Positions 1-40,262 of a DNA stretch of 40,262 nucleotides are shown piece by piece. How positions within the stretch are numbered: position 1 is the first letter of the stretch; the number at the start of each line of letters is the position of its first letter. The notes under the pieces were generated by a model. The model saw only the letters and a program-made list of their open reading frames with translations. It ran no database searches and was not told the DNA's origin. This stretch comes from Elusimicrobiota bacterium. GTDB taxonomy: Bacteria; Elusimicrobiota; Elusimicrobia; UBA1565; UBA9628. The translations under genes were made by a program, and so were the position numbers. The stretch is from assembly GCA_016182905.1 (NCBI GenBank), contig JACPFR010000003.1, positions 1 through 40,262 on the forward strand, written 5' to 3'.

Positions 1-288
1 GCGCTATGCCGCCCCCACCCGCGGCATATCACCGGCGAATATTCATCCACAAGCTGGATTTATCCTGATTTTCGCACTACACTGCCACCTATAGCCAGTA
101 TTCATTCCGGCGCTATACCGACCAACACAATCACGCGTTCGACCGCAGAAGCTCAGTTACGGCAAAGGCATAAAGTTTGAACGGCAAACGGCGGAGTACT
201 AACGGGAGTTTTTCGAAATGAGGATTGGAGCGGTTGGGCCTCGTTGGAAGCCAAGAACGGAAAACGGCGGCGTTGGCACCTGTCCTCG
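1..288. other. Non-coding left edge, possible cassette remnant
   Basis: I see no convincing gene here. The short open frames on both strands (for example 153-374 minus and 218-400 plus) have no recognisable motif and no ribosome binding site. Base composition is visibly less GC-rich than the housekeeping genes further right. If the attC call at 289-369 is right, this stretch would be the 3' part of a gene-less cassette, and any further array would lie left of the window. Confidence 0.4.
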
Positions 289-369
289 GTCGAACCATTG
301 GCTTGACCAGACGGCGGCCTCGTTTGGCTGGACTGATGTAGCCGCCGCTGGTCAGCCTCTGCGTTATGT
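289..369 (+). other. Candidate integron attC recombination site
   Basis: A long imperfect inverted repeat with attC architecture. The left arm is GGCT (300-303), an extra T304, GACCAG (305-310), an extra A311 and CGGCGGC (312-318). The right arm GCCGCCG-CTGGTC-AGCC (341-357) pairs with all 17 stem positions, leaving T304 and A311 as extrahelical bases. Outside the stem are unpaired CATT (296-299) and TCTGC (358-362), like the unpaired central spacer, then AAC (293-295) pairing with GTT (363-365) as in the R boxes. R' reads GTTATGT, close to but not a perfect GTTRRRY; R'' reads GTCGAAC, which departs from RYYYAAC. The variable loop is 319-340. Two extra bases in the left arm, spacers and AAC/GTT together are hard to get by chance. 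The next gene is a small VOC protein, a typical cassette cargo. No integrase is in the window. Confidence 0.7.
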
Positions 370-396
370 CTCAAAGCGAACCTCGAGGAGTTTCAA

Positions 397-738
397 ATGA
401 TAAAGCACATTGCCTTCACAATGTACTCCGTCAAAGATATGGCCCGCGCCCGTAATTTTTACGAGAAGAAGCTTCATCTCAAGCCTGCGGTTATTGGCGA
501 CCGCTGGCACGAATACCATTTAGGCAATGGCGCCTTCGCCATTACAACTGCGCTACCCGATCCGCAGTCGGCCGCAAACATCGCCTTTGAAGTTGACGAC
601 CTCGACAACGAACTCGCCCGCCTGCGCAAGGCGGGCGTGAAAATACTCAATGACGACATCGAATCGCCTGTCTGCTGGATGGCCGTCATCGCCGATCCTG
701 ACGGCAACTCCATCATATTGCATGAAAAGAAAAACTAA
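397..738 (+). CDS. VOC-superfamily (glyoxalase/bleomycin-resistance-like) small protein
   Basis: A 113-residue protein with the single-module VOC fold signature. It opens with IKHIAFTMYSVKDMARARNFYEKKL (beta strand with His4, then the helix), has a central EVDDLDNELARLRKAGV segment and ends in AVIADPDGNSIILHEK, the usual terminal strand. Members bind a divalent metal and act as glyoxalases, dioxygenases or antibiotic-sequestering proteins; the substrate cannot be told from sequence. The start is fixed by GAGGAG at 385-390, 6 nt before the ATG. It lies directly downstream of the candidate attC and is less GC-rich than the chromosomal genes, which fits a captured cassette. It converges with the toxin gene at 874. 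Confidence 0.85.
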   Translation: MIKHIAFTMYSVKDMARARNFYEKKLHLKPAVIGDRWHEYHLGNGAFAITTALPDPQSAANIAFEVDDLDNELARLRKAGVKILNDDIESPVCWMAVIADPDGNSIILHEKKN

Positions 739-818
739 TTCAGAGGTATTCAGCGTCGTAAAGGATTGAGCGCGGCGCCTGGCGATAGTTATCCACTCTA
801 TCCACGAGAATTCCGGTA

Positions 819-842
819 AAAACTGTTGTCAACAACAGTTTT
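819..842. terminator. Perfect hairpin between convergent genes; bidirectional terminator or operator
   Basis: A perfect inverted repeat: AAAACTGTTG (819-828), loop TCAA, CAACAGTTTT (833-842). Its A-tract/T-tract edges and position between two convergent genes suit a bidirectional terminator, although the stem is GC-poor. The inner part, ACTGTTGTCAACAACAGT (822-839), also has the CTGT-N8-ACAG spacing of a LexA-like box and matches two palindromes at 2077-2131. Terminator and operator readings are both open. Confidence 0.5.
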
Positions 843-873
843 GCGCCGGCTTGTGGACGCCCAGATTGCCGCC

Positions 874-1158
874 TCATTTCCGGTAAGCATCCCGCCTGAG
901 CGCCAGCGCGACCATCATAACGGTCCGGCTCCCGTCGTCGACCTGATAGAATGCCCGCCAATCGCCCATGCGCCAGCGCCAGGTCTCGGGCAGATATCCG
1001 CGAAGAAGCCTCGCCTGCGGATGATCCCGGGGCGCGCGTCTAAGATACGGGTAAACATAACCGCTCAGCTTGCCGGCGAGACGAGCGCGCCGGGAGGCGG
1101 GAGCGCCCGCGAGATCCTCGAGGAAGGCGGCCGTTTCGAAGACGCGGTAGTCAGCCAA
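874..1158 (-). CDS. RelE/ParE-family toxin
   Basis: A 94-residue protein with the RelE/ParE layout: YRVFETAAFLEDLAG at the N-terminus, basic helices (SRRARLAGK), the central RLLRGYLPETWRWRMGDWRAFYQVDD strand block and a C-terminal ALRRDAYRK matching the usual hRxdaYr ending. Such toxins either cut mRNA at the ribosome (RelE) or poison gyrase (ParE); sequence alone does not decide. An in-frame stop immediately upstream leaves TTG at 1158 as the start, and the gene overlaps the antitoxin by 8 nt. The two genes form one minus-strand operon, with the antitoxin made first. Confidence 0.8.
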   Translation of the reverse strand: MADYRVFETAAFLEDLAGAPASRRARLAGKLSGYVYPYLRRAPRDHPQARLLRGYLPETWRWRMGDWRAFYQVDDGSRTVMMVALALRRDAYRK

Positions 1159-1390
1159 TCATGCGGCCGCGACGGGCTTTCGCGTCGCGCGTGCCCGCGC
1201 GGATGCGCCGCATGAGCGGCGCGTCGCGCAGGATCCCCCGCTCCTCTTCCTCATCGACATATGCGCCCTCCAGATGGCGTTTCGCCGCCGTCTCGATCAT
1301 GTTCGAGAGCGTGCGGTTGTCGGCCTGGGCGCAGTCGCGGAAGAAGGCGTAGGTCGCGTCGTCGAGACGAAGAGTCACCGTTTTGGGCAT
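1151..1390 (-). CDS. Ribbon-helix-helix-type antitoxin
   Basis: A 79-residue protein starting MPKTVTLRLDDATYAFF, the basic beta-strand plus helix of ribbon-helix-helix repressors. It continues CAQADNRTLSNMIETAAKRHL (second helix) and an acidic then basic C-terminal tail that would wrap the toxin. It is expected to neutralise the RelE/ParE-like toxin and repress its own promoter. An in-frame ATG at 1417 is an alternative start, but it sits at or upstream of the likely transcription start (the -10 box ends at 1422), so ATG 1390 is preferred. No clear Shine-Dalgarno precedes either. Confidence 0.75.
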   Translation of the reverse strand: MPKTVTLRLDDATYAFFRDCAQADNRTLSNMIETAAKRHLEGAYVDEEEERGILRDAPLMRRIRAGTRDAKARRGRMIG

Positions 1391-1421
1391 GATGTGATTG
1401 CGTTCGTTTGTATTCATATAT

Positions 1422-1450
1422 ATTCTAACGGGACTCCCGGGTTCCGTCAA
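1422..1450 (-). promoter_or_regulatory. Sigma70-type promoter of the toxin-antitoxin operon
   Basis: On the minus strand TTGACG (1450-1445) is followed by a 17-nt spacer and TAGAAT (1427-1422), which predicts transcription from about 1415. An inverted repeat, GGCCCTC (1451-1457) and GAGGGCC (1474-1480), lies immediately upstream of the -35 box and could be an operator for the antitoxin. Confidence 0.65.
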
Positions 1451-1580
1451 GGCCCTCCCCTTAACATACGATCGAGGGCCCCGAATTGTTCCCTGCGCGT
1501 GGCTACCAAAGGTTGACCAAAACCCCGCGCGAGCCCCTCCGGCCGCGATAGAACCGTGCCGCGCGCAAAGCCCTCGACTT

Positions 1581-2048
1581 CTAGGGCTTGCGGCGGGCCA
1601 GGTTCTCGGCGATCAGCGCCTTGACTTCCTCGGCGTCGCGCGCGACGCGCTTGAGCTCGAGGGCGCCCAGCTTCTGGGAGCGGATCTTCTCCCGCACCCA
1701 GGCCATGATCTGGAGCTTGTCCTTCTCGGTGATGTTCGGGTAGTCCCGGTGCTCGGGGTCGACCGCGATCTCCTTGAGGAGCTCCTTGGTCATGCGGTCG
1801 TCGTACTTGTGGTAGGCGAGCGCGAGGTCGTCGAGGGCCAGCTCGGCCTCGTCGGCGCGCAGCTCGACCTCCCGGCGCTTGTCCTGAAGGACGAACAGGC
1901 GCTGGTAGAGGGCGGCCAGGGCCATGTCCTCGGCGTCGGCGGCGGCGGCCCGGGCGATGGCCATGCCCTGGTCGATGGAGGCCTCGAATTCCACGGCGTG
2001 AAGGGGCGCGGCGGCGGCCAGCAGCACGACGAGCAGGATCGGTTTCAT
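1581..2048 (-). CDS. Small secreted protein of unknown function
   Basis: A 155-residue protein with a clear signal peptide ([20 protein letters not shown], cleavage near residue 18). A highly charged, helical mature part follows, rich in Glu, Arg, Lys and Ala with heptad-like spacing, suggesting a coiled coil. I recognise no family. The ATG at 2048 is exactly 6 nt after a TAGAAT box (2060-2055), so its mRNA is probably leaderless. It is divergent from the adaptor/glgC operon and shares the control region with its two palindromes. Confidence 0.65.
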   Translation of the reverse strand: MKPILLVVLLAAAAPLHAVEFEASIDQGMAIARAAAADAEDMALAALYQRLFVLQDKRREVELRADEAELALDDLALAYHKYDDRMTKELLKEIAVDPEHRDYPNITEKDKLQIMAWVREKIRSQKLGALELKRVARDAEEVKALIAENLARRKP

Positions 2049-2054
2049 GGACCG

Positions 2055-2060
2055 ATTCTA
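2055..2060 (-). promoter_or_regulatory. -10 box for the 1581-2048 gene (leaderless)
   Basis: TAGAAT on the minus strand, 6 nt before the ATG at 2048. No good -35 is visible; the 17-nt position (2078-2083) lies inside the palindrome at 2077-2094, so a protein bound there should block polymerase. Confidence 0.5.
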
Positions 2061-2076
2061 GCACAGGGATCGCCCG

Positions 2077-2131
2077 ACTGTTTCCAGGAACAGTCGAAAA
2101 ACTATCGATAATCACTGTTCCCGGGAATAGT
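2077..2131. promoter_or_regulatory. Pair of LexA-like palindromic operators
   Basis: Two related 18-bp palindromes, ACTGTTTCCAGGAACAGT (2077-2094) and ACTGTTCCCGGGAATAGT (2114-2131), have centres 37 bp apart in the divergent spacer. The second extends to a 24-bp near-palindrome (2111-2134). Both fit CTGT-N8-ACAG, the second with one mismatch. Site 1 overlaps the -35 region of the minus-strand gene; site 2 lies about 64 bp upstream of the plus-strand transcription start. The regulator is unknown; LexA is only one possibility. Confidence 0.6.
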
Positions 2132-2151
2132 GATCATCAATAGTTAATCCA

Positions 2152-2180
2152 TTGCGCCCCCGCGATTTTCCCCTTACAAT
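2152..2180 (+). promoter_or_regulatory. Promoter of the adaptor-glgC-response regulator operon
   Basis: TTGCGC (2152-2157), a 17-nt spacer and TACAAT (2175-2180). The box ends 6 nt before the GTG at 2187, so transcription should begin at or next to that GTG. Confidence 0.65.
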
Positions 2181-2186
2181 TCCGAC

Positions 2187-3230
2187 GTGGACCAATTTGC
2201 TAACCTTCCCCCCATGAGGGCCCTTTTCGCCGCCGCGCTCGTCCTGCTCGCCGTCCACGCGGGCGCGGCGACGCCGTCGAAGGTCAAGCGCGGCAACCTC
2301 GAGATCAAGGTCAAGGTCACGGGGACCGTCATCCCGGACGACATCTTCCGCATCAAGGCGACGATCGAGGGCCGCGTCGAGAGCGTGCTGACCTCGACCT
2401 ACGTCTGGCGCGGCGCCGACCAGCCGCTGGCGTTCCTCGCGCACAAGGAGCTCGCGGCGATGCTCGACTCCAAGGGCTCGCAGAACGTGGACATCCTCGA
2501 GGACCGCTGGCAGCGGGTGTACCGGCCGACGGCCGCGCGCTGCCCCGACACCTGCTTCATCCTGAAGAACTTCCTGAAGGCGAAGACGTGGGTGAAGCCC
2601 GAGTCGGTGATGTTCGAGGCCGCCGGGTCGCTCAAGCTCGTCGCGCGCGTGCGCCCCGAGGACGCCGCCTGGATCCGCGACGGCCAGGACTTGGTGTTCT
2701 GGCCGGCCGACGACCCGAAGCGGCGCCTGCGCGGCCGCGTGACCAAGTTCATCCTCGACATCCAAGGGGAGAAGGTCACGCCGGGCGCGACCTTCACCTT
2801 GGTCATGTCGCCCGACCGCTACTTCAACCCCGGGACCGCGTGGGAAGGAGAGATCGTCCCGCTGTCGAAGAAGGACGTGCTCTTCGTCCCGACCGACGCC
2901 CTGATCAGGGAGGGCGGCGTCACCTACCTCCCGGTCCGCGTCTCCACCGGGATCACGACGCAGGGGCTGACCCAGATCACGGCCGGCGTCGAGGAGAAGC
3001 GCGACGTCCTCGTGCTCGACGACGCCCAGCTCCACGGAGCGGCGCGCCACAAGCAGGAGGCCGACCTCGAGGCCCTTAAGCGGCGCGCGCGCGCCCAGCA
3101 GGGCGTCGAGGAGCCCGAGGCGCCGGCGCTCGGGCCCGCGGCCCCGAACGGGAAGAAGAAGAGCAAGCACGCCACGGTGATCGAGGACGACACCGATTAC
3201 GGGGAGGATCCGTATGCCGAGCCCCAATAA
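2187..3230 (+). CDS. HlyD/RND-adaptor-like periplasmic protein
   Basis: A 347-residue exported protein. The segment KVKRGNLEIKVKVTGTVIPDDIFRIKATIEGRVESVL (about 33-68) is the start of membrane-fusion/adaptor proteins. LVARVRPEDAAWIRDGQDLVFWPAD and the following beta-rich part (about 150-270) resemble the barrel and membrane-proximal domains. The alpha-hairpin is short, and no pump or outer-membrane partner is adjacent, so the role in efflux is uncertain. The C-terminus is a charged, Pro/Lys-rich tail. The hydrophobic signal core starts at the internal Met10 (ATG 2214), but the GTG at 2187 is 6 nt after the -10 box and fits a leaderless start; both remain possible. The end overlaps glgC by 17 nt. 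Confidence 0.65.
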   Translation: MDQFANLPPMRALFAAALVLLAVHAGAATPSKVKRGNLEIKVKVTGTVIPDDIFRIKATIEGRVESVLTSTYVWRGADQPLAFLAHKELAAMLDSKGSQNVDILEDRWQRVYRPTAARCPDTCFILKNFLKAKTWVKPESVMFEAAGSLKLVARVRPEDAAWIRDGQDLVFWPADDPKRRLRGRVTKFILDIQGEKVTPGATFTLVMSPDRYFNPGTAWEGEIVPLSKKDVLFVPTDALIREGGVTYLPVRVSTGITTQGLTQITAGVEEKRDVLVLDDAQLHGAARHKQEADLEALKRRARAQQGVEEPEAPALGPAAPNGKKKSKHATVIEDDTDYGEDPYAEPQ

Positions 3231-4458
3231 GCCCAACATCGCGCCGACGCGGCGCGTGCTCGCGATCGTCCTGGCCGGAGGCAAGGGCGAGCGCCTGCAT
3301 CCCCTGACCCACGAGCGCTCCAAGCCCGCCGTGCCGTTCGGCGGCAAGTACCGCATCGTGGACTTCGTGCTCTCGAACCTCGTCAACTCGGGCATGCTCT
3401 CGATCTACGTCCTGGTGCAGTACATGTCGCAGAGCCTCATCGAGCACCTGCGCTCCAACTGGCGGACCGCCGGCCTCACGCGCGAGCACTTCATCACCGT
3501 CGTGCCCCCGCAGATGCGCCTCGGCACGATGTGGTACCGGGGGACCGCGGACGCGGTCCGCCAGAACCTGAACCTGATCCACGACTTCGACCCCGACCTC
3601 GTCGTGGTCTTCGGCGCCGACCACGTCTACCGCATGGACGTCGGCCAGATGATCCAGCGGCACGTCGAGAAGGGCGCCGACGTCACGATCTCGACGATAC
3701 CGGTCCCCCTCAAGAGCGTGCCGTCCTTCGGCATCGTGGAGACCGACAAGAGCGGCCGGGTCATGGAGTTCATCGAAAAGCCCCTCGCGGCCGACCCGAT
3801 GCCCGGCAGCTCGACCCACGCGCTGGCGTCGATGGGCAACTACGTCTTCACGAAGGACGTCCTCGTGGACCTGCTCAAGAACCACCACAAGGACGAGAGC
3901 GACCTCGACTTCGGCAAGAACGTCCTCCCGGCCATCCTGAAAAGCCATAAATTGTACGCCTACGACTTCTCGACCAACGTCCTGCCCGGGCTCAAGGCGT
4001 ACGAGGAGCAGGCGTACTGGCGCGACGTCGGGACGCTCGGGGCGTTCTACCAGTCCAACATGGACATCCTGGGGGCGCGGCCGCGCCTCAATCTCAACAA
4101 CCGCCGCTGGTTCATCCACTCGGGCCGCTACGACGGGCCGCCCGCCAAGGTGCTCGACGGCAAGCTGACGAACTGCATCATCAGCGACGGCTGCTTCGTG
4201 CGCAACGCGACGATCAAGAACTCGATCATCGGGCGCGGCGTGCACATCCACGACGGGGCGGTGATCGAGGACTCGATCATCATGGACTTCTGCAAGGTCC
4301 GGTCCGAATCCCACCTCAAGCGCGTGATCGTGGATCGCTTCAACGAGATCCCGGCCAAGCTCAAGCTCGGCTTCAACGCCGAGGAGGACGCGAAGCGCTA
4401 CTTCGTCGACCCCAGCGGCATCGTCATCGTGCCCCGCGGCACGACCGTCCCGCGTTGA
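3214..4458 (+). CDS. glgC: Glucose-1-phosphate adenylyltransferase
   Basis: A 414-residue enzyme making ADP-glucose from ATP and glucose-1-phosphate, the committed step of bacterial glycogen synthesis. Recognised by LAGGKGERLHPLT (about 20-32, nucleotide loop), SKPAVPFGGKYRIVDF, YRGTADAVRQN, GADHVYRMD, FGIVETD, FIEKP, the YWRDVGT sugar-site segment and a C-terminal left-handed beta-helix of hexapeptide repeats (IISDGCFVRNATIKNSIIG). Length is normal for the family. GGGGAGG (3200-3206) precedes the ATG, which lies inside the end of the upstream gene. The stop overlaps the next gene's TTG start (TTGA), indicating translational coupling to a response regulator, an unusual neighbour for glgC. Confidence 0.95.
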   Translation: MPSPNKPNIAPTRRVLAIVLAGGKGERLHPLTHERSKPAVPFGGKYRIVDFVLSNLVNSGMLSIYVLVQYMSQSLIEHLRSNWRTAGLTREHFITVVPPQMRLGTMWYRGTADAVRQNLNLIHDFDPDLVVVFGADHVYRMDVGQMIQRHVEKGADVTISTIPVPLKSVPSFGIVETDKSGRVMEFIEKPLAADPMPGSSTHALASMGNYVFTKDVLVDLLKNHHKDESDLDFGKNVLPAILKSHKLYAYDFSTNVLPGLKAYEEQAYWRDVGTLGAFYQSNMDILGARPRLNLNNRRWFIHSGRYDGPPAKVLDGKLTNCIISDGCFVRNATIKNSIIGRGVHIHDGAVIEDSIIMDFCKVRSESHLKRVIVDRFNEIPAKLKLGFNAEEDAKRYFVDPSGIVIVPRGTTVPR

Positions 4459-5147
4459 GCGCCCGCATACTCGCCGTCGACGACACCCCGGCCCTCCGGG
4501 CGCTGCTGCGGCTGTGCCTGACGAGGGGCGGCTACCGGGTGGACCTCGCCGAAGAGGGGCGGACCGCGGTGGAGATGTTCCTCGCCGGGAGCTACGAAGC
4601 GGTGGTCATGGACATCCAGATGCCGGTGATGGACGGCCTTTCGGCGGTCGCGCGCATGCGCGAATGGGAGAAAGGCGAGAAGCGCGCCCCGGTCCCCATG
4701 CTCGCCCTCACCGCGAACACGGAGCCCGCCGACCTGCGCAGATGCCTCGAGGCGGGGTTCACCGCGACGATCCGCAAGCCGTTCGGGCGCGAGGAGCTCC
4801 TGGCCGTCGTCGCGCGCGAGCTCGGCGACGCGCGGGCGCCGGCCGCCGCCGGCCGCATCCTCGTGACGGCCGACCCCGAGTTCGCCGACCTCATCCCGAC
4901 GTTCCTCGACAACTGCCGGCGCGAGACCGCGGCGATGAAGCAGGCCCTCGAGCGCGGGGATTTCCCGGCGATCGCCGCCGCGAGCCACAAGCTCACGGGC
5001 GCGGGCGCGAGCTTCGGGTTCCAGCCCCTGAGCGAGGAGAGCCGCCGCGTCGAAGCCGCGGCGAAGTCCGCCGACGCGGCGGGAGTGCAGGCGCGTCTCG
5101 AGGCGATCAGCCTCTATCTCGAGAAGGTGAGCGTGGTCTACCCGTGA
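4455..5147 (+). CDS. Response regulator with C-terminal HPt domain
   Basis: A 230-residue two-domain signalling protein. The REC domain (1-122) has the acidic pair D9/D10, phospho-acceptor D53 in VVMDIQMPVMDG, T87 and K108 of RKPFG. The second domain (about 135-225) is an HPt module with the phosphorylatable H178 in SHKLTGAGASFG. It could pass phosphate between its own REC, a hybrid kinase and the REC domains of the next gene. The start is TTG overlapping the glgC stop (TTGA); the end overlaps the next gene as GTGA. No kinase is encoded nearby. Confidence 0.85.
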   Translation: MSARILAVDDTPALRALLRLCLTRGGYRVDLAEEGRTAVEMFLAGSYEAVVMDIQMPVMDGLSAVARMREWEKGEKRAPVPMLALTANTEPADLRRCLEAGFTATIRKPFGREELLAVVARELGDARAPAAAGRILVTADPEFADLIPTFLDNCRRETAAMKQALERGDFPAIAAASHKLTGAGASFGFQPLSEESRRVEAAAKSADAAGVQARLEAISLYLEKVSVVYP

Positions 5148-7561
5148 GCGAAGAACGCAAGCCGTTGATCCTGAGCGTCGAGGACGACGACAGCATGCGG
5201 ATGCTGATCGAGCGCATCCTCGTCAACGGCGGCTACGACGTGCGCCCCTTCCCGGACGGCGGGTCGGCGCTCGAATGGCTGGAGACCGGCCGCCCCGACC
5301 TGATCCTGACCGACGTGATGATGCCGGGCACGACGGGCCACGAGTTCTGCGCCCGGCTCCAGGCCGACCCGGAGCTGGCCCTGATCCCCGTCATCTTCCT
5401 GACCGCGCTGGACACCGCGCAGGACAAGGCGAAGGCGCTGGCGGCGGGAGCCGTGGGCTTCCTCACCAAGCCCCTCGACAAGAAGGCCCTGCTCGGGGCC
5501 GTCGCCAAGCACGCCCGGACCAAGGGCCGCTGGGACGGCCTGAAGGAGGGCCTCGTCGCCGCGGCCTGGGCGCCGGACGCGGAGCGTCCGCGGTTCGCGA
5601 CCGTCCAGCTCGCCGCCGCGTCGGCGGGGCTCCCGTATCTCGCGAACATCAACCCCGAGACGATCCGGCTCGGGGTCCTGCCCGCCCCTTTCTGCCGCAA
5701 GAACCAGGTGATCGCGATCGAGGACGCCCGGGGGCCCGCCTTCGTCTTGGGCGATCCTTTCAACCGCGAGCTCCTCGGCCTGCTCGGCCGCTACGCCGAG
5801 GGCGCCGCGGTCCGCGTCCTGGTCACCGACCCGGCGAACATCGCGATGCTGCTCAAGCGGCCCGACAAGGACCGGCTCAGGTCCCGGCTGGGCTCGGATC
5901 TCGAGGAGGTGTCCATCGCGGAGATCGCGGCCAACATACTCGACAGCGCCGTCTACGAGCGCGCCAGCGACATCCACATCGAGCCGAAGAGCGACGCGAC
6001 CGTCGTGCGCTTCCGCATCGACGGCGACATGCGCGAGGTCTACCGGCTGAAGACCAAAACGGGGCTGCAGCTGATCACCCGCTTCAAGGCCCAGGGCCGC
6101 CTCGACATCGCCGAGCGGCGCAAGCCCCAGGACGGGTCGATGGAGATCGAGATCGACGGCCGCGCCTTCATCCTGCGCCTGGCCACGACCTGCACGCCGG
6201 CCGGAGAGAGCCTGATCCTGCGCCTGCTCGAGCCCTGGGCCAAGGCGAAGCCGCTCGAGGAGCTCGGGATGTCCCCTCAGCAGGTCAAGCACATGGTGGA
6301 CTTCGCCCACCGCAACCACGGCCTGATCGTCATCGCCGGGCCGACGGGCTCGGGGAAGACGACGACGATCTACAGCCTGCTCCAGCACATCGACTGCAGG
6401 AAGCGCAGCCTGATCTCCGTCGAGGACCCCGTCGAGTACCGCATCCCCAGCGCCAACCAGCAGCAGGTCGACGAGAAGGCGGGCCTCACCTTCGAGGCCC
6501 TGCTGAAGTCGTCGCTGCGCCAGGACCCCGACATCCTGTTCCTGGGCGAGATGCGCGATCCCTTCTCCGCGAAGATGGCGATCGACTTCTCGAGCACCGG
6601 CCACCTGACGATCAGCTCCGTCCATACGACGAACGCGACGACGGCGATCTTCCGCCTCGAGCGCATCGGGATCACGCGCGGGGCGATGGCCGACAGCATC
6701 CTGGGCGTGATCGCCCAAAAGCTGCTCAAGCGCCTGTGCCCGCACTGCAAGACGACCGGGCCGGCGACGGACGAGGAACGCGCCTGGTTCGCGCCGTTCA
6801 CGGACGACATCCCGGCCCTGATCGCGCGCCCCGCCGGCTGCCTCAAGTGCGGCGGCACGGGCTTCTTCGGACGCGAGGGGATCTACGAGATCGTGAAGTT
6901 CTACCCCGAGATATCCGACATGATCCGCCGCGACGTCCCGATCTCCCAGATCCGGGACTTCGCCCGCCAGCGCGGGGACATCCTGATCACCGACCATGCC
7001 GTCGAGAAGGTCCGCGCCCTGATCTTCGACGCCCGTAACGTCTACGAGAACGTTCTGCTGGAGGAGTCGGAATACCGCAAAGCCCCGAAGTCCGGCATGG
7101 GAGGCGCGACTCAGCCCGTCGGCACGGCGCCCGCGCCGGCGATCGCGCCGAAGCCGCGATCGAAGCCCGCCATCATCATGGACGCCGGAAAGGCAACGGC
7201 AAAAATACTCGTCGCCGAGGACGACGCCGACACGCGCGGGCTGATCCAGCGCGTGCTCGAGAACCAGGGCTACGCCGTCGCGACCGCCGCCGACGGCGTC
7301 GAGGCGCTCGCCCTCCTGGCCGCGGGGACCTTCGACCTCATACTCTCCGACGTCAACATGCCGAACCTCGACGGGCTCAAGCTGATGGAGATGAAGGCGC
7401 AGAAGAGGATCGACACGCCCGTGATCTTCTTCACGGCCGAGGAGGAGGGCGAGGCCCAGGCGCTCGCGCTCGGGGCCGAGGACTATATAAAGAAACCCGT
7501 CTCGAAGGACGTGATCGTAGCCCGCGTCCGCCGCGCGCTGGACCGCAATAAAAAATTTTAG
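5144..7561 (+). CDS. REC - GspE/PilB ATPase - REC fusion protein
   Basis: An 805-residue protein. The N-terminal REC (about 7-125) has D14/D15, phospho-acceptor D57 and K109. A T2SSE/MshE N-terminal-like domain follows (about 145-240). The secretion ATPase core (about 250-640) has the Asp box SDIHIEPK (275-282), Walker A GPTGSGKT (399-406), Walker B DPDILFLGEMRD (461-472), His box around 485-498 and a zinc site C532/C535/C566/C569. A Pro/Lys-rich linker leads to a second complete REC (about 686-805; D693/D694, D736, K784). Assembly ATPases of type IV pili or type II secretion normally lack receiver domains; two of them suggests phosphorylation-controlled motor activity. Start GTG at 5144 overlaps the upstream stop. 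The open frame extends further left, but that part is out-of-frame shadow of the REC-HPt gene. Confidence 0.9.
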   Translation: MSEERKPLILSVEDDDSMRMLIERILVNGGYDVRPFPDGGSALEWLETGRPDLILTDVMMPGTTGHEFCARLQADPELALIPVIFLTALDTAQDKAKALAAGAVGFLTKPLDKKALLGAVAKHARTKGRWDGLKEGLVAAAWAPDAERPRFATVQLAAASAGLPYLANINPETIRLGVLPAPFCRKNQVIAIEDARGPAFVLGDPFNRELLGLLGRYAEGAAVRVLVTDPANIAMLLKRPDKDRLRSRLGSDLEEVSIAEIAANILDSAVYERASDIHIEPKSDATVVRFRIDGDMREVYRLKTKTGLQLITRFKAQGRLDIAERRKPQDGSMEIEIDGRAFILRLATTCTPAGESLILRLLEPWAKAKPLEELGMSPQQVKHMVDFAHRNHGLIVIAGPTGSGKTTTIYSLLQHIDCRKRSLISVEDPVEYRIPSANQQQVDEKAGLTFEALLKSSLRQDPDILFLGEMRDPFSAKMAIDFSSTGHLTISSVHTTNATTAIFRLERIGITRGAMADSILGVIAQKLLKRLCPHCKTTGPATDEERAWFAPFTDDIPALIARPAGCLKCGGTGFFGREGIYEIVKFYPEISDMIRRDVPISQIRDFARQRGDILITDHAVEKVRALIFDARNVYENVLLEESEYRKAPKSGMGGATQPVGTAPAPAIAPKPRSKPAIIMDAGKATAKILVAEDDADTRGLIQRVLENQGYAVATAADGVEALALLAAGTFDLILSDVNMPNLDGLKLMEMKAQKRIDTPVIFFTAEEEGEAQALALGAEDYIKKPVSKDVIVARVRRALDRNKKF

Positions 7562-7564
7562 GTC

Positions 7565-7611
7565 TTGACAATATGTAAAGTATTCTTTACACTTAGTAAA
7601 GAGTACTTTAC
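7565..7611 (+). promoter_or_regulatory. Promoter with double palindromic operator for the XRE regulator
   Basis: TTGACA (7565-7570), a 17-nt spacer and TACACT (7588-7593). Two copies of GTAAAG-N4-CTTTAC lie on it: 7575-7590 (spacer and -10) and 7596-7611 (start site to the gene), with centres 21 bp apart, two helical turns. This is the layout expected of an autorepressed HTH gene. The leader is very short and has no Shine-Dalgarno. Confidence 0.75.
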
Positions 7612-7613
7612 CA

Positions 7614-7859
7614 ATGAGCCCTAAACAGCCCCGCCTCAAGGTCTCCAACCGTCTGCGCGTCCTGCGCGCCGAGGAGTCCATCACCCAAGAACAGCTCGCC
7701 GCCGACGTCGGCGTCACGCGCGTCACTATCAACTGCGTCGAGCGCGGCGAATACCTGCCTTCGCTGGAACTGGGCCTGCTCCTCGCCCGCCGCTTCGGCC
7801 GCACGGTCGAGGAAGTCTTCATAGTGGAGAGGGAACAAAATGAAAAAGATCGCCCATAA
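7614..7859 (+). CDS. XRE-family HTH transcriptional regulator
   Basis: An 81-residue protein that is almost entirely a Cro/C1-type HTH domain: NRLRVLRAEESITQEQLAADVGVTRVTINCVERGEYLPSLELGLLLARRFGRTVEEVF. The recognition helix is around TRVTINCVERG. It is expected to bind the two palindromes overlapping its promoter. This small class is often paired with a membrane protein gene, as here; the next gene overlaps it by 20 nt. Confidence 0.9.
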   Translation: MSPKQPRLKVSNRLRVLRAEESITQEQLAADVGVTRVTINCVERGEYLPSLELGLLLARRFGRTVEEVFIVEREQNEKDRP

Positions 7860-8442
7860 CCTGCACAAGGCCGTCCTGACCTTCGCCGCCTGGGGCTGGC
7901 CCATCGTACTCGTCGACGCCGCGCTCGAGCTGCTCGCGGGCTCGCCGCAAGGCGCTTGGCGCGACGTCCTCAACAGCGTCTCCTTCGCCTGGATCCTGTG
8001 CGCTCCCGTCTGGCCGGTGACCTGGCTTCTCGACCGGGAGCGGCGCGAGGTCGCGATGGCCCGGCTGTGCGGCCTGCGCGAAGGAGACGAGCGCGAACGG
8101 ACGGTCACCGGCGAGGCGGCGCGCTCCGCCCTGCTGCTGAGCCTCGCCCTTCAATCCATCATGCTCGTGCTGAGCTTGACGACGGTCCGCGTCGTCTATG
8201 ATCCGGAGAGCAAGGAGACGAAAAAAGGCGCGCTGTCGGCCGGCCTGGGCTTTTCTTCGGCGAGGCATCTCAATCCCTTCGGCGCGCCGCTCGAGGAGCA
8301 AGACCCCGCTCCCCGCGGCGTCAGCGCCGGCGGCTACCTGCTCGCGCCCGCCTGCTTCCCGGTTCTGGCCGTGCTCATCCTCGTCCAGCTCGCGGCCTTT
8401 CGCGCCTACGCGGGCCGGCGCTATGAAGGGATCGAAGCTTAG
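7840..8442 (+). CDS. Four-helix membrane protein of unknown function
   Basis: A 200-residue protein with four predicted membrane segments (about 12-34, 44-64, 96-118 and 164-187) and a charged loop (65-92) between the second and third. I recognise no family. GGAGAGGG lies just before the ATG, which sits inside the end of the XRE regulator gene, so the two are co-transcribed and probably coupled. XRE-plus-membrane-protein pairs often sense envelope or stress conditions, but that role is inference here. Confidence 0.75.
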   Translation: MKKIAHNLHKAVLTFAAWGWPIVLVDAALELLAGSPQGAWRDVLNSVSFAWILCAPVWPVTWLLDRERREVAMARLCGLREGDERERTVTGEAARSALLLSLALQSIMLVLSLTTVRVVYDPESKETKKGALSAGLGFSSARHLNPFGAPLEEQDPAPRGVSAGGYLLAPACFPVLAVLILVQLAAFRAYAGRRYEGIEA

Positions 8443-8668
8443 TTTTATCGTCCTCATGTCCGCCGCGTCAACGACTGCGGCGGCAGAACAGCGCACTGCG
8501 CTATTCTGTGGGAGCGGGAAGCTCGATTTGGCGTGTCCCTCGCTCGCTCCGTCCTCGCCGACAAAAGCGCCGCTGCTTGGGTTCGAGCCCCTCGAGCCGC
8601 GGAACGCGCATCAAGCCTATGTTATCCGCTTTGGCGAGGGGAGAAACAAGGACGCCGAGCCGCGCTGA
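8423..8668 (+). CDS. Possible small secreted protein
   Basis: An 81-residue frame beginning MKGSKLSFIVLMSAASTTAAAEQ, which reads as a signal peptide cut near residue 21, followed by about 60 residues with two Cys and several Pro-Leu segments. It overlaps the upstream gene by 20 nt, the same overlap as the previous gene pair. No ribosome binding site is evident and no homologue comes to mind, so it may be fortuitous. Confidence 0.4.
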   Translation: MKGSKLSFIVLMSAASTTAAAEQRTALFCGSGKLDLACPSLAPSSPTKAPLLGFEPLEPRNAHQAYVIRFGEGRNKDAEPR

Positions 8669-8781
8669 GTCGTGCAGCTCGGATTCGTCTTCCATCAGGT
8701 CCTGTTTTGGGCCGCCGTTGCGTCCGTTCTACTTTAATAAATCGACCCCAGATAAGCTGGCGCGGGACAAAACGGCTGAAC

Positions 8782-8821
8782 TTATCCCCATTACCGCCAG
8801 CGCTGGAGGTAATGGGGATAA
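8782..8821. repeat. 40-bp near-perfect palindrome
   Basis: TTATCCCCATTACC (8782-8795), a G, CCAGC then GCTGG (8797-8806), an A, and GGTAATGGGGATAA (8808-8821). The only unpaired position is G8796 opposite A8807. No T-run follows, so it does not look like an intrinsic terminator. It stands between the XRE/membrane operon and the Fpg-like gene; the rest of 8669-8855 shows nothing else. Confidence 0.7.
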
Positions 8822-8855
8822 AGAGTCGAAGACCATCTGTTTGTGATTTATCAGC

Positions 8856-9584
8856 GTGAAGTTTCACGGCATCCCGAAGGTGCGCAAAAAGATAATCCCG
8901 ACCGGCGTCCAGCGTGTGCTTATGGCGATGGTTGGTCATCGAATCCGAATAGAGTCCCGTGGTAAACATCTGATCTTTGCAGCAGGTGCCAACGCCGTTA
9001 CTGTGCGCCTAGGCATGACTGGCAGATTCCAAGTTCAGGCCGTCCCTGAGCGATATAGGCCGCATCACTTCGCGACCTTAGCCTGGGGCGATCGGCGATG
9101 TTTTTTTCTGGACTTCCGGCGATTCTCGCGCATGACGACCTCTGCGCCGGCTCGTGGAGTAGCGTTGGGAGGCTTCTCCCCAATTAGACGCTTCTTCCTG
9201 TCCCCGATATCCGTTCTTCGGCGCGCGCTGAAGAGCAGCCTCCACGGCTTCGACTCGAAGCCGCGCGTAACATGGCTGCTGAATCACGGCCAGCACTCGG
9301 GCGTCGGCAACTACATCGCCAATGAAGCTTTGGGAATCCTGCGATTGTCACCATTCCAGCCGTGCAAGGATGAGCGCGAAGCTCTCTCCTTGCTCCGGAC
9401 CTGCCAGAAGATCGCAAAAGAGAGTTACCGCTACGGAGGCACGTCTTTCGGCATCGGCTACTTCAGACTCGACGGCTCAGAAGGGCGCTTTGCGGCGCGC
9501 CTAAAGTTTTATCGAAAAGCATCGAGCTCACGCGTGGTGTTCCGGGGGCGACCGGTGTACTCGCATTTCGCCCCCCATCCGTGA
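8856..9584 (+). CDS. Degenerate Fpg/Nei-family DNA glycosylase-like protein
   Basis: A 242-residue protein. RGKHLI (35-40), LGMTGRF (52-58), DFRRF (86-90) and the H2TH segment SGVGNYIANEAL (148-159) match the Fpg/Nei family, as does GGTSF (194-198). The C-terminus (about 218-242) has none of the four zinc Cys and instead resembles the zincless finger of plant, viral and NEIL1-type members. The obligatory N-terminal Pro-Glu catalytic pair is missing: the frame has a stop just upstream of GTG 8856, and only about 34 residues precede the RGK motif where some 50 are usual. It may bind DNA without glycosylase activity or be an N-terminally truncated relic. Base composition is lower in GC than the surrounding core genes. 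Confidence 0.65.
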   Translation: MKFHGIPKVRKKIIPTGVQRVLMAMVGHRIRIESRGKHLIFAAGANAVTVRLGMTGRFQVQAVPERYRPHHFATLAWGDRRCFFLDFRRFSRMTTSAPARGVALGGFSPIRRFFLSPISVLRRALKSSLHGFDSKPRVTWLLNHGQHSGVGNYIANEALGILRLSPFQPCKDEREALSLLRTCQKIAKESYRYGGTSFGIGYFRLDGSEGRFAARLKFYRKASSSRVVFRGRPVYSHFAPHP

Positions 9585-9589
9585 TCGTA

Positions 9590-9668
9590 GGACCTCGCAA
9601 CTGTGCGAGGTGGAGCGGCCGGCGGACCGACCCGCCTAGCGCGGCCGCGCGCGCCCCCTTTCGGGGGC
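9590..9668 (-). repeat. Intergenic structured repeat, copy 1
   Basis: On the plus strand: CCTCGC/GCGAGG hairpin (9593-9610), conserved TGGAGCGGC, GCGGACCGACCCGCC (to 9636), then stem GCCCCC-TTTC-GGGGGC (9653-9668). The same order with the same conserved blocks recurs at 30872-30946, with a different final stem around the same loop. Read on the minus strand the loop is GAAA, a GNRA tetraloop, and the element trails the minus-strand gene ending at 9818. The rest of 9585-9817 shows no gene. Confidence 0.6.
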
Positions 9669-9817
9669 CGACCCTCGCTACCTTTTCTTTACTCCCAATA
9701 TTCCGCGCGGAAGGCGGCTCTGGCTCGTGAAAGCCGGGAGCTGAACGTACCGGAAGGAATTCCGAGTTATGCCGCCGCCTTCCGATACTTCATGCTTCGC
9801 CTAGACGGCCCCGGGAT

Positions 9818-10279
9818 CTAATTCTCATGGGCACGGTATGCTGAAACTGTTTTTAGCGCGTCGCGCAAGACATAGGACGCGAAGCGATGCAATGCGCGGT
9901 GCTGTTCTTTGAGCCTTTCAACGAAGCCTTTCGTCAGCATAAATGGATTGGTCTGCCATGACGCACCATGCTCAACGATCTTGTAGCGGATGATCGCGCC
10001 CTTCCGCTTTAGCCATTCGAGGCAAAGCCGGGTCGAGCAGGCGCTGAGCCACGCGTCGAATTCGTCTCTAAGGATCTTGTACCCAGGCGACTTCGGGTGG
10101 GTCATGAGGGCGAAGAGCACGAGGGGCTTCGAAGCGTCATTCGGGTAGTCCCAGATCATGGCTTCGATCTCGGCGTCATCGAGGAAAGCCAAGGAGTCGT
10201 TCTTGCCTCTGGTGGATGCTCGCTTCGCAAGCTTCTGGACCAGTTCTGCCTGAAGTCGGCGGAGGTGCTGTGGCGTCAT
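9818..10279 (-). CDS. Hypothetical protein
   Basis: A 153-residue soluble protein, basic and helical, with no motif I recognise. Its middle (FALMTHPKSPGYKILRDEFDAWLSACSTRLCLEWLKRKGAIIRYKIVEHG) is the most folded-looking part. Its ATG overlaps the stop of the upstream minus-strand gene by one base (TAATG), so the two are co-translated. Moderate GC compared with the genes around it suggests an acquired pair. Confidence 0.6.
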   Translation of the reverse strand: MTPQHLRRLQAELVQKLAKRASTRGKNDSLAFLDDAEIEAMIWDYPNDASKPLVLFALMTHPKSPGYKILRDEFDAWLSACSTRLCLEWLKRKGAIIRYKIVEHGASWQTNPFMLTKGFVERLKEQHRALHRFASYVLRDALKTVSAYRAHEN

Positions 10280-11238
10280 TAGAATAGAAAAAGGGCCGGG
10301 TCGTGAGTGCCGGTGTCATTCTTGGAAATCGTGCTCAAGAAGAAGTTCCGGATGGCTTCTTTCTTGGATTCCGGCATCCGGTCGAAGTATTCGGGGTTGA
10401 GGACGAAGTTCTCGCAGCAGCGCAGCAGAAGACGCGACAAAGCGTACTTCTGGTAGTCCCCCGTCGCGGCCGAGACCTCGGCGTGGAGTTGCCTCGCCTG
10501 CGGCGCTTCCCCCGACAGATAAGAGAACACGGCGACGACGTCCTCGTCGCGCGGGAAGACGTTGACCGCGATGCGGGCGACATCCTCGTCCGTCCGGATG
10601 GAATCATCCGAGGTCAAGGAGTTGACGGCGACCGTCGCCGCCTGCTTCGGAAGAACGATGACCTCGTGAGACACCGCCGAGAAATCGCCCTTGAGGAACG
10701 CCAGGTCGTATTTCGTCTTGTAAAGATGCGTGACGTAGGAGGCCATGAGACGCTCCGTGGCGAACATCCCCGGCGGATCGGGCTGTCCCTTCGGCGAGAG
10801 GCCGAGCTCGACTCGCTTCATGTAGATGCGTTGCAGGCGAGCGGCCCACTCCATGATCGTGTGGAGTTCCTTCAAAGCGGCCCGGTAGGCGAGCAGGAAT
10901 AAGTGGCGCTCATTAGAGATGTCGATGGCGGCCGTCTCGATGGGCCGGAATATCTCGGCGTCGTGCGCGGCGCACAGCCCCGTGAATGTGGTCGCTTGAT
11001 TCCGCCCTTCCTCTGCGAAGTCGAGAGTCGCGTTGCCGTCGCGCAACACCCGTCTCATCGAGACGACGTGGCCGTTTCGAGAGATGCGGGCGAGCATCCC
11101 GGCATTCTGGATCGAATGGGCCTTGATCGCGGTTTGACGGCACTTCGCCGAGGGCTCCAGGCATTTGGTGAACTTCGCCTTCAACTGGGCAAAGGAGTAG
11201 GCCTTGAGAACAGCCCACGAATCGGCGGCGATGCTCAA
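10279..11238 (-). CDS. Hypothetical protein with Cys/His cluster
   Basis: A 319-residue protein of unknown function. The N-terminal third carries C26, C33, H41 (in AIKAHSIQN), G56-H57 and then TFTGLCAAHD with C89 and H92, a plausible zinc site of treble-clef/HNH style. I recall similar HSIQ...GHV...TFxGxCxxHD arrangements in uncharacterised bacterial proteins but cannot name the family. The remainder is helical. The TTG start overlaps the stop of the PorV-like gene (TTGA), placing it in that operon; a later internal Met such as the one at residue 48 is an alternative start. Confidence 0.6.
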   Translation of the reverse strand: MSIAADSWAVLKAYSFAQLKAKFTKCLEPSAKCRQTAIKAHSIQNAGMLARISRNGHVVSMRRVLRDGNATLDFAEEGRNQATTFTGLCAAHDAEIFRPIETAAIDISNERHLFLLAYRAALKELHTIMEWAARLQRIYMKRVELGLSPKGQPDPPGMFATERLMASYVTHLYKTKYDLAFLKGDFSAVSHEVIVLPKQAATVAVNSLTSDDSIRTDEDVARIAVNVFPRDEDVVAVFSYLSGEAPQARQLHAEVSAATGDYQKYALSRLLLRCCENFVLNPEYFDRMPESKKEAIRNFFLSTISKNDTGTHDPALFLF

Positions 11239-12128
11239 AACCGGGTGCCGAACGTGAAGCGGTGGGCGCTGCCGAGTTCCCCCATCGTGACCGCGGCGTA
11301 GTCGAGGCTCCAGCGCTGGTTGTTGAAGCCCACGCCGAGCGTCAATCCCCGGGCGGCGTCGAAGTTCGAGCCGCCGGGAACCCGGCTGAGCGTCGTATAG
11401 CCGCCGCGCAGGAAGAGGTTCTTGACCGCCTGGAACTCGCCGCCGATGCCCGCGTCCGAGCCCGCGCCGCGGGGCCCGTTGACGAACTCGGCCGCGACGG
11501 CGTGGCCGCCGGCCAGCTTGTAGGCCGCGCCGAGGGCCAAGCGCAGGGGCAGATCATTGCGCTCCGAGTCGAACTTGAGGCCGGGCCCGAGGTTGCGGAT
11601 GGCCGCCCCAAGGATAAATGAGCCGAGCGGCTTGCGCACGCCGGCGTCGAGCGCGAAGGTCTGCGCCTCGGCCGAGCCGATGTGCGTGCGCATGTACTTG
11701 ACCGTGGCGCCGAGGTCCGCGAGCTCGGTCTTGCGGCCGTAGCTCATGCCCACGACCGCGTCCGAGGCCTCGAATCCGCTGGTCGGCCGACCGGCGGCGT
11801 CGCGGCCTTCGATCGTCGAGTGGCTGAGATAGCTCAGCGAGGCGCCGAAGGTGCCGTTGGACGTGGGATGCGCGTAACCGAAGAACTGCTGTCGTGTCTT
11901 TTGCGTCAGCTCGGCGTGGCTGACCGTGACCTCGCGCTTCTCCAGGCCCGCGATGCCGGCCGGGTTCCAGTAGAGCGAGTTGGCGTCGGCGCCCAGCGCG
12001 GTGTACGCGCTGCCCAGCGCCAGGGCTCGAGCGCCGTCGCCGACGTTGAGGAACGCCGCGGTCTCGACGGCGCCGGCCGCGGGAGCAAGAAGCAGGAACA
12101 GGGCGGCCAGCCTCGTGATTGTGCTCAC
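11235..12128 (-). CDS. PorV/PorQ-like (UPF0164) outer-membrane beta-barrel protein
   Basis: A 297-residue exported protein. After the signal peptide (1-20, ending AAGA) it has AFLNVGDGARALALGSAYTALGADANSLYWNPAGIAGL (25-62), the hallmark of PorV/PorQ/UPF0164 proteins. About a dozen amphipathic beta strands follow, ending in Phe (RFTFGTRF), as barrel proteins do. PorV in Bacteroidota shuttles type 9 secretion cargo to the cell surface. Here it lies directly downstream of a giant gene whose product ends in a FlgD-like sorting-type domain. GTG at 12128 overlaps the giant gene's stop (GTGA); the open frame further upstream is shadow. Confidence 0.85.
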   Translation of the reverse strand: MSTITRLAALFLLLAPAAGAVETAAFLNVGDGARALALGSAYTALGADANSLYWNPAGIAGLEKREVTVSHAELTQKTRQQFFGYAHPTSNGTFGASLSYLSHSTIEGRDAAGRPTSGFEASDAVVGMSYGRKTELADLGATVKYMRTHIGSAEAQTFALDAGVRKPLGSFILGAAIRNLGPGLKFDSERNDLPLRLALGAAYKLAGGHAVAAEFVNGPRGAGSDAGIGGEFQAVKNLFLRGGYTTLSRVPGGSNFDAARGLTLGVGFNNQRWSLDYAAVTMGELGSAHRFTFGTRF

Positions 12129-15100
12129 TTTACCACCCCGATCTTGCCGCTGCGGTGAATGTCCCTCTCGCCGGACTTTTGGGCGGTGATGACGTAGGCG
12201 TATACGCCCGAGCCGATGCCGGAGAGGTCCCAGACGTGCTCGTAGGTGAACTGGGCTCCAAGACCGTTGCCGTCGTCGAACGCGCCCAGGTTGCGGAAGT
12301 TGGAGGAGGAGTGGACCTTGCGTCCCGCCACGTCGTAGACGTTCACCTGGACCGAGTCGGCGAGGCCCGGCTGAATCCGGATCGTGACCGCGCCCACGCC
12401 GCGCGCGGGGTTCGGGAAAGCGTAAGCCGCCTTCACGCCGAAGCTCGCGTCGGCGGCCAAAGGCGCGGCCGCGGTGGAAGTGTCGGTCCCCGTGTAGACC
12501 TGGTAGAGCGAGAAGTGCGTGGTCTTGGCCGTCACGGTGAGGCTCTGCTTGTCCACCGTCGAGTCGAGCTCCTCCCAGGCCTTCGTCTTGGGGTTCCAAT
12601 AGTGGACCCTGAGGTCCGCGTCGGCGGCATTCTGCGCCGCGAGCAGCTCCGGGTTGTACGGGATGGTCAGAGTGACCGGCTTGTCGAACTCGGCGCCGTG
12701 CGGCTGGAACTCGACCGGCGGGGACGCGACCTTCATATTCTTGTCGTCCGCGCCGCGCCGGCTTTCGTCGGCGACCGCCGCTGTCGGCGTGCTGACGGAG
12801 ATCCTCAGGTCCTCGGGCAAGGCGTCGGGCGGGATGCTGACGGCGGCGCGGTCCTTGCGCTCAACGAGGCCGCCGTCCTCGCGGTCGATGACCTCGCGCG
12901 CGATGTTGTCGTCCTCAGGCCCCTGCGCGGGCGCGAATACGGTAGCGCTGCCGTCGGGCAGGCTGAACTTCTTGATCCGCACGTCGTTGCGGTCGGCGAC
13001 GTAGAGCGCCCCTTCGGCGTCCATCGCCAAGCCGGTGGGCTTGCGCAGCTTGATGGAGGAGACGGAGCGCCGCTCTCCTGCCTCCCCGCGCCGTTTGCCG
13101 CCGAACGCGAGGTTGAGATTGCCCTGAAAGTCATACTTGAGGATGCGGCCGCTCTGCTGATCCGAGACCAAGAGGCACTTGCCCGACGGCGTAACCGCGA
13201 TGCCGACCGGCCGTGCTGCGCCCCGGCCCTTGAGTCCTAAGACCGGCACCGTCATGAGGAGGCGGCCGGTCGCGTCGAAGGCCAGCGCTCGGCGTCCCTT
13301 GGAATCGGCGACGTAGATGTTGGCCGCCAAGTCCAAGGCGATGCCCACCGGCTTGCCCAGCCTGGGCCGTTCATCGTCGTCGTCCTTCGCCCCGCGCTCG
13401 TCGTCCCCTTCCGGGGCTTCCGGCGCAGCCGGGAGGTCGAAGGCCAACGTGAAGATGCCCGTCGAGGAGAACACCTGAACGCGGTGGTTGTCCGTGTCCG
13501 AGACATAGATATTTCCCGCCGCGTCGACGGCGATGCCGGAGGGGCTCTTGAATTCGGCCGGCCCGGCGCCAGCCGTGAACTCGACCTTGCGCTCGGCCTT
13601 GTTTTGATCGTCCCCGCCCTCGATCTTCCGGCGTCCGATATCGAGCATGACCTGGCCGGCCGGAGAGAGCTTGAGCACGCGATGGTTGCCGGTGTCCGCC
13701 ACGAAGATGCTCCCCGCCGCGTCGACCGCGACCGCCGCGGGACGCTTGAGCCTGAGCGTTGAGGTCGAGGGCCGCGGATGATCGTCATTGGCCTCGTCGT
13801 TGCGCCCGCGCCCGCCGAAGGAGGCGAGGGCGGCGCCGGTGCTCGAGAACACCGCTACGCGGTCGTTGTTGCGGTCGGCGACGTAGATTTTCCCGTCGCC
13901 ACCGACGGCCACCCCCTCCGGCATGTTGAACGTGTCGTGCCCGCCCAAGACGAGCACGGTCGCGGGATCGCCGACGAACACGTTGAGCGCGAGGACGGAC
14001 CCGTTCTGCACGAGGTCGTTCGCGCTCAGCCTGAGCGTCTGCCAGCCGCCAAGCGTGCTCGCGTCCCAGACGCCGAGTGTGCCCGAGCTTACGGCAACCG
14101 TCCCCGAGCTGATGAGCGCGAAGCCCGCCGAGGCGTCCTTGCCCGGCGCGAACTCGAGCGTGTAGGTATGGAAATGGCGGTCCTGGGCCGTGCCGAGCAC
14201 GGGAAACTTGCCTTTGAGCACGCGGCAGACGCCCGAATCGCAGGACGCCGGCGAGAGAAGCGCCACCTCGGGCGGCGTCGAATCAAGCAGCACCGTGCTC
14301 GACTTGATCGCTTCCGTGTTGAGGACGTTGTCGCGCGAGTAGAACTCGATGACCTTGTTCGCGTCCAGGCCGGCCATGCTGAAGGGCGTCGAGAACGTCT
14401 GGAAAGCGGCGCCGCCGGGAGCGAGGTCGGAAACCCGGTAGAAGGTGTCCTTAACGCCCGAGGCCACGTCGCTGATGATGGGATCGACGGCGTTGGTCGA
14501 GAACGGCGTGCGCGTGCTGACGAGCAGGCCTGTCGGCAGTTGGAACTGCGGCTGGCCGACGATAAGCGAGCTGACCGGCGGCGTGGCGTCGGAGCGGACC
14601 TGCAGCGTGCGGAGGGTCTCGACGTTGGCCACGTTATCGACGGCCCGGTACAGGATCGTGTGGCGCCCCTCGGCGAAGGTCAGCGCGGCGGAATAGACGG
14701 TGAACGGTCCGCCGTTGATCGAGACCTCAATTCGGCTCACTCCGGAGCCGAGCTGCCCGGTGGGCAAGGTGGGATCGACGGCGGAAAGCTTGACCGGCGT
14801 GGCCGGCGTGATGTAGTTGGTTCCGTCGGCCGCGACGAAAAGCGGCGAGTCGATGGTCGCCGAGCTGACCGGCGCCGTGGCGTCCGCGAAAACCGTGGTG
14901 CTGCGCGGGACTTCCATGTTCTGGACGCGGTCCTGGCTCTGATAAGCGATCAAGTGCGCGCCCTCGGGCAAGCCGAACGCGCCGGCGAAGGCCTGGAAGG
15001 CGCCGCCGTTATCCTGCCACTGCGTGAACGCCAGGCCGGAGGCGACGCCGTTGACTACGGGATCGGCGGCGGGCAGGGCGAGCCGTGTATCGGATGAGGC

Positions 15101-18100
15101 GTAGAAGCTCGTCGCGTCAGGCCCCGGGAACTGGCGGCCGCCCAGCACGGCGAGCGTCGTCAGCGGCGACGTGTCGTCGAGGGCCACCATAGTCGAGCGG
15201 GTAACTTCCACGTTTCCGACGTTGTCGGTCGCGAAATAGTCGAGCGTCTTGAGCCCGTCGGAAAGCGGCAGAGTGAACGGCGCGGCATAGGTCCCGAAGG
15301 GGTCGCCGCCACGGCGGAAGGAGATCTGCCGCACGCCCGAGGCGACGTTCAAAACGACCGGGTCCTGAGCCGACAGGGTCATCAGGGTCGCGGCCGCGAC
15401 GATCACGGGCTGGCCCTGTCCGGGATCGAATTTCGGCGCGCCGATGGCCAAGGCGGACGCCGGTTGAGTGGCGTCGGATTGGATGTTGAGCGTGAGGATC
15501 GCCTCGACGTTGGCTACGTTGTCGATGGCGCGATACAGGATCGTGTGCCGCCCTTCGGCGAAGGTCAACGCCGAGGAATAAGCGGTGAACGGCCCGCCGT
15601 CCACGGCGACTTCGATGCGGTGGACGCCCGAGGCCACGCCCGAGACGGCCGGATCGACGGCCGTGAACGTGACGGGCGTCGCGGGCGTGATGTAGTTGGT
15701 CCCGTCGGCCGCGGCAAACCACGGCGCGCCGATGTGCGCCGTTGTCACCGGCGGCGTGGCGTCGACGAGGACCGAGGTCGAGCGCAGCACCTCCATGTTC
15801 AGGACGCGGTCCTGGCTCTGGTAGCCGACGGCATGAGCGCCTTCCGGCAAGGCGAACGCCGCGGTGAAGGTCTGGAACGCTCCGCCGTTATCCCGCCACT
15901 GCGTGAGAGCCAAGCCCGAAGCGACCCCGTTGACCGTAGGATCGACGGCGGGCAGCGCCAGCCGCGTATCGGAGGAGGCATAGAAGCTCGTCGCGTTCGG
16001 TCCCGGGAACTGACGGCCGCCCAGGACGGCCAGAGCGGTCGCCGGCGCGGTGTTGTCGAGGGCGAGCGAAGTGCTACGCGCGACTTCGACGTTCCCGACG
16101 TTGTCCGCGGCGAAATAATCGAGCGTCTTGAGCCCGTCGGGGAGCGGCAGCGTGAGCGGCGCGGCATAGGCCCCGAAGGCATCGCCGCCGCGGCGGAAGG
16201 ATATCTGCCTCACGCCCGAGGCGACCTCTTGGACCTCCGGGTCCTGGGCGCTCAGCGTCAGCGGCGTCGCCGCGGCCACGAACACGGGCCGGCCGTCGCC
16301 GGGATCGAACTGCGGGCTGCCGATGGCGAGCGCTGAGTCGGGCACGGTCGCGTCCACGAAGACCGTGGCGCTCTTGAGCAGTTCAAGATTGCCGATATTG
16401 TCCTGGCTCTGGAACTCGACGCGGCGGACGCCCTCGGAGAGGCTGAAGGGCGAGACGAAGTTCTGGTACGCTCCTTGGCCGGTGCGATAGCGGGTGAAGG
16501 CGACACCCGACGCCACGTTATTGATCTCCGGGTCCTGAGCCGGCAGCGCGTAGGTGAACTGCGCCGGGGCATAGCTGCGTCCCCCCTCCGTGAAGAACGC
16601 GCCGCTGGGCGTGAAGCTCGTTATGGGCGGCGTGTGGTCGGATCGCAGGTCGAGGCGGCTCGTCGCCGATACGTTGCCGACGCGGTCGAGTGCGCGGAAC
16701 AGGACGGTATGGCGTCCCTCCGGGAAGGTCAGCGCGGAGGCGTAAGCGGCGAATGCCCCGCCGTCGATAGCGACCTCGATGCGATCGACGCCGGATGCCA
16801 CGGCATTAACCACGAGGTCGAAGGCGGAAAGCGTTACCGGCGTCGCCGGCGTGATATACCTCGTGCCGTCGGCTCCGACGAAGAACGGCGAGCCGATGGT
16901 GGCCGAGCTGACCGGCGCCGTTGCGTCGACAAGGACCGTCGTTGAGCGCAGCACCTCCAGGTTTTGGACGTTGTCTTGGCTCTGGTAGGCGAACAGGTGG
17001 GAACCTTCGGAGAGCGCGATGGGCGCGGTGAAGGTCAGGAGCGCGCCGCCGTTGTCCTGGTAGCGCGTAAAGGCCACGTCCGAGGCGACGTCGTTGACGA
17101 TGGGATCGGCGGCCGGCAACGCGTAGCGCGTATCGAAAGAGGCATAGAACGTGCCGCTCAAGGGCGAGGACGCCTGCTTGCCGTCGATGACGGCTAGTTC
17201 CGTGTGCGGCTGCGTGGCGTCGGACTGGACGTTGAGCGTGCGGATCGCCTCGACGTTGGCGACATTATCCACGGCTCGATACAGGATCGTGTGTCGCCCC
17301 TCGGCGAAGGTCAGCGCCGCGGAATAGACGGTTAACGGTCCCCCGTCGATCGCGACCTCGATTCGGCTCACTGCCGAGCCGGGCTGCCCGGTGGGCAAGG
17401 CGGGATCGACGGCGGAAAGCGTGACCGGCGTCGCCGGCGTGATGTAGACAGTCCCGTCCGAGGCGATAAACTGCGGCGCGGCGACCGTGGCGGAGCTGAC
17501 CGGCGCCGTGGCGTCGATGAGGACCGTCGTCGAGCGCGGCACCTCCAGGTTCGAAACGTTGTCCTGGCTCTGATAGGCGAGCAGGTGCGCGCCTTCCGGC
17601 AGGCCGAACGCCGACGCGAAGACTTGGAAGGCGCCGCCGTTGTCTTGGTACTGGGTCAAGGCCAGGCCGGAAGCCACGCCGCCCGTCACAGGGTCGGCGG
17701 CGGGCAGGCTGAAGCGCGTGTCGGAGGAAGCGTAGAAGCTCGCCGCATCGGGCCCCGCGAACTGACGGCCGCCCAAGACCGCCAGCACGGTCGCCGGCGC
17801 TGTGTTGTCGAGGGCGAGCGTGGCGCTCCTGGTGGCTTCAGTATTATCGACGTTGTCGGCTGCGAAGAAATCCACCGTCTTGAATCCGTCGGGAAGCGGC
17901 AGCGTAAACGGCCCGGCGTAGGTCCCGAACGCATCGGTCCCTCGGCGGAATGAGACTCGCCGTACTCCGGAGGCCACCTCTTGGAGCACGGGGTCCTGGG
18001 CGCTCAGCGTCAGCGGCGTCGCCGCCGCCACGAACACGGGTTGGCCGTTGCCGGGATCGAATTTCGGGTTGCCGACGGCGAGCGCGGAGACGGGCAAGGT

Positions 18101-21100
18101 CGCGTCCACGAAGACCGTGGCGTTCGTGAGCAGCTCAAGATTGCCGACGTTGTCCTGGCTCTGGAATTCGACACGGCGGATGCCCTCGGAGAGGCTGAAC
18201 GTCGATACGAAGTTCAGGTATGCGCCTTGGCCGGTGCGATAGCGTGTGAAGGCGACACCCGACGCCACGTTATTGATCTCCGGGTCCTGCGCCGGCAGCG
18301 CGTAGGTGAACTGCGCCGGGGCATAGCTGCGTCCCCCCTCCGTGAAGAGCGCGCCGCTGGGCATGAAAGCGGTCGCCGGCCGAGTGTCGTCGGACTGCAG
18401 ATCAAGCCGGTGCGTCGCCTCGACGTTGCCGACGCGGTCGAGCGCGCGGAACAGGACGGTATGGCGTCCCTCCGGGAAGGTCAGCGCGGAGGCGTAAGGG
18501 GCGAATGCCCCGCCGTCGATGGCGACCTCGATGCGGTCGACGCCGGACGCCACGCCGTTGCTCACCGGGTCGAGGGCGGAGAACGTCACGGGCGTTGCCG
18601 GCGTGACGTAATTCGTCCCGTCGGCGCCGACAAACAGCGGCGAGCCGATGGCGGCGGCGCTCACGGGTGCGGTGGCATCGACGAGAACGGTCGTGCTCCT
18701 GAGGACCTCGAGATGGCCGACGTTATCCTGGCTTTGATAGCCCAGAGCATGGCTGCCCTCGGCCAGTTGGAAGACGGACGCGAAGTTCTGGAACGGTCCT
18801 CCGTTGTCCTGATAGCGAGTTAAGGCGATGCCGGAAGCCACGCCGTTGACGACTGGATCGGCGGCCGGCAACGAGAAGCTCGTATCGGCCGAGGCATAGA
18901 AGCTGTTGACGCCGGAGCCCGCGGCTTGCCTGCCGCCGGCGAGAGTCAAAGCGGTCTGCGGCGTCGTAGCGTCCGAGCGGACGAGCAAAGTATGGACGGT
19001 CTCGACGTTGGCCACGTTGTCCACGGCTTTGAACAGGATAGTATGGAGACCCTCGGCGACAGTGAGCGCCGCGCCGTAGGGGCTGAAAGCCTCGCCGTCG
19101 ATCGCGACCTCGATGCGGCTCACGCCGGAGCCGGGTTGTCCGGCGGGCAACGAGGGGTCGGCGGCGGACAAGGTGATCGGTGTCTCCGGCGTGAGGTAGA
19201 TCGTTCCATCCGCGGCGATGAACCGCGGCGTCGCGATCGAGGCGGTGCTGACCGGCGCCGTGGCGTCGACGAGGACCGTCGTCGAGCGCGGCACCTCCAG
19301 GTTCGAGACGTTGTCCTGGCTCTGATAGGCGAGCATGTGGCTGCCCTCGGGCAAGGCGAAGGCGGCGGTGAAAGCCTGGTAGGCGCCGCCGTTATCCTGC
19401 CATTGCGTAAACGCCAGGCCCGATGCCACGTCGCTGGCGACGGGGTCGACGGCAGGCAGGCCGAAGCGGGTCTCAGGAGAAGCGTAGAAGGTCGCGGCGT
19501 TCGGCCCGGGAAACTGCCGGCCGTCGAGGACAGCCAGGGAAGTGAGAGGCGTGGTGTCGTCCGACTGCACACTGAGGGTCTGGGCGATCTCGATGTTGCC
19601 CACCGTATCGATGGATCGGAACAGGATCGTGTGCCGCCCCTCGGCGAAGGTCAGAGCGCCGGAGTAAGCCGCAAAGGGCCCGCCGTCGACCGCCACTTCC
19701 GTGCGCGACACCCCCGAGGCCACCGTGCCGACCGTCGGATCGACGGCCCGGAAGGTTACCGGCGTGGCAGGAGTGATGTAGTTGGTCCCATCGGGCGCGA
19801 CGAAGAGCGGCTCGCCGGTCTCGGCGGTGGTGACCGGCGGCGTGTCGTCGGATTGGACGGTCAACGTCCGCGCGAGTTCGGTGTTGCCCACGTTGTCGAC
19901 GGCGCGGAACAGGACGCTATGCGCCCCCTCGCCGAAGGTCAGCGCCGCGGTGTAGAGCGCATAGGGTCCGCCGTCGATCGATGTCTCGATGCGCTGCACC
20001 CCCGACGCCACGCCGTTGACCGCGGGATCGGCGGCTGAGAAGGCCACCGGCGTTGCGGGCGTGATGAACCTCGCTCCGCCCGCCGCGAGGAACAGCGGCG
20101 AGCCGATGGTGGCCGAACTGACCGGCGCCGTCGCGTCGACGAGGACGGTCGTCGAGCGCAGCACTTCCAGGTTCTCGACGTTGTCCCGGCTTTGATAACC
20201 CAGCGCGTGGCTGCCCTCAAGCAGGGTAATCGGCGCGTTGAAAGTCTGGAAGACGCCGCCGTTGTCCTGCCAGCGCGTGAAAGTGACGCCGGACGCCACG
20301 TTGCTGATCGCGGGGTCCGCCGCCGGCAGGGAAAGCCTCGTGTCGGAGGAGGCGAAGAAGCTCGCCGCATTGGGTCCAGGGAACTGCCTGCCGCCGATGA
20401 GGCCTAAGGCCGTGAGCGGCGCCGTGTCGTCCGACTGGACGTTCAAGGTCCGGGCGGCCTCGGCGTTGCCGACATTATCGAAGGCGCGATATTGCACCGT
20501 ATGCCGGCCCTCGGCGAAGGTCAGCGCCGAGGAGTAAGCGACGAACGATCCGCCGTCGACGGCGACCTCGATGCGGTTGACGCCCGAGGCGACTCCCTGG
20601 ACCACGGGATCGGCCGCCGTGAAGGCGACGGGCGTTCCCGGAGCGACGTAGTTGGTCCCGTCCGGCGCCGCATAGAGCGGCGCGCCGATCTGGACCGAGG
20701 TCACGGGTGCCGTGGCGTCGATGAGAACCGTCGTCGAGCGCAGCACCTCCAGGTTCTGGACGTTGTCCTGGCTCTGGTAGGCGACGACGTGGCTGCCCTC
20801 GGCCAGAGAGAACGCGGAGCCGAAGTTCTGGAGCGTGCCCGCGTTGTCTTGAAAGCGCGTGAAGGCTATGCCGGCGGCCACGCCGTTGACGACGGGATCG
20901 ACAGCGACCAAGTCAAAGCGCGTCCCGGCCGAGGCGTAGAAGCTGGCCGCGTCCGGTCCGGGATGCTGCCGGCCGCCCTGCACCGCCAGGGAAGTCGCCG
21001 GTGCCGCGCCGTCGAGCGCGAAGGTCCTGGACTCGGCGGTCTCGCGATTGGCGACGTTGTCCTCGGCGAAGAATTCGACGGTCTTCAGGCCGTCGGGAAC

Positions 21101-24100
21101 GGCGAGGCCGAACGAGCTTGTGTAGGTCGTGAAGGCATCGGACCCGCGCCGGAACGAGATGAGCCGCAGGCCCGAGGCGACGCCGCCGCTCATCGGATCG
21201 ACTGCGGCCAAGCTGAGCAGCGTGGCTGGCGCGACGAACACGGGCTGGCCGCCGCCGGGGTCGAAGCTGGGCGCGCCGACCGACAGGCTGCTCGTCGGCG
21301 CGGTGGCGTCGACGTGGACAGTCTCCGTCTTGAGCGATTCGAGGTTGCCTACGTTATCCTGGCTCTGGAACTCTACCGCGCGCACGCCCTCGCTCAGGCT
21401 GAAAGCCGAGCTGTAGGTCTGAAGCCCTCCGCCGGTCCCGAACCGCGTGAAGGCCACGCCCGAGGCCACTTGGCTGACGATCGGATCTTGCGCGCTGAGG
21501 CTATATGAGAACGATGCCGGGGCGAAGTTGCGCGCCTCAGACACGAAGAAGTCGCCGCTGGCGGCCAGCGTCGTGAGCGGCGGCGTGGCGTCGGACTGGA
21601 CCGTCAACGTCCGTGCCGTCTCGACGTTGCCGACCTTATCCACGGCCCGGAAGAGCATGGTATGGCGTCCCTCAGCGAAGAAGAGGGGCCCGCTGTAGCT
21701 GACGTAACCCGCGCTGTCGATGTTGACCTCGATGCGGTCGAGTCCCGAGGCGACGTCGGCCGCCAGCGGGTCGGCGGACGAGAAGGTGACGGGCGTGGCC
21801 GGCGTCACGTAGCGGGTGCCGTCGGCCGCGGTAAAGGACGGTGAGCCGACTTCGGCCGCGCTGACCGGCGCGGTAGCGTCGGACTGGACGCTGAGCGTGC
21901 GGGTCGCCTCGATGTTGCCGACGTTATCGACGGCGCGGTAGAGCACCGTGTGCCGGCCCTCGGCCAAGGTGAGCGGCGCGATCCGCGGCGCGAAAGGCTC
22001 GCCATCGACCGAGACCTCGATGCGCTGCAGTCCGGAGGCAACATCGGCGACGAGCGGGTCCACCGCCGAGAAGTTGATCGGGGTCGCCGGCGTGATGTAG
22101 TTGACGCCGTCCGCGGCCGTAAACAGCGGGGCGCCGAGCTGGACCATGGTGGAGGGCGGCGTGGTGTCCGAGCGCAGCTCGAGCGAGCGCGCGGCCTCCG
22201 TGTTGCCCACGTTGTCGACCGCGCGATAGAGCAGTTCGTGGCGGCCCTCGGCGAGCGCGAGAGCGGAGTTCACGGCCGCGAAGGCCGCGCCGTCAAGCGA
22301 CAGTTCGACGCGGCTCACGCCCGAGCCCGCTTGGCCGCCCGGCAGCGCCGGGTCGGCCGCGCTGAAGGTCACGGTGCTCGCCGGCGTGACGTAGCGCGCC
22401 CCGTCAGCCGCGACGAAGAGCGGCGCTCCTACGCCGGCCGCGGTCGTCGGGGCGGTCGCGTCGACGAGCACCGTGCTGCTGCGCATCACCTCCAGGTTCT
22501 GAACCCGGTCCCGACTGCGATAGACCAAAGCGTGGCTGCCTTCAGGGAGACTCAAAGGCGTGGTGAAGGTCTGGAAGGCGCCGCCGTTTTCCTGGTACTG
22601 CGTCAACTCGACGCCCGAAGCGACGCCGTTGACCAGCGGGTCGACGGACGCCAGGCTGATGCGGGTCGCCAGGGAGGCATAGAAGGTGGCCGCGTCTGGG
22701 GCGGGGTATTGCCGGCCGCCTTCCGCGGCGAGCGTCGTCAGGGGAGCCGTGTTGTCCACGGCGACGGCGGCCGGGCGCGCCGCCTCGCGATTCTGGAGCG
22801 CATCCTCAGCGTAGAACGAGAGCGCCCGAGCGCCGTCGGCGTCCGCGCCGAGCGTGAACGTCGAGGTGAAGATCTGGCCCGAGGCCGGGGCTGGGTTCGT
22901 GAAGCGGCCGCGCAGGATCGCGTCCACATTCAGCTCCTGGAAGGATACGCCCAGGCCCGCGGCGTCGTTGGAGTTCACGAGATCGTCGATCGAAGAGAGC
23001 GTGAAGAGCGTGTCGCGGGTGACGAACAGGGAGCCGCCCGGGCCGCCTGAGGCCTGAGGCGCGCCGACGGCGAGCGTCGAGCGGGGCGCGAGCGTGTCGT
23101 GTACCACCTCGAAGGTGTCGCCGGCCGCCGCCGCGGCGTTCTGCACGAAGTCAGTCGCCGAGACGCGCAGCTGCCAGAGCCCGTCATCCAGGGAGAGCGG
23201 CTGCAGAGCCTGGCCGGAGGCGACCGCGACGACCGCGGGCCGCGCGCCGCGCGGGCTGCCGCGGTCCTGGATCTGTGTCAGGACGGCGCTCATAACGGGC
23301 GTGGGGTCGAAGTTGTCGGTCACCGTGAAGCTGACCGGAATCGTGTTCTTGGTGGCGACGTAGCTGCCCGCGCCGGGCGCCGTGATCGTGATGACCGGGG
23401 CCGTGGCGTCGTAGGTAATCGCGAGCGTCCGCGTCGTCTCGAGGTTGCCGACGTTGTCCTGGCTGCGGAACTCGACTGCGTGCCGACCCTCGGAGAGCGG
23501 CGCGAGCGGCGAGACGAAGGCGGTGAAGGGAGCGGTCGGGGCAGCGTCGAGCCGGTACTGCGTGAAGGCGACACCGGAGGCGAGCGCGCCGGGCAGCGCC
23601 GGGACGGGATCGGCCGCCGTGAAGGCCAGGCGCGCGCCCGAGGACACGAAGAGATCGCCGCCCGCGTCCGTGAACTCGAAGCCGCCGCTCAAGCCGCGCG
23701 CGGTCAGCGGCGAGGTCGCGTCCACCTGCAGTTCGAGCGTGTTCTCCGTCTCGCGGTTGCCGACGCGGTCCACGGCGCGGAAGAGCAGGACGTGGCGGCC
23801 CTCCGCGAAGGTCAGCGCCGAGGCGTAGGTCACGAAAGCGCCGCCGTCCACGCTGACCTCGAGGCGCTCGACTCCCGAGGCGACGTTGGCGACCGTCGGG
23901 TCTATGGCCGTGAGGCTCACGGGCGTCGCCGGCGAGATGAACCGGACGCCGGCGGCCGAGACGTAGAGCGGCGAGCCGACGCTCGCCGTGCTGACCGGCG
24001 CGGCCGCGTCTATGAGGATCGTGCTGCTCTGTGCGACCTCGGCGTTGCCCAGGTTATCGCGGCTGTGATAGTTCAGCGTGTGCGAGCCCTGAGTCAGCAA

Positions 24101-27058
24101 GAAGGGGGCGCTGTAGGTCTGGAGCGGACCGGTGTTGTCCTGGTAATGCGTGAGCGCCAAGCCCGAGGCTACGCCGCTGACCAAGGGGTCGGTCGCGCTC
24201 AGGCTGATGCGCGTGTCGGAGGACGCAAAAAAGCTGGCGGCGTCGGGGCCTGAAGCTTGTTTTCCCCCCACTGCGGCCAAAGCGGTTGCGGGAGCGGTAT
24301 TATCCACCGCGACGGTGGAGGTTCTTTCGGCCTCGGTGTTGCCCGCCAGATCGGTGCTGAAGAAACGAATGGTATGCAGGCCGCTCCCGACTATTGTGAA
24401 AGAGGATAAAAAGGGAGCAAAGGCGGCGGCGTCGATGGCGTAGCGCGTCTGCGCCACGCCCGAGCCGCGCCCGTCGCCGACGACCTGCAAGTCGTCGGTG
24501 GCAGTGATGGAGAGCCGAGTGGTGGAAGTGATGAGCACCGGGGAAGCCGAGAAAGAAGGAAGCCCGATGTCTATAACGGATCTCGGAGGAAGGGCATCCT
24601 GGGTCTTGAAGAGAAGAACGAAGAAAGAGAGGCCGGACACGTCTCCCGATATCGTGTTCGCAACGAGGTCGATCGTCTGGTTCGTGATCGGGACGCTGCT
24701 CAAGGGAGATGTAGGCGTGTCGGCCTTGTAGATGGCCAAAGTGGCCACGTCCACGGTCGCGGGATTAAACTTGAACGTGACCCTCGCCGGCGACGAAAAG
24801 GTGTATGGGCTTGGAGTCAGTTCGTAGACGGAGCTCGCCGGGGAGAGGCCGCCGTCGAAAGCGATCTGTAGCACGCTGGCCGAGCTGTTTTGATCGGCCA
24901 ATACGATGCTGACTGGAATAGGCGCCGCCATGCGGACAACGGTATCGAGGCTCTCCCTCACCGTGAAGGTCGGGGCAGAGGCGATATTTGAGCGTTCAGA
25001 GACGTTTCCGGCGGTATCGGCGGTCTTGAGGCCGAAGCTGACGGTCATCCCGGTCGGGAGCCCATCGATAGTCACGCTCTTCGACTGGCCCGAGGGGCCG
25101 GTCGCGGGAAGCAGAACGGGAGTCGCCGTGTTGTAATCAAATTGACCGGAATCGACCTGCGCCCACCGGATGTCATATTGGCCGTTGGTGATGGAGCCGG
25201 CGGAGCCGTCGTCGCCCGGCGAAGTCCAGGTGAGCCTGGCCTGGGTTTCACTGATGCCCAAGGCTGCTAGATCTAGGACGGTCGAGGGCGGTGTAGTGTC
25301 AGCAGTGATCGTCGCGCCCTGGGTCGCATTCGCATATCCTGCGGCCGAGGCCGTGATGAGCGGCGTGCCGGCGGTCGTGCTCCTGAGATAAAAGTTCGCC
25401 GAGCTTGAGCCCGCCGAAATCGTAATGGAAGCAACCGCTGAACCGCCGCAGCCTGACGTCGTGTAGAATTGCATCGTCCCGTCGCTTGATGTGAGAGACA
25501 CGGGAGTGTTGGCTTGGACGTTCAGCGGGCTGCCGTTGGGGCTTTGAGACTGGATCGTCGCGAAAGCGGCCGAGCAGGCGCCCGCCGTCGCCGTCACCGC
25601 CGGAGTGGTGAACGCCAGTTTGGGGACGTTGATCGTTGCGTTCTGTGAAGCGTACGCAAAGCCGGCGACCGAGGCCGTGATCTCAGGCGCGCCGGCCGTC
25701 GTGCCTTTGAAATAGAAGCCCGCCGAACTCGAGCCCGCCGGAATCGTGATGGAAGCAACCGGCGAGCCGCCGCAGCCTGGAGCCGAGTAGAATTGTATCG
25801 TCCCGTCGCTGGACGCGAGGGTGACGAGACCTCCGGTGGTCGCAACGCCGTTTTGCGCGTTCCGCGTCTGCACGGTCACGGCAGCTGAACATTGGCCGGA
25901 CAGCAACGTCTGCGGCGAGCCGGAGAACTCCAGGTAAGGGCTGACGAGCCTCTGCGTCGACAGCGAGGACGGCGCTTGCGCTCCCGTCGAGTAGGTCCAA
26001 CCTGCGCCTCCGTTGAACGTGAATCGTTGCTGTACGAATTTCCCGCCGATGCTGCCTACAAAGAGGCCGCCGCTCAAGGGCTCCACTGCGAGAAAGTCGG
26101 CGGTGTTCCCTATGTCGACCGGCCCCCAAATCAAACTCAAGCTCGGGCTGAACCGATAAATGGAATTCCCTGCGCTGACGTAGACGGCCCCATAACCCGG
26201 GCTTGCGCTCGCATTGTCGACCGCTACGCCCGTCACCCTGGCAGTCAACGGCAACGCAAAGGTATCAAGAACGTTCCCATTTTGATCCAACCTGTATAAG
26301 AAGTTGGTTGGGAAAATGCCCGTGGTATTCCCACCCGCTCCATAGAAATTCCGATTGAAGCGGCTGAAGTCTCCACGTCCTCCACCGCAATCGGTGGAAC
26401 GGACGCTCCAAGCGATCGTTTTTTTGAATATCTGCGTCCCGCTTCCGCTGTACTTGTAGAGCGCTTTATTGTTGCCGGCGACTCCGTAGAGGCTCCCATC
26501 GTTGTCCCCCACCGACAACGAAGGAACATCATCCAAGGTTAAGCTGACCGCGGAACCGACCGACCATGCGAGACTGCCGTTCGATGGGGTTATCTTGCCC
26601 ATCCAACCGTGGCTGCAGGCGCCGGAAGCGTATACGTGTCGATTAAGAGGATCAAATGCGAAGGAGGCTGGGTTGGGGATATTCCCCCAATTGACCGCCG
26701 GAAACCCATTCACCAGTCCGCCCCACAACAGTCCTCCGGTCGAACTCACTTTATGGCCAGTTTTGGCAATCGCAAAGTAAACGGATTGATCGACGGGATC
26801 CATACCAATGGCGGCTATAGGAGAATTAAACAGAGGAGAGGTGTAGGTCCACGCAGGAACCCCCGAAGCTCCATTCAGCCTGACAACTTTAGGATTGAAG
26901 CCGGTCACGCCAACGACGACGTCATTGGTCACTGCGGCGTTCACCGTGGCGCCTGTGGCCATCCCGAAGACCATCAGGCCGGCTAGGAGGTGCAACCCAA
27001 GCCTACTGCCGTCCCTTGGCGGAGATTGTTTTATCCGATTTTTACAGAAAAATATCAC
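12125..27058 (-). CDS. Giant multidomain secreted/surface protein with OmpL47-like, NHL, ZU5-like and FlgD-like domains
   Basis: A 4,977-residue protein. Signal peptide 1-42 (hydrophobic 22-37, VNAA cut); a PQQ/YncE-like propeller (about 43-370); two Ig-like modules each with a QFY..GCGG motif (about 376-480 and 481-589); an FnIII-like domain (590-690); a linker beta-domain (to about 820). Then come 35 OmpL47-type modules of about 98 residues (820-4257), each ending in a phrase like HTILFRAVDNVGNVE followed by Asp-Ala-Thr-Ala-Pro; an Ig-like domain (about 4257-4365); six NHL repeats (4366-4712); a ZU5-like domain (SIPPDALPEDLRISVSTP); and a C-terminal FlgD-like/type 9 sorting-like domain (AFPNPARGVG to the end). 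It is probably a surface adhesin or matrix protein exported with the adjacent PorV-like partner. GTG 27058 gives the full signal peptide; TTG 26995 is possible. The N-terminal 2.5 kb is less GC-rich than the repeats. Confidence 0.9.
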   Translation of the reverse strand: MIFFCKNRIKQSPPRDGSRLGLHLLAGLMVFGMATGATVNAAVTNDVVVGVTGFNPKVVRLNGASGVPAWTYTSPLFNSPIAAIGMDPVDQSVYFAIAKTGHKVSSTGGLLWGGLVNGFPAVNWGNIPNPASFAFDPLNRHVYASGACSHGWMGKITPSNGSLAWSVGSAVSLTLDDVPSLSVGDNDGSLYGVAGNNKALYKYSGSGTQIFKKTIAWSVRSTDCGGGRGDFSRFNRNFYGAGGNTTGIFPTNFLYRLDQNGNVLDTFALPLTARVTGVAVDNASASPGYGAVYVSAGNSIYRFSPSLSLIWGPVDIGNTADFLAVEPLSGGLFVGSIGGKFVQQRFTFNGGAGWTYSTGAQAPSSLSTQRLVSPYLEFSGSPQTLLSGQCSAAVTVQTRNAQNGVATTGGLVTLASSDGTIQFYSAPGCGGSPVASITIPAGSSSAGFYFKGTTAGAPEITASVAGFAYASQNATINVPKLAFTTPAVTATAGACSAAFATIQSQSPNGSPLNVQANTPVSLTSSDGTMQFYTTSGCGGSAVASITISAGSSSANFYLRSTTAGTPLITASAAGYANATQGATITADTTPPSTVLDLAALGISETQARLTWTSPGDDGSAGSITNGQYDIRWAQVDSGQFDYNTATPVLLPATGPSGQSKSVTIDGLPTGMTVSFGLKTADTAGNVSERSNIASAPTFTVRESLDTVVRMAAPIPVSIVLADQNSSASVLQIAFDGGLSPASSVYELTPSPYTFSSPARVTFKFNPATVDVATLAIYKADTPTSPLSSVPITNQTIDLVANTISGDVSGLSFFVLLFKTQDALPPRSVIDIGLPSFSASPVLITSTTRLSITATDDLQVVGDGRGSGVAQTRYAIDAAAFAPFLSSFTIVGSGLHTIRFFSTDLAGNTEAERTSTVAVDNTAPATALAAVGGKQASGPDAASFFASSDTRISLSATDPLVSGVASGLALTHYQDNTGPLQTYSAPFLLTQGSHTLNYHSRDNLGNAEVAQSSTILIDAAAPVSTASVGSPLYVSAAGVRFISPATPVSLTAIDPTVANVASGVERLEVSVDGGAFVTYASALTFAEGRHVLLFRAVDRVGNRETENTLELQVDATSPLTARGLSGGFEFTDAGGDLFVSSGARLAFTAADPVPALPGALASGVAFTQYRLDAAPTAPFTAFVSPLAPLSEGRHAVEFRSQDNVGNLETTRTLAITYDATAPVITITAPGAGSYVATKNTIPVSFTVTDNFDPTPVMSAVLTQIQDRGSPRGARPAVVAVASGQALQPLSLDDGLWQLRVSATDFVQNAAAAAGDTFEVVHDTLAPRSTLAVGAPQASGGPGGSLFVTRDTLFTLSSIDDLVNSNDAAGLGVSFQELNVDAILRGRFTNPAPASGQIFTSTFTLGADADGARALSFYAEDALQNREAARPAAVAVDNTAPLTTLAAEGGRQYPAPDAATFYASLATRISLASVDPLVNGVASGVELTQYQENGGAFQTFTTPLSLPEGSHALVYRSRDRVQNLEVMRSSTVLVDATAPTTAAGVGAPLFVAADGARYVTPASTVTFSAADPALPGGQAGSGVSRVELSLDGAAFAAVNSALALAEGRHELLYRAVDNVGNTEAARSLELRSDTTPPSTMVQLGAPLFTAADGVNYITPATPINFSAVDPLVADVASGLQRIEVSVDGEPFAPRIAPLTLAEGRHTVLYRAVDNVGNIEATRTLSVQSDATAPVSAAEVGSPSFTAADGTRYVTPATPVTFSSADPLAADVASGLDRIEVNIDSAGYVSYSGPLFFAEGRHTMLFRAVDKVGNVETARTLTVQSDATPPLTTLAASGDFFVSEARNFAPASFSYSLSAQDPIVSQVASGVAFTRFGTGGGLQTYSSAFSLSEGVRAVEFQSQDNVGNLESLKTETVHVDATAPTSSLSVGAPSFDPGGGQPVFVAPATLLSLAAVDPMSGGVASGLRLISFRRGSDAFTTYTSSFGLAVPDGLKTVEFFAEDNVANRETAESRTFALDGAAPATSLAVQGGRQHPGPDAASFYASAGTRFDLVAVDPVVNGVAAGIAFTRFQDNAGTLQNFGSAFSLAEGSHVVAYQSQDNVQNLEVLRSTTVLIDATAPVTSVQIGAPLYAAPDGTNYVAPGTPVAFTAADPVVQGVASGVNRIEVAVDGGSFVAYSSALTFAEGRHTVQYRAFDNVGNAEAARTLNVQSDDTAPLTALGLIGGRQFPGPNAASFFASSDTRLSLPAADPAISNVASGVTFTRWQDNGGVFQTFNAPITLLEGSHALGYQSRDNVENLEVLRSTTVLVDATAPVSSATIGSPLFLAAGGARFITPATPVAFSAADPAVNGVASGVQRIETSIDGGPYALYTAALTFGEGAHSVLFRAVDNVGNTELARTLTVQSDDTPPVTTAETGEPLFVAPDGTNYITPATPVTFRAVDPTVGTVASGVSRTEVAVDGGPFAAYSGALTFAEGRHTILFRSIDTVGNIEIAQTLSVQSDDTTPLTSLAVLDGRQFPGPNAATFYASPETRFGLPAVDPVASDVASGLAFTQWQDNGGAYQAFTAAFALPEGSHMLAYQSQDNVSNLEVPRSTTVLVDATAPVSTASIATPRFIAADGTIYLTPETPITLSAADPSLPAGQPGSGVSRIEVAIDGEAFSPYGAALTVAEGLHTILFKAVDNVANVETVHTLLVRSDATTPQTALTLAGGRQAAGSGVNSFYASADTSFSLPAADPVVNGVASGIALTRYQDNGGPFQNFASVFQLAEGSHALGYQSQDNVGHLEVLRSTTVLVDATAPVSAAAIGSPLFVGADGTNYVTPATPVTFSALDPVSNGVASGVDRIEVAIDGGAFAPYASALTFPEGRHTVLFRALDRVGNVEATHRLDLQSDDTRPATAFMPSGALFTEGGRSYAPAQFTYALPAQDPEINNVASGVAFTRYRTGQGAYLNFVSTFSLSEGIRRVEFQSQDNVGNLELLTNATVFVDATLPVSALAVGNPKFDPGNGQPVFVAAATPLTLSAQDPVLQEVASGVRRVSFRRGTDAFGTYAGPFTLPLPDGFKTVDFFAADNVDNTEATRSATLALDNTAPATVLAVLGGRQFAGPDAASFYASSDTRFSLPAADPVTGGVASGLALTQYQDNGGAFQVFASAFGLPEGAHLLAYQSQDNVSNLEVPRSTTVLIDATAPVSSATVAAPQFIASDGTVYITPATPVTLSAVDPALPTGQPGSAVSRIEVAIDGGPLTVYSAALTFAEGRHTILYRAVDNVANVEAIRTLNVQSDATQPHTELAVIDGKQASSPLSGTFYASFDTRYALPAADPIVNDVASDVAFTRYQDNGGALLTFTAPIALSEGSHLFAYQSQDNVQNLEVLRSTTVLVDATAPVSSATIGSPFFVGADGTRYITPATPVTLSAFDLVVNAVASGVDRIEVAIDGGAFAAYASALTFPEGRHTVLFRALDRVGNVSATSRLDLRSDHTPPITSFTPSGAFFTEGGRSYAPAQFTYALPAQDPEINNVASGVAFTRYRTGQGAYQNFVSPFSLSEGVRRVEFQSQDNIGNLELLKSATVFVDATVPDSALAIGSPQFDPGDGRPVFVAAATPLTLSAQDPEVQEVASGVRQISFRRGGDAFGAYAAPLTLPLPDGLKTLDYFAADNVGNVEVARSTSLALDNTAPATALAVLGGRQFPGPNATSFYASSDTRLALPAVDPTVNGVASGLALTQWRDNGGAFQTFTAAFALPEGAHAVGYQSQDRVLNMEVLRSTSVLVDATPPVTTAHIGAPWFAAADGTNYITPATPVTFTAVDPAVSGVASGVHRIEVAVDGGPFTAYSSALTFAEGRHTILYRAIDNVANVEAILTLNIQSDATQPASALAIGAPKFDPGQGQPVIVAAATLMTLSAQDPVVLNVASGVRQISFRRGGDPFGTYAAPFTLPLSDGLKTLDYFATDNVGNVEVTRSTMVALDDTSPLTTLAVLGGRQFPGPDATSFYASSDTRLALPAADPVVNGVASGLAFTQWQDNGGAFQAFAGAFGLPEGAHLIAYQSQDRVQNMEVPRSTTVFADATAPVSSATIDSPLFVAADGTNYITPATPVKLSAVDPTLPTGQLGSGVSRIEVSINGGPFTVYSAALTFAEGRHTILYRAVDNVANVETLRTLQVRSDATPPVSSLIVGQPQFQLPTGLLVSTRTPFSTNAVDPIISDVASGVKDTFYRVSDLAPGGAAFQTFSTPFSMAGLDANKVIEFYSRDNVLNTEAIKSSTVLLDSTPPEVALLSPASCDSGVCRVLKGKFPVLGTAQDRHFHTYTLEFAPGKDASAGFALISSGTVAVSSGTLGVWDASTLGGWQTLRLSANDLVQNGSVLALNVFVGDPATVLVLGGHDTFNMPEGVAVGGDGKIYVADRNNDRVAVFSSTGAALASFGGRGRNDEANDDHPRPSTSTLRLKRPAAVAVDAAGSIFVADTGNHRVLKLSPAGQVMLDIGRRKIEGGDDQNKAERKVEFTAGAGPAEFKSPSGIAVDAAGNIYVSDTDNHRVQVFSSTGIFTLAFDLPAAPEAPEGDDERGAKDDDDERPRLGKPVGIALDLAANIYVADSKGRRALAFDATGRLLMTVPVLGLKGRGAARPVGIAVTPSGKCLLVSDQQSGRILKYDFQGNLNLAFGGKRRGEAGERRSVSSIKLRKPTGLAMDAEGALYVADRNDVRIKKFSLPDGSATVFAPAQGPEDDNIAREVIDREDGGLVERKDRAAVSIPPDALPEDLRISVSTPTAAVADESRRGADDKNMKVASPPVEFQPHGAEFDKPVTLTIPYNPELLAAQNAADADLRVHYWNPKTKAWEELDSTVDKQSLTVTAKTTHFSLYQVYTGTDTSTAAAPLAADASFGVKAAYAFPNPARGVGAVTIRIQPGLADSVQVNVYDVAGRKVHSSSNFRNLGAFDDGNGLGAQFTYEHVWDLSGIGSGVYAYVITAQKSGERDIHRSGKIGVVK
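12925..13965 (-). repeat. Six NHL repeats (six-bladed propeller) with charged inserts
   Basis: Six units of the form (K/R/M)PxGxAVDxxGxIYVADxxNxRVxxFSSTG lie within the giant protein, enough for one six-bladed NHL propeller. Between blades are highly acidic or mixed-charge inserts (for example GRGRNDEANDDHPRP and EGDDERGAKDDDDERPR), unusual for compact NHL domains and likely exposed loops. Confidence 0.8.
14285..24598 (-). repeat. Array of 35 OmpL47-type modules
   Basis: I counted 35 consecutive modules opening with (T)xPxT/S and closing with DNVGNxE-type segments. Four main variants recur: SPLFVAADGTNYITPATPVTFSAVDP; GGRQFPGPDAASFYASSDTR; FDPGxGQPVFVAAATPLTL; and GGRSYAPAQFTYALPAQDP. The modules alternate in partly regular order, showing growth by duplication of multi-module blocks. 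Confidence 0.9.
15900..18710 (-). repeat. Higher-order duplication of six modules (1,752-bp period)
   Basis: Sequence from about 15,900-16,950 recurs at a constant 1,752-bp offset at about 17,650-18,700. Matched points include TAGAAGCTCG (15981/17733), GTCCTGGG (16241/17993) and TAGGTGAACT (16551/18303). 1,752 bp is 584 codons, six modules, and keeps the frame. Long stretches are nearly identical at DNA level, so the duplication is young or kept alike by recombination. Confidence 0.85.
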
Positions 27059-27198
27059 TCGGCGAAGGATTGCGCGGGAACATCAGGGCGTCAAGACCCC
27101 CCGCGCCGGCTGGTGTCCTTCCGTCGGTAAAACAAGTATTCAGGACGGGTCTTAACCTATCCTCAACCGCCGGTCTGTTTTCAATAGTCACCCGGGGT

Positions 27199-27236
27199 CG
27201 AGACTAGGCTTCTCCGTTGACATGGAGAGAGTCTCG
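27199..27236. other. Hairpin in the divergent spacer
   Basis: CGAGACT (27199-27205) pairs with AGTCTCG (27230-27236), and inside it TCTCC (27211-27215) with GGAGA (27224-27228), loop GTTGACAT. It lies between the giant gene (minus) and the glycosyltransferase gene (plus). It could be an operator or 5'-UTR structure. No convincing promoter was found for either gene in 27059-27268. Confidence 0.4.
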
Positions 27237-27268
27237 CCTGCACGTGGTTTGCACAAGTCTGAATTTTC

Positions 27269-29494
27269 ATGCATACTTCAAAAGTGAGCAATAAGCGTCG
27301 AAGAGATCAGCAGCGGTTTGAAAAGGAACGCAGAGCCGTGGGCCCGGCCGAAGGCGTTATCTCGGACCCGGATTCTCTGTCTCAGCGGTTGCCCAAACCT
27401 TTGACCCTGCTGGCGCTCCTTGGGCTCTATGGGTGGCTGCTCACATGGTGGAAGGGGTTCCTTTATTCCTTTTATACGACCCACTTCCAGGATAACATCC
27501 GCACCATCGGCGCGTTCGTTGATCTGCTCAGCCAGATCCGCTTCGGCGTTATAGCGACGAATCTTCCCGACATCATCTGGACCGGCGCCATCTTCGCGTC
27601 CGCCCTTAGCCTGGGGCGCATCGCCCTGCATGCATTGAGGCTCGACTTGAGGGAGACCTGGGGTCGCAATTTTTATGCGCTCGGGATGGGCTTCGGGTCC
27701 CTTTCGCTTATCCTCTTGGCTCTCGGTCTTGCCGGTTTCTGGACCAAATGGGTCATGATCGCGCTTGTCGTTCTCCCGATCGCGGCGGCCGGGATCATGC
27801 GCTATGCCGGGTCCTTCGCGAACGGGCAGACGAGCGAGGCTCAGGGTCGGGCGGAGAAGATCACGTTTTGGGAGGGTCTTGGCTGCGCTCTGTTGGCGGC
27901 CTACCTCTTGATGAACTTCATGGCCGCCATGGCTCCAGAGCACTTCTACGATAGCCTCGTGTATCACTTGGCCATGCCGAAGCTGTACCTGCTGCATCAG
28001 CGGATCGTGCCGACGCCGAACATGATCTATTCCGGCGTTCCGTTCGGCACCGAGATGCTTTACGGGCTCGCCCTGGCTCTTGGAACGGAAACCTTGGCGA
28101 AGCTGCTCCATTTCGGATTCGGAGTCCTGATCGCAGCGACGATTTACTCGTGGTGCCTAAAGTTCGCAAACCGCAGAGTCGCATTGTTGGCGACTCTGCT
28201 CTTCTACTCCGCGCCGCTCGTTTGCTTCGCAAGCTCGGTCGCAAAGGTTGAGCTGCCGATGACGTTCTACCTGCTGCTCGCCGTTCTCCTGATTCTTGAG
28301 ACGGTGCGGCTAGGCGAACTCGAGTCGGACGCGAAGCCGTTGATATTGGCGGGCTTCCTGGCCGGCTTCGCCTTCGGCACGAAATACAACGCAGGATTGT
28401 ATATTCCCGTGCTGGCTCTTCCTCTCGTTTATAAGCAACTCCAGGCGGAAAGATTCGACCCTCGAATGCTCTTGAGGCAGTTGACCTTGTTCTTCGGCGC
28501 GACCGCGCTCGTGGCCAGCCCTTGGCTCGTAAAGAACTGGTTCTTCTATCACAATCCCACCTATCCGTTCCTCAACGATGTCTTTAAAGGCAGCGCCACC
28601 GCCAATGTCGCCGGACTGAGAAGCGACGCTCACGCCAGAGATCTCGCTTCAGCGTTCACGACGTGGCCGGGCTTCAAGAGCTTTATCGGCGGTATCTGGA
28701 ACCCTGTCGCTCACGCCATGGACGGCTACGTGGGTCCGACGTTGCAGATCGGGCTGCCATGGCTTTTCTTGGCCCGATGGAAGACGATCCAGCAGAGGGG
28801 ATTGTTCATCATAACGGTCGGGCTTTGGCTGGCGTGGGCGCTTCATTCGTCGCTGTCCCGCTTCGTCTTGCCGGCTGTCCCGCTATACTGCATCCTCGTC
28901 GCCAGCGCCCTTTGGCTGACCGAGCTTCCTCGCATGCTTCGGCTCGCCATCGTCGCAATTTTCATTTACACGATGACCATCAACATGGCCCGTGTATTCC
29001 TGATGCTGGCGAACCCAGGTACGTGGAAGGTCGCCTATGGCCGCATGACTAAATCCGATTACCTTCTCCACGAGCACCCGTCCTATAACGCGCCGTATTA
29101 CGCCGGAGCGAAATTCATCAATGAGAACCTTCCGCAAGACGCGACCATTCTCTTCATTGGAGAAGAACGCGGGTACTACAGCGAAAGAAAATTCTTTACC
29201 GCCTCGGTGTTCGATGTCAACCCGATGCAAGGCCTGGCCGACTCCTCCGCCGACGCCGATGAGCTCTTGGCAAATCTTAAACGGAAAGGCATCACGCACT
29301 TGTTGGTCAACGCGGGTTCGGAGCACTATCATCGATGGCTGGAGGGGCTGCCGAGCGGAAGCCGGGCAAGGTATGAGAGCTTGCTGAAGGTCCGAGCCAA
29401 GCTGATTTTTAACCATGTGCAGGATCTTCCGAAGGACCGCGCCTGGGTCCAAGTTTATGAGCTTGGAGTTGTGTCTGGCGGGCCGGCATCATAG
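27269..29494 (+). CDS. GT39-like multi-pass membrane glycosyltransferase
   Basis: A 741-residue integral membrane protein. A basic cytoplasmic N-terminus (1-43) precedes about a dozen membrane helices. A conserved loop EHFYDSLVYHLAMPKLYLLHQ (224-244, with D228) corresponds to the catalytic first periplasmic loop of PMT/ArnT/GT39-type enzymes that use polyprenyl-phosphate sugars. A soluble C-terminal domain (about 600-741) follows. The acceptor is unknown; surface glycoprotein or glycolipid modification is plausible next to a giant secreted protein. The ATG start lacks a clear Shine-Dalgarno. GC is lower than in the core operons. Confidence 0.8.
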   Translation: MHTSKVSNKRRRDQQRFEKERRAVGPAEGVISDPDSLSQRLPKPLTLLALLGLYGWLLTWWKGFLYSFYTTHFQDNIRTIGAFVDLLSQIRFGVIATNLPDIIWTGAIFASALSLGRIALHALRLDLRETWGRNFYALGMGFGSLSLILLALGLAGFWTKWVMIALVVLPIAAAGIMRYAGSFANGQTSEAQGRAEKITFWEGLGCALLAAYLLMNFMAAMAPEHFYDSLVYHLAMPKLYLLHQRIVPTPNMIYSGVPFGTEMLYGLALALGTETLAKLLHFGFGVLIAATIYSWCLKFANRRVALLATLLFYSAPLVCFASSVAKVELPMTFYLLLAVLLILETVRLGELESDAKPLILAGFLAGFAFGTKYNAGLYIPVLALPLVYKQLQAERFDPRMLLRQLTLFFGATALVASPWLVKNWFFYHNPTYPFLNDVFKGSATANVAGLRSDAHARDLASAFTTWPGFKSFIGGIWNPVAHAMDGYVGPTLQIGLPWLFLARWKTIQQRGLFIITVGLWLAWALHSSLSRFVLPAVPLYCILVASALWLTELPRMLRLAIVAIFIYTMTINMARVFLMLANPGTWKVAYGRMTKSDYLLHEHPSYNAPYYAGAKFINENLPQDATILFIGEERGYYSERKFFTASVFDVNPMQGLADSSADADELLANLKRKGITHLLVNAGSEHYHRWLEGLPSGSRARYESLLKVRAKLIFNHVQDLPKDRAWVQVYELGVVSGGPAS

Positions 29495-29545
29495 CCCTGG
29501 AGCTAGATAGACCGCTTCGAGGCGGAGTCTGCGGGTCGGGCGGGG

Positions 29546-30784
29546 CTAAAGGAGGGTTTTGGCCAGTTCGACGTTGAAGCGGTAGCCGTCTTCGCCCTTA
29601 ACGGACTCGATGAGGTGCGCGAACTCTTCCAACTTGTGACGGATGTGGCTGACATGAGTCTTGATCGCCGTCGAGTCGGAGTTGGGCCAGGCGCGGCAAA
29701 TCTTCTTGTGAATCGCTTTCGTATCGATGAGGGCGCCCTCCCCGCTCATCAATAGAAGGACGATGGCGGCCTCCGCCTTGGTAAACGCGGCAAGTCTGGA
29801 TGCGCGCTTGATGCTGATCGTATGGAGCTTGAGGTCCAACCTGACGCCGCCGATTGATTGAACGCCTCGAGAATCCGTTCGAAACCGGCGTCGTCTGATC
29901 ATCGCGCGAATCTTGGCCAACAGCCGGGCATTCGAGCCTGCCTTGACGATGTAATCATCCGCGCCGATATCGAGGCATGCGATCTCTTGCTGACACCGCT
30001 GATCTCCCGTGTGCATTAAGACCGGAAGGTATAGGTTGCTGGTGTCGTTGGCGCGCAGGCGCTCGCACACCTGTTTGCCGTCAAGGTTCGGCATGTGGAG
30101 ATCTAAGATCACCAAGTCGGGCAGTTCGGACTTCGCCAAGCTGAGTCCTTTGGCGCCGGTGTCGGCCCACAAAATTCTTTGCTCTTTGAGGAGTTGCTTG
30201 AGGAGACTCGCGGTGTCCTCCTCGTCATCGATGACCAGGATGGTCAACTCTAACGGGAATCCAACGGCAGGAAGGCCAAGCTCCTCCACAGGCTCCCGAT
30301 GCGGGCCGGCAGACGGAGTAGCGGGAGCGAGCGCTTGACACAGGACCGTCTGCCCGCGGATCATGCGCAAGAAGTGGCCACCCTCGAAGATATTCCCCTT
30401 ATAGATGAAGGAATCCGTTCCAAGACTCTTAAACCGAGCCGCGGCCTCGTCCCTATGGAACATGCCCGAAATGGCGACGACGGGGATTGAGCGGAGGTTG
30501 CGGTCGGACTTCAATGCCTTCAGGAAAAACTCCGCGGAGCGGGTGTCGTTCGATCCTCTGCCGTCGAGGCAGAGATCCAGAACAATCAAGTCAGGCTTCC
30601 GCGTCTGGGCGCACACCAAGCCCTCTATTGCGGATTTCGCTTCGGAAGTCTGGAAATGAAATCGGCGAAGGTATTCGCATAAGGCAGGGCGAAACCCGTG
30701 GTCGTCGTCGATAACCAATATCCAGGGCTTTGCCTGCTCCGCGGATAAATCGGTAGCCGGACTGTCGATGCGTTCGAGGCTCAT
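29546..30784 (-). CDS. Response regulator: REC-REC-winged helix
   Basis: A 412-residue protein. REC1 (about 21-145) has D26-D28, phospho-acceptor D70 in LIVLDLCLDG and K129. REC2 (about 180-296) has D187/D188, D228 in LVILDLHMPNLDG and K281; REC2 has KAGS where KP is usual after the lysine. An OmpR/PhoB-type winged helix (about 311-408) has the recognition helix around STAIKTHVSHIRHKL. Two receivers on one DNA-binding domain suggest integration of two inputs. No sensor kinase is adjacent. It converges with the glycosyltransferase gene, leaving only 51 nt between them, which hold no strong terminator. Confidence 0.88.
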   Translation of the reverse strand: MSLERIDSPATDLSAEQAKPWILVIDDDHGFRPALCEYLRRFHFQTSEAKSAIEGLVCAQTRKPDLIVLDLCLDGRGSNDTRSAEFFLKALKSDRNLRSIPVVAISGMFHRDEAAARFKSLGTDSFIYKGNIFEGGHFLRMIRGQTVLCQALAPATPSAGPHREPVEELGLPAVGFPLELTILVIDDEEDTASLLKQLLKEQRILWADTGAKGLSLAKSELPDLVILDLHMPNLDGKQVCERLRANDTSNLYLPVLMHTGDQRCQQEIACLDIGADDYIVKAGSNARLLAKIRAMIRRRRFRTDSRGVQSIGGVRLDLKLHTISIKRASRLAAFTKAEAAIVLLLMSGEGALIDTKAIHKKICRAWPNSDSTAIKTHVSHIRHKLEEFAHLIESVKGEDGYRFNVELAKTLL

Positions 30785-30871
30785 CAGTTGTAGGGACCGG
30801 AAGTGAATCGAGTTTAGCCGTTCCCCGTATGGTTCTCCAGGCTTTCAACCGTTTCGGACTCTGCCGTCGTT

Positions 30872-30946
30872 GGACCTCGCGTAGCGAGGTGGAGCGGCTG
30901 CGGACCGACCCGCCCCGAACGGCCGTCCGCCTTTCGGCGGACGGCC
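30872..30946 (-). repeat. Intergenic structured repeat, copy 2
   Basis: CCTCGC-GTA-GCGAGG hairpin, TGGAGCGGC and GCGGACCGACCCGCC (to 30914), then a perfect 11-bp stem GGCCGTCCGCC-TTTC-GGCGGACGGCC (30921-30946). It matches copy 1 at 9590-9668 in its conserved blocks, while the last stem differs in sequence but keeps pairing and loop. On the minus strand it begins 12 nt after the sigma gene stop and could act as its 3' end or terminator, though no U-tract follows. Confidence 0.65.
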
Positions 30947-30958
30947 TCCGGTCCCCGT

Positions 30959-31552
30959 TCAGGCCGGCATGAGCCAGCCCGCCATCTTTCTCACTTTCAG
31001 GCGCGCCCGATGGAGTCGTGAGCGCACCGTGCCCTCGCGAAGCGCGAGCGTCCGCGCGGCCTCGGCGTAGGTCATTCCCCTCGCGTCGCACAGCGTCAGC
31101 ACCTGCCGCTCGCACGCGCGCAGGCGGGCCAGCGCTCGGCGCACCAGGACCGTCGTCTCCGCGCGCTCCAGTCGCAAGAGCAGGTCCTCGTCCGCGCCCG
31201 CGAGCGTATCCCGGAGCCCGGTCCCTTCTCTGCCTTGGCAGTCGAGGGACAGCCCTGCTCGGCGCTCCATGCGTTTGCGCGAGTCCCTGAACGCGTTGCG
31301 CAGGATGCTGAGAAGCCAACTATGGACCGACTTCATCGAGTCGTGCTGCTTGCGCGCACGCAGAGCCCGATAGCAGGCCTCTTGAACCAACTCGTTCGCC
31401 TCGTCCGCGTCACGGCACAGCCCGAGCGCGAAGTTCCGCGCCTTCAGGTTGCTCCCATCCAGGTAGCCCTTGAGAGCCTCCGCCACGGCGTCCGGCTTCG
31501 CGGCCCGGCCTTTGTTCCCGTTCCGTCCGACGATCTTGCAGGTCTTTTTCAT
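30959..31552 (-). CDS. ECF-type RNA polymerase sigma factor
   Basis: A 197-residue protein with sigma region 2 (about 30-95: ARNFALGLCRDADEANELVQEACYRALRAR, then SWLLSILRNAFRDSRKR) and region 4 (about 135-195: ALARLRACERQVLTLCDARGMTYAEAARTLALREGTVRSRLHRARLKVRK). It lacks regions 1 and 3, as group 4 factors do. ATG 31552 is chosen because GGAGGTG precedes it by a few bases and the extra upstream residues have no sigma features. No anti-sigma gene is adjacent, so control is unclear. The N-terminal 20 residues are Lys/Arg-rich. Confidence 0.9.
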   Translation of the reverse strand: MKKTCKIVGRNGNKGRAAKPDAVAEALKGYLDGSNLKARNFALGLCRDADEANELVQEACYRALRARKQHDSMKSVHSWLLSILRNAFRDSRKRMERRAGLSLDCQGREGTGLRDTLAGADEDLLLRLERAETTVLVRRALARLRACERQVLTLCDARGMTYAEAARTLALREGTVRSRLHRARLKVRKMAGWLMPA

Positions 31553-32056
31553 GTCGCACCTCCGCAGCACCCGGAGGGCGAGGGACCCGAGGAAGGCCGA
31601 ACGGCGAGGAATAAATGGCGGGGCCCCACCCTGGAGACGGCCCCCGGTGCAGCCGGGCTGGCCGCCTCGCGGCACGCGAGCCGTCCGAAAACTAGGGGCT
31701 AGGCGGGGGTTGGGCCAGGTTTTCGGATCGCCGGCGGGGAGGGCCGTTTATGCCGCAGTGAGGAGGCCTTCGCTCCTGGAGTCCCGAGAAGCGAGGGGCG
31801 ACATGAAAAAGACCGGAAAGGAGGAGGACGGGACGGGAAGGCGTGAAAAAAGCCAAGAAAAAATCTCCGCCGCCGAGCGGTGGAGACGGTGGAGTTCTCG
31901 GTCCCTGCCATCCGCAGGGCAGGGAGGAGCGTCCGCGGACCGTTCCGCGCGCCCCGGCAGGGGCGGAGAAATCCAAGCGGCGGTGGGCGGGGTGGGCGAC
32001 CTGCTCGTCCACGCCGTCCACGGTCGCGGCGGTATCCACCGCAGGTCCTAGATAAG
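31553..32056. other. Long non-coding region with inverted duplication of the sigma-gene leader
   Basis: An inverted repeat TCCGAAAAC (31684-31692)/GTTTTCGGA (31719-31727) marks a centre of symmetry. From it, leftward to the sigma ATG (31552) and rightward to an ATG at 31803, similar sequences run in opposite directions: GCC(A/G)TTTAT, GGCCTTC, and around the start GCGACATGAAAAAGACC is identical in both. The rightward copy could encode MKKTGKEEDGTGRREK and on to 32051, but it soon diverges and shows no sigma domain, so I do not call a gene. Further hairpins (for example CCCTGC/GCAGGG near 31904-31920) are present. Confidence 0.55.
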
Positions 32057-32062
32057 ATGGAC

Positions 32063-32149
32063 GAGCCGTACACCTGATCCCGTCGTTGTAGAATGCGCGG
32101 GTTGCTTCGGAAGAAGCCTATCCGCATACAACACGGAGGTGTACGGCTC
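32063..32149 (+). ncRNA. Structured left-end region of an IS110-family relic (bridge-RNA-like)
   Basis: An 87-nt fold with a 13-bp perfect outer stem GAGCCGTACACCT (32063-32075)/AGGTGTACGGCTC (32137-32149), an inner stem GTTGTA (32085-32090)/TACAAC (32127-32132), TGCG/CGCA (32094-32097/32123-32126) and an apical hairpin GCTTC-GGAA-GAAGC (32104-32117), with large internal loops. It ends one base before an ATG that opens an IS110-type transposase. IS110-group elements encode a bridge RNA in this left-end non-coding segment, with stem-flanked internal loops that pair with target and donor DNA. The assignment as bridge RNA is inference; 5' extent is unknown. GTAGAATG (32088-32095) can alternatively pair with CATTCTAC (32157-32164). 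Confidence 0.45.
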
Positions 32150-32150
32150 T

Positions 32151-32186
32151 ATGAGTCATTCTACCACAGTAGTCGGTTTGGACGTC
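32151..32186 (+). pseudogene. N-terminal stub of an IS110-family transposase
   Basis: Twelve codons reading MSHSTTVVGLDV, the characteristic N-terminus of IS110-family DEDD transposases (usually continued as HKD), including the first catalytic Asp. After GACGTC at 32186 the similarity stops abruptly in a C-run, and the frame runs into the next gene's upstream region. GGAGG (32135-32139) lies upstream, inside the outer stem of the structured region. It is a deletion remnant abutting the promoter of the DUF3536 gene. Confidence 0.65.
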
Positions 32187-32202
32187 CCCCCCCGGAAAAA
32201 AC

Positions 32203-32208
32203 TACAAT
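32203..32208 (+). promoter_or_regulatory. -10 box for the DUF3536 gene (leaderless)
   Basis: TACAAT ending 6 nt before GTG 32215. The only -35-like hexamer, TTGGAC (32178-32183), lies inside the IS110 transposase stub at a long 19-nt spacing. Confidence 0.5.
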
Positions 32209-32214
32209 GGCACC

Positions 32215-34515
32215 GTGAGCCATCGGCATATCTGCGTCCACGGCCATTTCTACCAGCCCCCGCGGGAGAACCCGTGGACGGGGACGGTGGACCGAGAGGC
32301 CTCGGCGGCCCCCTTTCACGACTGGAACGCGCGCGTCGCCGAGGAGTGCTACGGGCCGGTCACCTTGGGCGTCCATGGCGGGTCCGACGGGCGGACGATC
32401 GCCTACGACGAGACGCTCAAGCGCCTCTCCTATGACTTCGGCCCGACCCTGATGTCGTGGCTCGAGAGCGAGCGTCCGGCCATCCTGCGCCGCGTACTCG
32501 CCGCGGACGCGGCCACCCAGACGGCGATCGCGCAGCCCTATTTCCATAATATATTGCCCTTCGAGTCGCCCCGCGACAAGGAGACCTTGGTGCGCTGGGG
32601 CCTGGCCGAGTTCCGTCATCGCTTCGGCCGCCCGGCGAAAGGCATGTGGCTTCCCGAGACGGCGGTGGACGTCGAGACGCTCGAGGTCCTCGCCGGCCAC
32701 GGCGTCGAGTTCACCATACTCGATCCCAAGCAGGGCGAGGCGGTGCGCGACCTCGGCTCCGACGCCTGGGTCAAGCTCGACGCCGAGCACATCGACCCGA
32801 AGACCCCGTATCTCTGGGTGTCGCCGTCGGACCCGTCCAAGAAGCTCGTGATCTTCTTCTATCATCACCGCCTGTCGGCCGGGATCGTCAGCGGCGAGAC
32901 GACGGTCAGCGCCGAGCACTTCGCCGGCGCCGTGCGCGGCCGGCCCTGGGAGGGCGACGCCGCCCAGCTCGCCCACGTCGTCAGCGACGGGGAGTTCTAC
33001 GGCCACCACCATCCGGGCGCCGAGCGCGTGCTGGCGCTGACGCTCGACCTTCTCGAGGCCGACGGAATCCCGGCGACCGACCCCGCGCGCTTCCTCGCGC
33101 TGTTCCCCCCGCCCCACGAGGTCCGCATCCGGGAGAACACCTCCTGGAGCTGCGACCACGGCCTCGGCCGCTGGGACAAGGACTGCGGCTGCCGCTCGGC
33201 GCACCTGCCCGACTGGGACCAGCGGTGGCGGACCGGGCTGAGAGACGCCCTCAACAGATTGGCCCACCGCCTCGACGCGTTCTACGAGGACGACGCCTCG
33301 CGCTTCTTCGACGACCCGTGGAGGGTCCGCGACGAGGCGTCGGTCCTGTGGCTCGAGCCCGGCGACGAGCGCGCCTCGGCGTTCCTGAAAGCGCACGCCA
33401 AGCGCCCGCTTCTCGCCGACGAGGAGAGGCGCGCCCTCAAGCTGCTGACGATGCAGCGGGAGCGCCTGGCCATGTTCACGAGCTGCGGCTGGTTCTTCGA
33501 CGACATCTCGGGCGTGGAGGCCGTGCTGTGCCTGACCCGCGCCGCGCGGGCCATCGACCTCGCCAAGCTGCTCGGCGAGGACGCCGAGGAGGCGTTCGTC
33601 GAGCGACTTGCCGCCTGCCGCTCGAACCTGCCCCGCTTCGAGAACGGGGCTAAAGTATGGAGGACTATGGTGGCCTCGTCGCGCGTCGGCCTGCCCCGCG
33701 CCGCGGCGCACGCGGCCGTGCTCGACCATCTCGGCCTGCCTGCGCCGGAGCCGCCGCTGCTGCGCTGGACGGCCGGCCCCGCGTTCCGCGCGGACAAGGC
33801 GGGCCTCGCCGGCCGCGAGCGGACCCTGTCGGTCCGGGACGTGACGGTCCGCTCCGTCGACACCCGGCAGAGCGCCGAGCTCCACGCGATCGTCCATCGC
33901 GCCGACCGTCTCGACTTCGCCGTCTGGCTCGCCCCTCGCCGCGAGGCGCTCGATCCGCTGACGATCGGGGACCAGTTCCTGCGCCTGCCCGACGACGAGT
34001 TCCGCGCGGCGATGGACGAGCGCTTCGGCCCCTCGGCCTTCGGCCTCGACGCGGTGCTCAACGACGAGCGCGCCGAGGTGGTCAAGTCCCTGGCCGGCGC
34101 GGGCGCGCTCGGCGCCTCCCGCGCCGCCTACCTCAAGCGCTGGGTCGAGTGCATGGCCGCGTTCCGCCGCGGCGGGCGGGAGGACGACGCCGTGCTCCAG
34201 CTCCTGTCCGAGTCGGCCGTGCATTCCTTCAACGCCTCCGAGCTGCCCTGGTCGTACGAGCTCGAGGACCGTCTCCACCGCCACATGGAGGCCGTCGTCG
34301 CCGAGCCCGTCGACTCCGCGCGGGCGTCGCGCGCCCTGCGCTGGCTCGACGCGCTCTGGGACGCCGGCCTTCTCGCCGGGACCTGGCGCCTGCGCGACGC
34401 CCAGCAGCGCTGGGCCGCCGCGCTCGAGGGACGAGGACCGTCGGCCGCGCTCGACGCCTGCCGCGCCGTCGGCGCGCGGCTCGGACTGGCCGACGCTTCA
34501 CGGGGGATCTGCTGA
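32215..34515 (+). CDS. DUF3536 / GH57-like glycoside hydrolase
   Basis: A 766-residue protein of the DUF3536 type, related to family 57 alpha-glucan hydrolases/transferases. It opens HICVHGHFYQPPRENPW (5-21), the GH57-like first strand. WLPETAVD (145-152, candidate nucleophile E148) and VSDGEFYGHHH (256-266, candidate acid/base D258) follow, then a Cys-rich loop SWSCDHGLGRWDKDCGC. The C-terminal half is helical. It probably acts on glucans, which would fit a glycogen-making cell, but the substrate is inferred. The GTG start is 6 nt after a TACAAT box, suggesting a leaderless mRNA. The stop overlaps the PhoH start by one base (TGATG). Confidence 0.85.
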   Translation: MSHRHICVHGHFYQPPRENPWTGTVDREASAAPFHDWNARVAEECYGPVTLGVHGGSDGRTIAYDETLKRLSYDFGPTLMSWLESERPAILRRVLAADAATQTAIAQPYFHNILPFESPRDKETLVRWGLAEFRHRFGRPAKGMWLPETAVDVETLEVLAGHGVEFTILDPKQGEAVRDLGSDAWVKLDAEHIDPKTPYLWVSPSDPSKKLVIFFYHHRLSAGIVSGETTVSAEHFAGAVRGRPWEGDAAQLAHVVSDGEFYGHHHPGAERVLALTLDLLEADGIPATDPARFLALFPPPHEVRIRENTSWSCDHGLGRWDKDCGCRSAHLPDWDQRWRTGLRDALNRLAHRLDAFYEDDASRFFDDPWRVRDEASVLWLEPGDERASAFLKAHAKRPLLADEERRALKLLTMQRERLAMFTSCGWFFDDISGVEAVLCLTRAARAIDLAKLLGEDAEEAFVERLAACRSNLPRFENGAKVWRTMVASSRVGLPRAAAHAAVLDHLGLPAPEPPLLRWTAGPAFRADKAGLAGRERTLSVRDVTVRSVDTRQSAELHAIVHRADRLDFAVWLAPRREALDPLTIGDQFLRLPDDEFRAAMDERFGPSAFGLDAVLNDERAEVVKSLAGAGALGASRAAYLKRWVECMAAFRRGGREDDAVLQLLSESAVHSFNASELPWSYELEDRLHRHMEAVVAEPVDSARASRALRWLDALWDAGLLAGTWRLRDAQQRWAAALEGRGPSAALDACRAVGARLGLADASRGIC

Positions 34516-35471
34516 TGACCACCAAGCTCATACGACTCAACGACCAGAACGAGACGGTCCGCCTCCTCGGGGAGCAGGACGCCCGCCTGCGCGAGTTGGA
34601 AAGGGATTTCGGAGTGGAGATCTTCCTGCGCCAGGACGCCGAGAGCGGCGACCTGTCGCTGACGGTCAAAGGAAGCGCCCAGCGCGTGGAGAAGGCCGCC
34701 AAGCGCCTGCGGGCCGAGATCGAGGCGCTTCGCCGCCGCGCCGCCCCGGTCGACCCGCGCGGCTTCGAGCCGATCAACCTGGACGCGCCGTCGCTTCCCG
34801 AGGACGGCCTGTACCGCGCCCACAACGGGAAGGTCCTGCGCGCGCGCACGCCGAACCAGCAGAAATACTGCGACACGATCGCCGAGCACGACCTGACCTT
34901 CGGCATCGGCCCGGCCGGCACGGGCAAGACCTTCCTCGCGGTCGCCTGCGCCCTGCGCGCCCTCGAGTCGCGGCAGGTGACGAAGATCGTCCTCTCCCGC
35001 CCCGTCGTCGAGGCCGGCGAGAAGCTCGGCTTCCTGCCCGGCGACCTCATGGAGAAGGTGAACCCCTATCTGCGCCCCTTGTACGACGCGTTCATCTCCT
35101 TGCTCGGCGGCGAGCGCTTCCGCACCTGGCGGGACAACGACGTCATCGAGATCGTGCCGCTGGCCTACATGCGCGGCCGGACCTTCGAGGACGCGTTCAT
35201 GATCCTCGACGAGGCGCAGAACACCACGCCCGAGCAGATGAAGATGTTCCTCACCCGCATGGGAACGGGCTCGAAGGCCGTCGTCACCGGGGACACGACG
35301 CAGAACGACCTGGGCGCGCGCGCGACCTCGGGCCTGGTGCGCGTCCTCGAGATCCTCAAGGGCGTGGACGGCATGGCCGTGGTCCGCATGGCCGAGGCCG
35401 ACGTGTCGCGCCATCCTATCGTGAAACGGATCATCAGGGCCTACGACAAATGGGACGAAAAAGCGGGTTGA
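34515..35471 (+). CDS. PhoH-family ATPase (PhoH-like)
   Basis: A 318-residue protein. An N-terminal KH-like RNA-binding part (about 10-75) is followed by the PhoH P-loop domain: RTPNQQKYCDTIAEHDLTFGIGPAGTGKTFLAVACAL with Walker A at 132-139, VLSRPVVEAGEKLGFLPGDLMEKVNPYLRPLYD, and Walker B FMILDEAQNTTPEQMKMFLTRMG. Members are thought to act in RNA or ribosome metabolism, and phoH next to ybeY is a very common bacterial arrangement, which is seen here. Confidence 0.93.
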   Translation: MTTKLIRLNDQNETVRLLGEQDARLRELERDFGVEIFLRQDAESGDLSLTVKGSAQRVEKAAKRLRAEIEALRRRAAPVDPRGFEPINLDAPSLPEDGLYRAHNGKVLRARTPNQQKYCDTIAEHDLTFGIGPAGTGKTFLAVACALRALESRQVTKIVLSRPVVEAGEKLGFLPGDLMEKVNPYLRPLYDAFISLLGGERFRTWRDNDVIEIVPLAYMRGRTFEDAFMILDEAQNTTPEQMKMFLTRMGTGSKAVVTGDTTQNDLGARATSGLVRVLEILKGVDGMAVVRMAEADVSRHPIVKRIIRAYDKWDEKAG

Positions 35472-35917
35472 AGATCATCATCGCGGGAATGGCCTCCTTG
35501 CCGGCGTCGGCGAGGCGCGCCGCGCTGTACCAGAGGGCGGTACGCGAGGCGTTCGCCTCCTCGAAGAAGACGGCGGGGCGCCGCGGCGAGGTCAACGTCG
35601 TCTTCCTCGGACGCGCCGCGATGCTGCGCATGAACCGGCATTATCTCGCCCACGACTACGACACCGACGTGATCGCCTTTTCGCATGAAGTCCCTCCTGA
35701 AGTCGTCGGCGACGACCGTCCGTTAGGAGACATCTTCATCTCGTCGTGGATGACGCGCCGCCAGGCGAAGGCCCTGGGCCACTCCCCCGCCGCCGAGGCG
35801 GCGACGCTCGCCGTCCACGGCGCCCTGCACCTCACCGGCCACGACGACCACCGTCCCGCGGCGAAGGCCCGCATGTTCAAGGTCCAGGACCGGATCGTCG
35901 CCTCCCTGCGTGTCTAA
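35468..35917 (+). CDS. ybeY: Endoribonuclease YbeY (16S rRNA maturation)
   Basis: A 149-residue metalloprotein with VNVVFLGRAAMLRMNRHYLAHDYDTDVIAFSH and the metal site HGALHLTGHDDH followed by AKARMFKVQD, the YbeY signature (usually HGxLHLxGYDH). It matures 16S rRNA and takes part in ribosome quality control. I prefer TTG 35468, which overlaps the PhoH stop as TTGA (the junction style used repeatedly here) and gives the usual MKIII-type start. ATG 35450, six codons earlier, lacks a Shine-Dalgarno. Confidence 0.9.
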   Translation: MKIIIAGMASLPASARRAALYQRAVREAFASSKKTAGRRGEVNVVFLGRAAMLRMNRHYLAHDYDTDVIAFSHEVPPEVVGDDRPLGDIFISSWMTRRQAKALGHSPAAEAATLAVHGALHLTGHDDHRPAAKARMFKVQDRIVASLRV

Positions 35918-37568
35918 AGCCGAGGCCGGGCCCGGGAACGGACTCACGGCGCCGTGGGCGCTGGGCGCCGCGGCGTTCTGGCTGGTCCCCGACCAGAAGA
36001 TCATCCGCGCCAAGCTCCTCGCCGTGGAGGCCGTCGTCCTGCTCGCCGGCTTCCTCCTGGTCCGGCGTCTCGCCAAAAGCGGCGGCCCGGGCCGGCGCTC
36101 GCCTCTCGACCTCCCGGCGGCCGCGCTCGCGGGCGCGGGGCTCCTGTTCTGGGCTTTGTCCCCCGACCTCGCCGTCTCCCAGGCCGAAGCCGCCCGCCTC
36201 CTGTTCTGCGGCCTCGCGTTCTGGACGGCCGGCCGTTCGCTCGCGCCGGCCGGCCCCGAGGCGTTCCTGACGGCCTGGAGCGCGGGAGCGTCCGCCGCCG
36301 CCGTCTGGGCCGTCCTCGAGGCGGCGTCCGGGACACCGCGGCCCTTCGCGAGCTTCGGCAATCCGATCTTCCTCGGCACGGCGCTGGCCTCCGCCCTTCC
36401 GATCGCCCTGGCCCGCGCGCTGAAGCCGGACGGGACGAAGCGCGCGCTCTGGGGCGCGGCGGCGGCCGTCCAGGGCGCCGCCCTCCTGCTGACGCACTCG
36501 CGCGCGGCGGTCTTCGGCCTGCTGGCGGGACTGGCGCTGTGGGCGCTGGCGCGCCTGCGGGGGCGCGGCCTCGCCGCGGCGCTCGCCGCCGCGGCCGCTC
36601 TCGTCTCCGCCGCGGCGTGGGCGTTCCGGGGCCGCGAGTGGACGCACGCCCTGATCTGGCGCGACGCGCTGTCGCTGTGGCGCGCCCATCCGCTGCTCGG
36701 CTGCGGCCTGGGCCGCTTCCACATCGAGTTCCCCGCCTACGCCTCCGCGGCGCTCAAGGCCCGCTGGCCGGAGGGACGGGTCATCGTCAACTTCGCCCAC
36801 AACGAGTATCTGCAGACTTTGGCCGAGACCGGCCCGCTCGGCCTGGCCGCGCTCGCCGCCGTCCCCGCCGCCGCGTGGCTCATGCTGCGCCGCGACGCGG
36901 CCCCCGACGGGAGCCTGGACCGGGGAGCGGCCGCGGCCGGCGCCTTGGCCTTGTTCGCGGCCGCCTTCGTCTCGCCGGACCTGCGCTTCGGCGCCTCGGC
37001 CTTCGCGGCCTTCGTCCTGCTGGCCGCGGCCGCTCCCGTCCGGCCCGCCGGGGCGGCGCCGCCCGCCGTCCTGCCGGCCGGCGTCCTGCTCGTCTTCCTC
37101 GGCCTCGCCGTCCAGCCCGCCCTCGCCGTGCGCCGCAACGCGATGGAGGCGCCCTTCCACTCGGGCGCCGACGCGGGGCTCATCCGCGAGATGGAGGAGC
37201 GCTTGGCGCGCTCGTCCGCGGACGCCGACGCGGCCGAGGAGCTCGGCTTCCTCAAGGCGAAGGCCTCGGACTTCCCCGGGGCGACGGCCGCCTTCCGCCG
37301 CGCGGCCGAGCTCGCCCCTTCCCGCCCCGGCCCGCTGAACAACCTCGGAAACCTCGCCTACCTCGCCAAGGATCACGACGGCGCGATCGGCTGGTGGGAG
37401 AGGTCCCTGGCCGCCGCGCCGGAGCAGATCGACGCGCGCCTCAACCTCGCGAAGCTCCTCTGCGAGACCGGCCGCCTGAAGCAGTGCTCGCGCCATCTCG
37501 ACGAGGTCCTGCGCCGCGATCCGTCGAACGCGAAGGCCCGGGTGTTGTATAAGAAGATGGTCGAATGA
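35910..37568 (+). CDS. O-antigen ligase/polymerase-like membrane protein with TPR tail
   Basis: A 552-residue protein. Around ten Ala/Leu-rich membrane helices (about 15-400) include [15 protein letters not shown] and a large periplasmic loop with [21 protein letters not shown] ... [18 protein letters not shown], typical of the Wzy_C/WaaL-like O-antigen ligase family. The soluble C-terminus (about 430-552) holds TPR repeats ([52 protein letters not shown]). It may join polysaccharide to a lipid or protein acceptor; specificity unknown. GTG 35910 overlaps ybeY by 8 nt, and the end overlaps the M23 gene (ATGA). Confidence 0.82.
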
Positions 37569-38971
37569 ACGCCGGCGCCCTCGCCGCCCTCCTTTTTCTG
37601 GCCCCCTCCCCGGCCCGCGCGGCCGCGCGGCCCGACCCGACGCTCTCGATCGAGGCCCGCGCCTTCAAGCCCGGGGAGATCGTCCTCGTGACCGTCGCCG
37701 GCAACGACGCCAAGACCCCGCCCTCCGCGTCCCTGAACGGCCGCGCCCTCGACTTCTTCCCGGGCCCGTCGACGGGGACGTGGCTCGCCTTCGCCGGCCT
37801 CGACCTCGACTTCTCGACCGGCCCCGCGGTCCTGGAGGCCGCGCTGCGCGCCCCCGGAGGCCGGACGGTCCGCTCGAGCGAGACCCTGCACGTCGCCGAC
37901 GCGGGCTTCCCCGTCGTCGAGCTCACGGTCGACCAGAAGTTCGTGACCCCGGACAAGAGCGACTCCGAGCGCGCCGAGGCGGAGGCCGCCCGGCTCCACA
38001 AACTGTTCTCCAAGACCGAGGAGAAGCGCCTGTTCGACGGCCGCTTCGATTCGCCCATCCCCGGCGCCGCGACCGGGCGCCTGGGCGAGCGGCGCGTGTT
38101 CAACGGCCAGCCGCGGGCCCCGCACTCGGGCATGGACCTCAAGGCCAAGCAGGGCCAGCCCGTGCGCGCCCCCGCCGCCGGCAAGGTCCTGCTGGCCGAT
38201 CCCCTGTTCTTCGCGGGCAAGACCATCATCCTCGACCACGGGATGGGACTGACCACGCAGTACGCCCACCTCTCGAAGTTCCTGGTCAAGCCCGGCGACC
38301 TGGTGAAGAAAGGCCAGGTCATCGGCAAGGTCGGCGCGACCGGACGCGTCACCGGACCGCATCTGCACTGGGCGCTGAAGCTGAAGAACTCCCGTCTCGA
38401 TCCCTACTCCCTCGTCTTCCTCGATCTCGACGCGAAGCTCAAGGCCCGCGCCGAGGACCCCCTGACGCGCTCGCCGCTGTGCGGCCTCGCGGACCTCCCC
38501 GCCGCGCCGCGCTGGAGCAAGGCGTCCGCCGGGCTGCGCGCCCGCGCCCGCCCCGCGAAGGCCGCCTACGCGCCCGGAGAGAGCGTGTCCCTCCTCGTCG
38601 AGATCCAGAACGTCGGCAAGAAGCCCGCCTTCGTGGATTTCGTGCGCGACGCCGCCATGCGGCCGCTCGTGCTCGGCGTCGGCGAGCCCCCCCGGGCTTA
38701 CGAGACCCTGCTGGCCTCGGGCACGGCCTCGGGCGCGCTCACCGAGCAGCTCAAGATCCCGAAGGGCCGGATCCTGTGCTTCGAGCAGAATCAGACCTCG
38801 GCGGGCCCCCTGCTGGCGCTCGAGACCACGAGCTACGCCCTGTCGTACGGGACCGAGTTCCTCTATCCGTCGACCTCGACCGCGCGCGCCGGCCTCTGGC
38901 GCGGGCGCCTCGCGATCCCGCCCGCGGCGGTCAGCGTTTCGGCGGGCTCTTCTTCGCCCGAATCCAGGTAA
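37565..38971 (+). CDS. M23 (LytM/lysostaphin-type) metallopeptidase
   Basis: A 468-residue exported protein with a signal peptide (1-20, ending ARAA), an Ig-like N-terminal region (about 25-120), then the M23 domain: PHSGMDL (H187, D191), a strand block [32 protein letters not shown] (H235) and GPHLHW (H266, H268). These are the zinc and catalytic ligands of active peptidoglycan endopeptidases. A C-terminal beta-rich domain (about 315-450) has no name I can give. It likely trims cell-wall crosslinks in the periplasm. Its ATG overlaps the ligase stop. Confidence 0.9.
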
Positions 38972-39009
38972 GGCCGCCGCAAGACCTCGGTCTCGACGGG
39001 GCGAAAAGC

Positions 39010-39015
39010 TATAAT
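39010..39015 (+). promoter_or_regulatory. -10 box for leuS (leaderless)
   Basis: A consensus TATAAT whose last base is 6 nt before GTG 39022. No TTGACA-like box is seen at the usual spacing. There is no Shine-Dalgarno between box and start. Confidence 0.55.
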
Positions 39016-39021
39016 CTGCGC

Positions 39022-40262
39022 GTGAAGACCGAACACATCCCTTTCGCCGAGATCGAGAAGAAGTGGCAGGACAGATGGGAGGCCGAAGGGGTTTTCCGCG
39101 CGCCGAAGTCCCCGCGCCCCGGCCGCAAGTTCTACTGCCTCGACATGTTCCCCTACCCCTCCGCCGCCGGCCTCCACGTCGGCCACCCCGAGGGCTACAC
39201 CGCCACCGACATCCTGTGCCGCTACAAGCGCATGCGGGACTTCGACGTCCTGCACCCGATGGGTTGGGACGCCTTCGGCCTGCCCGCGGAGAACTTCGCC
39301 ATCGCCACGGGCACGCACCCGGCCAAGGTCACGCGCGACAACGTCGACAACTTCCGCCGCCAGATCAAGTCGCTCGGATTCTCCTACGACTGGGAACGCG
39401 AGGTCGACACGACCGACCCCGGCTACTATAAATGGACGCAGTGGATCTTCCTGCAGCTGTTCAAGAAGGGGCTCGCCTACGAGAGCACCGCGCCCATCAA
39501 CTTCTGCCCGTCGTGCAAGACCGGCCTCGCCAACGAGGAGGTCTTCAACGGGGCGTGCGAGCGCTGCGGGACCAAGGTCGAGCGCAAGAGCCTGCGCCAG
39601 TGGGTGCTGAAGATCACGGCGTACGCCGACCGGCTCGAGAGCGACCTCGCCGGGCTCGACTGGCCCGAGTCCACCTTGTCGATGCAGAGGCACTGGATCG
39701 GGCGCTCCGAGGGCGCCGAGGTGACCTTCAAGTCGGAGGGCGGGGACGAGATCAAGGTGTTCACCACCCGGCCGGACACTTTGTTCGGGGCGACGTACAT
39801 GGTGCTGGCCCCCGAGCACGCCTTGACGGACAAAATAACCACAGAGGCGCAAAGACACAAAGTCAAAGAGTACGTCGAGGCGGCGAGGAACAAGTCGGAT
39901 CTCGAAAGAACGGAATTGCAGAAGGACAAGACGGGCGTGTTCACGGGCGGCTATGCCGTCAACCCCGTCAACGGGGCGAAGATACCGGTTTATATCGCGG
40001 ACTACGTGCTGGGGTCCTACGGCACGGGGGCGATCATGGCGGTGTCGGCGCACGACGAGCGGGATCACGAATTCGCCGTCAAATACAACATCGATATAAA
40101 GACCGTGGTTTTGCCTCCCGCCGGGACGGAACTCGAAGAGGGAACGGCTTTTCCCGGCGACGGAACGGCAACGAATTCGGGACTCCTGGACGGGCTTCCT
40201 ACGCCTGAAGCCAAGAAGGTGATTATCGCTTGGCTTGAAGAGAAGGGCCTCGGGGCCAAGCG
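39022..40262 (+). CDS. leuS: Leucyl-tRNA synthetase, N-terminal part (runs off window)
   Basis: The first 413 residues of a class I synthetase charging tRNA-Leu. [16 protein letters not shown] contains the HIGH-type motif (HVGH); [17 protein letters not shown] is the LeuS-specific strand; CPSC...CERCG is a zinc ribbon. The editing domain is present with [19 protein letters not shown] and [16 protein letters not shown] and the anticodon-binding parts lie beyond 40262. GTG 39022 follows a TATAAT box by 6 nt. Codons about 272-280 are made of a dispersed-repeat-like sequence (39837-39862), and codon use around and after it is less GC-rich than before. Confidence 0.96.
39837..39862 (+). repeat. 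CCACAGAGGC-type dispersed repeat fragment inside leuS
   Basis: CCACAGAGGCGCAAAGACAC and flanking bases resemble the short CCACAGAGGCACAGAGACAC repeat scattered through many environmental bacterial genomes. Here it is read in frame as ITTEAQRHK within the editing domain, with codons ATA and AGA that are rare in this window. Protein length across this point matches ordinary LeuS, so it replaces rather than adds residues. Confidence 0.5.

What the first reader, a model, noticed from the sequence alone, without database searches (positions are those of the whole stretch)
32063..32186. IS110-family left-end relic with a bridge-RNA-like structure
A multi-stem fold with a perfect 13-bp base ends one base before an ATG whose 12 codons read MSHSTTVVGLDV, the IS110 transposase N-terminus. 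IS110-group elements place their bridge RNA just here. The element is cut off after the first catalytic Asp, so this is a fossil guide-RNA locus whose internal loops may still record donor/target specificity. Two mutually exclusive pairings (GTAGAATG with the inner stem or with CATTCTAC in the coding start) hint at a switch.
Basis: partly seen in the sequence, partly recalled or inferred. Interest (0 to 1): 0.75.

Follow-up and report, generated by a model that had tools for sequence, protein, structure and literature searches.

The report
Left end of IS1111-type insertion sequence
This is the left end of a common kind of RNA-guided jumping gene; it looks like a cut-off fossil almost certainly because the genome assembly broke inside the repeated element, and the RNA fold in front of its gene is most likely a brake on translation, not the targeting guide, which lies at the element's other end.

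Summary
The fold and the MSHSTTVVGLDV start are real. The sequence is the left end (LE) of an IS110-family element of the IS1111 type. Three more copies in the same genome are identical over 140 bases, and each stops at a contig end at the same point, one assembly word (about 141 bases) into the element. Three matching right ends (RE) lie at other contig ends. The cut at 32187 is therefore almost certainly an assembly artefact, not a fossil. Intact relatives show a ~361-aa DEDD transposase, 7-bp/3-bp terminal extensions, a subterminal inverted repeat, a 260-400-nt RE and a circle-junction promoter. The programmable guide is in the RE: 6-9 nt after GAGAAYCCTCG are complementary to the target's right flank (z about 12 against permuted flanks); the LE shows no such match. 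'Bridge RNA in the LE' is therefore not supported. The 87-nt fold is conserved with compensatory changes and pairs the Shine-Dalgarno site. Best reading: a 5'-UTR structure restraining transposase translation, as shown for ISPpu9. The proposed switch pairing occurs only in the nearest relatives. Mildly new: the leader's inner RNA motif, found in relatives from many phyla and absent from Rfam.

The parts
32047..32187 (+). 141-base block shared with three other contigs of the same genome; ends at the assembly break
   Evidence: Identical over 140 bases in C8, C29, C19, each of which stops here at its contig end
32048..32049 (+). CT, left half of the target next to the element
   Evidence: Left flank ends in T in 25 of 30 relatives with mapped ends; CT in all four copies of this genome
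32050..32056 (+). Left tip of the element, AGATAAG: 7-bp extension outside the inverted repeat
   Evidence: Flanks diverge outside this point in G007 and G044 copies; same AGAYANN tip in relatives
32053..32058 (+). -10 half (TAAGAT) of the promoter formed when the ends join in the circle; the -35 half (TTGACT) is in the right end on other contigs
   Evidence: TTGAC(A) and YANNAT 16-19 bp apart in 28 of 30 relatives; TTGACTCGGCTCGTCCATATC in three right ends of this genome
32057..32067 (+). Left subterminal inverted repeat ATGGACGAGCC
   Evidence: Perfect partner GGCTCGTCCAT in the right ends on C26, C31, C43
32063..32149 (+). 87-nt leader hairpin; basal stem 32063-32075 with 32137-32149
32097..32125 (+). 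Conserved inner stem-loop of the leader (GCGGGTT...CCTATCCGC)
32135..32139 (+). Shine-Dalgarno sequence GGAGG, paired inside the hairpin
   Evidence: same pairing tendency in relatives
32151..32186 (+). First 12 codons of the transposase gene (MSHSTTVVGLDV)
32187..32188 (.). Junction of element and GH57-gene leader; assembly join (inferred)

Best explanation
It is the left end of a multi-copy, probably intact IS1111-type (IS110-family) insertion sequence in an Elusimicrobiota genome; the interior is missing from the assembly because the copies are identical. In the excised circle the -35 of the right end and the -10 of the left end join into a promoter. Its transcript should start at or near the base of the 87-nt hairpin and read through tnp into the right end, which carries the target guide. 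The hairpin pairs the Shine-Dalgarno site and so keeps transposase translation low while the guide RNA downstream is still made. Shown here by sequence: ends, inverted repeat, promoter halves, right-end guide/target match in relatives, conservation of the hairpin with compensatory changes, pairing of the Shine-Dalgarno site. Inferred: that the hairpin lowers translation in the cell, that transcription starts near 32063, and that the window copy is intact in the cell.
For: Copies and contig-end pattern. Intact relatives with the same left end before an IS110-family transposase. IS1111-type ends in about 30 elements. Right-end guide complementary to the right target flank, z 10-12, at one conserved place; no left-end signal. 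Leader: covariation score 0.318 against 0.100 shuffled, 94.7% of cells paired against 82.7%; Shine-Dalgarno less accessible than in shuffles in 65 of 75 relatives, median z -2.9. Precedent: leader of ISPpu9 tnp hides its ribosome-binding site, and weakening it raised expression 26-fold (PMC8450116).
Against: No reads or RNA data were available, so neither the assembly artefact nor the translation effect is proven. The sequence right of 32187 lacks the AGAAGCG seen at the other three right ends, so more than the element's interior is missing if the copy is intact. Only the last 141 bases of this genome's own right end are known, so its own guide was not seen. The sequence conservation of the inner stem-loop is more than a pure Shine-Dalgarno cover would need. 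The canonical IS1111 member IS5075 has only a weak leader fold (z -1.0), so the strong leader is not a general IS1111 feature.
Confidence: 0.8

Rival explanations
1. One reading: the left-end fold is a bridge RNA whose loops pair with target and donor.
For: In the IS110 group the bridge RNA is upstream of the gene (PMC11208160). The fold is conserved. One of twelve flank tests was nominally significant for the left end (p 0.0025).
Against: Ends are of IS1111 type. The stretch that tracks the target is in the right end (z 10-12), while anchored left-end tests give p 0.06-0.42, and the left-end matches lie at scattered positions. The left end is only about 100 nt long.
Confidence: 0.05
2. True relic: everything after the first 138 bp of the element was deleted at this site.
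For: The contig reads through without N, and the order of neighbours is plausible (glgC and GH57 gene on the same contig). Truncated left ends do occur in relatives (L010, L012, L017).
Against: The stub has the length at which the three other copies break, 140-141 bases; by chance about 1 in 1000 for an element of about 1.5 kb.
Confidence: 0.07
3. The leader is bound by the transposase itself through the conserved inner stem-loop, as feedback control of its own translation, beyond simple masking of the Shine-Dalgarno site.
For: Inner motif in 43 of 80 leaders against 0-2 of 80 in shuffles, with five versions of its stem; its sequence is more conserved than the basal stem.
Against: No binding data; by eye no copy of the motif in the right-end RNA; the motif in this strict form is absent from 37 of 80.
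Confidence: 0.2
4. A switch: GTAGAATG pairs either within the leader or with CATTCTAC in the coding start.
For: Perfect 8-nt complementarity in the window (0 of 200 shuffles as long) and 7 nt in G046.
Against: The longest Watson-Crick matches in eight other relatives are 3-6 nt, at chance level (P 0.14-1.0), while the main fold is conserved.
Confidence: 0.04

Closest known systems
IS1111-family insertion sequences with a downstream seekRNA (ISEc11, ISPa11, ISKpn4; PMC11187229)
   Same: 7-bp left and 3-bp right extensions, subterminal inverted repeat, long non-coding region after tnp with a guide complementary to the target, promoter at the circle junction, DEDD transposase with GLxP....SG
   Different: Transposase about 361-368 aa instead of 330-350; only 26% identical to IS5075; strong structured leader over the Shine-Dalgarno site
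ISPpu9 (IS110 family), structured tnp 5'-UTR (PMC8450116)
   Same: Leader fold that covers the ribosome-binding site of the transposase gene
   Different: There the leader is about 245 nt and is opened by an antisense RNA, Asr9; here about 87 nt, no antisense RNA known, inner motif conserved
IS621 / IS110-group bridge RNA (PMC11208160)
   Same: RNA-guided DEDD recombinase family; structured RNA upstream of the gene
   Different: IS110-group guide is in a long left end; here the left end is about 100 nt without guide signal, and the guide is in the right end

Membership tests
IS110 family (DEDD transposase) | Transposase with the DEDD and IS116/IS110/IS902 domains | tested here: met
   Relative L009: PF01548 E 5e-14, PF02371 E 2e-22, NF033542 E 6e-72. 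For the window copy itself only 12 codons exist, and they match relative L007.
IS1111 type | Subterminal inverted repeat of about 7-17 bp | tested here: met
   ATGGACGAGCC / GGCTCGTCCAT in this genome, on different contigs; 8-15 bp in relatives
IS1111 type | Asymmetric extensions, 7 bp left and 3 bp right | tested here: met
   AGATAAG and ATC; left flank divergence supports the left tip
IS1111 type | Longer non-coding region downstream of tnp, with guide complementary to the target | tested here: met
   Right end mostly 260-400 nt; guide/right-flank match z 10-12 in relatives. This genome's own guide is not in the assembly.
IS1111 type | GLxP....S(T)G motif in the transposase C-terminal part | tested here: met
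   76 of 80 relatives, counting VxP; the nearest Elusimicrobia copies have S for P
IS1111 type | Circle intermediate with junction promoter | tested here: inconclusive
   -35/-10 halves at the right spacing in 28 of 30; circle formation not testable
IS110-group left-end bridge RNA | Left-end loops complementary to target flanks | tested here: not met
   Anchored left-end tests p 0.06-0.42; scattered matches only
ISPpu9-like translation-inhibiting 5'-UTR | Leader fold that pairs the Shine-Dalgarno site | tested here: met
ISPpu9-like translation-inhibiting 5'-UTR | Weakening the fold raises translation | not testable with these tools
   Needs a reporter assay

The most novel reading that the evidence does not exclude
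The leader's conserved inner stem-loop is an unrecognised RNA element, shared by this transposase clade in many phyla, which the transposase binds to repress its own translation while the same transcript still yields the guide RNA downstream.
Probability: 0.2. Interest if true: 0.5.

Novelty: new member of a known kind. Interest (0 to 1): 0.27.

Why it matters
It corrects a tempting reading: a fold in front of an IS110-family transposase is not a bridge RNA by default. A simple sequence test (does the stretch track the target flank?) puts the guide at the right end in a broad, little-described IS1111-type clade. A conserved leader RNA may set transposase dose in RNA-guided elements that are of interest as DNA-writing tools. 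It also warns that 'relics' which end one assembly word inside a repeated element are likely assembly breaks.

Tried and rejected
Rfam: no match for the window at gathering level, none for 31990-32230 up to E 5, and none in the leaders of 15 relatives. Plasmid DNA search: no match. Right-end top-strand and left-flank matches: no or weak signal. Model R1, built from Elusimicrobia leaders, reaches only a few alphaproteobacterial leaders, so the broad conservation rests on the motif test and the anchored test (stem complementary in 19 of 22 against a mean of 6.0 with shuffled partners). Chimera of unrelated contigs: considered and thought unlikely, because glgC and the GH57 gene, neighbours in relatives, are both on this contig. 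The closing list stopped on an error after its statistics were complete. Locus L123 (a plasmid copy next to an annotated enterotoxin gene, brought in) was left unused. A transposase tree with reference elements was not built, for want of reference sequences.

Full report
What is there. Window 32063-32149 folds into an 87-nt structure with a perfect 13-bp base (-50.7 kcal/mol, z -7.3, no shuffle as good). One base separates it from ATG 32151, and twelve codons read MSHSTTVVGLDV. The Shine-Dalgarno sequence GGAGG (32135-32139) is paired inside the fold.

Not a relic. The window is the whole of contig C3 of a 3.98-Mb, 63-contig genome, which by its relatives is an Elusimicrobiota member (the G006 contig with the related element has the length of JAHFCE010000014.1). 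Three further copies of the same stretch, identical over 140 bases, lie on C8, C29 and C19, and each runs to the end of its contig: 74155 of 74156, 6385 of 6385, 113047 of 113048. Contigs C31, C26 and C43 begin or end with the matching right end of the element, with 140-141 shared bases before the flanks diverge. This is how a word-based assembly with k about 141 breaks at identical multi-copy elements. The block in the window, 32047-32187, has that length, and its last base is the base at which C29 ends. A real deletion would have to fall there by chance, about 1 in 1000 for a 1.5-kb element. I therefore take the junction as an assembly join. It is not proven, because reads were not available, and the sequence right of it lacks the AGAAGCG target half seen at the other three right ends. 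The contig as a whole is plausible: the glgC-type gene (3214-4455) and the GH57 gene (32215-34515), neighbours or a few kb apart in relatives, are both on it. Genome G041 shows the same pattern of element ends at contig ends.

Intact relatives and the kind of element. The same left end stands about 97-105 bp before full-length transposases in G007, G044, G006 and others, and before a partial one in G046 that shares MSHSTTVVGLDV. The protein is an IS110-family DEDD transposase (PF01548, PF02371, NCBIfam NF033542). A protein search gave 80 relatives from records labelled with more than ten phyla. In about 30 both ends could be placed: left tip AGAYANN (7 bp), then a subterminal inverted repeat of 8-15 bp; right end mostly 260-400 nt after the gene, then the inverted repeat and a 3-bp tip ATC, followed by target AG or AA. 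These are the published marks of the IS1111 type (PMC11187229), and the GLxP....SG motif fits too. Joining the ends makes a promoter: TTGAC(A) near the right tip and YANNAT in the left tip, 16-19 bp apart, in 28 of 30 elements. Named elements in plasmids are far off (IS5075, 26%), so this is a separate clade within the type.

Where the guide is. If an RNA stretch names the target, it must change with the target. I compared each element's right target flank with its right-end region and with its left-end fold, and permuted flanks among elements as control. In the right end a stretch complementary to the flank is found far above chance (7-mers: 5.93 matched bases against 4.47, sd 0.12, z about 12). 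It sits at one place, just after a conserved GAGAAYCCTCG and mostly 77-117 bases before a conserved ATATCAG motif. The elements are not all independent, but they come from different phyla and have different targets. The left-end fold gives nothing reliable (p 0.06-0.42). One of twelve earlier tests was nominally significant for the left end (p 0.0025), but its matches lie at scattered positions. The guide is therefore in the right end, as in IS1111 seekRNAs, and the left fold is not a bridge RNA.

What the fold does. Over 15 leaders aligned to a covariance model, 94.7% of cells are paired against 82.7% in shuffles, cells with changes on both sides number 35 against 8.7, and the covariation score is 0.318 against 0.100; sliding the partners by one base destroys this (the alignment was fitted to the model, which favours the structure). 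In 75 relatives with a recognisable Shine-Dalgarno sequence the median leader z is -2.9, and the site is less accessible than with shuffled upstream sequence in 65 (start codons chosen by rule). An inner motif, a 4-bp stem closed around RTTR ... GAG and a variable hairpin, occurs in 43 of 80 leaders against 0-2 in shuffles, with five stem versions. Rfam has no match. The fold begins about 5 bases after the -10 element, so the junction-promoter transcript should start at or near its base (inference). The best explanation is a leader that restrains transposase translation. ISPpu9, another member of the family, is the experimental precedent: weakening its leader raised expression 26-fold (PMC8450116). 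Because tnp and the guide share one transcript in IS1111-type elements, such a brake would allow guide RNA with little protein; that last step is inference.

The switch. GTAGAATG/CATTCTAC is a perfect 8-base match in the window and 7 bases in G046, but at chance level in the other eight relatives tested. It is not a conserved feature.

Verdict. An ordinary member of a known kind of RNA-guided insertion sequence, seen through an assembly break, with a conserved leader structure that is mildly new. The most novel reading not excluded is that the inner leader motif is a transposase-binding regulatory RNA element.

Noticed in passing
L021:1501-1619 (G041:C77:20703-20821): A solo 119-bp left end followed by its own inverted tip, so that the whole piece is one near-perfect hairpin (-79.9 kcal/mol, z -10). 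It has no transposase and no right end, and is the only such copy found in 44 genomes of the family. Possibly a miniature derivative.
   Followed up: partly
window 4456-32047: About 28 kb separate the glgC-type gene and the GH57/DUF3536 gene here, while in related genomes they are adjacent or 3-4 kb apart: a variable region or island with the insertion sequence at its right edge.
   Followed up: partly
L010, L012, L017: Left ends in relatives that are followed by other sequence soon after the start of tnp or within the leader: candidates for real relics, unlike the window copy. Not checked for assembly breaks.
   Followed up: no
L005:1501-1929 (G000:C27:22271-22699): A second, unrelated IS110-family transposase gene in the same genome (open frame 355 aa).
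   Followed up: no
L023 and L030 (G046:C147): Two different IS1111-type right ends on one contig, each with a guide stretch that matches its own right flank (TCGAACT with AGTTCGA; CGCAACT with AGTTGCG), read from the sequences.
   Followed up: partly
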